Positions 1 through 64,000 of a stretch of 64,000 nt of DNA are shown here, piece after piece. The notes beneath the pieces are model-generated. The model was not told the DNA's origin, did no database searches, and saw only the letters and a program-made list of their open reading frames with translations. A program made the position numbers and the translations under genes. Numbering within the stretch: the stretch's first letter is position 1; each line of letters opens with the position of its first letter. Source of the stretch: a virus; the IMG/VR virus record IMGVR_UViG_3300027760_000553, positions 1 to 64,000 of that record; one strand, 5' to 3'.

Positions 1-676
1 CAGGTGTTACTGCGGGTGTAACTGCTCCTGGCCATGGTCTGCCATCACTATCACAACATGTATCTCCACATTGTGAATCATAACTTGAACTCATGCCAGG
101 GAATGGGCATGTTGCTGGTGTAACTGCAGGAGTTACAGCAGTATACCTATAAATATATAATTCAGCAGCGTAACCACATTCAACAGAAGTATTTGCTCCT
201 GGAATCTGTGATGCAACTGTTCCATTATTTTGTGCAGTTGCTCCTTCAGCATTATCAAAATAATACGACCATTCATATATTAGGCCAGCATTATTGATTG
301 CATTTGCTGCCTGTGATTCAGTTAGTCCTAATACAGAAGGCATTGTACATCTTCCTGGAGTAACTGGTGTAACTGCAGGTGTAACTGCGGGTGTAACTGC
401 TGGAGTAACGGCTGGTGTTACAGGGGTGACTCCAACATATGTGTAATATCTTATGCTGATTATAGTTTCATAATTAACCAGCGTACCTGCTTGAACTGAT
501 TGTGATTCAACTTTATTATTTAGATTTTGATCTGATGTAGAAACTGGAGTACTTATAACAGCATAATTAAGATGAGATGATGAAAATGCACTTAAAGCAT
601 CTGATGATGTCATTCCAACTACATTTGGTACTAAAACCATACCTTTTGAAGATGCCCAGGATCCAAAGTTTAGCAT
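1..676 (-). CDS. PASTA-repeat tail-associated protein (3' end beyond window)
   Basis: The reading frame begins at ATG 676, seven bases after the preceding tail gene stops and behind an AGG ribosome site, and runs off the left edge. It shows two PASTA-like repeats. The first lies at about residues 14-78 and opens VLVPNVVGMTSSDAL. The second lies at about 107-175 and opens CTMPSVLGLTESQAANAI. They are joined by VTPAVTP linkers, and a Cys-rich stretch (CGDTCCDSDG) follows. PASTA domains in Ser/Thr kinases and penicillin-binding proteins bind peptidoglycan fragments, so a virion role in touching the host wall is inferred. It is the most distal gene seen in the tail operon. Its C-terminus is unknown. 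Confidence 0.8.
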   Translation of the reverse strand, partial: MLNFGSWASSKGMVLVPNVVGMTSSDALSAFSSSHLNYAVISTPVSTSDQNLNNKVESQSVQAGTLVNYETIISIRYYTYVGVTPVTPAVTPAVTPAVTPAVTPVTPGRCTMPSVLGLTESQAANAINNAGLIYEWSYYFDNAEGATAQNNGTVASQIPGANTSVECGYAAELYIYRYTAVTPAVTPATCPFPGMSSSYDSQCGDTCCDSDGRPWPGAVTPAVTP

Positions 677-683
677 CTTTTAC

Positions 684-1313
684 CTACGCCGTTAAATCGC
701 CTATTAAAAGCCAAGTGTTTGTATCAATTTTTACCAATATTGCACCAGAGTATTGTGCTGCAATCTTTTTATTTGAAAACTTACTATTAATTGTTACTCC
801 GACTGCTCCTTGAAAAATAACATTGCCAGAACCATTGCGAACAATCTCAACTTTTTGACCCTTAATAAATGGAACAGAACTATTTAGTGGAACTGTAATT
901 GTTACATCAGAAGATGAGTCAACATTTAATGTTTTCCCAGCATCTGTTTTTGCAATTGTATAATTAGATAGAGTTGTCACTAAATCTGTAGCATCTCCAT
1001 AATAACGCCATTCACCATTATGGTAATACTGAATTTGATTAATTACATCACCATTATTATTTTGTCTTACAAAACAAACTACTCCATTGCTTGGAGAAGT
1101 AATTGCTGCATCTCTTGCAGTAAGGTTTTGAAAATTATTAACTCCAGCCTTTGCATTTGCAACGGTATCAAAAGTTACTACAGAACCAAATCTTTGATCT
1201 GCTGTCCATGTATATTGAGCGTTAGTATTAACTGCTCCACCCAACGCATACCAAGTCTGATTTGATGCATTATAGATATATGCTACTTTTCCATCTGAAT
1301 TAATTGTTGCCAT
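684..1313 (-). CDS. tail fibre/minor tail protein
   Basis: A 209-residue Asn/Thr-rich protein without membrane segments. The C-terminal half (about 125-209) reads like the beta-rich tip domain of phage fibres: a DAGKTLNVDSSSDVTITVP strand pair, then EIVRNGSGNVIF and a terminal WLLIGDLTA. It starts inside the end of the upstream 45-aa gene (14-bp overlap), so it belongs to the tail operon. The fibre assignment is by style and context, not by a named family. Confidence 0.7.
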   Translation of the reverse strand: MATINSDGKVAYIYNASNQTWYALGGAVNTNAQYTWTADQRFGSVVTFDTVANAKAGVNNFQNLTARDAAITSPSNGVVCFVRQNNNGDVINQIQYYHNGEWRYYGDATDLVTTLSNYTIAKTDAGKTLNVDSSSDVTITVPLNSSVPFIKGQKVEIVRNGSGNVIFQGAVGVTINSKFSNKKIAAQYSGAILVKIDTNTWLLIGDLTA

Positions 1314-1437
1314 CTGATGTTATCCCCAATGCTCTTAATTCTGCTTCTGTAATTCCAGTTGTTGCAACTAATTTTGCAATTCCAATTTCACGAAGTTGTT
1401 GTTCTGTAGTTTTTTCTATTGTTTTTGCTTTAGCCAT
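1300..1437 (-). CDS. 45-aa tail-operon microprotein
   Basis: ATG 1437 overlaps the stop of the upstream tail gene by one base (TAATG) and the frame ends inside the next gene. The product is Lys/Glu-rich at the N-terminus (MAKAKTIEKTTEQQL) followed by a helical segment ending GITSDGNN. Both overlaps argue for translational coupling. No known family is recognised; a small tail linker or chaperone is possible. Confidence 0.6.
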   Translation of the reverse strand: MAKAKTIEKTTEQQLREIGIAKLVATTGITEAELRALGITSDGNN

Positions 1438-1862
1438 TATGCACCAATCTCTCTCCATGCAGAACCTGACCATACATACATTTTAAGCGGTGTTGTATCT
1501 GAATCTACCCATAGGGCACCAGTTGATGGATTTGAAGGTTGTGATGTTTGATATGATGCCGTAGCATATTGAATATTTGTTGTAACTGCAGTTGTTGAAT
1601 CAACCCAAATATATCCATTATCAATACCAGTTGGCATTGATGCTAATACAGCAGATCCAAGTCCATCTGCCTCAATATTATCAATTCTTGTATCTAGTGC
1701 CTTGATGTGTCCAACTACTGAGTTTGGAATTATTTCTGCTTCTGTAGATACCGTGGCAGATGTGCCATAATGATACAACTTAAACGCTGCTTGAATATCC
1801 GCTGCCTCATCAAGACCTGGGATTTTTGTGGGATAAACTGATCCAATATTTTCAGAAGCCAT
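1437..1862 (-). CDS. tail protein, fibre-like
   Basis: A 141-aa protein. Two similar segments, GYIWVDSTTAV (about 83-93) and GALWVDSDTTPLKMYVW (about 114-130), are typical of phage fibre/baseplate modules that end near WREIG. The start is supported by a minus-strand TATAAT box (1870-1875) seven bases before the ATG, so it may also be transcribed on its own as a leaderless mRNA. Confidence 0.7.
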   Translation of the reverse strand: MASENIGSVYPTKIPGLDEAADIQAAFKLYHYGTSATVSTEAEIIPNSVVGHIKALDTRIDNIEADGLGSAVLASMPTGIDNGYIWVDSTTAVTTNIQYATASYQTSQPSNPSTGALWVDSDTTPLKMYVWSGSAWREIGA

Positions 1863-1870
1863 ACCTTAGA

Positions 1871-2446
1871 TTATACCACAGTAATGAATAAATGTACTGT
1901 TTGTACTCCAGTTAAACTTGACCAGGAATTATCAGAATATTTTACTGCTTTTACTGTCAGTGGCAGAGCAAGATTGTCTCCATCTGTAATAATTTCACCA
2001 ACACTGATAGAAGAAGATACTGGATTTTGATTTAAAATGCTATATTGAATATTAAAATTTTCTGCAGTAACAGATCCAATAAGTTCTGCTGGAACGATAT
2101 TAATTAATGGTACGTTTATCTGTCTTACTCCACTTGAATTAAATGTTCCAGTATTATTTAGGCTATGGGTATTTGGAATTAATTTAAATAGTTTTACCCA
2201 CTCATTAGTTCCAGCATTATTGATATATTGATAGTAGGCCAGATAGTCTTCATGGGATCTAAGATTGTTTATGCATAGGTCAAAAACTTTTGGTGTTTGT
2301 CCAATTGCAGTTTCGTTTGGATCTCCATTACAAATAAAAATTTGACTTCCACGATCACCTTGTGGACCAAAATCAACTTCTAGATTTATAGTTGCTGGGC
2401 CACCTAAAACTGTTATTTCGTCATTAGATAATAAAACATCAGGCAT
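1871..2446 (-). CDS. minor tail protein
   Basis: 191 aa with an early VLGGPATINLEVDFGPQGDRGS segment, a pattern I recognise from minor tail proteins of actinophages. The rest is beta-rich. Its ATG overlaps the stop of the upstream gene by one base. A role in the distal tail or fibre is inferred from context. No catalytic residues are evident. Confidence 0.65.
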   Translation of the reverse strand: MPDVLLSNDEITVLGGPATINLEVDFGPQGDRGSQIFICNGDPNETAIGQTPKVFDLCINNLRSHEDYLAYYQYINNAGTNEWVKLFKLIPNTHSLNNTGTFNSSGVRQINVPLINIVPAELIGSVTAENFNIQYSILNQNPVSSSISVGEIITDGDNLALPLTVKAVKYSDNSWSSLTGVQTVHLFITVV

Positions 2447-2820
2447 TAGGATGTTGCTCCAGTAATTTGATCTGTAACATTTAATGTTCCAGTCAACAAT
2501 GTATGAACATAATTGTATGGTGTTGAATTCTTTGTAATTTCAACATCGTAAACATAGGTTGTAGAAGAATTCATAGTAGTTGAATCACCAGGACGAATTG
2601 TACAAGTAATATAGTTTCCAACATCACCACTTGTAATAACTGCAAGTGCTTCAATTTTTGAAGACACTCCAGCAGATCCACGGGCAGTTGAAATAGTAAA
2701 CTTAGGGTTTGTGTATTGTGTCAAATCAAATGTTGCACCATTAGAATCTTTAGGGTAAATACGAAATTCGTAAGTATCACCCTTATAGTATGAAATATTA
2801 TATGTACCTGGAAATGCCAT
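2446..2820 (-). CDS. baseplate/tail protein, beta-sandwich
   Basis: 124 aa opening MAFPGTYNISYYKGDTYEFRI, followed by alternating polar strands and a C-terminal LLTGTLNVTDQ. The shape resembles short baseplate upper-protein-like domains of Gram-positive phages. A TATAAT box at 2827-2832 lies six bases before the ATG, giving leaderless spacing. It is co-directional and overlapping with the next gene. Confidence 0.65.
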   Translation of the reverse strand: MAFPGTYNISYYKGDTYEFRIYPKDSNGATFDLTQYTNPKFTISTARGSAGVSSKIEALAVITSGDVGNYITCTIRPGDSTTMNSSTTYVYDVEITKNSTPYNYVHTLLTGTLNVTDQITGATS

Positions 2821-2827
2821 AGTTTTA

Positions 2828-3556
2828 TTATACCACGCTGACGTATATTGATTTGATAATTACTGATGCATCATAATCTGTACGTATTTGAGGGATTGCC
2901 CCATTACCCCAAATTTTTTGATTTTCAATAAATACATGTTGAGTTACAGTAATTGGATATGTGTGCTGATATTTGAGGGAACCAATAAATTGAGCAATAT
3001 CTAACTGGCTATTAGCAGAATAAGTTCTAACCCATACCTCTGTATTGCTGCTATGGGTTGTTAGTTCAAAACTGTAGGTTATAAAAACTTGAGAGCCTTC
3101 TTTTAACCCTTTAAAATTAAAAGATCTAGAGTGATCATTCCACAAAGATGTACAACCTTTTGGAATATATTTTTCATTTGAAAGTCCTTCAGAATTTAAG
3201 AATACTGTTACCCATCCATCATCTCCTTCTGAAATTCCAAGTTTTATTGGTTTTTCAATTTTGTTAGTATAAGAAGCCCACCCTGCTTGTTGACCTGAAG
3301 AGGATAGACTGCTAAGTCCATCTGCCCCTTTTGGTCCCTTTTCACCTTTTGGTCCAATGTTTCCCGTGAAACCTTGTTCTCCTTTTTCTCCATCTTTCCC
3401 ATCTCTACCTGCTGGTCCTTGAGGACCTACTGGGCCAGGTACTGGAAGAAAAGAAAGTACATTATCTTGAGAAGCACCAGGTTGAGTTTGTTGAACTTGT
3501 GCTGCATAACTTGATTTTTGAGCACCAGGGAAATCCATAGATTTAGAAACAGCCAT
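2828..3556 (-). CDS. collagen-like tail protein
   Basis: 242 aa. Residues about 40-80 form an uninterrupted Gly-X-Y run (starts GPVGPQGPAGRDGKDGEKG), which should fold as a collagen-type triple helix and trimerise the protein. A beta-rich globular C-terminal domain follows and would carry binding. Collagen-like segments are common in phage fibres. The start is preceded by GATAAT (3563-3568) at six bases. The reading through the GXY run is intact. Confidence 0.8.
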   Translation of the reverse strand: MAVSKSMDFPGAQKSSYAAQVQQTQPGASQDNVLSFLPVPGPVGPQGPAGRDGKDGEKGEQGFTGNIGPKGEKGPKGADGLSSLSSSGQQAGWASYTNKIEKPIKLGISEGDDGWVTVFLNSEGLSNEKYIPKGCTSLWNDHSRSFNFKGLKEGSQVFITYSFELTTHSSNTEVWVRTYSANSQLDIAQFIGSLKYQHTYPITVTQHVFIENQKIWGNGAIPQIRTDYDASVIIKSIYVSVV

Positions 3557-3585
3557 GGTTAGATTATCTCACGTTTATTTAAAAA

Positions 3586-3672
3586 TTAGTTATTTGTTTT
3601 AAATGATTTACCATCAACACGGATAACAGGTGGTAATTCAGGTCTTGGTGTAGTAACTTTAACAACAGCCAT
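3586..3672 (-). CDS. 28-aa tail-operon peptide
   Basis: MAVVKVTTPRPELPPVIRV is followed by DGKSFKTNN and a stop. The ATG overlaps the upstream stop by one base (TAATG), so it is probably translated by re-initiation. It is Pro-rich and extended, with no fold predicted. Similar short peptides sit between tail genes in actinophages; function unknown. Confidence 0.55.
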   Translation of the reverse strand: MAVVKVTTPRPELPPVIRVDGKSFKTNN

Positions 3673-4049
3673 TAAAGTGCTCCAGAGACGTCACCAATGA
3701 CTCGTATGGTACCAATTACAGGTGTCCACACAACAGTATCAATTGTAACTTCTAAATCAAATGTTAACTCTGCAATAGCAGATCCATAACCTGTTCCCCA
3801 AAATTTTGTTATCTCTGGAGAAGCCTTAATATCTACATATCCATTATGTGAGACAACCTCTAGTTCATCAATAATGTCACCCTTAAAGTCATAGGCGCTT
3901 GAAACATATGTCCAGTCAGAAGTATCAAAGTATGTGGATTCGTCATTATCTAGGAATTCAACTCTAATGGAAGCAGAGTCACCTCTAACAACATTCCACT
4001 TAATTTTTACGGGATCAGCACCAAAAACATCAGGTCCACAAATAGTCAT
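3672..4049 (-). CDS. tail protein, first gene of tail operon
   Basis: The start at 4049 (MTICGPDVFG) is preferred over an in-frame ATG at 4076 because TATAAT (4057-4062) lies seven bases upstream of it, a leaderless arrangement. The 125-aa product is beta-rich (RVEFLDNDESTYFDTSDW) and ends TIRVIGDVSGAL. It heads a run of eight overlapping or closely spaced tail genes. Family not recognised beyond tail/baseplate style. Confidence 0.65.
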   Translation of the reverse strand: MTICGPDVFGADPVKIKWNVVRGDSASIRVEFLDNDESTYFDTSDWTYVSSAYDFKGDIIDELEVVSHNGYVDIKASPEITKFWGTGYGSAIAELTFDLEVTIDTVVWTPVIGTIRVIGDVSGAL

Positions 4050-4056
4050 AATCTTG

Positions 4057-4062
4057 ATTATA
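4057..4062 (-). promoter_or_regulatory. -10 box of tail operon promoter
   Basis: TATAAT is followed by seven bases and then ATG, so the transcript would start at or next to the start codon. No clear -35 is seen. Confidence 0.6.
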
Positions 4063-4082
4063 CCATAAAAATTCAAAAAGAT

Positions 4083-4119
4083 ACTCAGGATAGGTGGGTA
4101 TGAAGAGACTATCCTAAGT
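4083..4119 (-). terminator. intrinsic terminator between membrane gene and tail operon
   Basis: On the minus strand a stem ACTtAGGATAG/CTATCCTgAGT is followed by a T-rich tract (ATCTTTTTGAATTTTT). It would end transcripts from the membrane gene at 4345-4611 just before the tail-operon promoter. Confidence 0.55.
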
Positions 4120-4204
4120 ACCTATAATAAAATTATATCATATGAGCGTATATTAAAAATAAATCTTCAGGTTATAAAAAGTTTATCAAATCGTTATAAT
4201 TAAG

Positions 4205-4254
4205 AATGTCCGTTTTGTCTATTAAGAAATCAATTGTCAGAAGTAGGATGGTGT
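4205..4254 (+). promoter_or_regulatory. AATGTCCG box in an AT-rich intergenic region
   Basis: The 4120-4344 stretch carries no convincing gene. It holds AATGTCCGTTTTG at 4205, a box repeated in the early region, then TTGTCAG and a TATACT-like sequence on the plus strand, then a run of alternating TATATA. It may be a regulatory site; no plus-strand gene follows closely. Confidence 0.35.
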
Positions 4255-4344
4255 ATACTTAAATATATATAAGAAAAGAACTATCTTTAAAAGTTTTATA
4301 TTTATATATCTTATATATTATATATAGCAAATAGGCAAATTAGA

Positions 4345-4611
4345 TTATTTTTTAGTCGAAGCAATATGTTCAAGCAAAATTTTATACATTTCGTCAAGTT
4401 TCTTTTCTTGGCGATCTCTAGATTTTATAGAGTCAATTCGTTGATCGTCCAAAGCGGTTTCTAATCTCGAAATTTGGTCTTTCATCGATGATCCAGAATT
4501 GGGTTTAAGTTCGACGAGATAATGCTTTACAAGCCATTTAATTCCAAAGGCGATTGTAGATACAATTGTAAGAATTGCTACTATTAATGAGGCCCAGTCT
4601 TGAATTGTCAT
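4345..4611 (-). CDS. small membrane protein, holin-like
   Basis: Start MTIQDWASL at 4611 (a longer frame from 4629 is possible). One transmembrane helix (ASLIVAILTIVSTIAFGIKWLV) is followed by a charged, coiled-coil-like tail (SRLETALDDQRIDSIKSRDR). This layout matches single-pass phage holins or accessory lysis proteins. A TATAAT lies nine bases upstream (4621-4626). The endolysin is far away at 38 kb, so the holin role is tentative. Confidence 0.6.
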   Translation of the reverse strand: MTIQDWASLIVAILTIVSTIAFGIKWLVKHYLVELKPNSGSSMKDQISRLETALDDQRIDSIKSRDRQEKKLDEMYKILLEHIASTKK

Positions 4612-4715
4612 AACTAGATTATTATACATAGTGTTTTTTATTTTTTGAAACGGTATTTATGGCGTCGCCGAAATAGAAGTACTACAAACCACTATATGCT
4701 CTACTATGACAAACA

Positions 4716-4745
4716 TTGACTTATATGAGCAAGTTATGGTATTAT
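4716..4745 (+). promoter_or_regulatory. sigma-70-type promoter for the 4768 operon
   Basis: TTGACT, 18-bp spacer, TATTAT; followed by a leader with AGGAAAG ahead of ATG 4768. Confidence 0.6.
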
Positions 4746-4767
4746 AGACATAGGAAAGTGGTGATTT

Positions 4768-5367
4768 ATGAAATGGTTAGATGATGTAGTTCCAAGACGC
4801 CTGGATAATTTTTTCACCCAAGAACAAATGAATGAAGCCTATAGGTATGTTAGACAAATGGAAAAACCATATGTATCCGAGCATACTGGATATTTTTCAT
4901 CTTTTATCTTTTATCCAGAAAGAATAATAAAAGAATTATTTGCAATTGTTGATAAATATGCTGAAGATGAAGGTGTTGATTTTAAATCAACTAGTCTTCA
5001 AACCCATATAGGTAAATATACGCTAGATACTGGGTTTAAACCAAAGTTAACACCACATACAGATCTAGGCCTTGAGTTTCATAGTATTACTATAAGTGTG
5101 TTGTTAAAAAAGAATATTGAATGGCCTATTGGGGTTAATTCAGATAGTTGGATTTTAAATCCTGGAGATGCCGTGATTTTTTCTGGCACAACACAAGTTC
5201 ATTGGAGACCTACTATTGACTTTAAAGAAGGTGACTTTGTAGAATCTTTGATTATTCAAGTTACAGATCAAAGACAAAGAAGAACTAAAGAAGATCAAGG
5301 CCTACAACAGAAAAAACTAATAGATTTTTACAACAAACTATTTACTGATGGTAGATTTATCATATGA
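4768..5367 (+). CDS. 2OG-Fe(II) oxygenase-like protein
   Basis: 199 aa. It shows the double-stranded beta-helix signature: an HxD site in LTPHTDLGLEF (about 91-101) and a distal His in FSGTTQVHWRP (about 136-146). Three other proteins here (56394-57170, 57173-57862, 58120-58767) share the QVHWRP or QMHWRE block, so this is one paralogous family. Known relatives hydroxylate amino acids, peptides or nucleobases; the substrate cannot be told. First gene of a four-gene plus operon behind its own promoter. Confidence 0.75.
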   Translation: MKWLDDVVPRRLDNFFTQEQMNEAYRYVRQMEKPYVSEHTGYFSSFIFYPERIIKELFAIVDKYAEDEGVDFKSTSLQTHIGKYTLDTGFKPKLTPHTDLGLEFHSITISVLLKKNIEWPIGVNSDSWILNPGDAVIFSGTTQVHWRPTIDFKEGDFVESLIIQVTDQRQRRTKEDQGLQQKKLIDFYNKLFTDGRFII

Positions 5368-5555
5368 ACAAAGAAGATGTAGTAAAGTTGATGTCTGATG
5401 TAGTTGAAAAAGAAAACATTAAGATGGCTCAACATAGTAATGTCTCAGCCGAAATGATTGATGAGTATGTAAAACAATCTAGGCCAATGTTAGATCATTT
5501 AAATGAAAAAATATATGATGTACTTTTAAATGTTGGAATTATTAACAATGGTTGA
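5364..5555 (+). CDS. 63-aa hypothetical protein
   Basis: The ATG overlaps the end of the oxygenase gene (ATGA). It is helical and charged (KEDVVKLMSDVVEKENIK), with no Cys pairs and no membrane segment. Coupled to the oxygenase before it and the cupin-like gene after it. Not recognised. Confidence 0.6.
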   Translation: MNKEDVVKLMSDVVEKENIKMAQHSNVSAEMIDEYVKQSRPMLDHLNEKIYDVLLNVGIINNG

Positions 5556-6273
5556 TGACTTTATTACAATTTACTATTGCACGGATCTTTATGTTAAAAA
5601 TGAAAAGTCTTATATACTAAGCAAAATGTTTTCAGATTTAATTAATGAAAAAGATCAGAATAAAAATACTGGTTCATTTTTGTCATGTCCTGCTGTAGGA
5701 CCACATTTTAAAAAGACAATTGTTGCAAATAGTACAAAATACTCAGAGCATATGATTGAAGGAGATAGAATACGTCCTTTAGGTCATGATCCATATCATG
5801 TAAAAAATGTAAGACCAAGAACACTTGGTATGGGGGCTACGTTTGAGTATCAAAGCCTTAGTATATTTTTTGCAGATTCACCACTAGAGACATTGTTTAC
5901 ATCTCCGTATTTTCATAAGGCTGGATATACTCAGTATGCAAGTTTAGTCCCTGGAAAATTTGACATAGGAAGTTGGTTTAGACCTTTTAATTTTGAAGTT
6001 CAGTCTTGGATAGAAAATGGAAAGATTATTATAAAAAAGGGTGAGCCACTTTTTTATATAAATTTTCTTACCGATAAAAAAATTGTTATGAAAGAGTTTA
6101 AGTACAATCACAAGTTTGCTGATTTTGCAGAATCACTTATCAAAACATCTTCTTTTCTTAAAGGAGAAGGTTTAGAAGGTCGATATGAGATTTTTAGCAA
6201 AAGTGATATTAGAACTAAGATTATGGAAGAGATCAAGAATAATTTATTGGATACGCCAGATATAATACTATAA
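5548..6273 (+). CDS. cupin-like hypothetical protein
   Basis: Start at ATG 5548 overlaps the previous gene by eight bases; an earlier in-frame ATG at 5530 is less likely. The 241-aa product has late blocks FHKAGYTQYASLVPGKFDIGSW and KKGEPLFYINFLTD, which parallel blocks in the 43604-44335 protein (PFYVPSGIVDADVWGLPVFIP, QGTPIMQMIPI). The three proteins (also 44328-44990) look like one beta-barrel family. Each lies beside an oxygenase or a modification gene. Function unknown. Confidence 0.55.
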   Translation: MVDDFITIYYCTDLYVKNEKSYILSKMFSDLINEKDQNKNTGSFLSCPAVGPHFKKTIVANSTKYSEHMIEGDRIRPLGHDPYHVKNVRPRTLGMGATFEYQSLSIFFADSPLETLFTSPYFHKAGYTQYASLVPGKFDIGSWFRPFNFEVQSWIENGKIIIKKGEPLFYINFLTDKKIVMKEFKYNHKFADFAESLIKTSSFLKGEGLEGRYEIFSKSDIRTKIMEEIKNNLLDTPDIIL

Positions 6274-6446
6274 TGAAGAAACATGAAGATAAGGCTTGGC
6301 TTGAAGAACAATATGTGGATAATGAGAAATCATTAGATACCCTCGCACAAATGTGTAATGTAGATAAGAAAGTTATTATTAAAGCATTAAACGATTTTAG
6401 GATATACCGTAAATATGATCATACCAAACACCCTAAGCGTTGGTAG
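6273..6446 (+). CDS. small helix-turn-helix protein
   Basis: 57 aa starting in a TAATG overlap. WLEEQYVDNEKSLDTLAQM followed by NVDKKVIIKALNDFRI has the spacing of a short resolvase/homeodomain-like HTH. A similar HTH protein is encoded at 54191-54346. It probably binds DNA. Its 3' end overlaps the convergent gene at 6433 by 14 bp. Confidence 0.65.
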   Translation: MKKHEDKAWLEEQYVDNEKSLDTLAQMCNVDKKVIIKALNDFRIYRKYDHTKHPKRW

Positions 6447-6627
6447 AGCAAGTACAGTTATCGCAGCACTCTTCTTTAAACATTTTTAGTGCCAAACCAT
6501 CATTTTCTGGTCTTCCCAAATCATTCCAAAATATTTCCCTACCCATGTTATCTTTATCAAATATAGGTGTTGACTCAAACTGAAACTCTGGATCCCAGGC
6601 GTTTTCCAAATTGTCTAATATTCCCAT
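6433..6627 (-). CDS. 64-aa hypothetical protein with C-terminal Cys cluster
   Basis: Start at 6627 (MGILDNLENAWDPEFQFE) because TATAAT at 6635-6640 sits seven bases upstream; the ATG at 6636 lies inside that box. The C-terminus EECCDNCTCSTNA could bind metal. The type is common in actinophages, function unknown. Confidence 0.6.
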   Translation of the reverse strand: MGILDNLENAWDPEFQFESTPIFDKDNMGREIFWNDLGRPENDGLALKMFKEECCDNCTCSTNA

Positions 6628-6739
6628 AATGTCCATTATACACCAAATCTGAAAAATTTTAAAAATTGGGTTTTATGAAAATCTGAATATTTTGTCCAAA
6701 TGTATGATACACGATCTAAAAAATAAAACACCAAAAAGA

Positions 6740-6764
6740 TAGTGTGCACATAATATACACACTA
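6740..6764 (-). terminator. intrinsic terminator of the 6778-7315 operon
   Basis: On the minus strand TAGTGTG/CACACTA forms a stem with an 11-base loop followed by TCTTTTT. Confidence 0.65.
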
Positions 6765-6777
6765 CCTAGTAAAGTTG

Positions 6778-6957
6778 TTACACTTTTGTGCCTTGTATCC
6801 ACCCGCTATGGATTCCGACTAGTGGGGCATCTATGCACACCGCTTGTCCTTGATGTAGGGTGGCCTTGTATAATGTGATGAACTCTAATAGATGTTCCTT
6901 AGTATCAAACGACATTTCTTTAGTCGCTCCTGATGTGCTTGTTAGTGTTACTTTCAT
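6778..6957 (-). CDS. 59-aa hypothetical protein
   Basis: MKVTLTSTSGATKEMSFDTK, then a helical middle and an SGWIQGTKV end. The ATG overlaps the upstream stop as ATGA, and the terminator follows. Third gene of a minus operon driven from 7436-7464. No family recognised. Confidence 0.6.
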   Translation of the reverse strand: MKVTLTSTSGATKEMSFDTKEHLLEFITLYKATLHQGQAVCIDAPLVGIHSGWIQGTKV

Positions 6958-7097
6958 TTGTTTCTCTCCTTAGATACGCATTCACATTGTGTTACATTTA
7001 TTGTATCCTTACCTACTGATACATAGGCGATAGTTTCACACTTATCGCATATCCACATACCCGCAATTGGACCTAGTTCATCAAATAGATTTTCCAT
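6954..7097 (-). CDS. 47-aa zinc-ribbon microprotein
   Basis: WICDKCETIAYVSVG and a later QCECVS supply a CxxC...CxC set suited to one zinc ion. It overlaps the next gene by 4 bp and follows the upstream stop by two bases. One of many phage zinc microproteins here; no specific role can be assigned. Confidence 0.65.
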   Translation of the reverse strand: MENLFDELGPIAGMWICDKCETIAYVSVGKDTINVTQCECVSKERNK

Positions 7098-7099
7098 TG

Positions 7100-7315
7100 T
7101 TAGTTACCTACCTTGTTAGCAAATACCCATTTGCTCTCGTTAGGGGATAGGTATTTGTGAGAGATAAGGTTCTCACTTGCTACCATATAGACATATGCCA
7201 TACGGCTAATATAGTTACCATTAGCAAGGCGAAAGATATTGTTATTCTTAGTATTGCTACTAGACATAGGGTGAGTAGGTTCTGCTACTACAGTTATTTC
7301 ATTTAGTGATATCAT
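7100..7315 (-). CDS. 71-aa hypothetical protein
   Basis: Start ATG 7315 follows a GAAAGGG ribosome site. The product is polar (MISLNEITVVAEPTHPMSSS) with a YISRMAYVYMVASENLIS helix. First gene of the minus operon. Not recognised. Confidence 0.6.
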   Translation of the reverse strand: MISLNEITVVAEPTHPMSSSNTKNNNIFRLANGNYISRMAYVYMVASENLISHKYLSPNESKWVFANKVGN

Positions 7316-7435
7316 TTTGATACCCTTTCTTTTATTCGATAACCTTGTGTTATCTTTTTCCTTGACCTAGGTTATTTGCTCTTATTGAGAGGCTCACTAG
7401 GATTTTTCTTACTATTCAATTTTTCTTATACTAGA

Positions 7436-7464
7436 AGTATAGCATAAAAATGTCAAAAAGTCAA
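7436..7464 (-). promoter_or_regulatory. sigma-70-type promoter, minus operon
   Basis: TTGACT, 17-bp spacer, TATACT, reading leftward about 120 bases before ATG 7315. It is divergent from the early promoter at 7629-7651. Confidence 0.75.
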
Positions 7465-7482
7465 GTTTAGACACGGACAAAT

Positions 7483-7602
7483 CGGACATTTTCTATGTGA
7501 TATACACCACACTGATCGGCCAGCCCCCTGTGGATAACTTGTGTATAACTTGTGTATAACTAATGTGATGTATCTCATATGTGACTAATCTCACAATGTC
7601 CG
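7483..7602. promoter_or_regulatory. divergent control region with DnaA-like 9-mers and AATGTCCG boxes
   Basis: The 7316-7707 gap has no gene. It holds an AATGTCCG box in each orientation (7483-7490 reversed, 7595-7602), a GGCCAGC box (7518-7524) and three 9-mers TGTGGATAA, TGTGTATAA, TGTGTATAA at 7529, 7540 and 7551. The exact 11-bp phasing puts all three on one helix face. The 9-mers are reverse complements of DnaA-box sequences. Replication or repression roles are both possible. Confidence 0.6.
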
Positions 7603-7628
7603 AATTGGTATGATTTGTACCCCTGTAA

Positions 7629-7651
7629 ATGTCAGACCCCCCTGCTATACT
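7629..7651 (+). promoter_or_regulatory. early promoter ATGTCAG-N10-TATACT, copy 1
   Basis: One of seven copies with constant 10-base spacing, with TG one base upstream of the -10. It serves the operon starting at 7708. Confidence 0.7.
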
Positions 7652-7707
7652 TACAGTATAAAGAAAAACAAGAGGTAAAGAAATCCTCTAAAGAAAGGTG
7701 GTCTAAA

Positions 7708-7887
7708 ATGACTACACTAGAAATAACAAAGTGCGTAGAGCACACTCCTAATAAATCTGCTATCTCAGAATACGCAGATACACAATTCACATTCTGTGAG
7801 TCTTGTGAAAATAACATTGAGCGTTGGTATAACGATACCGACCCAGAGCGTCTACCTATGTGGACAGAATGGAAGGTGTCTAAGTAA
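7708..7887 (+). CDS. 59-aa zinc microprotein, duplicate A1
   Basis: ATG 7708 follows AAAGAAAGGTGG. It carries FTFCESCENNIERW and ends PMWTEWKVSK. The protein at 8894-9073 is a clear paralogue (FTFCKMCEQNISRFW; DMWSEWKVTN), and the promoters and next genes are duplicated too. The CxxC plus an upstream Cys/His pair may hold zinc. First gene of a seven-gene operon. Confidence 0.7.
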   Translation: MTTLEITKCVEHTPNKSAISEYADTQFTFCESCENNIERWYNDTDPERLPMWTEWKVSK

Positions 7888-8051
7888 TGGCTACTGTAAT
7901 TGACAAAAACGAATTCTATTGGATTTGGGACATCTCGCACTATTGTTGTAATGAAGTACAATTCCGCTACCAATGTAAAGCGCATAGCGAACTAATGGGT
8001 TGCTACTATTGCGAATTTGATTACTCTAAAGAATGTGAGTGTGCCGAATGA
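7887..8051 (+). CDS. 54-aa Cys-rich microprotein, duplicate B1
   Basis: The ATG overlaps the previous stop by one base. It has CC, then C..H, CYYC and CEC motifs. The protein at 9073-9258 is a paralogue (shared CCxExxQ and CxYCxFD...ECEC), so the pair A1-B1 was copied as a unit. Zinc binding is likely; role unknown. Confidence 0.7.
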   Translation: MATVIDKNEFYWIWDISHYCCNEVQFRYQCKAHSELMGCYYCEFDYSKECECAE

Positions 8052-8215
8052 GCATTTGGACTAAATTCGCTACTGTAAACGACTACCCTAAAGGGCTAAT
8101 GAATTTATGCCCTTGCGGTCAAGTGGTATTAGCACCCGCTATGTATCACGAAGGTTTCCCTTGGTGGGAAAACCCTAATAAATGTAAAGAACTATTTGAG
8201 GGAGTAACTAAATGA
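8048..8215 (+). CDS. 55-aa microprotein
   Basis: ATGA overlap with the gene before it. MNLCPCGQVVLAP resembles half a zinc ribbon; PWWENPNKCKELF follows. Not duplicated in the second cassette. Confidence 0.6.
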   Translation: MSIWTKFATVNDYPKGLMNLCPCGQVVLAPAMYHEGFPWWENPNKCKELFEGVTK

Positions 8216-8376
8216 GTACCTATGTACCTATCAAGTCAGTATGCGGTGCGGTTAGCACTACCATTGACATCTATGACTATGACCTAAACCCTAATGGGGT
8301 TGTGTGTTGTGATAATTGCGAAAGCATACTGTTGTGCCGTAAGGCTTGGGATTTCTTGTATAAGGTAGGTAAATAA
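8212..8376 (+). CDS. 54-aa Cys-rich microprotein
   Basis: ATGA overlap. VVCCDNCESILLC gives four closely spaced cysteines, consistent with a small metal site. Operon member, function unknown. Confidence 0.6.
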   Translation: MSTYVPIKSVCGAVSTTIDIYDYDLNPNGVVCCDNCESILLCRKAWDFLYKVGK

Positions 8377-8519
8377 TGCCAGTATTTGAGTTCACTACAT
8401 TCATTGACATTGTTGCCGATAACTATGATGAGGCAATAAACGAATTTGATTTTAAATTAAAATACGGTGACATAGATAGAGGCTCTGTCTATGTCGCAGA
8501 CATTGAGGAGAAAGAATGA
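8376..8519 (+). CDS. 47-aa hypothetical protein
   Basis: TAATG overlap. The short acidic product FIDIVADNYDEAINEFDFKL resembles the small DUF-type proteins with a beta strand and helix that are common in early phage operons. Confidence 0.55.
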   Translation: MPVFEFTTFIDIVADNYDEAINEFDFKLKYGDIDRGSVYVADIEEKE

Positions 8520-8605
8520 AAACACTTCAAGAAAAATTAGATGAAAGCGCAAAAGCGTTAGAACCAATACTTTGGGAATTACTAAATGAAATTGAGGAAA
8601 AATAA
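8516..8605 (+). CDS. 29-aa helical peptide
   Basis: ATGA overlap. MKTLQEKLDESAKALEPIL is amphipathic and ends NEIEEK. The evidence is its tight place in the operon only. Confidence 0.45.
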   Translation: MKTLQEKLDESAKALEPILWELLNEIEEK

Positions 8606-8698
8606 ATGAGTAACTTTTTTATTAGCGGTAATGCTTTATTTTGGTTTTCTTTTATTTGTTTATTCTATGGATCTTATTTATTCGTGAAAGGCGAATAA
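8606..8698 (+). CDS. 30-aa transmembrane peptide
   Basis: It directly follows the previous stop behind GAGGAAAAA. ALFWFSFICLFYGSYLFV is a single membrane segment. Last gene of the operon. Confidence 0.5.
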   Translation: MSNFFISGNALFWFSFICLFYGSYLFVKGE

Positions 8699-8702
8699 AT
8701 TT

Positions 8703-8791
8703 GGCCAGCCAGTTATCCACATGATGCATATCACACCTACGATTTACGCTCAAGTTATCCACATGATGTAAGTCACATTTCAAAATGTCCG
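8703..8791 (+). promoter_or_regulatory. GGCCAGC box, two DnaA-like boxes, AATGTCCG box
   Basis: GGCCAGC (8703-8709) is followed by two copies of AGTTATCCACATGATG (8711, 8753) that contain exact TTATCCACA 9-mers. AATGTCCGTTTTG follows at 8784. This repeats the layout upstream of the first cassette. Confidence 0.6.
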
Positions 8792-8816
8792 TTTTGATAC
8801 GATTACTTGCGGGTAG

Positions 8817-8839
8817 ATGTCAGACCCCTCTGTTATACT
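8817..8839 (+). promoter_or_regulatory. early promoter ATGTCAG-N10-TATACT, copy 2
   Basis: Nearly identical to copy 1 for the whole ATGTCAGACCCC...CTG.TATACTTA stretch. Confidence 0.7.
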
Positions 8840-8893
8840 TACTAGTATAAAGATTGAAAAAGAAGTAAATCTCATAAAGAAAGGAAGTCCAAA

Positions 8894-9073
8894 ATGACTT
8901 CACTAAACACAATAGTATGCGATACGCATACACCTCAAATGTCCGCTATCTCATCTCACAACGATGAGCAATTTACATTCTGCAAAATGTGTGAGCAAAA
9001 TATCTCACGATTTTGGTTAGAATTTGGTGGTGACCGCTTAGATATGTGGTCAGAATGGAAGGTGACTAACTAA
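8894..9073 (+). CDS. 59-aa zinc microprotein, duplicate A2
   Basis: ATG follows AAAGAAAGGAAG. Paralogue of 7708-7887, of equal length, with the CxxC and WSEWKV ends conserved and the middle diverged. This supports an old tandem duplication that kept both reading frames. Confidence 0.7.
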   Translation: MTSLNTIVCDTHTPQMSAISSHNDEQFTFCKMCEQNISRFWLEFGGDRLDMWSEWKVTN

Positions 9074-9258
9074 TGAGTACACCTACACTTATTCTTTCTC
9101 ATATGCCTTTAACAAAAGTTTTCTTGCGTGGCACAAAACAATTCTTGTGTTGCGAGGAAATGCAAACCGCAATTTATTGCGATGAACACTTTGAATTTCA
9201 GGGTTGCCAATATTGCGACTTTGACCTATCTGCCTCAGAATGTGAGTGTGAAAACTAA
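9073..9258 (+). CDS. 61-aa Cys-rich microprotein, duplicate B2
   Basis: TAATG overlap. Its C-terminal half (LCCEEMQ...QGCQYCDFD...ECECEN) matches 7887-8051, while the N-terminus is longer and different. Probable metal site. Confidence 0.7.
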   Translation: MSTPTLILSHMPLTKVFLRGTKQFLCCEEMQTAIYCDEHFEFQGCQYCDFDLSASECECEN

Positions 9259-9371
9259 TGCAAAAAGAAATGATAACTTTATCTTGTCAGATTTGCGAAG
9301 AGCCTACTGTAGAGGTTGCTCTTGAAGATGCAAAACTTTTAACCGCTACTTGTCAAGAATGTTGGGGATAA
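9258..9371 (+). CDS. 37-aa zinc-ribbon peptide
   Basis: TAATG overlap. SCQICEEP and ATCQECWG form a complete CxxC/CxxC knuckle pair 22 residues apart, one of the shortest zinc ribbons in the window. Confidence 0.6.
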   Translation: MQKEMITLSCQICEEPTVEVALEDAKLLTATCQECWG

Positions 9372-9372
9372 A

Positions 9373-9498
9373 ATGTTAAAAGAAATAAAAAATAAAGTAA
9401 TTCGTATTCAAGAATTGCGCCGTAGTAATGCGGCAACACCAATTCCAAATAAAAAAAAATATACTAGAAAAGTAAAACATAAAAATAAATTGCAATAA
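9373..9498 (+). CDS. 41-aa basic peptide, RRSNAA family copy 1
   Basis: It contains ELRRSNAATPIPNKKKYTRK. The 12044 gene carries the near-identical ELRRSNAASAIPNKKNYNRK. The very basic tail suggests nucleic-acid or protein binding. Paralogue pair, function unknown. Confidence 0.6.
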   Translation: MLKEIKNKVIRIQELRRSNAATPIPNKKKYTRKVKHKNKLQ

Positions 9499-9774
9499 AA
9501 AACCCGAGTTGACGCTGGCGCAGACGGCGTGTCGTTTAAGTACAATGTGGTTAAGATCACAGAAATATTTTCCTGAATTACGGCGTGTCGATTTGACTTT
9601 TTGACATTTATCTGGTAGTATTTTCTTATACAATTAAATAAGTAACAAAAACGATGTGACGAAACTCACACTCGTTGAGCGTCTCAAAGGTTGAGATTTT
9701 ATCGCTAGGATTTGATTTCTAGTAATAAAAATGCTAAAATAGATACATAAACAAAAAGAAAGAAGGTTCGCCTA
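9499..9774 (+). promoter_or_regulatory. intergenic control region
   Basis: No gene is seen. It contains GCGTGTCG twice (about 9528 and 9583), which recurs at 10914 and reversed at 14597. It also has TTGACTTTTTGACA stretches and a final TGCTAAAAT (-10-like, about 9733) ahead of an AAAGAAAGAAGG ribosome site for ATG 9775. Confidence 0.4.
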
Positions 9775-9981
9775 ATGGCTACCAAACTATTTACAATAGA
9801 AAACCTACTCGTAGGAAAAACTTATCGCTCACGCTCTCGCCACTTTGAGGGTGAAATCGTATCGGCTACACCTCGCCCAGAAATCTGGTATGGAGAAAAC
9901 ACCGAAGCCTATCTAATCGGCGTATACGCTAAAAATAAATTGTCTACACAATACGCAACTATCGCAGTAAAAACAAAGTAA
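9775..9981 (+). CDS. 68-aa hypothetical protein
   Basis: MATKLFTIENLLVGKTYRSR, then FEGEIVSATPRPEIWYG and a beta-rich end. It looks like a small SH3-like barrel. Strong ribosome site. First gene of a six-gene operon. Confidence 0.6.
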   Translation: MATKLFTIENLLVGKTYRSRSRHFEGEIVSATPRPEIWYGENTEAYLIGVYAKNKLSTQYATIAVKTK

Positions 9982-10003
9982 AAAGAAAGTAGGAAACTAA
10001 CTT

Positions 10004-10186
10004 ATGTATAAACTCACAATAGAAACTTTTAATGGTTCAGTAAAAACCATTCAACTACCCTCAAAGGGTGCGGTTGCTCAGTTCGTATCAACTTACCCAA
10101 CACAATTACCCGTTGGCGTATCCGTAAAAATTGCTTGTGACGCTTTAGGCGTATCAGGAACACTTAGAGGAAAGGCGGTTCTATAA
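10004..10186 (+). CDS. 60-aa hypothetical protein
   Basis: MYKLTIETFNGSVKTIQLPS, then a helix and VSGTLRGKAVL. It has no cysteines or membrane segment. Same operon. Confidence 0.6.
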   Translation: MYKLTIETFNGSVKTIQLPSKGAVAQFVSTYPTQLPVGVSVKIACDALGVSGTLRGKAVL

Positions 10187-10308
10187 TGGGATTTATTGAA
10201 TTCGCTAGAATTGACAATGAAGGCGTGGAGTGGGTAGACTTAGAGTCTGCAACTCCCGCAGAATTACTAGATTTAGAAATTGGACTATTTCAGGAAGGTG
10301 CTATCTAA
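10186..10308 (+). CDS. 40-aa hypothetical protein
   Basis: TAATG overlap on both sides. MGFIEFARIDNEGVEW, then an acidic helix (PAELLDLEIGLFQE). Evidence is coupling and codon use. Confidence 0.55.
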   Translation: MGFIEFARIDNEGVEWVDLESATPAELLDLEIGLFQEGAI

Positions 10309-10463
10309 TGATAAACTCCGTTCTTTCTATTCCCTGCGAGGAATGTCACTCAACAGGTCTTATCTTTTGGGGTAATGACCTTGACTATGATGTCGAAACT
10401 TGCGTATGCGATTTCGGTATGGAACAAGACTTAAATTTATTCAACACCCCCGAAGCAAACTAA
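10308..10463 (+). CDS. 51-aa zinc-ribbon protein
   Basis: The start at ATG 10308 couples to the previous stop; longer frames upstream overlap a real gene and are rejected. PCEECHSTG and TCVCDFG resemble half of a DnaJ-type zinc centre. Confidence 0.65.
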   Translation: MINSVLSIPCEECHSTGLIFWGNDLDYDVETCVCDFGMEQDLNLFNTPEAN

Positions 10464-10482
10464 AGAATAGGAAATAAAATAA

Positions 10483-10689
10483 ATGACTAAAGTAGAACAC
10501 ACACTAAAGTTCGTAACCGAATTTGACGAAACTCACCCAATAGCACAACAAGCACTTGCTCTTGCTCACTCAGATTTAATTGCAATGCTTGAGGGAATGC
10601 TAAAGGACATTCTAGTGCCTTCACTAAAACCAGTGCTTGATGAAATAAATGCTCGTGGCACTTACGCAATTCTAAAGGTGGCAGAATAA
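10483..10689 (+). CDS. 68-aa helical protein
   Basis: All-helical sequence (QQALALAHSDLIAMLEGMLKD). It ends one base before the next start. No family recognised. Confidence 0.55.
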   Translation: MTKVEHTLKFVTEFDETHPIAQQALALAHSDLIAMLEGMLKDILVPSLKPVLDEINARGTYAILKVAE

Positions 10690-10869
10690 ATGATGACACG
10701 CAAGGACTATGTAGCAACTGCTGAAATTCTTTCATCTTTCAAAGATTTGATAGGTGATGAATTTACTTTTCACGATTTAGTTGATGAGTTTGCTTCTATG
10801 TTTGAAGCAGATAATGAACGCTTTGACTCCCAGAAATTTTTTGAAGCGTGTAACAAAAATAATTACTGA
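10690..10869 (+). CDS. 59-aa hypothetical protein
   Basis: MMTRKDYVATAEILSSFKD, then HDLVDEFASMFEADNERF. Short proteins opening MTRKDY with this helical pattern are frequent in actinophage early regions. Followed at once by the 3' hairpin. Confidence 0.6.
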   Translation: MMTRKDYVATAEILSSFKDLIGDEFTFHDLVDEFASMFEADNERFDSQKFFEACNKNNY

Positions 10870-10877
10870 AATGAAAT

Positions 10878-10908
10878 CCTGAGCAAGATCTAAAACTGCT
10901 CAATTTTT
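10878..10908 (+). terminator. conserved 3' hairpin CCTGAGCA...AAACTGCTCA, copy 1
   Basis: A TGAGCA/TGCTCA stem with an 11-base loop followed by ATTTTT, nine bases after the stop codon. One of six copies. Confidence 0.7.
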
Positions 10909-10939
10909 GGCCAGCGTGTCGTCCACAGACTTATCCACA
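10909..10939 (+). promoter_or_regulatory. GGCCAGC box, GCGTGTCG box, DnaA-like box
   Basis: GGCCAGC (10909-10915) runs into GCGTGTCG, then an exact TTATCCACA at 10931-10939. Confidence 0.5.
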
Positions 10940-11001
10940 GGCTTTACGTGTGATTAAAAACACACCCATTATTTCCCAGATTTAGGGCTTTGAGTTTGAA
11001 A

Positions 11002-11024
11002 ATGTCAGTAAAGTCTGATAGGAT
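11002..11024 (+). promoter_or_regulatory. early promoter ATGTCAG-N10-TAGGAT, copy 3
   Basis: Same element and spacing as copies 1-2, with CTGA before the -10. It serves ATG 11052. Confidence 0.65.
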
Positions 11025-11051
11025 TGACTTATCAACAAGAAAGGAAAACTA

Positions 11052-11204
11052 ATGGGAAATTTGATAGATGAGGTTTGCATAGGTTGTAATGAGAATGCCG
11101 TTACTATGACAGAATTGTATTGCACTAATTGCTACCTTGAAAAAAATTCAGAAATAGACTACGATAGTCTTGACCTACTATGGACAACGAAAGAGGCTAA
11201 CTAA
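11052..11204 (+). CDS. 50-aa zinc microprotein
   Basis: Ribosome site AAGAAAGG. CIGC and YCTNCY make a CxxC/CxxC pair. The end overlaps the next ATG by one base. First gene of a four-gene operon. Confidence 0.6.
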   Translation: MGNLIDEVCIGCNENAVTMTELYCTNCYLEKNSEIDYDSLDLLWTTKEAN

Positions 11205-11419
11205 TGGAATACCTATACTCAGTAACTTGCACCTATGACTCAGAGGCTACCCCTAAGTGGGTTGGTCGTTATTCAGATGCTTTATCTGCCGTTGAAGTTT
11301 ATCAAAAGTTTGTAGACCACGGACTTGCTAAGGAATACTCAACAATAAACTTATCTGAACCTTCAGGTAAGATGCACACAAAAACTTTCTACAAAACAGG
11401 AATGGTGGTAACAAGATAA
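11204..11419 (+). CDS. 71-aa hypothetical protein
   Basis: Strand-rich N-terminus (MEYLYSVTCTYDSE), then a DALSAVEVYQKFVDHG helix. A beta-alpha-beta microdomain. TAATG overlap on both sides. Confidence 0.6.
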   Translation: MEYLYSVTCTYDSEATPKWVGRYSDALSAVEVYQKFVDHGLAKEYSTINLSEPSGKMHTKTFYKTGMVVTR

Positions 11420-11706
11420 TGGGAAGCGTAACCGCAATTGGATTAGCAGATAGCGTCCTAGATTTAGAAACACAGATAGCCTATCACTTACAGGGTAATC
11501 ACTACCCACCCGTTCCACTTTCTATGGTGCAACCTTGCATAGATGCTATTGACGCATACTATGATGAGGACTATGACCGATTTATTGCTATGCCTGAAGG
11601 CGTATTCTATAAGGGGATGAGCCACGCACCTGCACACGCTATTGTAGACCAACACCACTTATCTTGGTTTATTGACCCAGTAGACAACTATGAGAATGAG
11701 GAATAA
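11419..11706 (+). CDS. 95-aa conserved actinophage protein
   Basis: The YHLQGNHYPPVPLSMVQPC block followed by DAIDAYYDEDYDR is a pattern I recognise from many actinophage early proteins. It has no catalytic signature. Function unknown. Confidence 0.65.
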   Translation: MGSVTAIGLADSVLDLETQIAYHLQGNHYPPVPLSMVQPCIDAIDAYYDEDYDRFIAMPEGVFYKGMSHAPAHAIVDQHHLSWFIDPVDNYENEE

Positions 11707-11707
11707 A

Positions 11708-11950
11708 ATGTCTGATACAATGGAAACTATGGAATTGATCCACGCAGATAACTTAACACCAGACCAATTAATGATTGGTGATTTAATTAAAATTGATGAT
11801 GACATCGTTGAAGTTATTTTTATTGAAAGTGATTCTACTGGAGATAACTATGACATACAAACTGAAAATGAATTTGGTGAATTAGATATCACTCAACATT
11901 CTTTTGATAACCTAATTCCTTTATACGTTTTTATTGAAGAAGGTTTATAA
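11708..11950 (+). CDS. 80-aa acidic protein
   Basis: Start MSDTMETMELI at 11708 just behind the previous stop; the longer frame from 11690 overlaps more. GDLIKIDDDIVEVIFIE suggests a small beta barrel. A CCC-TTCG-GGG tetraloop hairpin (11958-11967) follows the stop. Confidence 0.6.
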   Translation: MSDTMETMELIHADNLTPDQLMIGDLIKIDDDIVEVIFIESDSTGDNYDIQTENEFGELDITQHSFDNLIPLYVFIEEGL

Positions 11951-11957
11951 ACTTCAA

Positions 11958-11972
11958 CCCTTCGGGGCCAGC
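11958..11972 (+). terminator. UUCG tetraloop hairpin and GGCCAGC box
   Basis: CCC-TTCG-GGG right after the operon, running into GGCCAGC (11966-11972). It has no T tract, so termination is uncertain. Confidence 0.4.
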
Positions 11973-12043
11973 CGCAAATTCGGACATATAGGACATAGTT
12001 TACGGTATTTGATATTTTTCCCCTAATCTGCTAAGATAGTTAT

Positions 12044-12196
12044 ATGAAAAAAAATGCTGAGGAATTAAGACGCCTAATGGAATTACGTAGGTCTAATGCT
12101 GCCTCTGCTATCCCTAATAAAAAGAATTACAATAGAAAAAAATGTCAGTCCCTTATGTTAGAATTAAAGAAAGAAAGAGGCCCACACTATGAGTAA
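12044..12196 (+). CDS. 50-aa basic peptide, RRSNAA family copy 2
   Basis: Leaderless layout: TAAGAT, six bases, ATG. It contains ELRRSNAASAIPNKKNYNRKK, matching 9373-9498. Its last 20 codons run through the ATGTCAG promoter of the next gene and overlap that gene's start, so the C-terminus beyond RKK is probably incidental. Confidence 0.5.
   Translation: MKKNAEELRRLMELRRSNAASAIPNKKNYNRKKCQSLMLELKKERGPHYE
12142..12164 (+). promoter_or_regulatory. early promoter ATGTCAG-N10-TAGAAT, copy 4
   Basis: The element lies inside the 3' part of the 12044 gene and drives ATG 12189. Confidence 0.6.
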
Positions 12197-12911
12197 ATTA
12201 CTAAGATCTAAAGATAGGAAAGTAGCAAATGCCGTTACCCCAAATGGAAAACAAGCAAGTATCGCCAACACATTCGGACTACCTGCAGGAAAAAACTTTT
12301 CATGTCCTGGTGCAACGAGTGTCTGCGAGAGTGTTTGCTATGCAGGTAAACTTGAAAAAATATTCCCAACAGTAAAGAAAAACTTATTGCACAATTGGGA
12401 ACTAATACGCAATGCAGATATGGATACTATGTTGCTATTGCTTGATGAGATGATTGTTGATTTTGTCAATGATTGTAATAAGAAAGACGCACCTAAACTA
12501 TTCCGTATACACTGGGACGGTGATTTTTTTAATGATACTTATGCCAATGCGTGGAAAACAATTATCACTAATCATCCTGAAATTCAATTCTGGGTTTATA
12601 CTCGTGTAAAGTCAGCCGCCCTAATCTTGCAGGGTATTGATAATCTATCTTTATACTATTCGACAGATAGCGAGAATAAGGATACTGGAATTGATCTAAA
12701 AACTAATCACGGAGTCCGTCTTGCTTACCTTGCTAAGAATTTTCAAATAGGGCAAGAAGATATGAAAAACTTAATTGGTAAGGTAGGGGCTAAGTGTCCT
12801 GAGAATAAGAAGGCTATTCCACTTATTAGCACTAAGGGCTCGGCTTGCGTTTCTTGCTCACTTTGTGTATACTCTAAGAGTGACATAGTATTTTCTGCGA
12901 CTAAGAAATGA
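12189..12911 (+). CDS. GP88-family protein
   Basis: 240 aa. The N-terminal SKLLRSKDRKVANAV, FSCPGATSVCESVCYAGK and FRIHWDGDFFNDTYANAW blocks, with a C-terminal ACVSCSLCVYS, match the family named after mycobacteriophage gene product 88. The cysteine spacing (CPGA...C...CYA; CxxCxxC) suggests an iron-sulfur or zinc centre. The family is widespread in actinophages and has no proven function. It has its own early promoter. Confidence 0.8.
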   Translation: MSKLLRSKDRKVANAVTPNGKQASIANTFGLPAGKNFSCPGATSVCESVCYAGKLEKIFPTVKKNLLHNWELIRNADMDTMLLLLDEMIVDFVNDCNKKDAPKLFRIHWDGDFFNDTYANAWKTIITNHPEIQFWVYTRVKSAALILQGIDNLSLYYSTDSENKDTGIDLKTNHGVRLAYLAKNFQIGQEDMKNLIGKVGAKCPENKKAIPLISTKGSACVSCSLCVYSKSDIVFSATKK

Positions 12912-12982
12912 GCCTAATGGAATTATTAGCAATAGTATTGGTAAGCATAACCTTGCTTATCTTGTTTGACTCCCCCTTTTAG
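12908..12982 (+). CDS. 24-aa membrane peptide
   Basis: ATGA overlap with the GP88 gene. MSLMELLAIVLVSITLLILF is one transmembrane helix. A CCCTTTT/AAAGGG repeat follows. Confidence 0.4.
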   Translation: MSLMELLAIVLVSITLLILFDSPF

Positions 12983-12995
12983 AAAGGGTGTCCCA

Positions 12996-13003
12996 AATGT
13001 CCG
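12996..13003 (+). promoter_or_regulatory. AATGTCCG box
   Basis: AATGTCCGTTTTA in the gap before the 13129 gene, 75 bases upstream of the early promoter. Confidence 0.4.
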
Positions 13004-13071
13004 TTTTATCCCCTAGAAATGTGAGGAAGGTCACAAAAATAAATCTAAAAAATGCCATAAATAACTGGAAA

Positions 13072-13094
13072 ATGTCAGTAGGAAATGTTATACT
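13072..13094 (+). promoter_or_regulatory. early promoter ATGTCAG-N10-TATACT, copy 5
   Basis: ATGTCAGTAGGAAATGTTATACT; TG one base before the -10. It serves ATG 13129. Confidence 0.7.
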
Positions 13095-13128
13095 TGATAC
13101 ATACAACAACAACAAAAGGAGAAACACA

Positions 13129-13293
13129 ATGTCAGTAGCAACAGCAACATACAAAGTAGGAGATACCTACACAACACAGAAGTCAAAGGTTACAGGAACT
13201 ATCGTGGAAATCAACCCACAAGCAAATGGTAATGTTCGTGTAAAGTTAGATGTCAATGGTTCACACCGCTACACAACTTGGACGGCTAAGTAA
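13129..13293 (+). CDS. 54-aa hypothetical protein
   Basis: ATG 13129 follows AAAAGGAG and the promoter above, so the in-frame extension from 12988 is rejected. Strands such as VGDTYTTQKSKVTGTIVEI suggest a small beta barrel (KOW/SH3-like). Confidence 0.6.
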   Translation: MSVATATYKVGDTYTTQKSKVTGTIVEINPQANGNVRVKLDVNGSHRYTTWTAK

Positions 13294-13317
13294 TCTAATC
13301 AGTATTTCCTGAGTATG

Positions 13318-13332
13318 AAATAAAACTGCTCA
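13318..13332 (+). terminator. conserved 3' hairpin, copy 2
   Basis: CCTGAGTA...AAACTGCTCA. The 5' arm has T for C. No T tract follows. Confidence 0.55.
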
Positions 13333-13373
13333 ACACCCCCAACTAAAACCCCACAAAAGAAAAGAGAAAACAA

Positions 13374-13796
13374 ATGGCAAGAGGCAAAGCAATCTCAGTA
13401 AAAATCCCTACACAACGAGTAATCGCAGGACTAGAAGCATCACTAGCAAAACTAGAGATGGACTACGCATCACAAGAAGCAAACGAAGCAAAGTATCAAG
13501 AACTACACAAGGCTTGGAAAGATGAAATTGGTAAGTGGGCTATTGCCAACTACGCAAAGTCAGAAAACCTACGCACAAACTATCGTTCTTGGAACAACAC
13601 TCTCAATGTTGATTTTGACATCATCACAAAAGAGGGAACTTTCCCTGCTGAACCTGAAAAGGATTTTGAGGTTATTCACAATCACACCTATAAGGAAATG
13701 AAAGATGAAATGACTAACGCAATTCGTATCCTAAAGATGACAGATGAGGAAGTAGTTTCCACATCAACTTATCAAGCGGTTGCTCGTTATCTCTAA
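13374..13796 (+). CDS. 140-aa hypothetical protein
   Basis: MARGKAISVKIPTQRVIAGL is followed by a long charged coiled coil (LAKLEMDYASQEANEAKYQEL). The C-terminus holds a helical EMTNAIRILKMTDEEVVS. Preceded by AAAAGAGAAAAC. No enzyme motif. Common in actinophage early regions. Confidence 0.65.
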   Translation: MARGKAISVKIPTQRVIAGLEASLAKLEMDYASQEANEAKYQELHKAWKDEIGKWAIANYAKSENLRTNYRSWNNTLNVDFDIITKEGTFPAEPEKDFEVIHNHTYKEMKDEMTNAIRILKMTDEEVVSTSTYQAVARYL

Positions 13797-13808
13797 ATAA
13801 ATAAACGA

Positions 13809-13833
13809 CCTGAGCAAGTCGCCAAACTGCTCA
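13809..13833 (+). terminator. conserved 3' hairpin, copy 3
   Basis: CCTGAGCA, 7-base gap, AAACTGCTCA; 12 bases after the stop codon. Confidence 0.65.
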
Positions 13834-13849
13834 CACAACTAAATAAGAT

Positions 13850-14020
13850 TAGGGTAAGAGGCTCAGCGCCTCTCCTATGTTCGCCAGGCTGATTAGGGCG
13901 ACAATAGAAATACTATAGAGCCACCTTATTGGGCAGGTGTAAGAACCCATACGAAACAGATCCAGTTTGAGAGTGTTCTCGGATAATGTCGTAAGTAAGA
14001 ACTCTACCCTTCGGGGTCCT
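13850..14020 (+). ncRNA. candidate structured RNA
   Basis: A gene-free stretch with consecutive hairpins: AGAGGC/GCCTCT (13857-13873), TCGCC/GGCGA (13881-13901), CACCT/AGGTG (13922-13939), a bulged AGAGTGTTC/GAACTCT stem ending at 14005, and ACCC-TTCG-GGGT (14006-14017). It sits between a 3' hairpin and the next early promoter. No family recognised. It could be a long leader or a free RNA. Confidence 0.35.
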
Positions 14021-14025
14021 TGACA

Positions 14026-14048
14026 ATGTCAGTGGCCACGAGTACAAT
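14026..14048 (+). promoter_or_regulatory. early promoter ATGTCAG-N10-TACAAT, copy 6
   Basis: The only copy lacking TG before the -10; a TTGACA overlaps the front of the element. It serves ATG 14080. Confidence 0.6.
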
Positions 14049-14079
14049 TGAATTAACCAACTACAGAAAGAGGCCCCCA

Positions 14080-14511
14080 ATGGACCAACAAGATATACCA
14101 ACACTAACAGGCACAGTCAACGCAACAGAAGAGTTTCTTCGTGATTCACTGGCCAAGGCAACATTGCGTGTAACTCAACTAGAGGAGCACATTCAGAAAG
14201 TAACTCAGCGTTCATATGCAGATTCTGCAGATAAGAATCGTATGGTAGAAGCAATGCAAGAGTGGACCTTTGAAGCACTTGAGCAAGGAACTATCAATGA
14301 ATCAGAAGCAGAAGAAATTGCTGAGATTATGGGCTTTGAATTAACAAAAGAATTCGAAGTTGAAGTAACAGTTCTTTATTCTGTTACTGTTAATGCACGT
14401 ACAGAAGAGGATGCACAAAATGCAATTCACGATATTGATTTTGATACCGTGCAATACAATTCAGATTCAATCGGGTACCTATCGTCTTCAATTGATAGAA
14501 TAGATATTTAG
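14080..14511 (+). CDS. 143-aa hypothetical protein
   Basis: ATG 14080 follows AGAAAGAGG; the frame from 14020 would begin before the promoter. The N-terminal part is coiled coil (ATLRVTQLEEHIQKVTQRS). The C-terminal EFEVEVTVLYSVTVNARTEEDAQ is a strand-helix module seen in several small phage proteins. Function unknown. Confidence 0.65.
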   Translation: MDQQDIPTLTGTVNATEEFLRDSLAKATLRVTQLEEHIQKVTQRSYADSADKNRMVEAMQEWTFEALEQGTINESEAEEIAEIMGFELTKEFEVEVTVLYSVTVNARTEEDAQNAIHDIDFDTVQYNSDSIGYLSSSIDRIDI

Positions 14512-14529
14512 TAGGGGGCTACTAATAAA

Positions 14530-14560
14530 CCTGAGCACGTTTACAAACTGCTCATTTTTT
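14530..14560 (+). terminator. conserved 3' hairpin, copy 4
   Basis: CCTGAGCA...AAACTGCTCA followed by TTTTTT, the best terminator-like copy. Confidence 0.75.
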
Positions 14561-14570
14561 ATTTAAATTT

Positions 14571-14638
14571 GCCAGCCCATTTTTTATAAATGTCAAGCGA
14601 CACGCCGATGTGTTTAAGATCACACCTAAAAATGTCCA
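14571..14638 (+). promoter_or_regulatory. GCCAGC, CGACACGC and AATGTCC boxes
   Basis: The usual set precedes the next early promoter: TGCCAGC at 14570, CGACACGC near 14598 (reverse of GCGTGTCG), AATGTCCA at 14631. Confidence 0.4.
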
Positions 14639-14670
14639 TATTGTCTATGTTTAACTATCCCGATTTGCAT

Positions 14671-14693
14671 ATGTCAGCCCAGACTGCTACACT
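14671..14693 (+). promoter_or_regulatory. early promoter ATGTCAG-N10-TACACT, copy 7
   Basis: Same spacing, CTGC before the -10; drives GTG 14725. Confidence 0.65.
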
Positions 14694-14724
14694 TAGAATA
14701 TCAACAACAGAAAGAAGGAAAATC

Positions 14725-15747
14725 GTGGCTCACGACTTAGAAACACAAAACGGCAAAACCTCATTCGCATCATTCAGACAACCTGCTTGGCACGGATTAG
14801 GAACAGTCTTTACAGAAGAAAAAACAACCGCAGAAATGTTAGAGGCTGCAAATCTTAATGGGTGGAATGTTCGCCTTGAAGATTTGGAAACCCCTACACA
14901 TCTAACAAGCGACAAGGCATACCAATATGTCTTGCGAACAAACCCTACCGATAACACACAAACCGATATTCTCGGAATCGTTGGTGAGCGTTATCACCCA
15001 TTGCAGAATGAAGACCTATTCTCATTCGGTGATAATATTCTTGACGGTGGTGGTCGTTGGGAAACTGCTGGGTCAATCAAGGGTGGTCGTGTCGTGTTCG
15101 GTGCATTAGCATTAGAGCGTGAAACAATTCTTGACCCTAATGGTGTAAGTGATAAGGTAAAAACTTATTTGCTCATCAACACATCTCACGATGGTTCTAT
15201 TGCTATTCAAGCAAGTATCACACCCGTTCGTGTTGTGTGCGCTAACACTCTCAACCTTGCTCTCGGTGGCGTAGGTCGTAAGAAGAATAAGGGAATCAAG
15301 CAATCATTCAAGATTCGCCACACACAAACCGCTAATGGTAAAGTTCAAATTGCTCGTGAGACTCTTGGTCTTGCTAATGCTTATATGGACGAATTTGATA
15401 TTATGGCTAAGGCTATGATTGAGAAAGAGGTCAATGCGATTGACTTCAACAAAATCATTCTTGCTGCATATCCTAAGCCAGAAAAAGATGCTAAGGGTGC
15501 TTTCAAGAAATGGGAAAACAAGGTAGATGTCATCAACGATATTTACACAGGCGAGTTCAATGGAATGATTGCGGGTAATGCGTGGGGTGCGTTCAATGCA
15601 CTAACTGAGCGCCTTGACTGGTATCGTTCTGCTCGTGGTGGTTCTAACGAATCCATTCTTGCATCAGCATCAGGATTTGACCCTGCTATCAACGCAGAAA
15701 AAAATCGTTTGCTAAAAGTTGTGCAAGGCGTAATGTCTCTCGCATAA
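14725..15747 (+). CDS. DUF932 / TIGR03299-like phage-plasmid protein
   Basis: The start is GTG 14725 behind AGAAAGAAGG; the ATG at 14590 lies before the promoter. 340 aa. Recognisable blocks are SFRQPAWHGLGTVF, DTQTDILGIVGERYHPLQNED, GGGRWETAGSIKGGRVVFGAL and VRVVCANTLNLAL, as in the DUF932 family found on phages and plasmids. Its role is unknown; relatives sit near replication or early genes. It ends just before hairpin copy 5 and the tRNA-Asp gene. Confidence 0.8.
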   Translation: MAHDLETQNGKTSFASFRQPAWHGLGTVFTEEKTTAEMLEAANLNGWNVRLEDLETPTHLTSDKAYQYVLRTNPTDNTQTDILGIVGERYHPLQNEDLFSFGDNILDGGGRWETAGSIKGGRVVFGALALERETILDPNGVSDKVKTYLLINTSHDGSIAIQASITPVRVVCANTLNLALGGVGRKKNKGIKQSFKIRHTQTANGKVQIARETLGLANAYMDEFDIMAKAMIEKEVNAIDFNKIILAAYPKPEKDAKGAFKKWENKVDVINDIYTGEFNGMIAGNAWGAFNALTERLDWYRSARGGSNESILASASGFDPAINAEKNRLLKVVQGVMSLA

Positions 15748-15757
15748 TAAAAAAATT

Positions 15758-15782
15758 CCTGAGCAAGAATTAAAACTGCTCT
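15758..15782 (+). terminator. conserved 3' hairpin, copy 5
   Basis: CCTGAGCA...AAACTGCTC, 11 bases after the DUF932 stop and eight bases before tRNA-Asp. Confidence 0.6.
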
Positions 15783-15790
15783 CCATAACT

Positions 15791-15864
15791 GGAGTGTTAG
15801 CATAGTTGGTTAATGCGCTACCCTGTCACGGTAGAGATCACGGGTTCAAGTCCCGTACACTTCG
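15791..15864 (+). tRNA. tRNA-Asp (GTC)
   Basis: Full cloverleaf: acceptor GGAGTGT/ACACTTC, anticodon stem CTACC/GGTAG with loop CTGTCAC, T stem ACGGG/CCCGT. CCA is not encoded. Confidence 0.9.
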
Positions 15865-15932
15865 CAATTAAATAAATCGGCCAGCAGTGTGACCAAGATA
15901 ACATTTTTGCAAACATTCGATTACGAAGGGCC

Positions 15933-15961
15933 TTGACTTTTCCCTAAATTTCTGCGATAAT
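15933..15961 (+). promoter_or_regulatory. leaderless promoter of 15968 operon
   Basis: TTGACT, 17 bp, GATAAT, then six bases to ATG. A GGCCAGC box lies at 15879-15885. Confidence 0.75.
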
Positions 15962-15967
15962 TAGTAT

Positions 15968-16186
15968 ATGACCCAACAAGTTGCAATATATGAAATGAAC
16001 TACTCCTGCTCTCCTGGTGGCGTTGACTGCTGGGAAGCAACCATTCAAGGATATGGGACAAGCACTACTGCCTCTGACTTTAAAACTGCTGGAGAGGCCC
16101 TTAATTGGGTTATTGACAGACACCCTGACGAAGTGCTAGAATTGGTAGTAACATCACTACCTGCCTATGAAAAGGAATATGTATGA
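15968..16186 (+). CDS. 72-aa hypothetical protein
   Basis: Leaderless start. MTQQVAIYEMNYSCSPGGVD, then a GYGTSTTASDFKTAGEALNW strand-helix. First of a long operon of microproteins running to 18.9 kb. Confidence 0.6.
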   Translation: MTQQVAIYEMNYSCSPGGVDCWEATIQGYGTSTTASDFKTAGEALNWVIDRHPDEVLELVVTSLPAYEKEYV

Positions 16187-16413
16187 CCCAAACAATATCA
16201 GACCCAATGCTACAAGACTACTATTCTTGTGATCTTGCTATCTCTATTACAAATATCAAGGCTAAGAATAGACACCACGCAGAAGCCGTTATGCAAACCT
16301 TCATAGATGAGATTGGCAAGATAATGACTGATGAACTTAGTTGGGATGACGCTCAATGGGATATAGAGGAAAATGTATTCCTACCTGAACTTGGAGAGTG
16401 GCATACAAAGTGA
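16183..16413 (+). CDS. 76-aa hypothetical protein
   Basis: ATGA overlap. SCDLAISITNIKAKNRHHAEAV is a strand then helix, followed by an acidic Trp-rich end (DELSWDDAQWDIEE). Unrecognised. Confidence 0.6.
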   Translation: MTQTISDPMLQDYYSCDLAISITNIKAKNRHHAEAVMQTFIDEIGKIMTDELSWDDAQWDIEENVFLPELGEWHTK

Positions 16414-16565
16414 ATACCATTGACGAACTAATCAATGAAATATATGAAAGCAATTTCTCTCACTTAGAGTTTGAAGAAAATATGGGTGGAGATGCTTGCG
16501 ACTGCCATATCCACACTACACTAAACACTATTGCCCACTATGCTGGAATTGAGGTAGGAGAATGA
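16410..16565 (+). CDS. 51-aa hypothetical protein (GTG start)
   Basis: GTG 16410 overlaps the previous stop (GTGA), and its own stop overlaps the next ATG (ATGA). CDCHIHTTLNTIAH could be a Cys/His metal site. Confidence 0.55.
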   Translation: MNTIDELINEIYESNFSHLEFEENMGGDACDCHIHTTLNTIAHYAGIEVGE

Positions 16566-16768
16566 AGGTTAGAATCAGTCTTGAACAAACCATAGATATA
16601 GATGATGCTATGTCTAATGATATAGGGTTTGAACTCTATGGTCCACCTGATATGAGTAATGAGGATAAGGTTGATTATCTAATTGCCCGATTTGCTGAGG
16701 ACATAGATACTATGGTAAAGTACGATGAAGTAATGGGCAACATCTCAGTAGAATACATAGAGGACTAG
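16562..16768 (+). CDS. 68-aa acidic protein
   Basis: MKVRISLEQTIDIDDAMSND, then DKVDYLIARFAEDIDTMV. A small strand-helix protein. Unrecognised. Confidence 0.6.
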   Translation: MKVRISLEQTIDIDDAMSNDIGFELYGPPDMSNEDKVDYLIARFAEDIDTMVKYDEVMGNISVEYIED

Positions 16769-16921
16769 ATGTTAGGCTATACTGAAACTGATATTGCAGT
16801 AATGACAGATGCTATGGAAGATGCTATCAAATCAGGTAGACTCTCTTCTGAGGTAGTAGATGGTTTAGAAAAGGCTCAATCATTCCTTGATGGTTTATGG
16901 GCAGAAGGGTACTTTGACTAA
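16769..16921 (+). CDS. 50-aa helical protein
   Basis: MLGYTETDIAVMTDAMEDAI, then a second helix ending LWAEGYFD. It abuts the previous stop and shares one base with the next start. Confidence 0.55.
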   Translation: MLGYTETDIAVMTDAMEDAIKSGRLSSEVVDGLEKAQSFLDGLWAEGYFD

Positions 16922-17151
16922 TGTGGAGTAAGTATACATTTGTTTGTGACCCTGATGAGTGTGATGCTCTTCTTGAGTTTACCGCCAGGGACGGATACGG
17001 ATTCCCCAATGGATCTGTAGAGATGAAATGCCCTTGTGGAAGAATGATGAACTATATTAGTTATGAAGATGCTTGGGAACCGATCATTACAGATGTGAGC
17101 AAGGTCACACCCGTAACAGTTGTAAAAATCAACACTAACCCGTATAATTAA
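16921..17151 (+). CDS. 76-aa zinc-ribbon protein
   Basis: FVCDPDECDALLEF and MKCPCGRMMNYISYEDAW make a CxxxxC/CxC set typical of a small zinc ribbon repeatedly found in actinophages. Confidence 0.65.
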   Translation: MWSKYTFVCDPDECDALLEFTARDGYGFPNGSVEMKCPCGRMMNYISYEDAWEPIITDVSKVTPVTVVKINTNPYN

Positions 17152-17155
17152 TACT

Positions 17156-17308
17156 ATGGACCTAAATACACTTAAAGAATATATACGCTTACACGCCATA
17201 TCCCTTGAACAGGATTTGGAAAACGAGGACGGTGCTGATAGCATTGTTCCTTACCTAGAAGGTGCAATTCATGTATCCCGTCACTATTTGGAGGTAGCAG
17301 GTGAATAA
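17156..17308 (+). CDS. 50-aa helical protein
   Basis: TATAAT (17143-17148) lies seven bases before the ATG, an internal leaderless promoter within the operon. MDLNTLKEYIRLHAISLEQD is amphipathic. Confidence 0.55.
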   Translation: MDLNTLKEYIRLHAISLEQDLENEDGADSIVPYLEGAIHVSRHYLEVAGE

Positions 17309-17585
17309 TATAGAACTTGACCCATACCTAATGAAACAAGTAGAAATGGGTATGGACGGAGCAGACATCCTGCACGGACACCTAAAGACCCTTATGTATG
17401 AGGCTGAGCAAGTTCTTGACCGTTGCATTGAGGCAGAGGAATACTCAGAGGAAGCCATGGACTCTATGGCTCGTACAGAAGCAACGGGATACTTAGACGC
17501 CCTTTCTGAGGTATATGCATTAACTTATGCTATTGCATTTGCCAAGGAAGATGTTAAGAACCGTAAGGAGATTCTTGGTGGATAA
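17301..17585 (+). CDS. 94-aa helical protein (GTG start)
   Basis: GTG 17301 overlaps the previous gene by eight bases. Acidic helical coil (EQVLDRCIEAEEYSEEAMDS). Unrecognised. Confidence 0.55.
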   Translation: MNNIELDPYLMKQVEMGMDGADILHGHLKTLMYEAEQVLDRCIEAEEYSEEAMDSMARTEATGYLDALSEVYALTYAIAFAKEDVKNRKEILGG

Positions 17586-18012
17586 CTTTATTGAGATGAC
17601 GGAAGATGAGTGGTTTGACACTTATAAGCCTATTAAGAATCATCTAGATGAGAATGCTAGTTTTGATGGGCATATGTTTGAGACCTACGATGGGGAAGTG
17701 GCCTTTGTAAAAGAACAAGACCCTGCCTATATCTGGATGTATGGTGATGGTGACGACGGTGGTAGTTACATCTGGAACGGATGGCACATCGTAAATAGAA
17801 TAGGATACTTTATCACTTCCGTACCCTGCCCTCCTGACACGACTATTCAGGTCTTGGTCAGTCATAACTGGTTCTATTGTGAGAACTGCAGCGCTGAGTT
17901 TGAAGACCCTGATAATATAATCAGAGATGCCTTTGATGAGCACGATTTGGAAAAATGCCCAGAATGTGCTACACTTGATGAAATGACCCTAGTAGGAATG
18001 GATAAAAAATGA
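17578..18012 (+). CDS. 144-aa protein with zinc ribbon (GTG start)
   Basis: GTG 17578 overlaps the previous gene; the longer frame is rejected. The N-terminal part is acidic and aromatic (GDGDDGGSYIWNGWHIVNRIG). The C-terminal WFYCENCSAEFEDP and KCPECATLDEM give a CxxC/CxxC ribbon. Unknown role. Confidence 0.6.
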   Translation: MDNFIEMTEDEWFDTYKPIKNHLDENASFDGHMFETYDGEVAFVKEQDPAYIWMYGDGDDGGSYIWNGWHIVNRIGYFITSVPCPPDTTIQVLVSHNWFYCENCSAEFEDPDNIIRDAFDEHDLEKCPECATLDEMTLVGMDKK

Positions 18013-18341
18013 AAACATCAATTAGTGGGCTAACATACATTGGCTCTTTTACGGTAGACTCAGGACAAGCAATTGTCGGTGACCCTTGTTACCTTGATGA
18101 GTGGAAAACGTGGGATTCAGATAAACAAAACTTTGAGGACCACCCTAAGCATAAAGGTGAATACGGTTATCTAGGTGCCTCTAATGCCACACTAGTAGAG
18201 GGATACGGCTCTTTAGGTCTTGGTTCGGCTGTTGCTTTCTCTACAGGATACGGGGACGGTATCTATCCTGTTTATGCTGAGTTAGACGGAACTCGTGTTC
18301 TAAAGATTATTATTGATTTTGATAATGAGGATGATGAGTAA
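18009..18341 (+). CDS. DUF4241-like protein
   Basis: 110 aa; GSFTVDSGQAIVGDPCYLDEW, then AVAFSTGYGDGIYPVYAEL. This G-DPCY...GDG-YPVYAEL layout is that of small DUF4241-type proteins found in phages and bacteria. No known activity. Confidence 0.6.
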   Translation: MKTSISGLTYIGSFTVDSGQAIVGDPCYLDEWKTWDSDKQNFEDHPKHKGEYGYLGASNATLVEGYGSLGLGSAVAFSTGYGDGIYPVYAELDGTRVLKIIIDFDNEDDE

Positions 18342-18532
18342 TGCCTAAGTATATTATAACTGCAACACGAGAAACTTACTATGAGATTGATATTGACGCT
18401 GACAGTGAAGATCAGGCTATAGCAGAGATTGAACGTATTGAACGTGAGGAAGATATTGAAATTTATGCCTATGACTGGTACCCTTTAGAGATACAATCCG
18501 TTGAAGAGGAAGAGGAAGAGGAGCAAGAATAA
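18341..18532 (+). CDS. 63-aa acidic protein
   Basis: MPKYIITATRETYYEIDIDA, then a Glu-rich helix ending in a run of glutamates (EEEEEEEQE). Possibly a DNA-mimic-like or protein-binding acidic tail. Coupled on both sides. Confidence 0.55.
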   Translation: MPKYIITATRETYYEIDIDADSEDQAIAEIERIEREEDIEIYAYDWYPLEIQSVEEEEEEEQE

Positions 18533-18882
18533 TGGGAGCACGAATTAATTTTGTATTTAAAGATAGTGAGTCAGGGCCTATGGTTGTACTCTATAGCCAC
18601 TGGGGTCAGACTGAATGGGAGCGGGACCTAGCAATGGCCCTGCAGCATTCTAAACCACGGTGGGGAGATTCATCCTATGGGACCCGTATGATTATTAGTT
18701 ATCTTATGCAAGATAGCATTCTAGATGAGACAGGGTTTGGTATCTATGCTATTAGTAATGATGGCTATGACCTAGGTGAACAAACCATCCTTATCGACTT
18801 CACTACTAATACTGTCACTGATAATGTATCGGTAGATTTTGATAAATTTGTGGCCGCTTATTCGCCACTTATCAACGCCTAG
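18532..18882 (+). CDS. 116-aa conserved phage protein
   Basis: MGARINFVFKDSESGPMVVLYSHWG, then MIISYLMQDSILDETGFGIYAI. A compact alpha/beta protein recurrent in actinophages, function unknown. Confidence 0.6.
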   Translation: MGARINFVFKDSESGPMVVLYSHWGQTEWERDLAMALQHSKPRWGDSSYGTRMIISYLMQDSILDETGFGIYAISNDGYDLGEQTILIDFTTNTVTDNVSVDFDKFVAAYSPLINA

Positions 18883-18912
18883 AGAGGGGTCTACTAGGCT
18901 GATACAAAGGTG

Positions 18913-18956
18913 GGGCGTGGGACTTTTGCCTGTCTTGCGCCCCCCTTACTTTTTTG
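18913..18956 (+). terminator. intrinsic terminator
   Basis: GGGGCG...CGCCCC stem followed by TTACTTTTTT, just before a TATAAT (about 18957) that can start the next gene. Confidence 0.6.
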
Positions 18957-18979
18957 GTATAATGGAATAGAGGAGAGAT

Positions 18980-19201
18980 ATGACTTATAGTCTACGCAGA
19001 AAGCCTGAGATGACTAAAGAGATTCGTTACGCAGAAAGAATTGCCAAACTCCTCAACGAGGATATGGGATTAAATCTAGAAGCGGTTGGATTTCATTTAG
19101 TTCGTAACAATCCTGTTATCGCATACAAACGATTAGAGGTTGTGAGTTTGATGGCAGGGGAAGAATATGATACACTTATGGAAGAGATGAGAGGCAACTA
19201 A
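18980..19201 (+). CDS. 73-aa hypothetical protein
   Basis: ATG after GAGGAGAG with TATAAT upstream. MTYSLRRKPEMTKEIRYAER, then a helix-turn-helix-like NEDMGLNLEAVGFHLVRN. Could bind DNA; not proven. Confidence 0.55.
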   Translation: MTYSLRRKPEMTKEIRYAERIAKLLNEDMGLNLEAVGFHLVRNNPVIAYKRLEVVSLMAGEEYDTLMEEMRGN

Positions 19202-19203
19202 CT

Positions 19204-19494
19204 ATGGCAATACCAAGTGCAGACAAGGCAGCAATACTATCCCATTTTTGGATGGAATTTAGAGATGACGAAGTACTAAAAGATTTTGTAGAGTTTAACG
19301 ATATGGGATTACCCCTAGCATTTTTTGTGGCAACTGGAATTGTACAAGATACTCCAATGTCAGAGGAATATATATCTGAAACCTTTAATTTATTTTTAGT
19401 TGCGTTAGAGATTGAAGAAGAAGAGATAGATGGGTTAGATAACCTTAATGACATTTTAGACTATGCAAGATCTAAAAAAGAAGGCGACATCTAA
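19204..19494 (+). CDS. 96-aa helical protein
   Basis: DKAAILSHFWMEFRDDEVLKD, then PLAFFVATGIVQDTPMSEEYI. Conserved style among actinophages, no function known. Last gene before the origin-like region. Confidence 0.6.
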   Translation: MAIPSADKAAILSHFWMEFRDDEVLKDFVEFNDMGLPLAFFVATGIVQDTPMSEEYISETFNLFLVALEIEEEEIDGLDNLNDILDYARSKKEGDI

Positions 19495-19567
19495 CAAGTT
19501 TAGCACACATCTTGCTATCGCAGGAGGGTGGGGCTGGCCACACTATATCATGTCAAACCACATTTGT

Positions 19568-19671
19568 CAAACCTTATTACGATGGATGTAAAAATTTTCC
19601 AGATTCTTGCCCAAACCTTATTACGAAGAGTCTAAATTTTTCCAGATTCCTAGCCAAACCTTATATCATAC
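19568..19671 (+). repeat. 44-bp tandem repeats (2 full plus 1 partial)
   Basis: Units begin at 19568, 19612 and 19656. The first two share CAAACCTTATTACGA and a second block TTTTCCAGATTC. Confidence 0.8.
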
Positions 19672-19707
19672 AAACCTTTATTTGTCAAACAGGTGTATAA
19701 TAATCTT

Positions 19708-19920
19708 ATGAGCCCAAGACATATGTCAAGAATGCTATATCCAAAAATGGCAAAACAAGAAGATAAAGGTTTGGAACAAGTCTTTACTTCCTTTACTGTT
19801 CTTATAGGGTTGGGTAGATACTTTTCTCCAGATCCCGTCGTGGCAATGTCTAATAAGACTATCGAAGATCCCGAAGCGGGACGGGATCAAAAGATAAACC
19901 ACTCTTCCCTATATAACTAA
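19708..19920 (+). CDS. 70-aa hypothetical protein inside the origin-like region
   Basis: Leaderless layout: TATAAT (19696-19701), six bases, ATG. MSPRHMSRMLYPKMAKQEDK, then LIGLGRYFSPDPVVAMSN. A GATCCCG/CGGGATC hairpin (19867-19888) lies within the frame. It may be a real small protein or an open frame across regulatory DNA. Confidence 0.45.
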   Translation: MSPRHMSRMLYPKMAKQEDKGLEQVFTSFTVLIGLGRYFSPDPVVAMSNKTIEDPEAGRDQKINHSSLYN

Positions 19921-20066
19921 TACCTGATATACAAACACTTTTATCCAAACATTATTTTCTGATGTTTTGGATATTTTTTATATCTTTTTAAATAAAATAT
20001 TACGATAATCAAACATTTTTCCCCAAATTTGGATATTTTTTTATATGGTTTTTGGGCTATAAAGGT

Positions 20067-20095
20067 TTGACAAATAAGGGGTTTGGGTATATAAT
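20067..20095 (+). promoter_or_regulatory. consensus sigma-70 promoter in origin region
   Basis: TTGACA, 17 bp, TATAAT: a perfect consensus, with iteron cores overlapping the -35 and spacer. No ORF follows for 250 bases. Confidence 0.8.
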
Positions 20096-20112
20096 GCATA
20101 GCCCATATAGAG

Positions 20113-20141
20113 TTGACAAAGGTTTGGATATGTGGTATAAG
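20113..20141 (+). promoter_or_regulatory. second promoter in origin region
   Basis: TTGACA, 17 bp, TATAAG, again overlapping iteron cores. It could make a primer or control RNA. Confidence 0.65.
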
Positions 20142-20325
20142 GTTTGGGGATAGGGGGTTTGGGGCCCCTGGGATTACGACGCCCTTCTATAAATGCTCCA
20201 TTCTCCACTATCCTCCACTTCACTCCACTATTAGAATGTCAAACAACATAATCAGTAACATTTATTTGTGGATAAACCTGTGTATAACTAACATTTTCAG
20301 GGTATTGACATGTGGATAACTTTCG

Positions 20326-20354
20326 TTGACATCCTATCCAAACCAGTGTATACT
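20326..20354 (+). promoter_or_regulatory. leaderless promoter for 20361
   Basis: TTGACA, 17 bp, TATACT, six bases, ATG. Confidence 0.8.
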
Positions 20355-20360
20355 TGAAGT

Positions 20361-20474
20361 ATGAACATATATAAAATCTCATTGTTAGATTACGACAGAG
20401 CATTCGATCTAGAAATGTTTGCCTCAACCGAAGAAGAAGCCAAGCAAATGGCTATGAGAGAAGAACCACATATG
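20361..20474 (+). CDS. 37-aa hypothetical protein
   Basis: Leaderless start. MNIYKISLLDYDRAFDLEMF, then an ASTEEEAKQMA helix. The strand-helix pattern is common in phage microproteins. Confidence 0.5.
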
Positions 20475-20518
20475 AACATTACGAAGGTGGTTTGTCTAAC
20501 CTCAATCGAGTATATACC

Positions 20519-20650
20519 ATGACACATGTCTGCAACTATGAACTAGACCTTGATGGTCAGGTAACCTGCACTGTATGTGGTGCTATGGATGACGATATGA
20601 GTCACTCTGATGATGTGGATATCTTTGAGTCTCAGATTGACTTTGAGTGA
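20519..20650 (+). CDS. 43-aa zinc microprotein
   Basis: MTHVCNYELDLDGQVTCTVC gives an H..C...CxxC site; the rest is acidic. It follows the previous small frame closely. Confidence 0.5.
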   Translation: MTHVCNYELDLDGQVTCTVCGAMDDDMSHSDDVDIFESQIDFE

Positions 20651-20671
20651 TGGCTCTGATATAATAATATG

Positions 20672-20863
20672 ATGCTAACAATAACTCTAATCCTAATAAC
20701 CTGGTATGCCACAAAGGTATACTATACAAAAACCTTAAATCTTCAAACACCAGCCAAAGAAGAAGGTTTTATGGTTCATGCAAAATGTTATAAATGTTCT
20801 CAAACCATATACACCCATAGAGACAATCTTCGTGCTCCATACTACTGTTTGATGTGCAAATGA
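20672..20863 (+). CDS. 63-aa membrane-anchored zinc ribbon
   Basis: TATAAT (20660-20665) lies six bases before ATG 20672, which is preferred over the ATG at 20669. An N-terminal membrane helix (LTITLILITWYATKVYY) is followed by KCYKCSQTIYTH and YYCLMCK, a CxxC/CxxC zinc ribbon facing one side of the membrane. Confidence 0.6.
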   Translation: MLTITLILITWYATKVYYTKTLNLQTPAKEEGFMVHAKCYKCSQTIYTHRDNLRAPYYCLMCK

Positions 20864-21024
20864 CAAAATCTAATTTTCCTCTGAAACTACACTATGGCAC
20901 AATGACATCAAACTACTGTATTGGGATATATCTTAATAACTGGGGGTATCCTGTAAAGCATCAATGGGATATAGGCCTTTATCTCTTTAAGTGGTATATA
21001 GGTATAGACTTCTTTAAGGATTGA
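20860..21024 (+). CDS. 54-aa hypothetical protein
   Basis: ATGA overlap. MTKSNFPLKLHYGTMTSNYC, then WDIGLYLFKWYIGIDFF. Hydrophobic-aromatic; similar short proteins occur in phages. Unknown. Confidence 0.5.
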   Translation: MTKSNFPLKLHYGTMTSNYCIGIYLNNWGYPVKHQWDIGLYLFKWYIGIDFFKD

Positions 21025-21047
21025 TACTAGGGGTAATTGGGTCTTTA

Positions 21048-21076
21048 TTGACTTCCCCGTCAAAAATTGCTATACT
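21048..21076 (+). promoter_or_regulatory. leaderless promoter for 21083
   Basis: TTGACT, 17 bp, TATACT, six bases, ATG. Confidence 0.8.
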
Positions 21077-21082
21077 TAAGGT

Positions 21083-21289
21083 ATGATCAATATGCAAATC
21101 CCTGATCCATTTCAAACCTTTGTAGCCAAAAAATATGCTAATGCCAAAGGCTATGTTCATGATTGGTTTACTGGTGAATGGTCTTATACTTGCTCTACTT
21201 GTAAGGAAGATCTTTTTGGTCCATCCCGCAAAATTCTGACAAAGATCAGGCTATATCATACAAGAAATGAGTGCTTAGGTGGCTACTAA
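21083..21289 (+). CDS. 68-aa zinc-binding protein
   Basis: SYTCSTCKEDLFGPS and a C-terminal YHTRNEC give C..C..H..C ligands. First gene of a small zinc-protein operon. Confidence 0.6.
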   Translation: MINMQIPDPFQTFVAKKYANAKGYVHDWFTGEWSYTCSTCKEDLFGPSRKILTKIRLYHTRNECLGGY

Positions 21290-21389
21290 ATGTACACATA
21301 CCTGGTATATGCGAGAGCCAGGAATACAATGTACAAAATGTTTAATTATTTGGGAGAGTGATGAGGATATTAATCTGTCCAATTTGTAA
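21279..21389 (+). CDS. 36-aa zinc microprotein (GTG start)
   Basis: GTG 21279 overlaps the gene before it by 11 bases. KCTHTWYMREPGIQCTKC holds C-x-H and CxxC ligands. Confidence 0.45.
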   Translation: MATKCTHTWYMREPGIQCTKCLIIWESDEDINLSNL

Positions 21390-21465
21390 GAAAGAATGGG
21401 ATTTAAGATGGGGTATATTTGGACACGACTCCCTATCTAGGCATATGAAGGATGCTCACCGATAG
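21361..21465 (+). CDS. 34-aa C2H2-type zinc finger
   Basis: MRILICPICKKEWDLRWG, then HDSLSRHMKDAHR: CxxC followed by HxxxxH with a hydrophobic core, a single classical-looking finger. It probably binds nucleic acid or protein. Confidence 0.5.
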   Translation: MRILICPICKKEWDLRWGIFGHDSLSRHMKDAHR

Positions 21466-21567
21466 TGCCCGTGTAGGGCATTGGAAGGTTTTATAACTCT
21501 TATTTTGCGCCGAACTCTAATAATAAAAACCTGATATACTTAAAGTAATCAGCAAATTAGGAGAAAA

Positions 21568-21684
21568 ATGAAGACAACATACAAGTGTACAGAGTGTAAG
21601 ACAAGTATTGTTATTACCACCAAGGTTCACGAATTACCTGAGTCAATCATATGCCCGTGTGAAATGGTAATGCCAAAGGTATGA
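21568..21684 (+). CDS. 38-aa zinc ribbon
   Basis: A TATACT-like box and TTAGGAGAAAA ribosome site precede the ATG. TYKCTECKT and IICPCEM supply CxxC and CxC. Confidence 0.55.
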   Translation: MKTTYKCTECKTSIVITTKVHELPESIICPCEMVMPKV

Positions 21685-21782
21685 TTCTTTATGTTTATTG
21701 GGTATATGCTATGATAGGCATATCTGCAGTAGTCATAGTAGAATCAATGTATCAATATTTTAAATCATTTAAGGAGAAATAA
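21681..21782 (+). CDS. 33-aa membrane peptide
   Basis: ATGA overlap. WVYAMIGISAVVIVESMYQYF is one transmembrane segment; KSFKEK follows. It couples to the sulfotransferase gene. Confidence 0.45.
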   Translation: MILYVYWVYAMIGISAVVIVESMYQYFKSFKEK

Positions 21783-22315
21783 TGCATGTAATAATTTCAC
21801 AACCAAGATCTGGATCAAACTTCATAATTGAAAATGTAAGAAAATTTTCAGATATTACAATAGACAAACATCCATATACTCATCTATGGAATAAAGATTT
21901 TATAGAAAAAAAGTTTGAAAATAAATACATTTTGGTTCTTAGAAAACCAATGGATGTTGTTGTTTCATCATTGATACATAGTTTTGCAAATAAAGAAGAA
22001 GAAGTTCAAATAAACGAAGATGCTTTAATAAAATCTGCTGCAAGGTATTCAAGACACATTCTGCCGTGTTCAATTGACGAAGTGCTTAAGTTTGATTTTA
22101 ATGATCTAGCGTCTCAACCTCATAGAGTTATATCAGCGATTACAGATTTAGACTTCAGTGATAAAGAGTTAGTAGAACCAGAAGGTTTACATGGATCTTT
22201 AAAAATGCACAAAAGTTATGAAGATTCATATAATTTTGCACTAAAACATTCTAGTATTTTTGATGAAGCAAACATTTTATATGAAGAAGCACTTCTAAAA
22301 ACTATAAAGTTTTAA
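21782..22315 (+). CDS. sulfotransferase-like protein 1
   Basis: 177 aa. QPRSGSNFIIENV (about 7-19) matches the 5'-phosphosulfate loop of PAPS-dependent sulfotransferases. LVLRKPMDVVVSSL (about 55-68) matches the 3'-phosphate-binding motif (R..P.D...S). The pair is diagnostic of the fold, though such proteins can be short and divergent. It would transfer sulfate from PAPS to a sugar or small molecule. An APS kinase domain at 32608-33375 could supply PAPS. Two further relatives lie at 25972 and 37107. Confidence 0.75.
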   Translation: MHVIISQPRSGSNFIIENVRKFSDITIDKHPYTHLWNKDFIEKKFENKYILVLRKPMDVVVSSLIHSFANKEEEVQINEDALIKSAARYSRHILPCSIDEVLKFDFNDLASQPHRVISAITDLDFSDKELVEPEGLHGSLKMHKSYEDSYNFALKHSSIFDEANILYEEALLKTIKF

Positions 22316-22619
22316 TAGTTTTATTTACTAATCGAATCAATGATTTTTTCTTGATTTGTTTTGATGAGAATGTTTCAGTGTATCCATTTTGAGGCATATC
22401 TTCTTTACTAAGGAATACTGCATGTTTCTTTCTTAGTGTTTGTATTACTAGGGATTCTACTGCTCTTGCCTTATCCCGCTCAAAAAAATGCCAATAACAA
22501 ACCAATTTCCACCCTTTGTTCCTATGTGTAGCAAACCTCTTACCTGATATATCTGATATGCCTATCTTAATAGCCTTGTGTGTAGGGCTATAAATGATAT
22601 ATAGGATTGCTTCATTCAT
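22302..22619 (-). CDS. GIY-YIG-like (T5orf172/MUG113) protein
   Basis: Start at 22619 because TATAAT (22626-22631) lies six bases upstream; the frame from 22679 is rejected. ILYIIYSPTHKAIKIGISDI resembles the GIY-YIG core of the T5orf172 type, followed by RFATHRNKGWKLVCYW and KARAVESLVI, where the Glu could be catalytic. Possible endonuclease. Convergent with the sulfotransferase gene. Confidence 0.65.
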   Translation of the reverse strand: MNEAILYIIYSPTHKAIKIGISDISGKRFATHRNKGWKLVCYWHFFERDKARAVESLVIQTLRKKHAVFLSKEDMPQNGYTETFSSKQIKKKSLIRLVNKTIKTL

Positions 22620-22673
22620 AGCACTATTATACTTTACATACCTTGAAATAATTAAGAATGCTATAATTAAAAT

Positions 22674-23558
22674 ATGCAAAAAGATTCGAACATACTAAAT
22701 ATGCTTCGCTTAGAGATGTATAGCACTGGAGTACTTAATGGATATGGTATGCCATTTGGCCCAAAGATCACGATTGATCCTAATACAAAGTACATCACAA
22801 ATTCCCTTGGATTTCGCACACAAGAGTTTGGTAGAACACCAGACTTTATTTTTTCTGGATGCTCTCATACTTGGGGATGGGGTATTGACGAGTCTTTGAT
22901 TTGGGGCAACCGTATTGCAAAAGCAAAGCAGATCGAGACACGAAACCTTGGTATTAGCAATGGTGCCATAACAACAATCATAGATAATCTAATCGCATAC
23001 TTTGACAAATTTGGTAAGCCAAAAGTATTATTTTGTTTATTTCCAAGTTTAGCAAGAATGAATGTTTGGACAGATAGGAGTGTTTTTGTTGGAAGACATG
23101 GTTTTGATTTTGCAAGAGATACTGCTGTTCCAACTCAGGGGGATTTACCAAAATATTCACAAAAACCACATAAGTTGGAAGAGGTTATAACCTCAAAACT
23201 GCCAACTCTATTGTCACTAAAATATATTTTAAACTTTGAGCAATACTGCGTTTCTAATAATATTATTTTTAAATATGCTTTTTGGGATCCAACAGATGAT
23301 TTCATTATGGATGGCTTACCACATAACAACAGTTACAGTGGATATGTTAAGTCTGATTCTGCTTTATGGGTTAGAGATGGTATTGTTGAGGTGTTTAATG
23401 GATCTAAGGATTGTCACACACCATGTAACGAATTAGAGCAGTACGCATGGCTTCATGGTATGGATATAGAGTTATCAAGTTTGCCCCATATTGGCGCACA
23501 TAGACAAATTCACTACTACGAACTATTTCTTAATGAATATGATAAGATTTATTCATGA
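22674..23558 (+). CDS. SGNH/GDSL hydrolase-like protein 1
   Basis: Leaderless: TATAAT (22662-22667), six bases, ATG. FIFSGCSHTWGWGI (about 59-72) carries the nucleophile Ser block, NLGISNGAI the middle Gly/Asn blocks, and a late LPHIGAHRQIHYY the His end. SGNH enzymes remove or move acyl groups on glycans and lipids. Two relatives lie at 27814 and 38715. It is followed by a Lys-rich mini-gene. Confidence 0.65.
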   Translation: MQKDSNILNMLRLEMYSTGVLNGYGMPFGPKITIDPNTKYITNSLGFRTQEFGRTPDFIFSGCSHTWGWGIDESLIWGNRIAKAKQIETRNLGISNGAITTIIDNLIAYFDKFGKPKVLFCLFPSLARMNVWTDRSVFVGRHGFDFARDTAVPTQGDLPKYSQKPHKLEEVITSKLPTLLSLKYILNFEQYCVSNNIIFKYAFWDPTDDFIMDGLPHNNSYSGYVKSDSALWVRDGIVEVFNGSKDCHTPCNELEQYAWLHGMDIELSSLPHIGAHRQIHYYELFLNEYDKIYS

Positions 23559-23638
23559 AATTTATACTATTTTATTTAGAAAGACTTATTAGGTCCATAT
23601 TAAAGAAAAATAAAAAGAAAAAAGACTATATTTATTAG
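23555..23638 (+). CDS. 27-aa Lys-rich peptide after SGNH gene
   Basis: ATGA overlap. MKFILFYLERLIRSILKKNK ends KKDYIY. A peptide of the same style ends KQEKYIY at 28691-28777 after the second SGNH gene, so the pairing is probably meaningful. Confidence 0.5.
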   Translation: MKFILFYLERLIRSILKKNKKKKDYIY

Positions 23639-23672
23639 ATGCTTTAAAATACAAGTATGTTATAATTTAACT

Positions 23673-23807
23673 ATGGATAAAAATATAGAAAAATGTAATA
23701 GTTGCGATCTACCTGCCAAATATGACGATGTTGATGAGGTATCAGAGGGACAATACGAAGTTGTTGGTTTTTGTCAATGCCATATGACCAACTATCTTGT
23801 TTCTTAA
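23673..23807 (+). CDS. 44-aa zinc microprotein
   Basis: Leaderless: TATAAT (23661-23666), six bases, ATG. EKCNSCDLPAKY and FCQCHMTNY supply CxxC and CxCH ligands. Confidence 0.6.
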   Translation: MDKNIEKCNSCDLPAKYDDVDEVSEGQYEVVGFCQCHMTNYLVS

Positions 23808-23826
23808 TCTATAGTAACCGCTATAA

Positions 23827-23855
23827 TTGACTTCTTGTGCGCTTTAGTATATAAT
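23827..23855 (+). promoter_or_regulatory. sigma-70 promoter for 23876
   Basis: TTGACT, 17 bp, TATAAT; leader with AAGGAGG. Confidence 0.8.
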
Positions 23856-23875
23856 AGATATAAAGGAGGTAAGTT

Positions 23876-23965
23876 ATGATTCATTCATTATTTTTAATTC
23901 CCGCTTTTATTATGGGATATGTAGCATGCTATATTGCTATGACATATAAGGTTGATCAAGATTAA
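23876..23965 (+). CDS. 29-aa membrane peptide
   Basis: Strong AAGGAGG site. MIHSLFLIPAFIMGYVACYI is a transmembrane helix. Small enough to be a regulator or toxin-like peptide; unknown. Confidence 0.5.
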   Translation: MIHSLFLIPAFIMGYVACYIAMTYKVDQD

Positions 23966-24051
23966 AGAACCAAAGATCTTTCAAATGGACTGGCGCAGCC
24001 TTGGCTATTGGCCTGTTTGGAAAGATGGAAAGAAAATATGGGTACCTAAAG

Positions 24052-24294
24052 ATGATAAATCATTTGACAAAGATTGAAAGAACCAAGGTCTGGCCATTAC
24101 GATGGATAGGCAATTTCCTTGGTGGATATGCTGGTAATCATTTAGTTAAGGCTATTGATTTAGATGAGTCTTTAGATAGTAATTTAGGATTTCGTTATAA
24201 ATACCACGCAAAAATGTGGAAGTATCTTAACAAACCTTACGAGTGGTGGGGAACTTATTACGAATTTGATATGGAAAGATGGAATAAAGATTAA
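24052..24294 (+). CDS. 80-aa aromatic-rich protein
   Basis: KVWPLRWIGNFLGGYAGNHLV followed by KMWKYLNKPYEWWGTYYEFD. The start is uncertain; an overlapping 41-codon frame (TTG near 23952) also looks codon-like. Family recurrent in phages, function unknown. Confidence 0.5.
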   Translation: MINHLTKIERTKVWPLRWIGNFLGGYAGNHLVKAIDLDESLDSNLGFRYKYHAKMWKYLNKPYEWWGTYYEFDMERWNKD

Positions 24295-24527
24295 GCAATA
24301 CTGCCAGAACCAGTTACTGATCCAGCGCCGTCTATACCTTTAGGCATAGTGTATATTTCCCAGTTGTTTGTATACCCTGGAGCATATCCTGGGTTTCCAC
24401 CATTTGTAACTCTGATGTAGTATGCTCCGTTAATTCCGTATGGGTTGCCATCTGTAAGAACTACTGCGCCTAATGGATAGGCTGCGCCGTTGTTATAAGC
24501 GCCTTGGTAATTTGGTGGAAGCGCCAT
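24291..24527 (-). CDS. structural-type protein, small
   Basis: Start MALPPNYQG at 24527 overlaps the stop of the upstream gene (TAATG). Gly/Tyr/Asn-rich beta style (YPLGAVVLTDGNPYG). Its end KGIDGAGSVTGSGSIA resembles the start of the upstream protein (RGIFGAGTVTGSGNI), suggesting matching interface strands. Probably virion or tail related. Confidence 0.55.
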   Translation of the reverse strand: MALPPNYQGAYNNGAAYPLGAVVLTDGNPYGINGAYYIRVTNGGNPGYAPGYTNNWEIYTMPKGIDGAGSVTGSGSIA

Positions 24528-24940
24528 TATGCATACCAACTAATCGTGAAGCCGTCATACAGTAGGACACTGTTTCCTGTTAATCCCCAGTTTGCTTGCC
24601 ATTGTGGGAATGAAAGATCTGTGCCAGGAACTTCTCCATAGTTGTTTACTCCTGGAATTAAAGAAATACCTGAATTTATAACCTGGAATTGCATTCCGTT
24701 AAAAGCCATACCTGCGTTAGTCAAACCAGAGATTGTGATTATTGTGTTTTCTCCAGTAGGCATGTGATCCATTATATAAGAAGGGGCTGAAAAATTTTGC
24801 CAACTAAGGACTACGCCATCAAATATTGCATCTTGATTGTTTGCAGTAAAGTTAAATGACCATGACTGTAATGGATTTCCATTAATGTTACCTGAGCCTG
24901 TTACTGTTCCTGCTCCGAATATTCCTCTTGGTGCTACCAT
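24527..24940 (-). CDS. structural-type protein
   Basis: Leaderless: TATAAT (24947-24952), six bases, ATG. 137 aa, beta-rich and without charge clusters (SWSFNFTANNQDAIFDG). It ends LLYDGFTISWYA. A two-gene minus operon isolated among plus genes; a head/tail decoration role is only a guess. Confidence 0.55.
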   Translation of the reverse strand: MVAPRGIFGAGTVTGSGNINGNPLQSWSFNFTANNQDAIFDGVVLSWQNFSAPSYIMDHMPTGENTIITISGLTNAGMAFNGMQFQVINSGISLIPGVNNYGEVPGTDLSFPQWQANWGLTGNSVLLYDGFTISWYA

Positions 24941-24961
24941 GAGATTATTATATCATCTGTT

Positions 24962-24990
24962 TTGACATAACCTGCCAAGTAGGGTATACT
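24962..24990 (+). promoter_or_regulatory. leaderless promoter for 24997
   Basis: TTGACA, 17 bp, TATACT, six bases, ATG. Confidence 0.85.
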
Positions 24991-24996
24991 GATTAT

Positions 24997-25410
24997 ATGA
25001 TTAACGAAAAGAATAACTACTTTCAATCTGAATCTAAAAGAATTGGGGATGAATTTGAAGAACTTGTTTACCAAGACCTACTTGGTCGTGGATTTAATAC
25101 TATTGATCGAGATTATTATTTTGCTGGTTCTGGGTGCGAAGTAGATTTTAGAGTACATTCAGATACCCGTTTTGAATATATAGAGGCAAAGGGCGGAAAA
25201 GCAGGGGAAGGCAAAAGACCTGGGGCGCAAAGAACAGATAATGTAAAAAAAGCAATTGCCAATGGTGCTTTAATAAAAACATTTAACGACATATATTATG
25301 TTGTTTATTTTTCTGCAAAACCTGAAGTTGGAAGTTATTCTGATGAAATGATTAACATTGCACTTAAATATAAAATAATTGATGAGGTTAGGTATCTACA
25401 AGATGCATGA
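24997..25410 (+). CDS. PD-(D/E)XK nuclease
   Basis: 137 aa. An N-terminal helix with GDEFEELVYQDLLGRGF (Glu), then GCEVDFRVHS (Asp) and FEYIEAKGGK (ExK) line up as the restriction-nuclease active site. It probably cuts or resolves DNA. Leaderless promoter. Overlaps the next gene. Confidence 0.75.
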   Translation: MINEKNNYFQSESKRIGDEFEELVYQDLLGRGFNTIDRDYYFAGSGCEVDFRVHSDTRFEYIEAKGGKAGEGKRPGAQRTDNVKKAIANGALIKTFNDIYYVVYFSAKPEVGSYSDEMINIALKYKIIDEVRYLQDA

Positions 25411-25975
25411 CATTAAGATTAGTGGAACAGATAACAAAAATATAGTTATTGCAAAAAATTGTTTTTCAAAAGAAGATTTAACAAATGAATCTGCCGTTTT
25501 GCAAGTAATCATTGGATCTCTAACTGCTAAATATAAAGATTTTTCTTTTAGTCTTGAAAGTTCTGATGATTTACCAAACTGGGTAAATGTATTGTTGCCA
25601 CTAAAAGGATTTAAAATAATCTTTAACTGTAATCCCAGGATATACCATGATGCGGATGAGGGGGACTTTTTAACTTTCCCATCTGAAATTGGTTTTATGA
25701 TATCAAATCAATATAATACTAACGAATTAACTAAACAGTATAAGATATATTATTACCCTAAAATTAAAAAACAAGAAGGTAGAAACAAATATACTATTAA
25801 AGCAACCCTTCAAGATAACTACAATATAGATATTTATGCAGACAGCGAAGAAGAAGCATTGCAAAAAGCATATAATATACCGCTGCCAGAATGGAATCAT
25901 GAAGAGATAGACGATAAACCAGAAAAAATGAAAATAATTAGATGGTCACGGTGGGGAAACTTTAAAATAATATGA
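25403..25975 (+). CDS. 190-aa hypothetical protein
   Basis: Start MHDIKISGTD at 25403 overlaps the nuclease end. It has a mixed alpha/beta N-terminus. The C-terminal YTIKATLQDNYNIDIYADSEEEALQKA is the strand-helix module seen in several microproteins here. Sits between nuclease and sulfotransferase. Not recognised. Confidence 0.55.
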   Translation: MHDIKISGTDNKNIVIAKNCFSKEDLTNESAVLQVIIGSLTAKYKDFSFSLESSDDLPNWVNVLLPLKGFKIIFNCNPRIYHDADEGDFLTFPSEIGFMISNQYNTNELTKQYKIYYYPKIKKQEGRNKYTIKATLQDNYNIDIYADSEEEALQKAYNIPLPEWNHEEIDDKPEKMKIIRWSRWGNFKII

Positions 25976-26538
25976 AATCAAAACAAATTCATCTAAGTTA
26001 TTATCCAAGATCTGGAACAACATTTTTTATAAAAAATTCTAAGATATTATTTCCAAGTAGCCTTATTGTTTCATATGCAACAGGAAATGGTATTCAAAAA
26101 TTTTTAAATAATAAAAGTTTGTTTCATTTTTCAATAATTAGAAACCCAATTGATTTGATATCTTCTGAGGTTACATTAGAGATGATGAAAAATGTAGAAA
26201 GTGTAAATAGAATTGAATATAGATCAATAAAGCGTATAGACTTGCTGGAAAATTTTTATAATTCAATAAAAGAAAACGAACATGTAAGTATATTTGATTT
26301 TAATGATTTGACTTTAAAACCTAAAGAACTTTTTAGTTATTTGGCAAAAAATAATGATGTTCAATTAAACAATAAAGATATTGTAAAGGTTAGTCCCATG
26401 CCAAATGTTTTTTTTGCATCTGCAAAAGAAGTTGAAAGTTATGAAAAGGTAAGGGATGTCATTTTAAACAATGTAGACTTATACAAAATTAATAAAATGT
26501 ATGATGAATTAATTAATAAAAAATTTGCTATAAGTTGA
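25972..26538 (+). CDS. sulfotransferase-like protein 2
   Basis: 188 aa. YYPRSGTTFFIKN (about 10-22) is the PAPS 5' loop, and FSIIRNPIDLISSE (about 54-67) the 3' motif. Also HVSIFDFNDLTLKPKEL, a block shared with protein 1 (VLKFDFNDLASQP). ATGA overlap with the gene before it. Confidence 0.75.
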   Translation: MKSKQIHLSYYPRSGTTFFIKNSKILFPSSLIVSYATGNGIQKFLNNKSLFHFSIIRNPIDLISSEVTLEMMKNVESVNRIEYRSIKRIDLLENFYNSIKENEHVSIFDFNDLTLKPKELFSYLAKNNDVQLNNKDIVKVSPMPNVFFASAKEVESYEKVRDVILNNVDLYKINKMYDELINKKFAIS

Positions 26539-26563
26539 CTTAACCACTGATTTGATGTATACT
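26535..26563 (+). promoter_or_regulatory. leaderless promoter for 26570
   Basis: TTGACT, 17 bp, TATACT, six bases, ATG. Confidence 0.85.
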
Positions 26564-26569
26564 AATTAC

Positions 26570-26713
26570 ATGGTAAAAGAAATCAATATTGAGGATATTC
26601 CAGATAACATTAAAGACAAAATAATTAAAAATTATTTAATTAGATATTATCATTGGACAATTGGGTGCTTTTCTTTTCTTGTTGGCATATTGCTTGGCAT
26701 ATTAATATCTTAA
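26570..26713 (+). CDS. 47-aa C-tail-anchored membrane protein
   Basis: Charged N-terminus (EINIEDIPDNIKDKIIKNYL) and a C-terminal membrane helix (GCFSFLVGILLGILIS). Ends seven bases before the tRNA cluster. Confidence 0.6.
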   Translation: MVKEINIEDIPDNIKDKIIKNYLIRYYHWTIGCFSFLVGILLGILIS

Positions 26714-26719
26714 TTACAT

Positions 26720-26793
26720 GCACCAGTAGCCAAGTTGGTTAAGGCACCGAACTCATAATTCGGCTATCGTAGGTTCAAGTCCTACCTGGTGTA
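26720..26793 (+). tRNA. tRNA with CAT anticodon (Met or Ile2)
   Basis: Acceptor GCACCAG/CTGGTGT, anticodon stem CCGAA/TTCGG with loop CTCATAA, T stem GTAGG/CCTAC. Elongator Met or lysidine-modified Ile cannot be separated by eye. Confidence 0.9.
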
Positions 26794-26797
26794 CGAT

Positions 26798-26871
26798 GCG
26801 GATGTTGCATATTGGTAGTGCCTCTGCCTTCCAAGCAGAAGGGGTGAGTTCGATTCTCATCATCCGCTCCA
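26798..26871 (+). tRNA. tRNA-Gly (TCC)
   Basis: Acceptor GCGGATG/CATCCGC, anticodon loop CTTCCAA on TCTGC/GCAGA, and an encoded CCA end. Confidence 0.9.
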
Positions 26872-26872
26872 A

Positions 26873-26945
26873 GTCTCCATGGTCTAGTGGCCTAGGACTC
26901 CACCCTTTCACGGTGGCAACACGGGTTCGAATCCCGTTGGAGATA
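26873..26945 (+). tRNA. tRNA-Glu (TTC)
   Basis: Acceptor GTCTCCA/TGGAGAT, anticodon stem CCACC/GGTGG with loop CTTTCAC, T stem ACGGG/CCCGT. Confidence 0.9.
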
Positions 26946-26954
26946 CAATATCAT

Positions 26955-27000
26955 TCCTAGATCGTCTAACGGCAGGACAGGGGCCTCTCAAGCCCTTATA
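26955..27000 (+). pseudogene. 5' remnant of a tRNA (CTC-like anticodon)
   Basis: A D-arm (CGTCTAACGGCAGGAC) and an anticodon arm GGGGC-CTCTCAA-GCCCT are present. The T-arm and 3' acceptor strand are missing; the sequence runs into TATAAACC instead. It reads as a broken tRNA, possibly Glu(CTC). Confidence 0.6.
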
Positions 27001-27010
27001 AACCTATTAC

Positions 27011-27083
27011 ACCTCTGTAGTTCAGTGGACAGAACGATGGACTTCTAAGCCATGCGTCGCAAGTTCGATTCTTGCCAGGGGTA
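27011..27083 (+). tRNA. tRNA-Arg (TCT)
   Basis: Acceptor ACCTCTG/CAGGGGT, anticodon loop CTTCTAA, T stem GCAAG/CTTGC. The anticodon stem ends in an A-G mismatch. Confidence 0.85.
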
Positions 27084-27112
27084 CAACATGATATACTTTT
27101 AACGGAGGGCAT

Positions 27113-27814
27113 ATGCCAAAAATACCAGTAAATGGATTTAATGATGATGGAAGTCTTAAAAAATTACAAGATGATCAAATTGAGCATACCCCATTAATAT
27201 CCCAGGATCAGTTAAATAATGCAAAAATATTTTCTTCTAGAGAAGAATACATAAAGCATTTACCTAAAAATATTAAATATATGGAGATTGGTGTTTCTTG
27301 GGGATATTATTCAAAACTAATAGCCGATATATGTGAACCAAATGAGATATGGCTTTTAGATAGATATTCAATTGACTCAAGATGTTGGAGTTGGATTAGA
27401 ACTGGATCCTGTCAATGCGAGCCAACAAAGCATACAATTCTTTTTACACCAGAAACCCATGAAAAATATATTAAAGATGAATTTTCTAAATATAAAAATG
27501 TTTACATTATTAAGGGAGAAGCAGAAAATACTTTGCCAAACCAAGATAAAGATTTTGATTATATATATTTTGATACACACAACGATAGAGAACATACAAA
27601 GATAATGCTTGATGAAATATCAAAGCATGTCAAAGTTGGTGGAATAATTGGAATAAATGACTATTTAATTTATGACGGAATGAATTGGGATGATTTTTAT
27701 GGAACTTATTTTTCTGTTAATTGGTTCTTAAATAATAATAAAAATTGGTCTGTTAAAGCATTGGCTTTACAGAATTATAGTTTTAATGATATATATCTTA
27801 CAAAGGATTTTTAA
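27113..27814 (+). CDS. class I SAM-dependent methyltransferase
   Basis: 233 aa. YMEIGVSWGYYSKLIAD (about 56-72) is motif I of the Rossmann fold; WLLDRYS has the acidic strand-2 region; DYIYFDTHNDREHTKIMLDE and GGIIGINDY give the later motifs. The layout resembles Methyltransf_24-type enzymes that act on sugars or small molecules. It has TATACT and GGAGGG signals upstream and overlaps the SGNH gene by one base. Confidence 0.75.
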   Translation: MPKIPVNGFNDDGSLKKLQDDQIEHTPLISQDQLNNAKIFSSREEYIKHLPKNIKYMEIGVSWGYYSKLIADICEPNEIWLLDRYSIDSRCWSWIRTGSCQCEPTKHTILFTPETHEKYIKDEFSKYKNVYIIKGEAENTLPNQDKDFDYIYFDTHNDREHTKIMLDEISKHVKVGGIIGINDYLIYDGMNWDDFYGTYFSVNWFLNNNKNWSVKALALQNYSFNDIYLTKDF

Positions 27815-28704
27815 TGATAGAAAACTATGATTTAAAAAATAAAGTTTATTTAAATGCAAACGACATATTTAATTATGAGTTTGATATAACTTGGATGAAT
27901 ATGCAGGAGCATCAAGGTAACAGGAATTATACACTTTTACCAATAGAAAGAGCCGAAGATGATTTTACTATAGAATATAATTTTAATAAAGATGGTTTTA
28001 GATCAGATGATTTTACAGATAAACATACCCCAGGCAAGCACATACTTTTTGCTGGTTGCTCACAAACTGAAGGGGTTGGAAGTTCGTTAGATACTGTTTG
28101 GTCAAAGATGCTTCATGATAAACTTCAATTAAATAACTTAACAGATGGCTTTTATTCTATTGCTAGATCTGGCTATGGGTGGCAAAAAATAATTGCAAAC
28201 TTTATGGCATATTCAAAAAAATATGGATTTCCAGACTATCTTTTTGTTTTAATGCCTAATATAACCAGACATTTTATTTGGCACAATAATGATTATCTAT
28301 ATATTCAAAGATATAAAGATGATGGAAATATAAATGAACCTGAACCAAAAAGTATTGTAGATGATCAACCAGCAACAATTGAAGATTATCACGAAGAGTT
28401 TTTAAATTTTTCATTAGGTTGGAAAATTTTTATAGAATATTGCAAAAAAAACAATGTTAAAATTTTATGGTCTACATGGGATTATTCAGATAATCATAAC
28501 ATAAAATTATTTAATCAGCATGAAGATTTTTTTGAAATGAATCATGAAGAGTATATGAAGATGATAAAAGATAAAAGACCAAACGGAATTTTAGAAAGAT
28601 ATGATATTAAAAGAAGAGATGGTCATGCTGGTGTTTTATCTCACGAGTATTGGTTGAATTCTTTTGTAAAAGAATTAAGGAGGTTTGGAATTGAAATTAA
28701 TTAA
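27814..28704 (+). CDS. SGNH/GDSL hydrolase-like protein 2
   Basis: 296 aa. ILFAGCSQTEGVGSS (about 79-93) is the Ser block; YSIARSGYGWQ the Gly block; RRDGHAGVLSHEYWLN (near the C-terminus) the Asp/His block. All three are in the right order. Coupled to the methyltransferase. Together they suggest acyl and methyl decoration of one glycan. Confidence 0.7.
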   Translation: MIENYDLKNKVYLNANDIFNYEFDITWMNMQEHQGNRNYTLLPIERAEDDFTIEYNFNKDGFRSDDFTDKHTPGKHILFAGCSQTEGVGSSLDTVWSKMLHDKLQLNNLTDGFYSIARSGYGWQKIIANFMAYSKKYGFPDYLFVLMPNITRHFIWHNNDYLYIQRYKDDGNINEPEPKSIVDDQPATIEDYHEEFLNFSLGWKIFIEYCKKNNVKILWSTWDYSDNHNIKLFNQHEDFFEMNHEEYMKMIKDKRPNGILERYDIKRRDGHAGVLSHEYWLNSFVKELRRFGIEIN

Positions 28705-28777
28705 TAAAATAATTGTTTGGTACAGATTTAAAAAAATAGAAAAACAGATCAAAAAACAAGAAAAATATATATATTAA
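28691..28777 (+). CDS. 28-aa Lys-rich peptide after SGNH gene (TTG start)
   Basis: TTG 28691 overlaps the SGNH gene end. WYRFKKIEKQIKKQEKYIY parallels the peptide at 23555. Its stop abuts the convergent 28778 gene. Confidence 0.4.
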   Translation: MKLINKIIVWYRFKKIEKQIKKQEKYIY

Positions 28778-28924
28778 TTATCTTTCAGATTTTGGTTTTA
28801 ACTGTGTTGTTCGATCAAAATAGCGTTCAATCTTTGCTTTAATAGTTCCATCTTTACGCATCTTAACAATCCAACCATCTTTGATTTGAGTATCATTAAA
28901 TGATCCCGCTTTTTTCTTTGGCAT
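28778..28924 (-). CDS. 48-aa basic protein
   Basis: MPKKKAGSFNDTQIKDGWIV then MRKDGTIKAKIERY. TAATG overlap with the upstream gene. Small basic beta protein; unknown. Confidence 0.55.
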   Translation of the reverse strand: MPKKKAGSFNDTQIKDGWIVKMRKDGTIKAKIERYFDRTTQLKPKSER

Positions 28925-29913
28925 TATAGTGAGTGTCTTTCTGTGTTAACTCTTGTGTAATCTTTTCCAAAATCAGCAAATAAGGCCTTATCCTTTTCAC
29001 GATTAACTATTGATCTTGACCAAGAGAATCCTGCGTCTCCACCCCATGCTAACCACATGATGTATCCGTTAGATGGGTTTGCTGAGTTACCCCAGTCCTT
29101 ACCTTTCTTGTCTACTTCATGGCGTGAGAAGTATGAGTACATCCTCTTAACAGTACTAAGAGAGATTGATTCTCCTCTTGCTAACTGCCCTGCACGAGTC
29201 CAACCTACAGATGTTCCAGCACCATTTGCTTTTCCATCTTCCTTAAACTTAATTGCTCTACGAGCAGCAGATCTTGCTCCTGCTGGTGGTGAGTATCCAT
29301 CTGCCTTTGAAACTGTATCTGTATCATATTCAACTGTGTCATCATCTTCAAACAGATCATCTGCTTTTGCATCAGGAACACAGTTAGGAACTGGTTTACC
29401 ATTATCTCCTGGTTTCATTCCTCTTTGTACATATCCATCCCAACAAGGTGCTTGCTTATTTAGATCAGCACAACAATCACTTTTCATTTCATTTGCTTGA
29501 CAAACAGGACAGTTTTCACAATTTACATTTAGTTCTTTACATGTCGGACATCCACAACCATCATACTCTTTACCTTGATATGTATTTGTTGGCATCATTG
29601 AATCATCTGCTTTGCCCATCTGAGCATCAAACATTGCCATTCCTATTTCTGAGTCCATTGTGTGGTTTTCCATTTCTACTTTTGTAGCATCCTTGTACAT
29701 CATTCCAATACTGTATGCTGTTGGTTCCCATTTACCGTTTTCTTCTTTATAAATTCTAACAGCCATTGCTGGGTTCTCTGGTGGCATAGACTGAATTGCA
29801 TACTCTGTTCCAGGTGTACCGTAAATTCCACCCTCTGTCATTATGTGTTCAACTACACCATGAACAACACCCTCTGATGTTGAACCCATAACAAAATCTC
29901 CTTCTTTTATCAT
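28924..29913 (-). CDS. multi-domain phage protein with Cys cluster
   Basis: Start MIKEGDFVMGS at 29913; the frame to 30072 is the shadow of the Dps-like gene. 329 aa in three parts: an SH3/Tudor-like front (GDFVMGSTSEGVVHGVVEH), a Cys-rich middle (CGCPTCKELNVNCENCPVC), and a C-terminal RAGQLARGESISLSTVKRM...MWLAWGGDAG block that I know from many phage head-region proteins without a settled role. Starts four bases after the Dps-like stop. Confidence 0.6.
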   Translation of the reverse strand: MIKEGDFVMGSTSEGVVHGVVEHIMTEGGIYGTPGTEYAIQSMPPENPAMAVRIYKEENGKWEPTAYSIGMMYKDATKVEMENHTMDSEIGMAMFDAQMGKADDSMMPTNTYQGKEYDGCGCPTCKELNVNCENCPVCQANEMKSDCCADLNKQAPCWDGYVQRGMKPGDNGKPVPNCVPDAKADDLFEDDDTVEYDTDTVSKADGYSPPAGARSAARRAIKFKEDGKANGAGTSVGWTRAGQLARGESISLSTVKRMYSYFSRHEVDKKGKDWGNSANPSNGYIMWLAWGGDAGFSWSRSIVNREKDKALFADFGKDYTRVNTERHSL

Positions 29914-29917
29914 AATA

Positions 29918-30367
29918 TTAGTCGTTTCCAACTTCTTTAAGTGATGCAGTAAGCATCCAGTGCCATCTCTGGTGCATGTCCATGCGTTCTGCAAAGAAGT
30001 TTGCAATTGCATGTTGTCTATTTTGTGTAGCAAGATCAACAGCATCTGTAAGTTTTGCAAGAACCATATCATTAGCCATAAGTAAATCTGCAGACATCAT
30101 CATTGGATCTGAAGTAACATCAGGCTCTCCAACTTCATTTAATACAATAAATCTTGATAGTTTAAATGGTGCATATGTATCTAACTTACGAAGCCATTCA
30201 GCATAGGTGTCTGTTGCTTGATCGTAGTCTGTATAAATATTTTCAAAAAGTTCGTGGAATTGAACAAAATCATCGCCTTCTACATTCCAGTGATACCCAT
30301 GAGCCTTCAGTTTAAGGGTAATATTATCTGCAAGCAGGACCTTAAGGGTATTAATTAGTTCTTCCAT
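29918..30367 (-). CDS. dps: Dps-like ferritin-fold protein
   Basis: Start MEELINTLKV at 30367: TATAAT (30375-30380) lies seven bases upstream. 149 aa; KAHGYHWNVEGDDFVQFHELFENIYTD contains the HW and H...D...E ferroxidase ligands of Dps, and LRKLDTYAP the second helix. It may protect DNA from iron and peroxide. The long frame from 30457 is rejected. Confidence 0.75.
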   Translation of the reverse strand: MEELINTLKVLLADNITLKLKAHGYHWNVEGDDFVQFHELFENIYTDYDQATDTYAEWLRKLDTYAPFKLSRFIVLNEVGEPDVTSDPMMMSADLLMANDMVLAKLTDAVDLATQNRQHAIANFFAERMDMHQRWHWMLTASLKEVGND

Positions 30368-30390
30368 GCTTATCATTATAGCATAGTAAG

Positions 30391-30478
30391 TGAGCAGTTT
30401 TTTACAGTCATGCTCAGGACTATACCAGTTATTTAGTGTCGCTGTCTCCCCCGACATTTTTCCTATTCGGAAAAGTCC
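30391..30478 (-). ncRNA. candidate small RNA with own promoter
   Basis: TATAAT (30485-30490, minus) would start RNA at GGACT. AGGACT pairs with AGTCCT 60 bases on, enclosing TTTTCC/GGAAAA and TGTCG/CGACA hairpins: a three-way junction. It ends with hairpin CCTGAGCA...AAACTGCTCA (copy 6, 30391-30418). It lies between divergent genes. No family recognised. Confidence 0.45.
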
Positions 30479-30537
30479 TATACTATTATATCATATGCTA
30501 TAATTGAATTAAGTTTTGATCTATCAGAGGAGAACAA

Positions 30538-31239
30538 ATGGATTCACGTAAACTTGAAAATGAAAAAAATAGCATTACAGAAAGTAGAAATTTTAATAAA
30601 TTTAAATATACGTTGCTTGCCCCTGGAGTACACATCTATGATAATGTTTGGGATCAAGGAATGGATTTCATGAAGCAACTAGAAGACAAGGGATCTTTTG
30701 TTAGAGAAGATTATATTGTTGACTCTGAGGGTAATAAGATTCCAAAAGAGGTTGGGAAGCGTGGAGTAAGCACATGGGTAAAAAGACATCAAGATCCTCA
30801 AGGTGCTGCACTTATTGCTAACGCTTTTGAGGAAGTTATAGACTCTTATTTATGGCATTATGATTTAGATCCAAAAAGTAGGGAAGAGTGGAGAATCAGC
30901 AAGTACACTGATGGAGATTATTTTGGAATGCACCCTGATGACTCTTATGGAACTCCAAGAACAATATCCATGGTGTATTATCCAAACGATGATTACGAAG
31001 GTGGAGAACTTGAATTCATTCATTTTGGTGTAAAGGTTAAACCAAAAGCAAATCAACTTATAATATTCCCATCTTCATATATTTACGAACATAGGATAAC
31101 CGATATTGGTGCTGGAAATCCAAGATACACAATCGTGTCTTTTCTTTCAAATATAACACAAAAAGAAAGAAACGAAAGACTTAAAGATCTTCCAAATCCT
31201 TATAAAACAGATTTAAAGTATATCTCAGAAATTAAATAA
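30538..31239 (+). CDS. 2OG-Fe(II) oxygenase, prolyl-4-hydroxylase type
   Basis: 233 aa. YFGMHPDDSYG (HxD), YEGGELEF, FPSSYIYEHRI (distal His) and RYTIVSFL (2OG-binding Arg) appear in order. TATAAT and AGAGGAG precede the ATG. Relatives hydroxylate prolines or act on small molecules; substrate unknown. A lone plus gene among minus genes. Confidence 0.85.
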   Translation: MDSRKLENEKNSITESRNFNKFKYTLLAPGVHIYDNVWDQGMDFMKQLEDKGSFVREDYIVDSEGNKIPKEVGKRGVSTWVKRHQDPQGAALIANAFEEVIDSYLWHYDLDPKSREEWRISKYTDGDYFGMHPDDSYGTPRTISMVYYPNDDYEGGELEFIHFGVKVKPKANQLIIFPSSYIYEHRITDIGAGNPRYTIVSFLSNITQKERNERLKDLPNPYKTDLKYISEIK

Positions 31240-31276
31240 AAAATAGGCTAAGAGTTTTTATTCTCCTAGCCTATTT
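31240..31276. terminator. bidirectional terminator
   Basis: AAAATAGGCTA...TAGCCTATTTT between convergent genes, A/T-rich on both sides. Confidence 0.8.
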
Positions 31277-31286
31277 TATTTTTATA

Positions 31287-31571
31287 TTACTTCTTTGGTG
31301 CAGCCTTCTTTACTGCTGCCTTCTTACGGGCTGGAGCCTTCTTAACTGTTGCCTTCTTTACTGCAGCATCTACTTCTGCTACTTCTGGAAGACGACCAAA
31401 TGCTGTGTCATTTGGATTAACTGCTCTCAATGCTACTGGTGCGATTGCAGCAACCAATGAGTATGCAAGAGTCTTTGGATCAGTGACGCCAGACATGTAT
31501 AGTGCAAGTGCTGCACCCAGTACTGATCGTCCGTATGATGCCAAGATAGCCTTAATTTGTTCTGTATTCAT
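31287..31571 (-). CDS. membrane protein with Lys/Ala histone-like tail
   Basis: 94 aa: two hydrophobic helices (SVLGAALALYMSGV; YSLVAAIAPVALRAV) then KKATVKKAPARKKAAVKKAAPKK-like repeats. The tail resembles bacterial histone-H1-like domains and could hold DNA or RNA at the membrane. GGAGGAATAA ribosome site. Confidence 0.65.
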   Translation of the reverse strand: MNTEQIKAILASYGRSVLGAALALYMSGVTDPKTLAYSLVAAIAPVALRAVNPNDTAFGRLPEVAEVDAAVKKATVKKAPARKKAAVKKAAPKK

Positions 31572-31581
31572 TTTATTCCTC

Positions 31582-31740
31582 CTAGGATATAATCTGTGTT
31601 AGTATTGTTGCACCAAGCCAAATACCAATAATTCCTGCGAGTCCCGCAAAAATTGGTGGTGCTGGCACTGGCAATTTGAATGCTGCGAACACGGCACCGC
31701 ACCCAAAACCTGTTATTGTTGATAAAATAATGTCTTTCAT
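31582..31740 (-). CDS. XapX-domain membrane protein
   Basis: 52 aa. GFGCGAVFAAFKLPVPAPPI, then FAGLAGIIGIWLG matches the XapX domain (two helices with a P-x-P-APP loop). Function of the family unknown. Confidence 0.75.
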   Translation of the reverse strand: MKDIILSTITGFGCGAVFAAFKLPVPAPPIFAGLAGIIGIWLGATILTQIIS

Positions 31741-32126
31741 TAATCTTCCTTTGGTAGTAATTGCTTTAACTGGTCATAAGAATCAACAATCTTTTTCATA
31801 GAGTAATAGTTTGGACCCATTGCAGTAAGATCGCTATATTCCCTAAAATATTTAATTTCTGGCTCAACATCATTAATAAACTTGTTTAGGCCACTCTGAA
31901 CTTCTTCTATGTATTTAAATGCATCTTGTCTTGAACCTTCAACAAAGTTTAAAAAAGATTTACTATTTTCAATTTTCATTCTATCAAGAATTATTGCTTT
32001 ATCTAAATTTGATTGAGTTAGTTCATTTTTTGTTTTTATTGATTTAAATCTTGTTATAAACAATTGAAAAATTAAAAAAATAAAAACAGAAATAAATACA
32101 GTAAAAACAATATAATCAAAAATCAT
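31740..32126 (-). CDS. single-pass membrane coiled-coil protein
   Basis: 128 aa: N-terminal anchor (YIVFTVFISVFIFLIFQLF) then a long charged helix region. The layout resembles a spanin or tail-tape chaperone, but nothing decides. TAATG overlap. Confidence 0.55.
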   Translation of the reverse strand: MIFDYIVFTVFISVFIFLIFQLFITRFKSIKTKNELTQSNLDKAIILDRMKIENSKSFLNFVEGSRQDAFKYIEEVQSGLNKFINDVEPEIKYFREYSDLTAMGPNYYSMKKIVDSYDQLKQLLPKED

Positions 32127-32359
32127 AGTTCTTTTCCTCCCTCTCTCACAAGTAGTACTATTGCACCATTATCCTCTAAGGCTTTTTTTACACGAATCAT
32201 ATATTCTACGGCAGCAACACGATCTTCAACTGTTAGCCTCATAAACTCTGGCTCACTGGCTTTTACAGTAATAAAATTATCATTATCAACCAAAGTAACA
32301 TTAAAGTTTTTAGGTGCATGAATGGAGCGAAATGCTCTTTTCATTTGATCTGTATACAT
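32123..32359 (-). CDS. 78-aa hypothetical protein
   Basis: MKRAFRSIHAPKNFNVTLVDN, then a VEDRVAAVEYMIRVKKALED helix. Conserved style in actinophages; couples to the genes either side. Confidence 0.55.
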   Translation of the reverse strand: MYTDQMKRAFRSIHAPKNFNVTLVDNDNFITVKASEPEFMRLTVEDRVAAVEYMIRVKKALEDNGAIVLLVREGGKEL

Positions 32360-32571
32360 TACTTTCTACCCCATTTAACTTTATTCCAACCACGCTCATG
32401 GAAGTAGTAAAGTATTGTCTTTGTTAGTACTTCAAACCCTGCAATTGATGCAGCAGTAATTGCCTTATGTGTTATAAAGTATGACAATACAAAGGTATCT
32501 GCCGTTCCAATAATACGCCAAGTGATTGCTTTTAGCGCTGATCTTTGTTTGGTTACTTTCATGATGGCCAC
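32359..32571 (-). CDS. DUF2061 membrane protein
   Basis: 70 aa. SALKAITWRIIGTADTFVLS then TKTILYYFHERGWNKVKWG is the DUF2061 signature. A second member lies at 37943-38143. Small two-helix membrane protein, role unknown. Confidence 0.8.
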   Translation of the reverse strand: MAIMKVTKQRSALKAITWRIIGTADTFVLSYFITHKAITAASIAGFEVLTKTILYYFHERGWNKVKWGRK

Positions 32572-32607
32572 TCCACATTATTATCTTTAGTAATCCAGTC
32601 GCAGATT

Positions 32608-33375
32608 TTAGATACCCATCTCTTTACGTTTTTGCGTAGCCGAAATAGCATGAATGTCTGCCCCCAAATCTACTTGCTCAATCTTGTATCCTACATCACG
32701 ACCATAAACTATGTTAGTAATGTTAGGAACCTTGATAACATTTGCTGTAGGCATATCCTGATGGATATAATCACGAACTTCTTCAAAGTGCAAAGGATCT
32801 TTCTCTGACATTCCAACTGTATGTCTTACACCAATTACAACCTGGGTATTGCGCTTAGCAGCCTCATCATACAATGCTCTATGGCCTTCATGCCATGGTT
32901 GATAGCGACCTAATAAAAGAACTGTGTTTTCTTTCCAGTCAAACATTCCAAATTTACGAATAACTGTGATTGCTCTTGTTGGAATTGCATCTTCATAATC
33001 ATCACCAGTATTAATTATTCTATGATCATAGTGTTCTGGATCTTCCCATAACTTATTTGTATCTTCAAAACGACCTTCTTGAATGGTATCCATCCACACA
33101 ACAACATCTGCCTCACCAAAAGCCTCACGAGTTTCTTTTGTTGGACAAACAAAGTCAACAATAACTGGCTTGTCTTGAATCTTTTCAAGAAGTCTGGCAA
33201 GTTCTCCCATTCTTCGTGCTTGCTCAATTCTGTCTTCTGGGCTAAACCCCAAATCTTTATTTAAACCAGCCCGTACCTGGTCAGCATTAACATGTATGCC
33301 GTTTGTTCTTTCTTTAACTGCATCTGCAATTGTTGTCTTGCCTGAGCCTGGTAGCCCAATAAACTGAATGATCAT
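32608..33375 (-). CDS. APS kinase / nucleotidyltransferase fusion
   Basis: Start MIIQFIGLPGSGKTT at 33375. N-terminal half: Walker A GLPGSGKTT, VNADQVRAGLNKDLGFSPEDR and PVIVDFVCPTKETREAF match adenylylsulfate kinase (CysC), which makes PAPS. C-terminal half: LLGRYQPWHEGHRALYDEA has the HxGH motif and ISATQKRKEMGI the second motif of adenylyl/cytidylyltransferases. It may make PAPS for the three sulfotransferases. The kinase could instead act on another small molecule, and the second domain looks more NMN-adenylyltransferase-like than ATP sulfurylase. Confidence 0.8.
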   Translation of the reverse strand: MIIQFIGLPGSGKTTIADAVKERTNGIHVNADQVRAGLNKDLGFSPEDRIEQARRMGELARLLEKIQDKPVIVDFVCPTKETREAFGEADVVVWMDTIQEGRFEDTNKLWEDPEHYDHRIINTGDDYEDAIPTRAITVIRKFGMFDWKENTVLLLGRYQPWHEGHRALYDEAAKRNTQVVIGVRHTVGMSEKDPLHFEEVRDYIHQDMPTANVIKVPNITNIVYGRDVGYKIEQVDLGADIHAISATQKRKEMGI

Positions 33376-33581
33376 TCTTCTTTTCTCCAATGTATGTAAG
33401 ATCTTATGTATATTGTAGCATAAGCAATAGCCATGGCGATGAAGCCATACTGTTTGGTAGATAGCCCATAGGCAATCCATAATACTTCATTAACACAAAG
33501 AACTACCCAGCCCCATATTGTTTTTTGGCCAACTAAAAAAATTCCACAAACACCTATTACTGCTAATATCCATGACCACAT
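33372..33581 (-). CDS. small multi-pass membrane protein, PnuC-like
   Basis: 69 aa with about three helices (WSWILAVIGVCGIFLVG, WVVLCVNEVLWIAYG, IAMAIAYATIYI). Aromatic pattern resembles half of PnuC nicotinamide riboside transporters. Overlap with the nucleotidyltransferase fusion is suggestive, given its NMN-type domain. Could be unrelated. Confidence 0.45.
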   Translation of the reverse strand: MWSWILAVIGVCGIFLVGQKTIWGWVVLCVNEVLWIAYGLSTKQYGFIAMAIAYATIYIRSYIHWRKEE

Positions 33582-33582
33582 A

Positions 33583-33867
33583 TTATTTATCCATCGTTAA
33601 ATATTGCCAGGTATTGGTCCAGTCTTGTTTTTCTTTATGAGAATTAAACTCTTTTGAAATAGTACCATTTTCTAAATATATACCGCCCCACACACCCCAC
33701 TCTTTTCCAGAGATGCCATGTGCAAAACAAGTTTTTGAAACAGGGCAACTAGAACACAACTTGTCTATTGCTAACCTCAAATCAACTTCATCTTCATATT
33801 TTTCAAAAAATATATTTGTATCATATTCAAAACAAGCCCCATCATCTTTCCATGCATGTCTATTCAT
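33583..33867 (-). CDS. whiB: WhiB-family transcription regulator
   Basis: 94 aa. Cysteines at GACFEYD, LCSSCPVSKTC (C..CxxC..C) and the GVWGGIYLENG turn define the actinobacterial WhiB fold, which binds a 4Fe-4S cluster and the main sigma factor. WhiB genes occur in actinophages and can divert host transcription. Strong evidence for an actinobacterial host. Confidence 0.9.
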   Translation of the reverse strand: MNRHAWKDDGACFEYDTNIFFEKYEDEVDLRLAIDKLCSSCPVSKTCFAHGISGKEWGVWGGIYLENGTISKEFNSHKEKQDWTNTWQYLTMDK

Positions 33868-33869
33868 TT

Positions 33870-34079
33870 TTACCTAACAAACTTGTCTGGTATATCCCAG
33901 CCATCTCTGTTTGGTTCAAATCTTTTTGAAATGCTCCACTTTCCATCAAAGTATTTACCATTTTTAGCAGTCCTTGCACTATCTGCAGGATGCATGCTAA
34001 CAACTGTCCACCCGTCCCAAGTAAGAAACTTATTGTTCTTTACTATGGTTTCCATCTTTTCTAGTTCTGTAATCTTCAT
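33870..34079 (-). CDS. 69-aa conserved phage protein
   Basis: Start MKITELEKMET at 34079; the longer frame lies in the upstream gene. WDGWTVVSMHPADSARTAKNG, then SISKRFEPNRDGWDIP. Frequently seen in actinophages, function unknown. Confidence 0.55.
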   Translation of the reverse strand: MKITELEKMETIVKNNKFLTWDGWTVVSMHPADSARTAKNGKYFDGKWSISKRFEPNRDGWDIPDKFVR

Positions 34080-34089
34080 TTCTATCCCT

Positions 34090-34440
34090 CTAGTAGTTAA
34101 ATATTCCTGTTTCAATATTTTTTTCTTGTGCTTCATATACTAGTTTTGTCTTTTGCTCATTTGGCTTTGACAAAAAAGCAAAATAGTTAAACTCTTCAAA
34201 ATTTTCACTTATCCAAGATGGTGCAACTTTATACATCTTAATCTTTTTACCACGAGACTTCATGCTTCGTTCAGATAGATTTACAAACTCACTTACCATT
34301 GAATTGATGTTTGCTGGACCAGCAGAATAAATGTAAAAGTTTTGATCCTGATCTGTAAGATTTGAAAGAGCAACACCAATTGCTCTAAGGAAAACCTGGT
34401 AGTCATCAAAACTACCTGTTCCCTGTACTCCCACTATCAT
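34090..34440 (-). CDS. SLOG-like (YspA/DUF2493 type) protein
   Basis: 116 aa. MIVGVQGTGSFDDYQVFLRA is a Rossmann-like nucleotide-sensing start, followed by FYIYSAGPANINSMVSEF. SLOG proteins bind nucleotides or NAD derivatives. Overlaps the upstream gene by 29 bp. Confidence 0.6.
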   Translation of the reverse strand: MIVGVQGTGSFDDYQVFLRAIGVALSNLTDQDQNFYIYSAGPANINSMVSEFVNLSERSMKSRGKKIKMYKVAPSWISENFEEFNYFAFLSKPNEQKTKLVYEAQEKNIETGIFNY

Positions 34441-34840
34441 TGTCTAACCCTTCTCTAAGTTTATCCATTATAAACAACATCTTATCTAATTGTATACTAT
34501 CCATACCTATTGTGTCAACTGTAGTTGTGGTGTCTGGATCTATTAAATTGTTTACCATCTCTGCCTTGTAAAACTGATTTTCTTTAATCCAATAGGCATA
34601 GTTATCAAGTATGATTACCTTAACATTGATCTTTCTTTGATAATTAAGCGATTGAGTATTTTTTATTTTTTTTATATTTGACATATCTGGCAAAAGCGGT
34701 CTGATGTACATAAAAATATGGCTTTGACTATACTTAACATTATTTTTATTTATGTTATTTTTATTTATACTATTTTTAAATAACATGCTAAAAAATATTA
34801 GTAAGGCAAAAGTAGTAAAAGATCCAAGTAGGTATTCCAT
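34412..34840 (-). CDS. 142-aa membrane-anchored protein
   Basis: N-terminal anchor (SFTTFALLIFFSMLF), then an Asn/Lys-rich stretch and AYWIKENQFYKAEMVNNLIDP with a conserved-looking MDSIQLDKMLFIMDKLREG end. TATAAT and TTAGGAG upstream. Unknown. Confidence 0.55.
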   Translation of the reverse strand: MEYLLGSFTTFALLIFFSMLFKNSINKNNINKNNVKYSQSHIFMYIRPLLPDMSNIKKIKNTQSLNYQRKINVKVIILDNYAYWIKENQFYKAEMVNNLIDPDTTTTVDTIGMDSIQLDKMLFIMDKLREGLDNDSGSTGNR

Positions 34841-34861
34841 TTTTCTCCTAAATACATTATA

Positions 34862-35203
34862 CTACTTTTTTGATTTTAAAAATTTTATAATCTCTTTAAG
34901 AGTTAACCTATTACTTGTTTTTAAGTTTTGAATCTCCGCATCATTCAATGCTTTTTCTGTAACACTGACGATTGGATTTTTTTTAGTAATATCCATCTCA
35001 ATAAAACCATATTCCCATAACTCCATCATTTCCTGAGTAAAATATAGATTTGACTCATTATGTAATTCTGGAGAAAAATGTTTAAGTTTATCTGTAAACC
35101 TATATAGAACTTCTCCAGATTCTTGATCTATTCCAGAAAACTCCAGACTTCCATTTAAGATTAGTTCTTCCATAAAACTGTCTTCGCTCAAATCTGACCC
35201 CAA
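34862..35203 (-). CDS. 113-aa protein, paralogue of 35439-35660
   Basis: TTG 35203 overlaps the thioredoxin gene; an internal ATG at 35173 is an alternative. ILNGSLEFSGIDQESGEVLY and FTDKLKHFSPEL align with the 35439-35660 protein (LNQGAISMHSIDANGEMLY; VTDKLKLVNPEL). The two flank thioredoxin. Confidence 0.6.
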   Translation of the reverse strand: MGSDLSEDSFMEELILNGSLEFSGIDQESGEVLYRFTDKLKHFSPELHNESNLYFTQEMMELWEYGFIEMDITKKNPIVSVTEKALNDAEIQNLKTSNRLTLKEIIKFLKSKK

Positions 35204-35439
35204 AAATCTAAAAGTTGTTGTTTGTTTTTTGCACCATTCATTCTTGAAACCTCTTGGCTGTCTTTAAATAATATAAAAGTTGGAATACTTTTTACCTCTA
35301 AATCTTTAACAAGTTGACCCTCAAGATCGGCATCAACAAACTTAATGTTGTACCCTTCCTTAATTAATTCTTCTGCAAATGGCTTTGTTCTTGCACATGG
35401 ATTGCACCAATCTGCTGCAAAGTAAAGAATATGCTTCAT
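35188..35439 (-). CDS. thioredoxin-like protein
   Basis: 83 aa; start MKHILYFAADWCNPCARTKP at 35439 (TAATG overlap). The WCNPC active site sits after strand 1; SIPTFILF holds the cis-Pro. It may keep phage or host enzymes (for example ribonucleotide reductase) reduced. Confidence 0.85.
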   Translation of the reverse strand: MKHILYFAADWCNPCARTKPFAEELIKEGYNIKFVDADLEGQLVKDLEVKSIPTFILFKDSQEVSRMNGAKNKQQLLDFWGQI

Positions 35440-35660
35440 TATCTTATTTTCCATTTCATTGTTTTGGGACCAAGATCAATTAGTTTAAACATGTGATGCT
35501 CATATTGATCCTTTAAATCTTCATAAAGTTCTGGATTTACCAACTTTAGTTTATCCGTAACAGAGTATAACATTTCGCCATTTGCATCGATGCTATGCAT
35601 TGATATGGCACCTTGATTTAGCAAATGCTCTATCATGGCTTCTGTTTTAGGATTAATCAC
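35439..35660 (-). CDS. 73-aa protein flanking thioredoxin
   Basis: See the 34862 paralogue. Short version ending MFKLIDLGPKTMKWKIR. ATGA overlap with the nuclease gene. Unknown. Confidence 0.6.
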   Translation of the reverse strand: MINPKTEAMIEHLLNQGAISMHSIDANGEMLYSVTDKLKLVNPELYEDLKDQYEHHMFKLIDLGPKTMKWKIR

Positions 35661-36064
35661 TTACCAGATTTCTTTCTTGCTTTTGCAAGCGCTCCAAAAT
35701 CTTTAACCTTGGTATCTCCTAGGTATCCCCATGCATAACCGTCGTTAATCATCATGTCATTAAGAGATACTGTGTTTCCATCTACATATACCCAACCTAA
35801 AATGCGACCATACTTTTCAGATGAGTCCATCTTTTCAGTCTTAATCACAACAGACTTGGCATCTTTTAAAGCCTTCTTTAGGTACTCTTTGGCCTCAAGA
35901 CCAAGAGCCTTTTCAGCAAGGTCTTTTGTACGAGACTCAGGTGTGTCAATACCAGCCAATCTTACACGGGATTGAAATAAAATATCAAACCCTAAATCAA
36001 TAAGAACATCAATGGTATCTCCATCTACGACATTCTCTACTTTTCTTACATAGTATTCATACAT
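35657..36064 (-). CDS. staphylococcal-nuclease-like protein
   Basis: 135 aa. VVDGDTIDVLIDLGF, RVRLAGIDTPESRTKD (catalytic Arg/Asp/Glu set) and KYGRILGWVYVDG match thermonuclease. No signal peptide, so it acts in the cell, perhaps in host DNA breakdown. Confidence 0.85.
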   Translation of the reverse strand: MYEYYVRKVENVVDGDTIDVLIDLGFDILFQSRVRLAGIDTPESRTKDLAEKALGLEAKEYLKKALKDAKSVVIKTEKMDSSEKYGRILGWVYVDGNTVSLNDMMINDGYAWGYLGDTKVKDFGALAKARKKSGK

Positions 36065-36066
36065 TT

Positions 36067-36711
36067 TTATTCTCCATTTTTATTTAGTGTAAAACAAATA
36101 TTTAATAAAATTCTCAAATCATTTTCTTTTGGTGAAAACCCAGTATGCAACTTTTTTCCATCAAAAACAACGCCCTTGCCAGCAGTTGGAGAAATTGAAT
36201 TTAAAACCTTCAACTCACCAAAATTGCCAGCAGTTTTTAAAACATCAAGTATTTTTTTATCGTATACTTCTGTTACTCCATCCGAATCATTAAAGTAATA
36301 AAGAAAAACCATATGGTCTTCTATTGAATCAACATGGGGATAATTTCTAGAATCTTTTTCTTTATAAGATCTTGTTGCTATGTTAATTTTACTTCTTATA
36401 ATTTTGTCATATTTTATGTTGTGCTTAAAGCAAAACTTTTCAAAAACATCTTTTACAATATCAAAATCTAATCTGGAAACAATTTGAAAATATGGTTCAG
36501 ATTTTTGATCTTGCATATATACTGTTGGTGCATTTTTCCATTGCCAAGATTTATCTTTGGTTTTTTGAAAATCAATTATCTCTGGAACATATTCAGGAAT
36601 CCAATTAATTTTTCCATACAAAAAACTTTGATCAGAGAATATTCTTCTTAAAAACTCATCCTGCTCTTCTTTGGTTAAAAAAGAATCATCTTCAATAAAG
36701 AAATCACTCAC
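36067..36711 (-). CDS. 2OG-Fe(II) oxygenase-like protein
   Basis: 214 aa. NYPHVDSIEDHMVFLYYFN carries HxD; KGVVFDGKKLHTGFSP carries the distal His; NDLRILLNICF follows with the Arg. Overlaps the zinc-ribbon gene upstream by 8 bp. Substrate unknown. Confidence 0.8.
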   Translation of the reverse strand: MSDFFIEDDSFLTKEEQDEFLRRIFSDQSFLYGKINWIPEYVPEIIDFQKTKDKSWQWKNAPTVYMQDQKSEPYFQIVSRLDFDIVKDVFEKFCFKHNIKYDKIIRSKINIATRSYKEKDSRNYPHVDSIEDHMVFLYYFNDSDGVTEVYDKKILDVLKTAGNFGELKVLNSISPTAGKGVVFDGKKLHTGFSPKENDLRILLNICFTLNKNGE

Positions 36712-36928
36712 TTAATCTAGATCTTTCATCAACAACTTCTACCATAAAACTCATCATTTTTGCATAACCAACAGCATTATCCATGATTTTATTATAATGA
36801 TGGGAACAAAAGAGTAGTCCTCCAGATTTTCCAATTACCTTTACATACGCCTGTGCAGAACAAGAGTCGCATCTGTCTGTGGCGTCTAGCATCCACAGTT
36901 TTGAGTCTTCTGAAATCATTGTATTCAT
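36704..36928 (-). CDS. zinc-ribbon protein (DUF7455-like)
   Basis: 74 aa. LDATDRCDSCSAQAYVKV and LLFCSHHYNKI match a family shared by actinobacteria and their phages. Binds zinc; role unknown. Confidence 0.75.
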   Translation of the reverse strand: MNTMISEDSKLWMLDATDRCDSCSAQAYVKVIGKSGGLLFCSHHYNKIMDNAVGYAKMMSFMVEVVDERSRLSE

Positions 36929-36934
36929 AGTATA

Positions 36935-37120
36935 CTACCTCTTTCTATTATCGGTGGAATAAAAACCAGAACCGTTAAAAACTGCTCCTACATTAGAGTA
37001 TACACGAACTAAAGGAGAATTGCAAGTTTCACAATTGTACCCAGGATCACCATCCTTAATAGACCTTTCTTTAATATACCTTTGTGCACAAGGCATGCAA
37101 TCATACTCATATACTGCCAC
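36935..37120 (-). CDS. FmdB-like zinc ribbon
   Basis: 61 aa. AVYEYDCMPCAQRYIKER and YNCETCNSPLVRVYS match the FmdB/CxxC_CxxC regulatory zinc ribbon. It is common in actinobacteria. Confidence 0.8.
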   Translation of the reverse strand: MAVYEYDCMPCAQRYIKERSIKDGDPGYNCETCNSPLVRVYSNVGAVFNGSGFYSTDNRKR

Positions 37121-37838
37121 TAGAAACCTCCATGTAAAGTTCTTGTAATTTTGAAAAATCTTCTTCTTCTTCTATTTGCTTAGTTAAAGTTTCATACATT
37201 TTTGTTTTTTGAATATCATGGGGGCCATGATGCTTCATCTTTGCAACTTCTTGATTTGATAGACTACCAAAAGTTTTAGCATCTCTATTTTTAATTACAT
37301 CTTTCACCTCTTCTGATGAAATTTTGTTTTCATAGTGCATATTTATTTTTGATAAAACAAAAGTAATTATACTATCTGGATCATTAACTAATTTATCAAA
37401 CTCAATTACAAAAGCATTTTTATTTTCTATTTGAATAGTTAAATAATCTAAATAGTTTTCAGTTATACTCTTGATAATTCCTTTAAAATTATGGTGTGCT
37501 CCATTTAGCACATCCTCTATTGTTTTATCGTCTTGTGAGTTAGAGAGTGCAATAAAACAATAAGATTTGATAACCTCCATTGGACTTCTTACATTTGTAA
37601 ACTGAATAAAACTATCAGACTGCTCCAACTTTAGCATAGATGGTATGTGAAAAAATGGGTGCAAAATAAATGTTTTATTTGTATCTAAAACAAGTGTTTT
37701 ATTTGTTAATTTTTTTAAATTATTTTCATTCTTAATATTTTTGGTCAGTGCACTATCGATACACTCTGCTAAAAAATTATTACCAGATCTTGGTACAGAA
37801 TTAAAAATAATATCAGTGGTGGTGAAATATTTTGACAA
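37107..37838 (-). CDS. sulfotransferase-like protein 3 (TTG start)
   Basis: 243 aa, the longest of the three. FNSVPRSGNNFLAECI (about 12-27) is the PAPS loop and FTNVRSPMEVIKSY (about 81-94) the 3' motif. NAFVIEFDKLVNDPDSI resembles the FDFNDL block of the others. The TTG start directly follows the upstream stop. Confidence 0.75.
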   Translation of the reverse strand: MSKYFTTTDIIFNSVPRSGNNFLAECIDSALTKNIKNENNLKKLTNKTLVLDTNKTFILHPFFHIPSMLKLEQSDSFIQFTNVRSPMEVIKSYCFIALSNSQDDKTIEDVLNGAHHNFKGIIKSITENYLDYLTIQIENKNAFVIEFDKLVNDPDSIITFVLSKINMHYENKISSEEVKDVIKNRDAKTFGSLSNQEVAKMKHHGPHDIQKTKMYETLTKQIEEEEDFSKLQELYMEVSSGSI

Positions 37839-37943
37839 TTACTTCTTCTTTGCTTTTACTGTCCAGACTGGGGCTTTAAGTGCATCTCCACCCCACTCAT
37901 AACCAAGTGCCTTTACAACAAACTTAATAATTTTAATACGCAT
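37839..37943 (-). CDS. 34-aa basic peptide
   Basis: MRIKIIKFVVKALGYEWGGD then APVWTVKAKKK. TAATG overlap upstream and directly adjacent downstream. Confidence 0.5.
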   Translation of the reverse strand: MRIKIIKFVVKALGYEWGGDALKAPVWTVKAKKK

Positions 37944-38143
37944 TATTTAATCCCCTTTCCAAATTTAGCCCAGACTCTTTCATGTAAGAAGTATCCAAGG
38001 GCTTCCCATCCAATATAAATAAGGGCACCAAGACTTGCGTACTCCCATTCGCCAGTAAATAAATAAATGACTCCAGCGACACCAACTAGGTGAAAGGTTT
38101 CCCAACTTGCTGTTTTAAGTAAAGTTCTTTTTGTTGATTCCAT
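37943..38143 (-). CDS. DUF2061-like membrane protein 2
   Basis: 66 aa. STKRTLLKTASWETFHLVGV, then IGWEALGYFLHERVWAKFGKG matches the 32359-32571 protein and DUF2061. It sits beside the endolysin, so a lysis-accessory role is possible. Confidence 0.7.
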   Translation of the reverse strand: MESTKRTLLKTASWETFHLVGVAGVIYLFTGEWEYASLGALIYIGWEALGYFLHERVWAKFGKGIK

Positions 38144-38685
38144 TACTTAACCTTGCTTAACAATGGAGCATCTTCTTCTCCAACATATACTGGACGACCC
38201 CAACCAACTACAGCATTAACTAACTTCTTCTTGTTATTCTTTACATAACCACGAGTCTTCTCTACGCACATTCCTCCGTTGCGCTGATCTCCCTTTGCAG
38301 TCCCTGAAGTGTTTCCTTCAATAACTTGGATTGTTCCATCGCCATTGTTCTTAATGCAAAGACCAACATGCGAAATACGATTTACGCCATCTTCTGGGAA
38401 ATCAAAATAGATCCAGTCTCCTGGTGTTGGATCGTCATTACGAGCATCTGCCCATCGACCCTCTTTCTTAAACTGATCTGATGCTGCTACGGTTGATGCA
38501 GACTTAGGAAATGATTTTACTCCCGCTGTAAATGCACACCATGAAACGAATGATTGGCACCATGGTTGGAAGTTAACCTTCATCCATGCACCGTACTTTG
38601 TTTCATTATCTTTAGGGCCTTCAATTGTGCCCACTTCTTTCTTTGCAACCTCAACGATTGCTTCTAGACTACCTTTTACTGACAT
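38143..38685 (-). CDS. CHAP-domain endolysin
   Basis: 180 aa. QPWCQSFVSWCAFTAGV holds the catalytic Cys, RISHVGLCIKNNG the His, and IQVIEGNTSG the third pol position: a CHAP amidase/endopeptidase. It has no clear separate wall-binding domain. TATAAT and GGAAAGGGGAG sites upstream. It would cleave peptidoglycan at lysis. Confidence 0.85.
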   Translation of the reverse strand: MSVKGSLEAIVEVAKKEVGTIEGPKDNETKYGAWMKVNFQPWCQSFVSWCAFTAGVKSFPKSASTVAASDQFKKEGRWADARNDDPTPGDWIYFDFPEDGVNRISHVGLCIKNNGDGTIQVIEGNTSGTAKGDQRNGGMCVEKTRGYVKNNKKKLVNAVVGWGRPVYVGEEDAPLLSKVK

Positions 38686-38714
38686 TTTATTCTCCCCTTT
38701 CCTATATAATTATA

Positions 38715-39374
38715 TCAAACTTTGTTTAAATCTTCAAGGTATCTTGTATTAAAGCGATTGGCCCAGAAAGACTGATAAACAGTACCTTGGTCTCCATTGT
38801 CCTTTTTAATGGTTAGATGTGGGTGCTTATTTATTAAATAATTTATTTGACCTAGTTTTGGCTCTTGAAATCTTGTATCGACATACTGATATAAAGTATT
38901 CGGATTTTCAGCAATGTAATTTTTTACTTCTTTATCTAGATTAATAGGCCCATCATACTGCTGATTATCTGAACAAGTCCAATAAAACTTTATATCTTTA
39001 AACTTATTTTCAAGTTCTACTAAACTATTAATAAAGTCTTCAAAAATAAAATCAGAATTTTGTACTTCTGAAAACAAAATAAAAATAACATCTGGAGAAT
39101 ATTCAGCAAAATATTCTTTTGCATTTTTTATAACATTTTTATAGTATATATCTTTATCATCTAATGCAAAAAAATCAGAAACTAAAGTATGCTTTCTTAG
39201 TAGTTTGTCTAGTCTAAATGGCCAAACATTTTTAAAAGTTTCATCGTCATGCATTAGATCTGAAGATCCAAAATATACTACATGTAGTTTACTATCATGA
39301 TCCTTTTTAAATTCTTCACACATATAGCCATGAGTATTTTTTGTTCCATCATATTTGCTTAATACTTCTGTCAT
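38715..39374 (-). CDS. SGNH-like protein 3
   Basis: 219 aa. LHVVYFGSSDLMHDDETFKN resembles an SGNH Ser block (GSSD), and the C-terminal HPHLTIKKDNGDQG a weak Asp/His block. It overlaps the carbamoyltransferase gene by 4 bp, so both probably act on the same glycan. Confidence 0.5.
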   Translation of the reverse strand: MTEVLSKYDGTKNTHGYMCEEFKKDHDSKLHVVYFGSSDLMHDDETFKNVWPFRLDKLLRKHTLVSDFFALDDKDIYYKNVIKNAKEYFAEYSPDVIFILFSEVQNSDFIFEDFINSLVELENKFKDIKFYWTCSDNQQYDGPINLDKEVKNYIAENPNTLYQYVDTRFQEPKLGQINYLINKHPHLTIKKDNGDQGTVYQSFWANRFNTRYLEDLNKV

Positions 39375-40810
39375 TTATTATAATCCATTCCTGTTAAAAT
39401 TTTAAAGTCGTATTCTTTTTCCCAATTTAAAATATCGTTGTTATCGTTTAATAAAGGTTGACCCTTAATATTCAGACTTGTATTCAATAATAATGGTACA
39501 CCTGTTTTAAGATAAAACTTATTAATAGTCCTCCACAAACCTCTATGCTGATGCTTGTTTACGGTTTGCACCCTAGATGTACCGTCAGCATGGACTACAG
39601 ATGGAATCTTTTCTGGTTGTAAACATTTAACTGTGTACTGCATATAAGGGCTTGCAAAGTCCATATCAAACCACTCAGAAGCACACTCCTCCATAACTAC
39701 TGGAGCAAATGGTCTAAACAACTCTCTTTGTTTAATTAAATTAACTTTATCTTTAATGTTTGGATCTCTTGGATCTGCAAGAATACTTCTATTTCCTAAT
39801 GCTCTTGGACCGTATTCTGCTCTACCTGATGCTACTGCCACAATTCCATCTTTTAATATACCGTCCACAATTTGCTGAACAGGATACTCTCCACCAAGAT
39901 CGTACCCCAAGTATGGATCTTTCCACTCAATATGTTTTCCATATAGTGCTGCTGCTGCTCCCAAAGAACTTCCAGCATCTCCAGGGTTAGGCATGATCCA
40001 AATCATATCAAATATCTTCCAAAGTAAAGTATTTGCAGAAGAGTTTAACGCACATCCACCCATAAAAACCAAATTCTTTTTACCAGTCATTCTTTGTGCC
40101 ATACGCATAAAATCGTTAAGCCTTTGCTCGTATACCATTTGTACTGACGCTGCTATGTCAAATTTATCTTCTTCTGAAACCCATCCCCAGTCAGTAATTC
40201 CCTTATGAAGGTTATATTTTTGTTGATCGTAATGTGGAAAATATTCATCTACCTTTTTGTAATACTTTGTCCAGTCTCCGTATGCTGCCATACCCATCAT
40301 AATATATTCTTCTTGGTTTGGCATAAGTCCAATCAACTGCGTGAAGGCTGAATAAAATAATCCAAAACTGACTGGATAGTTTTGCTTGTATTTTAACTTA
40401 ATTTTATTTCCTTCACCTGTCCAAATTGTAGAAGTATTGTATTCTCCAATAGCATCTAGGACCACAATCACGGCATCATTAAAGTCACTGGTGTAGTAAC
40501 CTGCTGCTGCATGGGAATAGTGATGACTAAAAGATTTTCTTGGAATACCAGGAAGTTCAAACCTTGGCTTCCATTCCCCAGATCCACCCCTTAAAGCCAG
40601 TCTGGAGGCCTTTAGGAGGGGCTTTTCGTAGTAAGCAATGTGATCTGGTCTGCCGTACTGTAAAGCATCTTTTATTAAACTATCATTCACATACCAATCA
40701 TTTTTTTGCTTACTATATCTTTCAGCATGCCCTGCAAATAATATTTTTTCATCTTTAATTAAGGATACAGAAGCATCATGCGATGTTTCATTTATTCCAA
40801 GAACTATCAT
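39371..40810 (-). CDS. carbamoyltransferase (NodU/CmcH family)
   Basis: 479 aa, full length. N-terminal TsaD/Kae1-like part (MIVLGINETSHDASVSLI; SHHYSHAAAGYYTS metal histidines; FMGGCALN) and a C-terminal part with RAEYGPRALGNRSILADPR. The enzymes transfer carbamoyl from carbamoyl phosphate to sugar hydroxyls. A likely job is decorating a surface or nucleic-acid-linked sugar. Neighbours are oxygenases and a glycosyltransferase. Confidence 0.9.
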   Translation of the reverse strand: MIVLGINETSHDASVSLIKDEKILFAGHAERYSKQKNDWYVNDSLIKDALQYGRPDHIAYYEKPLLKASRLALRGGSGEWKPRFELPGIPRKSFSHHYSHAAAGYYTSDFNDAVIVVLDAIGEYNTSTIWTGEGNKIKLKYKQNYPVSFGLFYSAFTQLIGLMPNQEEYIMMGMAAYGDWTKYYKKVDEYFPHYDQQKYNLHKGITDWGWVSEEDKFDIAASVQMVYEQRLNDFMRMAQRMTGKKNLVFMGGCALNSSANTLLWKIFDMIWIMPNPGDAGSSLGAAAALYGKHIEWKDPYLGYDLGGEYPVQQIVDGILKDGIVAVASGRAEYGPRALGNRSILADPRDPNIKDKVNLIKQRELFRPFAPVVMEECASEWFDMDFASPYMQYTVKCLQPEKIPSVVHADGTSRVQTVNKHQHRGLWRTINKFYLKTGVPLLLNTSLNIKGQPLLNDNNDILNWEKEYDFKILTGMDYNK

Positions 40811-41514
40811 TCTTCACCATTGGATAATCTTTTAGTGTCAAAATCAATATTGTGATACCAGTTTGGCAGAGCATATCTTGGACCTTTTGTAACTGGATAC
40901 ACCTCATGAACATATAAAAAATTTGAAGGGAAAAACAAAATACTACCAGCAGCAGGTTTAAACTTAATTCCTGAATGTTTAAATTCTATTTCTCCACCTT
41001 CATAATCATCATTGAGGTAAAGCAGCACGGATAAAACACGACTGCTGACACCCTGATCTTGATGGGCTGGAAGATGTCCACTTTCATCATATTTTAATAG
41101 ATGCATTGTGTGTTCTCTAGACTTAATGTTTTTTTCTGCAAATGGATAAATTGCAGTTGAGTAGTGCTTTAATGTTGAATCTAACGCCCCAAATAATTCA
41201 GAAGATATACTTAACTGTTCATTAAAGTATGGGTCACAACTAGAAATATCTTTTACCTGTGGAATAAGTTTTTGCCAACAAAACATAAGTTCATTTGAGC
41301 CATTGTTATACGTCCACTTTGTCCAAGGACCCACACACGTATCTTCCAACTGACCATCTTCAACATACATTTTGTCTAGATTTTCTATTTTTTCTATAAT
41401 TGATTTAGGATCTTTAATTACATCTTTATAATAAACTAATCCTAAATCTAATATCTCAAAATTAAAGTTTTGCAAGATGGTACTCCCTTGCCATCCATTT
41501 AGGATTTTTTTCAC
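40807..41514 (-). CDS. 2OG-Fe(II) oxygenase, P4H type
   Basis: 235 aa. GHLPAHQDQGVSSRV (HxD), LNDDYEGGEIEF, FPSNFLYVHEVYPV (distal His) and PRYALPNW follow the prolyl-4-hydroxylase order, close to the 30538 protein. Overlaps both neighbours. Confidence 0.85.
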   Translation of the reverse strand: MKKILNGWQGSTILQNFNFEILDLGLVYYKDVIKDPKSIIEKIENLDKMYVEDGQLEDTCVGPWTKWTYNNGSNELMFCWQKLIPQVKDISSCDPYFNEQLSISSELFGALDSTLKHYSTAIYPFAEKNIKSREHTMHLLKYDESGHLPAHQDQGVSSRVLSVLLYLNDDYEGGEIEFKHSGIKFKPAAGSILFFPSNFLYVHEVYPVTKGPRYALPNWYHNIDFDTKRLSNGEE

Positions 41515-42064
41515 CTATCATAAAGTCTGGATCTGCATGTTTTGGCAAACTTGTATGCATGTATAGGCCAGTAAATCTATGACCGCTTGTTACTTCTGTA
41601 ATGCCATGAATATATTCACTTCCAGAACTTGGAAAAAATACTGCAGAATATTGCTTTGGTTGATACTCAAATCCTTGATTTGGGAAATAAATTTTTCCTC
41701 CAGTGTATTCAGATTCATGGTTTAAATACATTATTGTGCTCCACTCAATAAAAGGTTCTGGGCCTTGAGCGTCTAAATGCAACTCTCCCTTAGTGCCCTC
41801 TGTCCAATGTGAACCAAATGATTTGTATACATATATTGGGTTTAAAAAACCATTGTCTTGTCTGTGTACCTCATTTGAAATGTTTCCATACCTAACCATT
41901 ATATCCATAACTATTTTATTATATGGTAATGATGTTCCTCCATATCTTTGTGCATAGTATGCGGGATAAGGATTTCTTTCTGCAAATGGATCTGTCTGCT
42001 GATCGATCAAAGTCTTTGCGTCTTCTGGACTAATAAAGTTTTCTATTATTTTTATTCTGTGCAT
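41462..42064 (-). CDS. 2OG-Fe(II) oxygenase
   Basis: 200 aa. GELHLDAQGPEPFIEW (HxD), YTGGKIYF, FPSSGSEYIHGITEV and GHRFTGLYMH. Overlaps the 40807 gene by 53 bp and the glycosyltransferase-like gene by 13 bp, showing a tightly packed operon. Confidence 0.85.
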   Translation of the reverse strand: MHRIKIIENFISPEDAKTLIDQQTDPFAERNPYPAYYAQRYGGTSLPYNKIVMDIMVRYGNISNEVHRQDNGFLNPIYVYKSFGSHWTEGTKGELHLDAQGPEPFIEWSTIMYLNHESEYTGGKIYFPNQGFEYQPKQYSAVFFPSSGSEYIHGITEVTSGHRFTGLYMHTSLPKHADPDFMIGEKNPKWMAREYHLAKL

Positions 42065-42924
42065 TTTTCCTCCTCAACCATTATATCATTTATGTGATAT
42101 ATAGAATTATAGCCGTTATGAAATCTTCCAGTTCCCTTTCGATCTAGATTAAAGTCCTGGGTCCTAAACTTATACTCAACATCATTGGTTTCAAATTTCA
42201 TTATTTTTAAATTTTCAATAATAATATTATGAATACTGTTAAACCTTTTTGCAACATCTGTATTAAAATATTTATATATTTTTTTATAATTATGGTTTTC
42301 AGAATATGGCAAATAATCTATTTTTAATTTTGCCTTATTAATATAAACCTTATCTCCAAGAGAAAATATTTTAGTATTATCTTTTATTAAAGTTAGGCTT
42401 AACAATAGATCCTGTCCATATTTTTTTAAAGATTGGTTGTTAAATTCAAACATACTTGAAATATTTTTTTTATCTATTGCAATAAAATCCATATCTATCC
42501 AGTTAGTCTCAAAAACAAAATTGCTACAATCTCCTAAATTTTTTACATAAAAGCCATCAGTGATTAACTTTGCTTCTTTGTTTCCAGAAAAAACAACATT
42601 TGGAATATTTGTAAAATTATCAACCAGATAAAGGTCCCAGTCTTTTTTTAATTCTACTGAATCCGAAACCTCAACATAGTAGTCGTAATCCTTTTTTATT
42701 ATATCTTTTCTATATTCTGTAATTGGAAAATAAGAGTCCCAATATATATGACTATATTTTACTGAGGGTATATTTTTAAAATATGCCGTCCTGTCTATAT
42801 TATTTTGGTCATATACATAAAGTCTTATTCTATTTTTATTGCTATATGAGTCTACCATATTTGCAACAATATCAATTAAGTTATTATTTTTATAAGAATA
42901 TAAAAATATTACTATTTCTTTCAT
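42052..42924 (-). CDS. glycosyltransferase-like protein (GT-A style)
   Basis: 290 aa. KEIVIFLYSYKNNNLIDIVANM then a D-rich strand (YYVEVSDSVELKKDWDLYL) and NWIDMDFIAIDKK. The order resembles a GT-A fold with a loose DxD-like site. Sequence similarity is weak, so this is a context-supported guess. Lies among oxygenases. Confidence 0.5.
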   Translation of the reverse strand: MKEIVIFLYSYKNNNLIDIVANMVDSYSNKNRIRLYVYDQNNIDRTAYFKNIPSVKYSHIYWDSYFPITEYRKDIIKKDYDYYVEVSDSVELKKDWDLYLVDNFTNIPNVVFSGNKEAKLITDGFYVKNLGDCSNFVFETNWIDMDFIAIDKKNISSMFEFNNQSLKKYGQDLLLSLTLIKDNTKIFSLGDKVYINKAKLKIDYLPYSENHNYKKIYKYFNTDVAKRFNSIHNIIIENLKIMKFETNDVEYKFRTQDFNLDRKGTGRFHNGYNSIYHINDIMVEEEKCTE

Positions 42925-43583
42925 TATGCCAATGGAATGTAGTGTTGTTCTTCTGCTTTTTCAATAAATCTTAAAGGAATTATATCGTAAGCAACGGTAA
43001 TTCTTGGACCATCCCAGTCCCAATTTCCTTGTGCATGTGGGTGCCCCATCTCAGAAATAATTAATCTGTTGTCAATATTCTTATTTTCAAAAATAAGTTC
43101 TTCTTTATTTTCTATTTTATAGAATGTTGATGATGGCTCTGCCTTAACACAGTAGTATCCATGAAAGTTTGGTGCCCAAGGTCCACCGTGATCGTGCCAG
43201 TCAAGTTTACCAACCTTTGAGTGATTTATATTAAACCAACCCTGAATCATATATTTTTCTTTTGCGAAGTCTATTCCGTAATATTCACAGGCTTCTTTTA
43301 CTAAATCCCTAACTCCAACATAAAGGTTGTATATTTCTTCGCTGTGAAACTGAAAAACATTATACTCTCTCCACTTTACTGTAGAAATACTTCCAGACTC
43401 AAGCCAGTATTCTTGTTTCTCTGAATGCAATTTTGATACGCCAAAAACCTCACCCTGCTCAATTTGATCATATTTCTTATGCAAGAATTTAGACATCTTG
43501 TCTAGATCATTATTTAAAAACTTTTCAAAAAACTTATGAGGCTTATTGTATAGTTTTGGTATGTTGTAAAAGTCGTGATTCAT
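42924..43583 (-). CDS. 2OG-Fe(II)-oxygenase-like protein
   Basis: 219 aa. KLDWHDHGGPWAPNFHG resembles the metal-binding front; MGHPHAQGNWDWDGPRITVAYDI the distal His and Arg. The motif order fits a jelly-roll oxygenase, but the HxD spacing is unusual (HDH). Overlaps its neighbour by one base. Confidence 0.65.
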   Translation of the reverse strand: MNHDFYNIPKLYNKPHKFFEKFLNNDLDKMSKFLHKKYDQIEQGEVFGVSKLHSEKQEYWLESGSISTVKWREYNVFQFHSEEIYNLYVGVRDLVKEACEYYGIDFAKEKYMIQGWFNINHSKVGKLDWHDHGGPWAPNFHGYYCVKAEPSSTFYKIENKEELIFENKNIDNRLIISEMGHPHAQGNWDWDGPRITVAYDIIPLRFIEKAEEQHYIPLA

Positions 43584-43603
43584 TTTTCTCCCTTTAGTTT
43601 TTC

Positions 43604-44335
43604 TTAATATCTCTTTTTATTCCATGCAAACTTTTTATAGTGTGCAGTAATATGTGATCTTCTTTGTTCTTCTAAAATCTTATGTTTTTCATAAGACTCC
43701 TTTGACATATCTATGTCGATTTCCCAATCATCTCTCTTGATTGGTATCATTTGCATTATTGGTGTCCCCTGCTCTATTGTACCAAAAAAGTCTCTTTTTA
43801 GAAAAAATGGTATAAATACTGGAAGACCCCAAACATCTGCATCTACAATTCCAGATGGTACATAGAATGGCAAGTCAAAACGGTTGAGTGGGTGAGTGAT
43901 TAGTATTGAGTATCCTGGTGGTGTTTCATAGTACCAGTTCATTTTAAACCCAAAATGTATGGGGTGGCAATCTTTTGGTATTGCCATATCAACATTAAAT
44001 CTTTTATCTATAATTGGAATATCTTTTTTCCATGACACAACTGGCATATTGTCATTATCAAAATCAACATGTACGTCATCCTCTAATCTGTAAATGTACC
44101 CAGCAGTCATTGAGTCTAAGAATGGTACACAAAGTTTTGTTGAAACATCTGAGCCATCAGAGCCACGATCATTAATTGGAAAGAGGTTTTTCATATCATT
44201 GCTAGTTCCATATTTGTAACCAACAAGATCTTTATACCAATCTGGAATCATCCTACTTGCACTTACTGGCTCTACCAACATATCTATAAATTTAGGATCA
44301 TTTGATGCTGGAACAAACTTTACCTTATTAGTCAT
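43604..44335 (-). CDS. cupin-like modification-operon protein
   Basis: 243 aa. ASRMIPDWYKDLVGYKYG, FGFKMNWYYETPPGYSILIT and PFYVPSGIVDADVWGLPVFIP are the strong blocks. I recognise the family from phages and cyanobacteria, function unknown. Paralogues are at 5548 and probably 44328. Confidence 0.55.
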   Translation of the reverse strand: MTNKVKFVPASNDPKFIDMLVEPVSASRMIPDWYKDLVGYKYGTSNDMKNLFPINDRGSDGSDVSTKLCVPFLDSMTAGYIYRLEDDVHVDFDNDNMPVVSWKKDIPIIDKRFNVDMAIPKDCHPIHFGFKMNWYYETPPGYSILITHPLNRFDLPFYVPSGIVDADVWGLPVFIPFFLKRDFFGTIEQGTPIMQMIPIKRDDWEIDIDMSKESYEKHKILEEQRRSHITAHYKKFAWNKKRY

Positions 44336-44990
44336 TATATTCTTTCTTTATTTGCTCAATTGTTTCTGAATCTTTTATAATTATATCACATATAGGAGTT
44401 CCTGTGTCTATAATGCCGTATCTTTCATCTTTCATGTGCTTACCACTTTTATTGATAAAAAAATGTATCCATTTTGTATCTAGTATGTGTTTTGAAAAAT
44501 CAACCTTATTGAAATAAACAGTATCTGTTATTAAATTAAATACAGTTTCATCACCAAAATTATTTGATATTTTGCATTCAATATCTTTATTTATTAACCA
44601 TGGAAGATAAAACTTATACAAGGCATTAAAACTAATATCTTGCTTATCGTAGGCGAGTTCCGATGGGTAGAACTGTCTTTGCCAACATTTGTCAAGTGCA
44701 TAGAGTCCATTGTACTTTGGTTCAACCCAAATTTCGGCGTGAGTTTTTTGACGCAAAACAACATGATCATCATTAACAATTAACTCTGGTTTATTATGAA
44801 ATATTTCTGCATACCTATTTACTGGAACTAAAAATTTATTAATGTAACTTTGATCAAACACATGACCAGAGACTCCCCACTCTGGATAAAGTCTACTACC
44901 TATAACCAAATCAGAAAAACTTTTGTTAGCAGAATTAATCCAATACTCAGAACCAACTATGCCATTTTTGGATAAATCATCATTTGGCAT
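44328..44990 (-). CDS. cupin-like protein 2
   Basis: 220 aa. YKFYLPWLINKDIECKIS and GIIDTGTPICDIIIKD echo the 43604 protein (QGTPIMQMIPI). Start is ATG 44990 immediately downstream of the methylase gene. Divergent copy, unknown role. Confidence 0.5.
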   Translation of the reverse strand: MPNDDLSKNGIVGSEYWINSANKSFSDLVIGSRLYPEWGVSGHVFDQSYINKFLVPVNRYAEIFHNKPELIVNDDHVVLRQKTHAEIWVEPKYNGLYALDKCWQRQFYPSELAYDKQDISFNALYKFYLPWLINKDIECKISNNFGDETVFNLITDTVYFNKVDFSKHILDTKWIHFFINKSGKHMKDERYGIIDTGTPICDIIIKDSETIEQIKKEYND

Positions 44991-45716
44991 TTAATTATCC
45001 TTAATAATAAAGTTACTAACAACAAGAACTATCCTTGTGTTATCATTTATTTGTTTTATTTTATCATGGTTTGCTACAAAATCTATATCACCAATCACAG
45101 AAAACTCTGTAGGCAGTGTCATGTTGCAGCAAATTGCAATCTGCTTTTTTACTTTTTCAAAATTATAATTTTTAATTAAATAATCAAGTACTTCCATAAG
45201 ATTATCCGCATATAGTGGTGTTACAAATGACCCTGCAGTATCCTTATGTTTCTTTAAGTTTTCTATAACTGTATGGATACCATGCGATATAGTGATATCT
45301 CCACCAACAAAGCCACTAATTACATAGGCATTAAGGAATGCGTTTGGTCCAGGTACAACCACATACTCAAAGTTATTTTTAATGCATTCCTGAATAAACT
45401 GACTTCCTGGATCTGCAACCCCAATTAGACCTTCTGATGCTACAAGCAATACTGTTTTTCCAGATTCAATATATTCTTTGAAAAGTTTGATTTGATCTGG
45501 ATCAGCATATGTTGAATCTTTGCTTTTTAAAACAACTATGTCTTTTTTAATTTTAAGTTGTTTTATTATGTTTATAGCATTAATCTCTGAATCATCACTA
45601 AAAATAACATCTGAACTAACAAAATAGTCTAGCATTCTTTGAGACATATCGGAAATATTACCAATATGCATTGATCCAACAATTAATTTACCACTCTTTG
45701 CTGAGGTGGCAGGCAT
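44991..45716 (-). CDS. RsmI-like SAM-dependent methylase
   Basis: 241 aa from ATG 45716. LIVGSMHIGNISDMSQRML, TVLLVASEGLIGVADPGSQF and FEYVVVPGPNAFLNAYVISGFVGG match the tetrapyrrole-methylase fold of RsmI, which methylates C1402 of 16S rRNA. No ATG, GTG or TTG lies between the tRNA-Asn 3' end and the first strand, so the start codon appears to sit inside the tRNA gene. Confidence 0.75.
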   Translation of the reverse strand: MPATSAKSGKLIVGSMHIGNISDMSQRMLDYFVSSDVIFSDDSEINAINIIKQLKIKKDIVVLKSKDSTYADPDQIKLFKEYIESGKTVLLVASEGLIGVADPGSQFIQECIKNNFEYVVVPGPNAFLNAYVISGFVGGDITISHGIHTVIENLKKHKDTAGSFVTPLYADNLMEVLDYLIKNYNFEKVKKQIAICCNMTLPTEFSVIGDIDFVANHDKIKQINDNTRIVLVVSNFIIKDN

Positions 45717-45773
45717 CGATCCTGCGACATCCGAATTAACAGTTCGGCACTCTACCATCTGAGTTACACCCCA
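45701..45773 (-). tRNA. tRNA-Asn (GTT)
   Basis: Acceptor TGGGGTG/CACCTCA, anticodon stem CCGAA/TTCGG with loop CTGTTAA, T stem GCAGG/CCTGC, discriminator G. Overlaps the N-terminus of the RsmI-like frame. Confidence 0.9.
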
Positions 45774-45780
45774 AAACCTT

Positions 45781-46566
45781 TTATGCTGTTACTTTTACTG
45801 GCTTGCCAATAATAGATCCCACAGAAACATATTGTGCTGCAACAGATGCTGTAGCAGAAGATGTTGTTAGTGGAATAGTCTTAAACAGTGTTGATGAAAA
45901 GTTGTCACCAATCAAAGGTAGTCTGACAAGATTTGCAGAGTATTTAACTGATGTTGAATCAGCAAAACCTGGTGTAGTTACAGCATTGACTGATGAAAGA
46001 CACGCTGGATAGTCAATCTTTGTGCTTCCAAATGTATTTCCTGCTGAGGCAAATACTTGAATTCCCTTAGAGTTAAGAGAACTAATTAAGGATTTAATCA
46101 TTGCATCTGCAGCATCAACTGTGTATGGTGCAGAAGATGATGGCATGCATGGCTTTGATGGACTATTAAAGTATCTTGAAAATGATACTGCACCAATATT
46201 TTGAGAATTACTATCTACCCATTTTAAAGCCTCAATAAACATTACTGGTGTTACATCTGCAACAGACTTTGAACTTGCTGGTGCTGATCTAAGAGCAATA
46301 ATTTTAATACTTGGGTTTTGACGCTTTGCAACTTCAACCATTGCATTGCCATGATTAATGTTATTTCCAATACTTGAATTTGTAATAGTAACAACATCTG
46401 TGCATGAAGATTTTGTTTCTACAACAATGCATGAAACATTTAAACCCGAAACCTTAGAATCAAAATAACTATCAATAATGACAAGTGACTTTGAGTCTGC
46501 TCCATTTGCTTGAACTGGTACTACAACTGAAAATAATACTACTGCTAGTGCTACGATCTTTTTCAT
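45781..46566 (-). CDS. secreted subtilisin-like (S8) protease
   Basis: Start MKKIVALAVVLFSVVVPVQANGA at 46566 is a signal peptide. Then SLVIIDSYFDS (Asp), INHGNAMVEVAKR (His), VFASAGNTFGS (oxyanion Asn) and TSSATASVAAQYV (Ser, as in GTSMATPHVA) give the full S8 order. Two Cys-containing loops fit an exported protein. Phage use is unclear: host envelope proteins or receptor trimming. Confidence 0.8.
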   Translation of the reverse strand: MKKIVALAVVLFSVVVPVQANGADSKSLVIIDSYFDSKVSGLNVSCIVVETKSSCTDVVTITNSSIGNNINHGNAMVEVAKRQNPSIKIIALRSAPASSKSVADVTPVMFIEALKWVDSNSQNIGAVSFSRYFNSPSKPCMPSSSAPYTVDAADAMIKSLISSLNSKGIQVFASAGNTFGSTKIDYPACLSSVNAVTTPGFADSTSVKYSANLVRLPLIGDNFSSTLFKTIPLTTSSATASVAAQYVSVGSIIGKPVKVTA

Positions 46567-46583
46567 TTTATTCCTTTTCATTT

Positions 46584-46787
46584 TTACGATATCATCAATC
46601 TGACGACATGTTGGCATGGGTCGCCACCTGCTTCCCATTCTTCTGCTTCTTCTTCACCTATGTATTCATATCCACCATCATGGGTATTGCAATATGGTGG
46701 TGTTACCCAACCACGATCAATACCGTTTGACAACCAGATACCAAATTCTTGTTCTTCAGGTGACAAATCATCGTGTGTGTGATTCAT
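46584..46787 (-). CDS. 67-aa conserved actinophage protein
   Basis: Leaderless: TATACT (46794-46799), six bases, ATG. DLSPEEQEFGIWLSNGIDRGW, then PPYCNTHDGGYEYIG and a GGDPCQHVVRLM end. Frequently seen in actinophages; C/H ligands could bind zinc. Confidence 0.65.
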   Translation of the reverse strand: MNHTHDDLSPEEQEFGIWLSNGIDRGWVTPPYCNTHDGGYEYIGEEEAEEWEAGGDPCQHVVRLMIS

Positions 46788-46802
46788 ACTTTAAGTATAC
46801 TC

Positions 46803-47327
46803 CTAGATACTAACTACATCAACTGGCCCCATACATGATGGGTTAAATTTAATTGCAGCATTTACTGCTTGTACTACTCTATTTCTTGCATTTTTTTGTT
46901 TATCTGTTGCATATAAAACACCGTAAGCATATTCTGCTCCAGAACCCATAGCAAGATATGGAAGTGTGTATTTAGATAAAGACATATCTGCAGAACTGTG
47001 TTCATATATGTTTCCACGAACTGCAATGATCAAACCAAGGTCTCCATCTTTAGATGTGTCAACCCAGAACTCATTGTAGAATTCACGAAGTTCTTTGATA
47101 AATTTTGTTTGCATGTGCTTGTCAGTATCTTTTAAGATTGGAGCAGTTGGTTTAAAGTTGTAACGAATTCTTTCTCCGTCCATTGCACCAGCATATCCAA
47201 TTAAGTATGGACCTATCTTCCAAACCTTTGGTGCTTCAAGTGCTAGAATGGTACCATCATCTGATGCTCCACGATCTCCAGCCATATAAATTTTATCTTC
47301 ATGTCGTACAACTGCAATACAAGTCAT
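46803..47327 (-). CDS. HslV-like / 20S-type Ntn hydrolase
   Basis: 174 aa. MTCIAVVRHEDKIYMAGDRGAS places Thr-2 where the proteasome nucleophile is after Met removal, with AGDRG and EAPKVWKIG supplying the Asp and Lys partners. YAMGSGAEYA-type block (LAMGSGAEYAYGVL) follows. Phage use of a proteasome-like protease is notable; substrate unknown. Confidence 0.75.
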   Translation of the reverse strand: MTCIAVVRHEDKIYMAGDRGASDDGTILALEAPKVWKIGPYLIGYAGAMDGERIRYNFKPTAPILKDTDKHMQTKFIKELREFYNEFWVDTSKDGDLGLIIAVRGNIYEHSSADMSLSKYTLPYLAMGSGAEYAYGVLYATDKQKNARNRVVQAVNAAIKFNPSCMGPVDVVSI

Positions 47328-47332
47328 TACAA

Positions 47333-47388
47333 AGCCCTCTCCAGATAGGTGATACTCAAGTATACCATTTTCCAGAGAGGGCTGTCAA
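47333..47388 (-). promoter_or_regulatory. promoter overlapped by inverted repeat
   Basis: TTGACA (47383-47388), 18 bp, TATACT (47359-47364) read toward the HslV-like gene. AGCCCTCTC (47333-47341) and GAGAGGGCT (47375-47383) form an inverted repeat around the -10 and ribosome site: an operator or leader hairpin. Confidence 0.65.
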
Positions 47389-47404
47389 TTAGGGGTAATA
47401 ATGA

Positions 47405-47689
47405 CTAATTAGCCTTTTTATCTACCGTTTTAAAGGCATCATTTATTTCTGCTAATGATAGCCTTCCATCGTCCAAAAAAGCCCTTGCCAGTCTTTCAAT
47501 AACTGTTGCTACTCCTAAGAGTCCTGCAAGCATAACTGCCTGAACTGTGTCAATTCCTACTACGGCTCCTGCTCCCAAGACTGATAGTCCTGATGCTGCA
47601 AATACCGCAAGAATTCTCATTAGAATATTTGTTATTGCTTTCTGTGGGTGCTCCTGCTTTGGTGGTTCTACTATTTTTTTAGTTGCCAT
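47405..47689 (-). CDS. holin-like membrane protein
   Basis: 94 aa: polar N-terminus, then two helices (ITNILMRILAVFAASGLSVLG; VQAVMLAGLLGVATVIERL) and a charged tail. The pattern matches phage holins. First-last overlap with the next two membrane genes. Confidence 0.65.
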   Translation of the reverse strand: MATKKIVEPPKQEHPQKAITNILMRILAVFAASGLSVLGAGAVVGIDTVQAVMLAGLLGVATVIERLARAFLDDGRLSLAEINDAFKTVDKKAN

Positions 47690-47901
47690 TATTTATCTCC
47701 TTTTCCTGCAAAGTATCCACCAATAATTCCTATTAGTCCTACTAATGCATTTTGTACTAATGCGATTGCATCTTCGTTTGTTCCATATTTTTCACCTGAT
47801 GTTGATTGTTGGAGAAGCATTGAAGCATATTCCCCAATAACTACAAGACCAATGAACCCTAATATACCTAGGGTAATTACCCACATTAATTTATCTTTCA
47901 T
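47689..47901 (-). CDS. membrane protein, holin-like
   Basis: 70 aa with two helices (MWVITLGILGFIGLVVIGEY; ALVGLIGIIGGYFAG). TAATG overlaps on both sides. Confidence 0.6.
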   Translation of the reverse strand: MKDKLMWVITLGILGFIGLVVIGEYASMLLQQSTSGEKYGTNEDAIALVQNALVGLIGIIGGYFAGKGDK

Positions 47902-48131
47902 TATTTATCCTCTTTTCTTAGCGGGATTGTAATTAGCCAAATAATTGTTGTTGCCATTACAGCAATACCAACAATGTCTCTTGCTGATCCCGTCAAAGTT
48001 AACCATGCGATAAAGAAGCCAAGGAGGGTAAATGCCTGTGCAATTAATTCCATTCCTGCATCCTTAAACCATTTAACTAATCCTTTGAGCATTTTGCCTA
48101 CTAGGTTGATGGCTTTATTGATTATTTTCAT
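47901..48131 (-). CDS. membrane protein, holin-like
   Basis: 76 aa: basic amphipathic helix (VGKMLKGLVKWFKDAG) then two membrane helices (AFTLLGFFIAWLTL; GIAVMATTIIWLITI). Third member of the membrane cluster, overlapping the PA14 gene by 4 bp. Confidence 0.6.
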   Translation of the reverse strand: MKIINKAINLVGKMLKGLVKWFKDAGMELIAQAFTLLGFFIAWLTLTGSARDIVGIAVMATTIIWLITIPLRKEDK

Positions 48132-50260
48132 TTGTTCCTCCTTATCATTGCCCCTGCAATTTGTGATGCAATGACCACTGGGACAATTACTTCTTGTGCT
48201 TTTTCTCTCTGATCATCTGTCATGTCCATACCCAACTCAGAAAAATTGGATAGGAGTTCTAATGGATCCACAGCAAATACTGCTCCAAGTGGATCTGATA
48301 AAAATGCATCTGTTTGTACTTCTGTTACTGCATCTGCAAGTGTAAATGGCATTGGAGTATCTCCTGCCTCTGCTGCTTTATCATTAAAGGAAACAAATGC
48401 AGCAGCAAGTGCTGGGTTAGATTTCATTTGATCTGCAACTTTTGCAATTTCTGATGCGGAAATGCCAAGGCTTTCAGCAACTTGTGTTTTTGCTTCTTGT
48501 GTTAAAGCCTTTAGTGTTTGACTAACTGCTGCTGTTTGCTCTGCAGAAAGTTTAACTAACTTATTATCCTTGCTTGTAAGGTTTGCAATAACACCAGATA
48601 AATCTTCTTTGTTTCCTGTGCCATTTTGTGGGATAAGTGCTGCCAACTCTGCATCCTTGATTACTGGATCAATGTTTTCTGATGGCTTAAAGTCTGGCCT
48701 TGGAAGTGGCTTAGGTTCTGGTTTTGGCTCTACAGAAGGCTCTGGAGCAGGTTCTGGCTTTGGTTCAGGGTTTGGGGCAGGTGTAGGCTTAGGCTCTTCT
48801 GGCTTTGGCTTGTCTGTTGGTTCTGGTTTAGGTCCAGGCTCTTCTGGCTTTGGGCCTGGCTGTGTTGGCTTAGGACCTGGTTCTTCTGTAACAGTATTAT
48901 TAGTTGGCTTAGGCTCAGGTTTATCTGTTGGTGGTGGTGAAGGCTTTGGTTTTTCTGGTTCAACTGTTGGCTTTGGTTCTGGTGTAGGCTGATTTGCTGC
49001 AGCATTGGCTGCTGCTTGAGCAATTGCTCTTTGAATTTCTCTTTGCGACTGCTTATCATAGTAACGCCATGCGTCATCAATTGCACTATTAACATCAAGT
49101 ATCGCATTATTAAAATTAGATATAGCATTATTCTTTTCAGATAAAGCATCTTCTGTTTCGTTAACAGCGTTGTTATACTCAGATGTCTTATTAGTTAAAT
49201 CTTGATTATATGAGTTTAATGTTGCAACCTCTTGATTATAAATATTTAATTTATTATTATATTCTTGCTGTGCTGCATTCTTTACACTTAATGCTGCTTG
49301 ATAATCTGCAGTCTGTGTTGTACTTGCTCCAGATCCAGAAGAAAATGTATCAAGATTACAACTAAAGTTTTGTCCCCACACTCTTGGATTTCCAGCATAG
49401 TCGCAACCTGCACCAGTCCAACCTAAACTGCCAGATGAATCATAGGGTATTCCCCATCCAAGATGATAAGATCCTGGTCCTCCACCGTTGTACCACCAAA
49501 TCTCTACATCAAATGTTTTATCTGTGGTTACATCATATATTGGAGAGTATTGACTCCATGTTGTTCCCTGTTCCTTCCAGTTATTAATGACAAGGTTTCC
49601 ATCAATATACATCCTAAAACCATCATCTGTATATCCTGCAAATTTTGTTGATGTAAACCATGACGGTACTGTTATTTTTCCAGTAAATTTAACTATAAAG
49701 TTTTCATATCTATTACCACAAACTGGACGAGTCATGTAGTTTCCATTTAGTGTTCCACTACATAAGAATTGATCTGTGGCTGCAAGGTCATCAACCCTGA
49801 TTAAACTATAAACATTGTATGATAAACCAGCACCACCAGCATTATTTAATGCTTGTTGGGCTGTTTGTAGATTAATATTGGCTACGCCAAGGGCATCATA
49901 GGCATTATTCTTATTTGTTAGGGCAGTGGCTACTGTTGCTGTTTGTCCATCTACATTAGACTGGGCAAGATTTTTTGCTTCCAGTGCTAGGGTTTCTACA
50001 TCTACTGCATCATCATAATTTTTAATTGCTAGGTCTCTGACATCCCGTAGATTTTTAGCATACATAAACTTATTCTCTGCTATATCAATTAGGTTTATTA
50101 GACCATCTTTATAGTCTAATTTATCTACTGCGCTATTGAGGTTTTCAATTTGTTTTGCTGCTACTGTTAAGGGATCGTCAGAGTGAGCATCTTGTGGGGA
50201 TATTAATAGCCATCCAAAAGCCAATATTGACGCTATTATTATGCGTATTAATCTTTTAAT
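48128..50260 (-). CDS. secreted PA14-domain protein with Pro-rich linker
   Basis: About 710 aa. Helical N-terminus, PA14/GLEYA-like domain (about 160-290: TKFAGYTDDGFRMYIDGNLVI), coiled coil, a long PEPKP linker and a helical C-terminus. From the listed TTG (50224) no signal peptide is complete. Reading back to ATT 50260 gives IKRLIRIIIASILAFGWLL, a normal signal peptide, with a GGGGG site eight bases before it and a stop just upstream. So an ATT start is likely. PA14 domains bind or process glycans. Confidence 0.7.
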   Translation of the reverse strand: MKRLIRIIIASILAFGWLLISPQDAHSDDPLTVAAKQIENLNSAVDKLDYKDGLINLIDIAENKFMYAKNLRDVRDLAIKNYDDAVDVETLALEAKNLAQSNVDGQTATVATALTNKNNAYDALGVANINLQTAQQALNNAGGAGLSYNVYSLIRVDDLAATDQFLCSGTLNGNYMTRPVCGNRYENFIVKFTGKITVPSWFTSTKFAGYTDDGFRMYIDGNLVINNWKEQGTTWSQYSPIYDVTTDKTFDVEIWWYNGGGPGSYHLGWGIPYDSSGSLGWTGAGCDYAGNPRVWGQNFSCNLDTFSSGSGASTTQTADYQAALSVKNAAQQEYNNKLNIYNQEVATLNSYNQDLTNKTSEYNNAVNETEDALSEKNNAISNFNNAILDVNSAIDDAWRYYDKQSQREIQRAIAQAAANAAANQPTPEPKPTVEPEKPKPSPPPTDKPEPKPTNNTVTEEPGPKPTQPGPKPEEPGPKPEPTDKPKPEEPKPTPAPNPEPKPEPAPEPSVEPKPEPKPLPRPDFKPSENIDPVIKDAELAALIPQNGTGNKEDLSGVIANLTSKDNKLVKLSAEQTAAVSQTLKALTQEAKTQVAESLGISASEIAKVADQMKSNPALAAAFVSFNDKAAEAGDTPMPFTLADAVTEVQTDAFLSDPLGAVFAVDPLELLSNFSELGMDMTDDQREKAQEVIVPVVIASQIAGAMIRRNK

Positions 50261-50319
50261 TTACCTTTCCCCCTTAGAGACAAGATGTCTACTAGGATGA
50301 TTATACCATTTTATTGCAC

Positions 50320-50354
50320 AAAAAAGGGGCTACCGTAATTGGCAACCCCTTTAG
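50320..50354 (-). terminator. intrinsic terminator after S-layer-like gene
   Basis: AAAGGGGTTGCC/GGTAGCCCCTTT stem followed by TTTTTT on the minus strand. Confidence 0.85.
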
Positions 50355-50365
50355 TGTTGGACTAA

Positions 50366-51493
50366 TTACTTAACTAAAGTAACCTTAGCCTTTGGATTCT
50401 TTGCATTCCACTGCTTAGCAAGTGCATTGAATGATGCCTTAAGATTTGCAATTGTAGCAGCATTATCTGCAGTCAACTTAGCAATCTGTGCATCCTTAGC
50501 AACTACAACTGCATCGTGTGCAGTCTTTGCATCAGCAAGTGCCTTTGCAGAAGCAGCCTTCTCTGCTGCAAGAGCAGCATCTGAAGCAACCTTAGCAGCA
50601 GCAGCATCAGCGTTAGCCTTTACAACTGCAGCATCTGCAATAGCCTTAGCAGCAAGTGCTGCATCCTTAGCAGCAACCTGTGCAGCAAGTTCTGATACTA
50701 GATCACGAACTGCAATTTCTGCAAATGGTGCAAGTGCACGAGCAGGAAGACCAACTACATCTGCAGTTGTTGCATCAGATGATGTTGTTGGTGCAAATGT
50801 GATTAGTGAGCGTGTTCCAGTTGTTGGAAGTGTTGCCTTAAATGTAGCAACTCCAAAGTCTGAAAGTGTAGCGCCAGTTGTTGCTGTTGCTGTATCTAGT
50901 GTTGCTGTAGCAGCAAACACTGTTGCAGTAATTGACTTACCTGATACCTTGTTACCAAATGTATCTGTTGCAGTTACTGTGATGTCCTGCTTTGTTCCAG
51001 CAGCACCTGATGTAGGTGCAGACACTGTAAGAGAGTTAATCTTACCAGCAGTTCCCTGTACATAGTATGTAAGAGTTGTTCCTTGATTGTTGATTACAAC
51101 TGTACCAATTGCTGTTGTTTTTGTGTAGACATAAAATGTTGCTGTTGTTCCTGTACCAGTGGCAATTGTCAAAGATGATGATCCTGATGTTGCTCCTACT
51201 GGTGCAGCAGTTGTGTGTAGTGCAGACACGATTGTTGCGTTTGTTGCTACGACTGAAACGCTTGTTCCAACATCAACTGTTGCAATAAACTTTAGTGCGT
51301 CAGCAGCATCAACAGAGTTGTCTGCAGGGACTGGCAATGATGCAGGTGTAGCGATTGCTGATGCTGTAGTGTTTGCTACAGAGTCAAGCGATACAGCGAC
51401 TGTCATTACAGCAGCACTTGCAGGTGTTGCTACGATTGTGCCCAAAGTCATGGCTGCAACCATGGCTAGTGCGATTTTCTTAAATGAATTCAT
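50366..51493 (-). CDS. S-layer/surface-like secreted protein
   Basis: 375 aa. Signal peptide MNSFKKIALAMVAAMTLGTIV...ATPASAA, a Thr/Ala-rich beta region with an Ig-like repeat (DITVTATDTFGNKVSGKSITATV), then an Ala-rich coiled coil (KAIADAAVVKANADAAAAKV). It closely resembles cell-surface proteins of small actinobacteria rather than usual phage proteins. Composition is biased by Ala/Thr, so base use alone does not prove transfer. Confidence 0.75.
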   Translation of the reverse strand: MNSFKKIALAMVAAMTLGTIVATPASAAVMTVAVSLDSVANTTASAIATPASLPVPADNSVDAADALKFIATVDVGTSVSVVATNATIVSALHTTAAPVGATSGSSSLTIATGTGTTATFYVYTKTTAIGTVVINNQGTTLTYYVQGTAGKINSLTVSAPTSGAAGTKQDITVTATDTFGNKVSGKSITATVFAATATLDTATATTGATLSDFGVATFKATLPTTGTRSLITFAPTTSSDATTADVVGLPARALAPFAEIAVRDLVSELAAQVAAKDAALAAKAIADAAVVKANADAAAAKVASDAALAAEKAASAKALADAKTAHDAVVVAKDAQIAKLTADNAATIANLKASFNALAKQWNAKNPKAKVTLVK

Positions 51494-51508
51494 TCATTTC
51501 TCTTTTCT

Positions 51509-53290
51509 TTATAGTAGATTAAATCTATCCAAATAATCTTTTACATCATCTGGCATAGGCTTTAATTGTATCACGTTTCCTGGCTGTAAGTCAAGTCCTG
51601 ATTTAGGTCTATCCCTAAATGTATGGATCTCAACCTCTTCGTCCATATTTTTTGGGGTATGTGATATTGCCCCAAATATTGCTCCACACACAGCATCTGC
51701 TAAGTCCTTAGAAGATTTTCTTGGGTGGTCAACTCTATTATTTTTCATGATTTTTAATTCTGTTAGTTCTTCGAACAAAAGTTCGATTGCAGGCATAACA
51801 AGTCTTTCCTCATAAACTAGCATGGCCATATCTTCATAATGCTTTTTTGCAACAGAAACAGTCTCAGTTCTCATGCCTACCTGTTTTAGTTCATTCTGAA
51901 TATCAAAGGATTGCCAACGGTCAAAAGAAACCATGCCAATATCAAAACCTTGCCTTCTAAGATTTTGAATCCACAACTTAACCTCAGACAGGTTTACTGG
52001 TCCTTCAGTTTTTGGTTCCCAATAGACTACTGCATCTACAACAACTACTGGTGCTACTTGTTGATAATCTTTAATTACCTGAATATTTACCCACTTATCC
52101 ACATGTGCAATTGCTACTGCACATTTGTCATGCTTTTGTGCAAGGTCAGCATGTACATAATATTTTTTATTTGGATCTGGTTTAAATGTTTCATCAAATC
52201 TTTTGTATGTATCAATTGGGTTTCTTATGGTCATACATGATCTTACTTTTTCTACCTGTTTAAAAAACGCATCAGTTGAATATGTTGGAACACATGCAAA
52301 TCTTTGCATTGCATCTCCAAGGTCTGTATAAAATGCCAACTTGAAGTCATCAATTTTTCTAGTAGGATTAACAACCCAAGTAGGACGCTTTAATGCAAAC
52401 ACTCCTGGATACTTGTAAGAAACTATGTTGTCTTCATCCCAAGTAATTTTTAATGTATTTCCCTCAGCATCTTCAGGTAAGTCCTCATTCATAACAAATG
52501 TATGATCTTTTGATACAACATCTTTTTCCATAATTACAGCATCATATCTTTGTGAAATAAAGTCGCCTGGATAACGAGGGAATGAAAGGAGTGCAACTTT
52601 TCCAAGATCTGGAAAACGAGAATCTACAGAGGCACGGAAAGCCTTGTAGATGTTATCTGCGGTCTTTCCTTGATCGTTTCCAGTACCTACATCATTAGCA
52701 AAGCCAGATATCTCATCAAGGACAGCAAGGATAAGGTTCAAGCCCTCATGAGACTCACGCTCTGAGTGACCAGAGTAAACAGTAATTGCTTTATCAAATT
52801 CAATACTTTCTGCTTTAGGGTTATACTTACCAGCAAACCATGGAGACTTTTCGATCTTTGTTTTAAATCCTTTAAAGAAAACATTTTTTGCTTGTTGAGC
52901 ATTTATAGCAACATTGATTAAGTCAATGGCATCTCCAGAGGGCTTACCGAAGTATCTTGCAGGATCTTTAAGACATAGCAGTTTGTATACAATATATGCA
53001 CAGGCTACTGTTGATACAAAGTCTTTCCCAGATCCCTTGCCAAGTTGCAGAATAACTTCGTTCTTTGTATATTTTTTATAATAGCGTCTTCCTTCTTCAT
53101 TACCAAGAAGATCAATCAAGTCCTCCTGTTTATATATTTGGCTCATGGCCTCAACAATGTCATATTGCACTTGAGATAGCGGAGGCTGACCAAGATAGTC
53201 TTCACCCTCAACAAATGTTTTAGCATCTACGGGAGTTTCTTCAAAATTATTATTTTTTAAAGCCTCAAGAAAATCACCAAAATCAGCCAT
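51509..53290 (-). CDS. terL: terminase large subunit
   Basis: 593 aa. Walker A LQLGKGSGKDFVS (about 81-93), Walker B LILAVLDEI, then the nuclease half with HADLAQKHDKCAVAIA, VSFDRWQSFD and KDLADAV aspartates. It drives DNA into the capsid and cuts it. Overlaps the small-subunit gene by 8 bp. Confidence 0.9.
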   Translation of the reverse strand: MADFGDFLEALKNNNFEETPVDAKTFVEGEDYLGQPPLSQVQYDIVEAMSQIYKQEDLIDLLGNEEGRRYYKKYTKNEVILQLGKGSGKDFVSTVACAYIVYKLLCLKDPARYFGKPSGDAIDLINVAINAQQAKNVFFKGFKTKIEKSPWFAGKYNPKAESIEFDKAITVYSGHSERESHEGLNLILAVLDEISGFANDVGTGNDQGKTADNIYKAFRASVDSRFPDLGKVALLSFPRYPGDFISQRYDAVIMEKDVVSKDHTFVMNEDLPEDAEGNTLKITWDEDNIVSYKYPGVFALKRPTWVVNPTRKIDDFKLAFYTDLGDAMQRFACVPTYSTDAFFKQVEKVRSCMTIRNPIDTYKRFDETFKPDPNKKYYVHADLAQKHDKCAVAIAHVDKWVNIQVIKDYQQVAPVVVVDAVVYWEPKTEGPVNLSEVKLWIQNLRRQGFDIGMVSFDRWQSFDIQNELKQVGMRTETVSVAKKHYEDMAMLVYEERLVMPAIELLFEELTELKIMKNNRVDHPRKSSKDLADAVCGAIFGAISHTPKNMDEEVEIHTFRDRPKSGLDLQPGNVIQLKPMPDDVKDYLDRFNLL

Positions 53291-53816
53291 TATGTATTAC
53301 CGTAATAACCTCATCTTGCTTGGCGATAGAGGAGAGTCGTCTCATAATTTCATCACGAATTTCTGGATACTCAGAGGCAATATCTTTTAGTATTGACATT
53401 AAGACCTCTTGTCGTTTTTCAATCTCAACCATCTCTTCTGCAAGTTCTTTGTTCTCAAGCAATCCAGCCTTTTGTAGCATGTCAATTCTCTTAGACTCAA
53501 TATCCATAACAAGTTTAATCGCTGTTGTTTTTGCAGTAAGATTATTTGTCATTGACGCTTCATCAATAACTTCATAAGATTTTGATATAAGTTTGCTATA
53601 GTGTGTGTCTGCTGCTACAAGTGCTTCTTTTGCACGAGCACGAATTGCAGCATTATCGGAAGCCATAGTCTTCCATTCATCAATATAAGCAACCACTCTT
53701 TGTCTTGGAATATCTAATTGTTTTGAAATGACAGTTGGGTCATTACCTTTTAGGTATTCTTCAACTACATTATTTACCTGATCTAAATGCTTTACTAGGT
53801 CTTCTTCAGTTGACAT
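53283..53816 (-). CDS. probable terminase small subunit
   Basis: 177 aa. An N-terminal HTH (NDPTVISKQLDIPRQRVVAYID) and long helices fit DNA-recognising small terminases; position next to terL supports it. No direct motif proof. Confidence 0.7.
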   Translation of the reverse strand: MSTEEDLVKHLDQVNNVVEEYLKGNDPTVISKQLDIPRQRVVAYIDEWKTMASDNAAIRARAKEALVAADTHYSKLISKSYEVIDEASMTNNLTAKTTAIKLVMDIESKRIDMLQKAGLLENKELAEEMVEIEKRQEVLMSILKDIASEYPEIRDEIMRRLSSIAKQDEVITVIHNG

Positions 53817-54078
53817 CTAATAGCACCTTTGAAACCTTAAACAAGATTAGATATCCAATTAGATCGTCTATGTCATTGTCCCCATAAAACTCAGAGCCTC
53901 TAGATATTCTAGAAAGTTTATCATCTATTCTAATCTTAATCTGCTCATCTGTGTTTGCCTTTGAAAAAATTCTAATTGGATCAATGGCAGAATCACCGTA
54001 TGATTGATTCTTCTTAATAAGCATATCTTTTATTTCATCACAAATATTTGAAATAACATATTGTGTTTGAACGCTCAT
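53806..54078 (-). CDS. DUF1599 (nucleotide-modification-associated) protein
   Basis: 90 aa. MLIKKNQSYGDSAIDPIRIF and IRIDDKLSRISRGSEFYGDNDIDDL match DUF1599/Nmad1. The family appears beside DNA base modification genes in phages. It sits in a replication operon here. Confidence 0.75.
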   Translation of the reverse strand: MSVQTQYVISNICDEIKDMLIKKNQSYGDSAIDPIRIFSKANTDEQIKIRIDDKLSRISRGSEFYGDNDIDDLIGYLILFKVSKVLLDVN

Positions 54079-54194
54079 TCGTCATCCTCCCAATCAAATG
54101 TTTCTGGCAAACCCTTTAATGTATAGAGTGCATAACTAATTCCAACTGCACCAGCAATAGTTAAAACTGCAACAACCTTTTGTAATTTATTCAT
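54075..54194 (-). CDS. 39-aa membrane peptide
   Basis: ATGA overlaps on both sides. KVVAVLTIAGAVGISYALYTL is a transmembrane helix; acidic tail. Confidence 0.5.
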   Translation of the reverse strand: MNKLQKVVAVLTIAGAVGISYALYTLKGLPETFDWEDDE

Positions 54195-54346
54195 CGTTTA
54201 GATTTCCTTAATCCGTATTTTGCCAAATAAACATATATTGTCTCTACGCTTGTCCCACACTCTGAAGCAATTTCTTTTGGTGTTTTTTTATCCACAAGAA
54301 ATCTTTTCTTAAGCCAAGTCTCACTAGTATATAGTTTAGCAGCCAT
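54191..54346 (-). CDS. small helix-turn-helix protein
   Basis: 51 aa. WLKKRFLVDKKTPKEIASEC, then GTSVETIYVYLAKYGLRK is a clean HTH, similar in plan to 6273-6446. Probably DNA-binding. Confidence 0.7.
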   Translation of the reverse strand: MAAKLYTSETWLKKRFLVDKKTPKEIASECGTSVETIYVYLAKYGLRKSKR

Positions 54347-54350
54347 AGTG

Positions 54351-54941
54351 TTATTTGTCAACTCCTATTGCTTTAATCCAGTTTTTTATAGCCCAATGCC
54401 CAATACCGCAGGCATCTGCCACATCATTATCAGTAATAGTCTTATCATACTGAATATTGATAAAATTAATAGTTCTTTGTTTACGCAGATCTCTTTCAAA
54501 AGTTTTATACCATGACTCAGATTTTCCTGGACTTTGAGACCTAATGTATAATTTTTCATCTTTAGAAATCTTTTTATTTCCAATAAAGTTTTGCCATGTG
54601 ATTGGTGACACCTTGCCAATAGTTCTAATGCCAGATTGACCTGCTGCACCTAATAAAGCACCTTGGACTAACGCAAGATCAGCAGCAGTCTTAGGGCTGT
54701 TCATAAATACTGTATGTTCAATTACAATCGCATCTACATTTATAACATGTTCAAACAAGCCCTTAGACTTTCTGCCAGCGTCAATTACTTTTTCATATAT
54801 ATCTTTGCCTTCAAAATTAATCTTTCCAACTTCTTTTAAGTATTCACCATGAAATGTTGCATAGGCAAAACTGTTAGTACTAGCATCAATAGCACAAATT
54901 CGTTCTGGTTTTATTTCTACACCCCACTTATTTTGTACCAT
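54351..54941 (-). CDS. RuvC-like Holliday junction resolvase
   Basis: 196 aa. ICAIDASTNSFAYA (Asp), VDAIVIEHTVF (Glu) and ITDNDVADACGIGHW (two Asp) are the RuvC active-site set. It would resolve replication or recombination junctions. Overlaps the zinc protein gene. Confidence 0.85.
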   Translation of the reverse strand: MVQNKWGVEIKPERICAIDASTNSFAYATFHGEYLKEVGKINFEGKDIYEKVIDAGRKSKGLFEHVINVDAIVIEHTVFMNSPKTAADLALVQGALLGAAGQSGIRTIGKVSPITWQNFIGNKKISKDEKLYIRSQSPGKSESWYKTFERDLRKQRTINFINIQYDKTITDNDVADACGIGHWAIKNWIKAIGVDK

Positions 54942-55212
54942 TTATTTTTCCTTTTATTTCTTTTAAAGCCTTTACAACATCTGATGGATTAACTAAACAC
55001 AAATTACATAAATTATCATCATTGTATATTGATAATTGTTTTAAACAAGATTTGCATAAACGGTCTTTACCTTTTCGTTTTTGTCTTCTTGAAACTACAT
55101 ATCTTTGTGCAATTTTTTCCTTAGTTGCTTTTTCTCTACAAATAACAGAGCAATAAATTTGATAACTTATATCAGTTTTAAATTCTGTGTCACACCAACT
55201 ACAATGTTTCAT
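54928..55212 (-). CDS. zinc-binding protein
   Basis: 94 aa. KHCSWCDTEF, YCSVICREKA, LCKSCLKQL and LCNLCLVNP make four C-pairs, enough for two zinc sites. Sits between nuclease genes. Confidence 0.7.
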   Translation of the reverse strand: MKHCSWCDTEFKTDISYQIYCSVICREKATKEKIAQRYVVSRRQKRKGKDRLCKSCLKQLSIYNDDNLCNLCLVNPSDVVKALKEIKGKINGTK

Positions 55213-56050
55213 CTTCCAGCAACTCCAGAGGTTTAATTTTAATTACCCCTGTCTCTGCTTCGGCACAAGTTTTTTGTAATGGACAAACCTTACAGATCTT
55301 TGAATTTGATCTATATGTTTTTTGAGGCAAAGTTTTATCTTCCCATGCCTTGCGAACTGTTCGCATCCAATCAAATGCCTGGTCTACCCACCGACGGTAA
55401 TGATCGTTTACTTCTACAGGAATAATAAGTAGGTCATGGTTATTTTTATTTTCATAAATCAATGCACCCTTATCTTTCTTGAGAATCTTCATATACATAA
55501 TTAATTGCATTAGGTGGCCAACCTTTGGCTTCCTGCTTGCTTTTCTATACTCAAAGCCTTCATTCATCATGGTTTTAATTTCACCAAGAATAGTTTGACC
55601 ATTATAATTAAGCATTACATCGCCATACCCTGAAATTGGTGGGTCATCATGCTTGATTCTAAACTCTAATGCTGGATGAATTTGCTTCTTGTACTTGCTT
55701 GGTTCTGGATCAAACTCCATATCTTCTGCCAAAAGCCCAGCATTCATAACAGCATCTTGGATTCTATCATGGCTCAGTGTTCCGCTGGTTCTGTTTGCTA
55801 CACCAAAAGCATCTGCATCATCATGGAAAATTGCACCATCAAATGCAAGGTACCAATATCTAGCACACTCACCTGCTCCGTATGTCAAAGATGAAGGAGC
55901 AAAGGTTGTCTTCTTTTGAAAGCGTGGTTTTAGGTTAACTGTATAGCCATTCCTAATTGCCTCAATAAGTCCATCAGCAAAAGTTGGCTCTTCCGATTTA
56001 TTGCTTGTTTCTGGTCTGATCATAACTTGCTTTAGTAAATTTTTTGTCAT
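55199..56050 (-). CDS. Cas4/RecB-like PD-(D/E)XK exonuclease
   Basis: 283 aa. RTSGTLSHDRIQDAVM (His), ISGYGDVMLNYNGQTILGEIKTM (GDxxL...ExK) and QLIMYMKILK (QxxxY) are RecB-family motifs. A GAGEC cysteine with KICKVCPLQKTC may hold a Cas4-type iron-sulfur cluster. Probable recombination exonuclease, not CRISPR related. Confidence 0.8.
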   Translation of the reverse strand: MTKNLLKQVMIRPETSNKSEEPTFADGLIEAIRNGYTVNLKPRFQKKTTFAPSSLTYGAGECARYWYLAFDGAIFHDDADAFGVANRTSGTLSHDRIQDAVMNAGLLAEDMEFDPEPSKYKKQIHPALEFRIKHDDPPISGYGDVMLNYNGQTILGEIKTMMNEGFEYRKASRKPKVGHLMQLIMYMKILKKDKGALIYENKNNHDLLIIPVEVNDHYRRWVDQAFDWMRTVRKAWEDKTLPQKTYRSNSKICKVCPLQKTCAEAETGVIKIKPLELLEDETL

Positions 56051-56091
56051 TATCTTAAAACTCTTTTCTATTCTTATAAGTATAGCAGATA

Positions 56092-56394
56092 TCAGCGTGT
56101 GATGTATTTTAGTGCAGACACTAAATTGTTAATTGATTCAGCAGCAGTGTAGTAAAGATTTTTTTTGCCTCTATCAGATTTATCTACATTTGCCATCCAT
56201 GTTGCTTTAAATGCCATCTTTGCTGCGATTGCCTGAAGCCTTACAATCTCTACATGAGCCACATTGATTGGAATATCTGGCTTTATAATTAGTTTAGCAA
56301 TCATTGTTAATGCAGTTGTCAGTTCTTCATCTTCCATATAGTCTGCAATTTCTACAAGACCATTTACCATATCAATAGTTGTTTTTTCTTCCAT
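56092..56394 (-). CDS. 100-aa helical phage protein
   Basis: All-helical: MVNGLVEIADYMEDEELTTAL, VEIVRLQAIAAKMAFKATWM. The layout recurs in phage recombination operons; function unknown. Confidence 0.6.
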   Translation of the reverse strand: MEEKTTIDMVNGLVEIADYMEDEELTTALTMIAKLIIKPDIPINVAHVEIVRLQAIAAKMAFKATWMANVDKSDRGKKNLYYTAAESINNLVSALKYITR

Positions 56395-57170
56395 TAAAAA
56401 TCATCTCCAATTACTCCGTCTTTCATACCATCCTGATGATAAAGATTCCACGCTGCTTTAAATTCTGGCAAATAGTTTAAAGAATTTGTGTAAGCACTTC
56501 TTTTTTCTGGATATGTGTATGCATCTAGTGGATTCATTTCTCCAGTAAACCTATAGTTAGTTATTGGACAATAGTCCATGCTAACAATCTCAAGAAACTC
56601 GCCATCTTTAAATTTGCGCTTTGGTCTCCAGTGAACCTGATTGACTGCACTGAAAACTATTGTTTGCCCAGGCTCTAGTGTATATCTTGTAAAGGTGGTC
56701 CCGTCTTCTTGGTTTCCAATATAAAGATCCCACTCAATGTTTCCATCAACACAGTGATTAATAGTTATTAGATTTTCATCTGCGTCTATATGTGGAGGCA
56801 ACTTTGGACTATTATTTCCATTGCCATACTTTTTATTATATTCAATATAGTTATAATGACATAGAGCAACATCTCCATCATAAATTGGTTTTGCAATATT
56901 GTCTAGTTTTTCTTCTAAGTTTTTGGGCATCTGAAACTCAACAAGCACTCTTGACATATACTCAATTGTTTTTGGTCTAAACCTATCCCAATTTTTTTCA
57001 CTAGTCTGCTCATTTGGTTTATGCACAACTGGATCTAGCATATTTTTATTTTGATAAATAATATCCATTAACTGTTTTGATTCAGCATCAGTAAATAAAT
57101 TATCTACATAAAATGGAACTTTTGTTTTATATTTATTAAAATCAGTTAGGTACTTGTGAATTTCAGCCAT
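56394..57170 (-). CDS. 2OG-Fe(II) oxygenase-like, QVHWRP family
   Basis: 258 aa. KLPPHIDADENLITINH carries HxD and FSAVNQVHWRPKRKFKDGEF the distal His and Arg. The next gene (57173) carries the same block. Shares a base with the 56092 gene. In the replication block, suggesting a nucleic-acid or nucleotide substrate, which is a guess. Confidence 0.75.
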   Translation of the reverse strand: MAEIHKYLTDFNKYKTKVPFYVDNLFTDAESKQLMDIIYQNKNMLDPVVHKPNEQTSEKNWDRFRPKTIEYMSRVLVEFQMPKNLEEKLDNIAKPIYDGDVALCHYNYIEYNKKYGNGNNSPKLPPHIDADENLITINHCVDGNIEWDLYIGNQEDGTTFTRYTLEPGQTIVFSAVNQVHWRPKRKFKDGEFLEIVSMDYCPITNYRFTGEMNPLDAYTYPEKRSAYTNSLNYLPEFKAAWNLYHQDGMKDGVIGDDF

Positions 57171-57172
57171 AA

Positions 57173-57832
57173 TTAATTTGACTCTTTCGGATTGTACTTT
57201 AGCAAGCCGTCTTCTGACTTGTTAGATGAAGCACCCGTTTCATCATTCCAAACTATATATTTTTCTTTTGCTCTTTTTCTCATAATGTTTACATGATCAG
57301 CAGTGAGAGTTTCTGATGTAGTTGGTGAGAAGTGCAAAAATATTGCTTCTAAAAATTCACCATCTACAAATTCTCTTTTTGGTCTCCAGTGAACCTGATG
57401 AGAACCAGAAAAAGAAAGTAGTTGATTGTCTTTGAGTGTATATGTTGCTTCAGACTCCCAGTTATCTACTGTAATTCCCCAAGATACATTTGAACCTATC
57501 TGATAGTCTAAAGTGAGTCTTGACTCATTAAATACCTCGTCAGTATGTGGAAAGAGCAATGGATAAAAAGTATACTTTCCACAATTTGAAACTGTTTTTT
57601 GATATCTAGAAAAATTATATTCCTTTAGAACTAATGATTCTCCAGCAATACCCTCAGCATATTTTGTAAACTTATCAATAATATGTTGTGGTAATTGAAT
57701 ATGCCAACTGTTATATCCAAGATCTTCAACAAAGGTTTGGCTGGTAGTTGAAGAAACAATCTTATATATTTCTGCTACATCTTCTTGTGTTAAAGCATTG
57801 TCGATTAATACGTTTGGTAAATCTTTTTTCAT
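57173..57832 (-). CDS. 2OG-Fe(II) oxygenase-like, QVHWRP family
   Basis: Start MKKDLPNVLIDN at 57832 behind AAGGAGA. LLFPHTDEVFNESRLTLD (HxD) and FSGSHQVHWRPKREFVDGEF. Adjacent paralogue of 56394 and 58120. No mutation of active residues is visible. Confidence 0.75.
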   Translation of the reverse strand: MKKDLPNVLIDNALTQEDVAEIYKIVSSTTSQTFVEDLGYNSWHIQLPQHIIDKFTKYAEGIAGESLVLKEYNFSRYQKTVSNCGKYTFYPLLFPHTDEVFNESRLTLDYQIGSNVSWGITVDNWESEATYTLKDNQLLSFSGSHQVHWRPKREFVDGEFLEAIFLHFSPTTSETLTADHVNIMRKRAKEKYIVWNDETGASSNKSEDGLLKYNPKESN

Positions 57833-57851
57833 AGTATCTCCTTTTATTATA

Positions 57852-58136
57852 TTATACACCATCTAGAATTTGATCTAATAAATCAAATTCCAGTATAGCA
57901 AGTCTAACTTTTGTATTTCCAGAGCCAAGAACAACTATTATTAACGGATCGCTATTATTTTTAATTGCATCTGTTGTGGCCTTTGCCCATACATCTTTAT
58001 TTAATGTGAAAGACTTTGAAGCCTCTTTAAAATCTACAGTAAAGTTTTGCCATGTTGCATCACCTTTATGTGTGTTTCTGCCAGAATTCTTGTGCTGTTT
58101 TGCACCAATTCTTTTTGACTCACTCTTTTCTGTCAT
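57852..58136 (-). CDS. PD-(D/E)XK-like nuclease
   Basis: 94 aa. RIGAKQHKNSGRNTHKGDATWQNFTVDFKEASKSF has GDA and D-x-K spaced as in small Holliday-junction-type nucleases. It is short for the family. Overlaps the oxygenase gene upstream. Confidence 0.55.
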   Translation of the reverse strand: MTEKSESKRIGAKQHKNSGRNTHKGDATWQNFTVDFKEASKSFTLNKDVWAKATTDAIKNNSDPLIIVVLGSGNTKVRLAILEFDLLDQILDGV

Positions 58137-58767
58137 TTGTTTCTATCTGACTGTCAATACCAGTGTCCATCATTAAAGCACGAGTTCTTTTTTCTAATAT
58201 CGCTACATGATTTTCTTGAAGAGGTCTATCATTTTTATATGCAAGATGACAAAACATCATATCAATTTTTGTATCTTGTCCTATACGTTTATCTTCTCTC
58301 CAGTGCATCTGTTGGCTTCCCGCAAAGATCAAAGCATCATTGTAGTTTAGATTGTATTGATTACCCTCTACTATAATTCCCCAATTTTCATTTGACTCTA
58401 GTTGAATATCACAAGTTATTCTTTGTGATTTTTTTGTATCATAATGTGGAAACAATTTGCACTTATAGCCATATTCTTCTGAGTATCTAGCAAAAGAGTA
58501 TTCCGCCATAATCATTTCTTCACCAACTATTTGCGATACTCTTTTTTCTATTTGCGAAATAACATCCTTTGAAAATTTGGTATGATAGGCTTTATGCCCA
58601 GCCCAAGGCTGAGTTATTGTTTGGGAGTCATCTGTTTGAGCAACCTTATAGTATATTTCTGCAATATGCTCATCAGATAAAATGTTTTCAATTTGTACAA
58701 CAGGAAAATCTTGATTGTCAATAAAGTCTTCTGCTTTTGTTTTTGTATACATAGGAAAATTATTCAT
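58120..58767 (-). CDS. 2OG-Fe(II) oxygenase-like, HWRE family
   Basis: Start MNNFPMYTKT at 58767: TATAAT (58774-58779), six bases, ATG. KLFPHYDTKKSQRITCD (HxD) and FAGSQQMHWREDKRIGQD. Fourth member of this paralogous set. Confidence 0.75.
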   Translation of the reverse strand: MNNFPMYTKTKAEDFIDNQDFPVVQIENILSDEHIAEIYYKVAQTDDSQTITQPWAGHKAYHTKFSKDVISQIEKRVSQIVGEEMIMAEYSFARYSEEYGYKCKLFPHYDTKKSQRITCDIQLESNENWGIIVEGNQYNLNYNDALIFAGSQQMHWREDKRIGQDTKIDMMFCHLAYKNDRPLQENHVAILEKRTRALMMDTGIDSQIETNDRKE

Positions 58768-58774
58768 AGTACTA

Positions 58775-58945
58775 TTATACCTCAAAATCTTTTTTAGTTT
58801 TTTTGCCTAAATATACAGTAGTTAGGTGCTTATCCTTACACATCCAAGTCAATGTTTTTGTTTCAGCATAACATCTTAATGTTGGCACTGTAGTTTTACA
58901 TGTGTGACAAATCCATTGACCGTGATAAACAGTATAACTAGCCAT
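58775..58945 (-). CDS. 56-aa zinc-ribbon protein
   Basis: MASYTVYHGQWICHTCKTTV and TWMCKDKHLTTV supply CxxC plus C/H. It overlaps the RecA-like gene end. Recurrent beside recA in actinophages as I recall. Confidence 0.65.
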   Translation of the reverse strand: MASYTVYHGQWICHTCKTTVPTLRCYAETKTLTWMCKDKHLTTVYLGKKTKKDFEV

Positions 58946-59948
58946 TTAGTTTTGACTTAATTGATTCTTGCAAGTCAAGGTCCTCTCTAACACGATTAAC
59001 AAATGCTTCCTTACCTTGAACTTTTGTACCATCAGGAAGTATATACCAAGCACCTGTGCGTTCTACAATACCATTTAGTTCAGCAGTAGTAACAAGATCA
59101 CCGATGGTGTCAAGACCAATATCATCACCTCTAAAATAAAAATCATACTCACCAGATTGAAACCCTGGAGAGGTTTTAGAGAATTGTAATTCCCAACGAA
59201 TAGTTCTGCCAACTTTTTCTTCAATTAATTTATCTCCTACCTTGATCTTGCCTTTAATTGCTTGATTGTCTGACTCTGAAGAAAAGAGTTTAACAATACA
59301 TGAGGAATAAAACTTAGTAGCCTGACCACCAGAAGGCTGCTGACTAGTATACATAGCATTAATATTATTACGAGACTGGCTAATAAGCACAAGCAGAGTA
59401 GGCTTAACTTTATTATTAGCATAGTTAAGCATTTTCCATGCATTGCTAAAGTCACGGGATTCTGCTCCAATTTGTTTTGTATTTTCCAAAGCCTTCATTT
59501 CATCAGTATCTTTTTCAAAATAGATTGCAGGAAGCATTGATGTAATAGAGTCTACCACTATTATATCAACTCCTGCATTCATTAACCCAACACCAACATC
59601 TACCATATCACTGATAGTTCTTGCTTGTGAGTAAATAAGTTTTTCTGGATCTACCCCTAAAGACCTAGCCCAATCTTCAGAGTATGACATCTCTGAATCA
59701 ATCCAGGCACACAACTTTCCTTCTGCTTGTGCTAGGGCAATCATTTGAAGGCACATAGAGGACTTTGCAGATGACTTTGAACCCCAGATAAGAACTTGTC
59801 TACCATAAGGAAGTCCACCTCCTAGAGCACGGTTTAAACCATAACTTGGGGTAGGCTGGTATTCATAGTTTACTCCTACTCCTGTTCCTAGTTTTTTTCT
59901 TAACTTTGGATCAAGTTGAGCCATTGCCTCTTCAACACTAACTGACAT
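58938..59948 (-). CDS. recA: RecA-like recombinase
   Basis: 336 aa. IWGSKSSAKSSMCLQM is the Walker A region, with Ala in the place of the usual second Gly (RecA has GPESSGKT). VDIIVVDSITSMLP is Walker B; LVLISQSRNNINAMY the L2/Q194-like region. It would pair DNA strands in replication and repair. Next to polymerase and SSB genes. Confidence 0.85.
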   Translation of the reverse strand: MSVSVEEAMAQLDPKLRKKLGTGVGVNYEYQPTPSYGLNRALGGGLPYGRQVLIWGSKSSAKSSMCLQMIALAQAEGKLCAWIDSEMSYSEDWARSLGVDPEKLIYSQARTISDMVDVGVGLMNAGVDIIVVDSITSMLPAIYFEKDTDEMKALENTKQIGAESRDFSNAWKMLNYANNKVKPTLLVLISQSRNNINAMYTSQQPSGGQATKFYSSCIVKLFSSESDNQAIKGKIKVGDKLIEEKVGRTIRWELQFSKTSPGFQSGEYDFYFRGDDIGLDTIGDLVTTAELNGIVERTGAWYILPDGTKVQGKEAFVNRVREDLDLQESIKSKLNG

Positions 59949-62900
59949 TTATATCCTCCAATATAACGGTTCCATCTTTTGTTTTTCCTAGTTCAAATCT
60001 ATAAGCATTTCCTTCTTCAATTTTCATATATGCCTTTGCAAAAGATGTTGGGAATACAGTTATTGAGTGAAGATCTCTTGCTGTATCTGCAACTGTTAAA
60101 GATGCCATCTTTTTTCCAGCCTTTGTAACTCTTGGTTTAAATGATAAAACAAACATTTCGTTATCTTTGTACGGCAATTGCTTGTAATTTAAAAATTTAA
60201 CAAGACCAGATGTTGAACCTTTTATTTGATCGATAGGGATAGCAGAAAGAATCCGATTATCATTAACAAGAATGAGATACGATACGCCTGCTTCAATAGT
60301 TGTTTGCTCTTCATCAAAAATTCCTACACTTCCTGTTTTATCTAATAGTTCTACTCTTGACCAACCTTTTGCTCTTTTAATAGATTTTACCATACCCATT
60401 ACAATCAAAGAACCCTTTTCTTCATAATCCTGAGCCTCTGTTATAAAGCCGTAATAATGAGATGGAACCGTAATATTAAATTCTGGTAGGTTTAAATATT
60501 CGTAGAGATTTTGTTTAATCTCTTCGTCATTTCTTGGATTATCACTAAATGTCGCTGCGCCAATAACTCGTAATGCTTGAAGAGCACGAGAGTTAACTCC
60601 ATTTCCTTTAGTAAAAGTAAACTCTTCAAGTTGAGCATACGAAGAGAAAGGTCTTGCAGAAATGTAACGTTCTGCAATTTTATCGGAAATATACTTAATA
60701 GCAGTAAGACCAAATCTAATACCCTTGCCTTCAATTTTAAAATCAATATCTGAGTCATTGATGTGAGGTAGTTTAATGCTAATGCCCATTCTTTTTGCCT
60801 CAATAAGGTATTCAGTTCTTGCATCTTTGTCCTTTTCATTCTTTAGTAGTGAGTACATAAACTCTAATGGGTAGTGATACTTAAGCCATGCTGTCCAATA
60901 AGATAATGTTGAGTATGCCACTGCATGTGACTTGTTGAATGAGTACCCTGCGTGAGCCTCAAAGTCATGCCAAAGATCACGAGCAGTATTAGGAGCAACA
61001 AAGCGGGAAGCACCCTCAACGAACCTATCTTTAAATACATCAAACTCTTTAGCATCTTTTTTCTTTCCAATGATCTTTCTAACTTTATCTGCTTCCGACA
61101 TGGACATACCGCCAAGCGATACGCATGCTTGCATAACCTGTTCCTGATAAAGAATGCAACCATATGTGTCCTCCGTAAACTCTTTTAGTACTTGGTGAGT
61201 ATACCCAATATTTTGACGACCATGCTTACGCTCAATATAATCTTTTCCAATTGTGTTCATTGCACCTGGACGAACTAGGGCGTTTGAGGCAGCAAGTTCT
61301 GAAAGATTTTTGACACCCATCTTTATTAGAAGATTTGTATATGGTGCTGCTTCACACTGAAACACACCTTTGGTATATCCATCTGAAAGCATTTGATAAA
61401 CATTCTTATCATCCATATCAATCTTAAGTAGGTCAATTTTCTTATTGTCTCGCTCCTCAATAATATCAAGCGTGTCCTTAAGAACTGAAAGAGTCTTTAG
61501 TCCAAGTGCATCAATCTTGATAAGGCCAATCTTTTCAGCCTCTTCCATGTCAACTGCAACAACAGGAATACGCTCATCGCTACCAGTAGAAGAGCGTGTC
61601 TCCATTGGTGCGTACCTAAAAATAGGATCTTTACTAGTGACAACACCAGCAGCGTGAATGCCAGTGCCCCTAATACGACCACGAAGTTGTTCTCCATAAA
61701 TTTCTACCTCTGGATATTTCTCACGGAATTCCCGTGTTGTCTTTGAACCACAATATTCATCCCAAGTATCAACCATCTTTAAAACCTTGTTGACATCTGT
61801 AAGAGGAATATTTAATACTCGTGCAATATCTCTTACAACACCCTTGTCTTTAAAAGAAAGAAAAGTAGCAATAGATGCAACATGTCGATACTGTCTAACT
61901 AAATAGTCTTTTACTTCTTCACGGCGAGAGTCTTGAATATCAGTATCAATATCAGGAAAGTCATTTCTGTCTGGATTAATAAAACGGAAAAACAGAAGTC
62001 CATGTTTGATTGGATCAATGTCCGTAATTCTTAATGCATAGCAGAGCAATGAACCTGCTGCAGATCCACGACCTGGACCAACCATGATTCCTTCTTTTTT
62101 TGCCCATGCAATCATATTTCGTACAACCAAAAAGTATGGTGCAAACTTTTTATCTTTAATTACTTGTAACTCTTCATCAAGTCTATCCAAATACTCTTGA
62201 CCATCTACACCACGCTCAGTTAATCCAGCAAGTGCAAGTTCTTTTAATTCTTTATCTGGATTCTTATATTGTACTGGAAGCAGGTCTAATCCTTCTTGAA
62301 TTCCATAGTCACCAACTTTTTCAGCAACCTCTAAAGTATTTTTATAAATGTCTGGACGGTCAATACCCTGTGCCTCCATAGCAGACTTCATTTCTTCATA
62401 AGAAAGCAAATGAATATCAAACTTGTTAAATGTTATCTGACGATCCTCACCATAAAGATAGTCAAGTCTTTTCATCATGTCTGAGTGCTTCTTGGATTTT
62501 TCAAAAGTATGCTCTTTGTCAATCTTAACATGTGTATTAAGTAGCAACTTAAACTCTTGAATTTCTTTTTGATCTGTTGAACTATGATGACAGTCTGGAG
62601 TTACAACAACCTTTACACCAAACTCATCGGCTAATTGAATTAATTGTTTATTTATCTCTGCCTCATTATGGGGCATGACTTCAATATAGTAGTCATCATT
62701 GAAGACACGCTTAAACCATTGAATATAATCTTTTGCTATAGCAAATTCATTATTCTCAAGTGCTTTTACCAATACACTGCTTGGACATGCAGATGTTACT
62801 ATAATTCCTTCAGAATATTTTTCAAGAATTTCAAAGTCAAACCTTGGTTTCTTAAAGTATCCTTCTGTCCAAGATATCTCACTAATCTTATTTAAATTCT

Positions 62901-63210
62901 CTAAACCAATTTGATTCTTGGCGAGAAGAACTATATGGTTGTAGACTAGATCTAGATCTCCATCTCTTTCAGACTTATCTCTAGTATCAAATCTATCTTT
63001 ACACATATAGCCTTCTACGCCAAGTATAGGCTTAATACCCTTTGCTTTTGCAATACGGTGCAGTTCCCTATGCCCAGATAAAGTACCGTGATCAGTGATG
63101 GCTATTGCTGGCATCCCTAACTCAACTGCACGGTCAATGTATTCTTCTGGAGTAGCAATCCCGTCAAATAACGAGTAGTGGGTATGTACGTGTAAGCCTA
63201 CGTAAGACAT
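59938..63210 (-). CDS. dnaE: DNA polymerase III alpha subunit (DnaE type)
   Basis: 1090 aa. PHP domain first (LHVHTHYSLFDG, ITDHGTLSGH, ACPSS, TPDCHH, metal residues kept), then the catalytic block GPGRGSAAGSLLCYAL and NDFPDIDTDIQDSRR, HTHVL-type KNSLV region (KSHAVAYSTLSYWTAW), a finger/C-terminal OB fold. It is slightly shorter than bacterial DnaE. This is the phage's own replicative polymerase. Overlaps the RecA-like gene by 11 bp. Confidence 0.95.
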   Translation of the reverse strand: MSYVGLHVHTHYSLFDGIATPEEYIDRAVELGMPAIAITDHGTLSGHRELHRIAKAKGIKPILGVEGYMCKDRFDTRDKSERDGDLDLVYNHIVLLAKNQIGLENLNKISEISWTEGYFKKPRFDFEILEKYSEGIIVTSACPSSVLVKALENNEFAIAKDYIQWFKRVFNDDYYIEVMPHNEAEINKQLIQLADEFGVKVVVTPDCHHSSTDQKEIQEFKLLLNTHVKIDKEHTFEKSKKHSDMMKRLDYLYGEDRQITFNKFDIHLLSYEEMKSAMEAQGIDRPDIYKNTLEVAEKVGDYGIQEGLDLLPVQYKNPDKELKELALAGLTERGVDGQEYLDRLDEELQVIKDKKFAPYFLVVRNMIAWAKKEGIMVGPGRGSAAGSLLCYALRITDIDPIKHGLLFFRFINPDRNDFPDIDTDIQDSRREEVKDYLVRQYRHVASIATFLSFKDKGVVRDIARVLNIPLTDVNKVLKMVDTWDEYCGSKTTREFREKYPEVEIYGEQLRGRIRGTGIHAAGVVTSKDPIFRYAPMETRSSTGSDERIPVVAVDMEEAEKIGLIKIDALGLKTLSVLKDTLDIIEERDNKKIDLLKIDMDDKNVYQMLSDGYTKGVFQCEAAPYTNLLIKMGVKNLSELAASNALVRPGAMNTIGKDYIERKHGRQNIGYTHQVLKEFTEDTYGCILYQEQVMQACVSLGGMSMSEADKVRKIIGKKKDAKEFDVFKDRFVEGASRFVAPNTARDLWHDFEAHAGYSFNKSHAVAYSTLSYWTAWLKYHYPLEFMYSLLKNEKDKDARTEYLIEAKRMGISIKLPHINDSDIDFKIEGKGIRFGLTAIKYISDKIAERYISARPFSSYAQLEEFTFTKGNGVNSRALQALRVIGAATFSDNPRNDEEIKQNLYEYLNLPEFNITVPSHYYGFITEAQDYEEKGSLIVMGMVKSIKRAKGWSRVELLDKTGSVGIFDEEQTTIEAGVSYLILVNDNRILSAIPIDQIKGSTSGLVKFLNYKQLPYKDNEMFVLSFKPRVTKAGKKMASLTVADTARDLHSITVFPTSFAKAYMKIEEGNAYRFELGKTKDGTVILEDINVS

Positions 63211-63213
63211 CTA

Positions 63214-63867
63214 TTACCAGTCGATGTTGGTGCTGGTAACAGAAGGTGTGTCAAATCCAAAGTAGAACGCTTCTTGCTCTGGATATGGAACCTCACGAAC
63301 AACCTTTTCTAGGTTGAAGAATTCAAAGCCATCCCAATTGAATGGCTCTGCATCTGGCTTTGATGGTAGAAGTGTGTAATTAGTTTCAGTTCCCTGACCA
63401 TTACGCTTTAACTTCCACTCAAGATTAGAGATGCTACCTGTATCAAGAGCATACTCACGAATGTTATTAAATGCTGATTGCTTTGAAATTCCTTGTGACC
63501 AAACAGCAATATATGGATCTTCAAGTCCATCGTTGATTAGTACATTGCAGTAAAAACGAAGTCGTGCTCTCCAGCCTGACTTTGGTTCTTTACGTGCCAT
63601 CTCACAACCGAAACAACGACCTTCTGATTCTTGTGTACAAGCAGCCTTACGCTTGTAGTCCTTTGGATTTGTGTGTTCTGAAACTACTACAGAAAGGCCA
63701 CGGGCTTCTGAATAGTTTGCTGAGTCCTGGTCTAGTTCTTCAACAAAACGAACTTTTCCTGATTGTCCGTCAGCCAACTTAACCCAACGAACCTTTTGTC
63801 CTGTTCCTTCATACTTTGGTTTTTCGAGCAGGGCGTTGATATCTTTTAATCCCTTAATTACGCTCAT
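63214..63867 (-). CDS. probable ssDNA-binding protein
   Basis: 217 aa. Four Cys in AACTQESEGRCFGCEMARK recall the zinc site of T4 gp32-type proteins; RLRFYCNVLINDG and NLEWKLKRNGQG are OB-like. It sits directly upstream of dnaE. It lacks the classic long acidic tail. Confidence 0.6.
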   Translation of the reverse strand: MSVIKGLKDINALLEKPKYEGTGQKVRWVKLADGQSGKVRFVEELDQDSANYSEARGLSVVVSEHTNPKDYKRKAACTQESEGRCFGCEMARKEPKSGWRARLRFYCNVLINDGLEDPYIAVWSQGISKQSAFNNIREYALDTGSISNLEWKLKRNGQGTETNYTLLPSKPDAEPFNWDGFEFFNLEKVVREVPYPEQEAFYFGFDTPSVTSTNIDW

Positions 63868-63890
63868 ATATTTCTCCTTTGTTTGTTATA

Positions 63891-64000
63891 TTAGTTTAGC
63901 ATAGAGATAATGTCTTTGTCAAATGAAACTTCCAATTTCTTGATATCTTCATCTGACATATCACCAATATCTTTATATTCTTTATTTAATTGTATAACGG
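63891..64000 (-). CDS. 3' end of an unidentified gene
   Basis: Minus frame from the right edge, ending with SDEDIKKLEVSFDKDIISMLN. It lies before the SSB-like gene and is part of the replication operon. Product unknown; start is outside the window. Confidence 0.5.
   Translation of the reverse strand, partial: VIQLNKEYKDIGDMSDEDIKKLEVSFDKDIISMLN

Follow-up and report, generated by a model that had tools for sequence, protein, structure and literature searches.

The window analysed here, 64 kb (64,000 nucleotides) in full length, comes from a virus record of 99,582 bases in which the minus strand carries the late and replication genes and the plus strand the small genes. Genes for a DnaB-type helicase, a primase, a single-strand-binding protein and a DnaE-type polymerase are located on the minus strand, at 59.9–66.3 kb of the record. 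The region under study is the gap between a gene ending at 19494 and a gene starting at 20361, and it contains 11 copies of CAAACC/GGTTTG, four outward sigma70-type promoters, a small leaderless gene, an AT-rich tract and three DnaA boxes (see the table). The original prediction had read it as a replication origin with 44-bp iterons, lying where the density of small genes changes. The gene layout does change here, at the same place as the predicted edge of a direct terminal repeat (DTR). Promoters with a -10 about six bases before an ATG were also observed at 20349–20363 and 21069–21085, the small genes there being apparently leaderless. Leaderless genes are common in actinobacteria. Further along the window, the proteins encoded at 56397–57170 and 58123–58785 both match PHROG 2954 ('ferrochelatase'), weakly.

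Features of the gap and of the predicted terminal repeat (window coordinates; a slash within a DTR-edge motif marks the cut)
Feature	Position	Strand	Remark
Predicted left DTR edge, ATGTATG/ATACA	6706–6707		Motif at deposited repeat ends of NootNoot, BillNye, Comrade and Wakanda
Leftward sigma70-type promoter PL2, TTGACA-17-TATAGT	19542–19570	minus	GGTTTG in spacer
Left CAAACC array (sites 19554, 19568, 19612, 19655, 19671)	19554–19676	plus	71/73 loci; 8-bp phase
Two 44-bp tandem units, each CAAACC, ATTACGA and TTTTCCAGA	19568–19655	plus	
Polar bipartite element 1, TTACGA at 19577	19576–19600	plus	
Polar bipartite element 2, TTACGA at 19621	19620–19643	plus	
Leftward promoter PL1, TTGACA-17-TATAAG	19660–19688	minus	Position conserved
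Conserved small leaderless gene, MSPRH..., 70 aa	19708–19920	plus	Extended -10 at 19696–19701
Hairpin GATCCCGTC/GACGGGATC, inside the small gene	19831–19889		z -3.56
AT-rich tract, candidate unwinding element	19921–20062		Composition only
Polar bipartite element 3, TTACGA at 20000, within AT-rich tract	19999–20022	plus	
Right GGTTTG array (sites 20064, 20080, 20121, 20141, 20156)	20064–20161	minus	
Rightward promoter PR1, exact TTGACA-17-TATAAT	20067–20095	plus	
Rightward promoter PR2, TTGACA-17-TATAAG	20113–20141	plus	
Last ATTACGA copy and stretch to predicted terminus	20173–20198	plus	Near -100 to -75 in most of 147 loci
Predicted right DTR edge, TGCTC/CATTCTCCAC	20198–20199		By homology to C/HATTACAYAC of BE phages
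CTCCACT repeats	20203–20229	plus	CTCCAC here in 144/165 loci
Near-invariant ATCAGTAANAT, the anchor	20251–20261	plus	Invariant except N in 23 aligned loci; chosen as anchor, so not independent
Three DnaA boxes, at 20267, 20279 and 20311	20267–20319	minus	

The product of the leaderless gene has 21 distinct homologous proteins and gave no match in Pfam and PHROG searches. The start of the gene, five codons long (MSPRH), does not vary among the aligned homologues whereas the remainder does; this invariance is partly by construction, as the search pattern required the start. The GATCCCG/CGGGATC hairpin of the original prediction is real but sits within this gene. At its place, relatives have a GC-richer island whose sequence differs in those read. 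A conserved RNA structure in the right-hand block was rejected (8 pairs, negligible covariation), and no Rfam family other than tRNA was found.

Relatives were gathered by a search with the DUF932 protein (14590–15747), which gave 80 viral loci, 73 of them with enough sequence downstream of the DUF932 gene. At least eight CAAACC/GGTTTG copies within 750 bp were found 2.5–4.7 kb after this gene in 71 of the 73. With the contigs added when the right-hand block was used as a scan pattern, the total rose to about 165 distinct viral contigs; the loci are related to each other, so these counts do not represent independent events. Absence of the repeats from close relatives, the objection foreseen in the original prediction, was thus not what we found. 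BLASTN of the region against phages gave no match. One contig, binned as a Chitinophagaceae MAG (L258), holds the right-hand block and looks like a misbinned phage contig because the whole array is present.

CAAACC occurs five times on the plus strand (19554–19671) and six times on the minus strand (19768–20156), confirming the arrangement of direct copies on the left and inverted copies on the right. Compared with these 11 copies in 650 bp, the densest 650-bp stretch in each of 60 simulated 64-kb sequences had 2.8 copies on average and never more than 5, and none of 3000 local simulations reached 11. The clustering is real and far beyond chance. The 44-bp iterons fared less well: tandem units sharing CAAACC, ATTACGA and TTTTCCAGA exist, but the two copies agree at only 70% and the third is partial. 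We rejected the 44-bp unit as the iteron since it is not preserved in relatives, which have other periods; in these, TTACGA copies most often lie 34 or 36 bp apart and show a periodicity of about 10.6 bp.

The conserved unit is instead a strictly one-way bipartite element, ATTACGA-N10..12-TTTTCC. Across 147 regions, TTACGA was counted 670 times on the plus strand and twice on the minus strand (4.56 versus 0.01 per region). The full element is found 342 times versus 0 by strand, at a density about 114-fold that elsewhere. The second half, TT[TC]1-3CC, ends 17–19 nt past TTACGA in 268 of the 439 distinct copies, whereas it is found anywhere within 42 bp in 4.7% of control windows. We read this element as a putative initiator site.

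CAAACC/GGTTTG looks like a separate, promoter-associated second array and a putative regulator site. In the relatives' regions, CAAACC sites are preferentially spaced at multiples of about 8 bp from one another. One lineage has switched array-wide from CAAACC to CAAACA (0 versus 18 copies), as would be anticipated if a trans-acting protein read the site. The exact TTGACA-17-TATAAT promoter of the original prediction and its rightward companion (PR1 and PR2) were recovered, and two mirror-image leftward promoters (PL2 and PL1) had been overlooked. The statement that no gene follows the promoters holds for the rightward pair only, as the leaderless gene lies inside the region. All four promoters diverge outward, with GGTTTG inside and beside their spacers in mirror image. 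Over 62 loci, leftward promoters are enriched at -800 to -500 from the anchor, and 76 rightward promoters fall at -300 to -100.

Such an arrangement could serve a phage regulator as a set of operators over divergent early promoters, with no origin involved. The conserved divergence of the promoters and the placement of the boxes agree with this, and the 8-bp phase fits a tandem-binding regulator. The one-way ATTACGA elements, the AT-rich tract and the DnaA boxes would nevertheless be left unexplained, and several lineages drop the CAAACC/GGTTTG array yet retain ATTACGA and DnaA boxes. Transcriptional control on its own seems quite unlikely to us; it probably applies in addition to an origin, not instead of one.

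Averaged over loci, the AT content is maximal (78%) at -300 to -250 from the anchor, beside the rightward promoters, in line with the highly AT-rich centre first described. The three DnaA-like 9-mers also hold, as TTATCCACA/TTATACACA; TTATNCACA is present 14 times in the window versus 4.9 expected. The boxes keep fixed offsets (+17 in 55/62 loci, +28/29 in 54/62), and at least two lie near the anchor in 55/62 loci, figures quoted from the earlier 62-locus set only, as the later scan pattern itself contains one DnaA box. Some lineages have no DnaA boxes at the region, for example L045. A second DnaA-box zone extends over 6314–10939, partly within and partly flanking the left half of the predicted DTR, with three tandem boxes at 7529–7559. 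At least three boxes were found in the matching 6 kb of 31 of 34 relatives, with a mean of 3.97 against 0.62 and 0.23 in control stretches. DnaA boxes are therefore not unique to the candidate origin, and the second zone possibly contains promoters under DnaA control, titrates DnaA or acts as a second origin.

The original prediction included no terminal repeat. Homology leads us to predict a DTR of about 13.5 kb, from 6707 to about 20198, with a terminase cut inside the region; the DTRs of the BE phages used measure 10.7–12.2 kb. The near edge reads C/HATTACAYAC in five BE phages and C/CATTCTCCAC at the homologous place of the window. ATTACAC occurs in 6 of 165 loci, and one contig (L156) bridges the two forms with TTTGCTC/CATTACACAC. 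The far-edge motif, ATGTATG/ATA-N~32-AGTG.GC.CATA, has a single match in the window, at 6703; it also marks the repeat ends deposited for four Streptomyces phages and recurs in 18 related contigs. With these edges, the DTR would include the CAAACC and ATTACGA arrays and stop just short of the DnaA boxes. The metagenomic record has no end repeats, which is how a collapsed repeat would look.

Among cultured phages, Streptomyces phages of the Stanwilliamsviridae are the nearest (DnaE 54%, DUF932 51%). Six that were examined have one non-coding gap each, with exact TTATCCACA boxes and with 21 TTACGA cores in one orientation and none in the other, against about 3.7 expected. The gap lies at 119171–120507 in BillNye and at 119911–121187 in NootNoot. 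The gaps of NootNoot, Daubenski, Enygma, MindFlayer, MulchMansion, BillNye, Wakanda and Comrade resemble that of the window in their many one-way TTTACGA cores, in a CC-containing half about 17 nt on and in exact TTATCCACA boxes. Unlike the window, they have other repeats in place of the CAAACC/GGTTTG array. In the records read, their annotation is limited to empty or hypothetical. The BE phages NootNoot, Daubenski and Enygma have their deposited terminus inside the gap, about 60–95 bp from the DnaA boxes, and MindFlayer and MulchMansion give the same picture with their published DTR lengths (PMC10690885). The satellites MiniFlayer and MulchRoom, which are said to be without key replication genes, served as an independent origin test with a negative outcome: they have neither the array nor a DnaA-box cluster, and this counts against an origin.

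These termini bear on the possibility that the region serves packaging only, the polar elements being terminase recognition sites and replication starting elsewhere. The terminus of five BE phages lies within the homologous region, and in MindFlayer and MulchMansion a TTACGA copy starts 27 nt before the cut. In the three Loccivirinae examined, however, a similar cut motif in Comrade and Wakanda and the deposited end of BillNye (about 4 kb away) stand 4–6 kb from the gap, where the elements (three TTACGA copies in each phage) and the DnaA boxes are still together, an arrangement that speaks for an origin rather than for packaging. Neither DnaA boxes nor an unwinding-type tract would be expected at a packaging site, and no such array accompanies the other DTR edge. 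We consider a role in packaging alone unlikely.

The repeats might also be a parS-like partition centromere of an extrachromosomal prophage, given that RedRock parS loci carry an 8-bp motif in eight direct copies (PMC7157519) and that GGTTTG is 8-bp phased. Mycobacterial prophage origins and this parS share with the region an actinobacterial phage setting, promoters without a following gene and 8-bp repeats, but they serve extrachromosomal prophages with ParABS. Here, ParA-type (PF13614), ParB_N, RHH_1 and phage-integrase families were all without a match in the 99.6-kb record, which is possibly incomplete, and the literature describes the cultured BE relatives as virulent (PMC10690885). A partition system and an integrase were rejected since the families tested gave no match, among them the ParA and ParB expected with a parS. 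A centromere appears extremely improbable.

On balance, the region is probably a replication origin of iteron/DnaA type with the predicted right DTR edge inside it. This reading is the best supported because it explains the whole layout, polar elements, AT-rich tract and DnaA boxes occurring together in about 165 contigs and, in outline, in distant Streptomyces phages. The origin of the original prediction is partly supported, with a different iteron, the bipartite ATTACGA element, and with no turn in GC skew. The skew, suggested as a check and named in the original refuting condition, does not change sign at the region, which counts against an origin, though in this genome it follows gene orientation; we rejected it as an origin marker. 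No Rep family turned up among the nearby proteins scanned, and no iteron-binding initiator was identified. An HTH-type protein is encoded beside the DnaB-like helicase at 66838–67380 of the record (L002:2838–3380), outside the window. It is 88–100% identical among the 80 relatives kept and present in 125 Streptomyces phage records; its predicted fold is uninformative (pLDDT 41), and a search for PDB relatives returned none significant. It is a possible candidate initiator, and the DUF932 protein is another candidate for binding the array.

From the layout, we infer the following course of binding, melting and initiation. A phage-encoded initiator would bind the one-way bipartite elements, and DnaA, presumably the host's, would bind its boxes. 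The AT-rich tract would then melt, and the phage DnaB-type helicase, primase, single-strand-binding protein and DnaE-type polymerase would assemble on it. The GGTTTG boxes, with their 8-bp phase, may be occupied by a second DNA-binding protein that controls the divergent promoters, and thereby both the transcription leaving the origin and that of the leaderless gene. Terminase would cut concatemers late in infection, at about 20198/20199 and at 6706/6707.

The region shares direct repeats, an AT-rich unwinding tract (here by composition only) and DnaA boxes with the iteron plasmid origins of RK2, P1, F and pSC101 (PMC4980987). It differs from them in having no linked rep gene found, a longer, bipartite and widely spaced unit, a second, 8-bp-phased array, and a position at the predicted DTR boundary of a phage of about 100 kb. 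As no cognate rep gene was found among the nearby proteins scanned, we describe it as working like an iteron-type theta origin rather than as a member of that class. The origins of ICP1 and PLE likewise have repeats in non-coding DNA, required for replication in PLE (PMC7145576), but were mapped by coverage and mutation, whereas the present region is known from sequence alone.

Mycobacteriophage replication systems have been termed not well characterised (PMC7157519), and no described origin for Stanwilliamsviridae turned up in an open-access library. More speculatively, the origin and the terminase cut site could be functionally fused, one element coupling initiation to end formation, although we regard this as doubtful. 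If true, firing beside the inner DTR edge would duplicate the repeat for packaging, in a phage family and its uncultured relatives. The terminal repeats of many uncultured phages may also be predictable from their sequence. As a conserved, closely delimited candidate origin that has a polar element and whose outline is shared by culturable Streptomyces phages, the region is open to testing in the laboratory.
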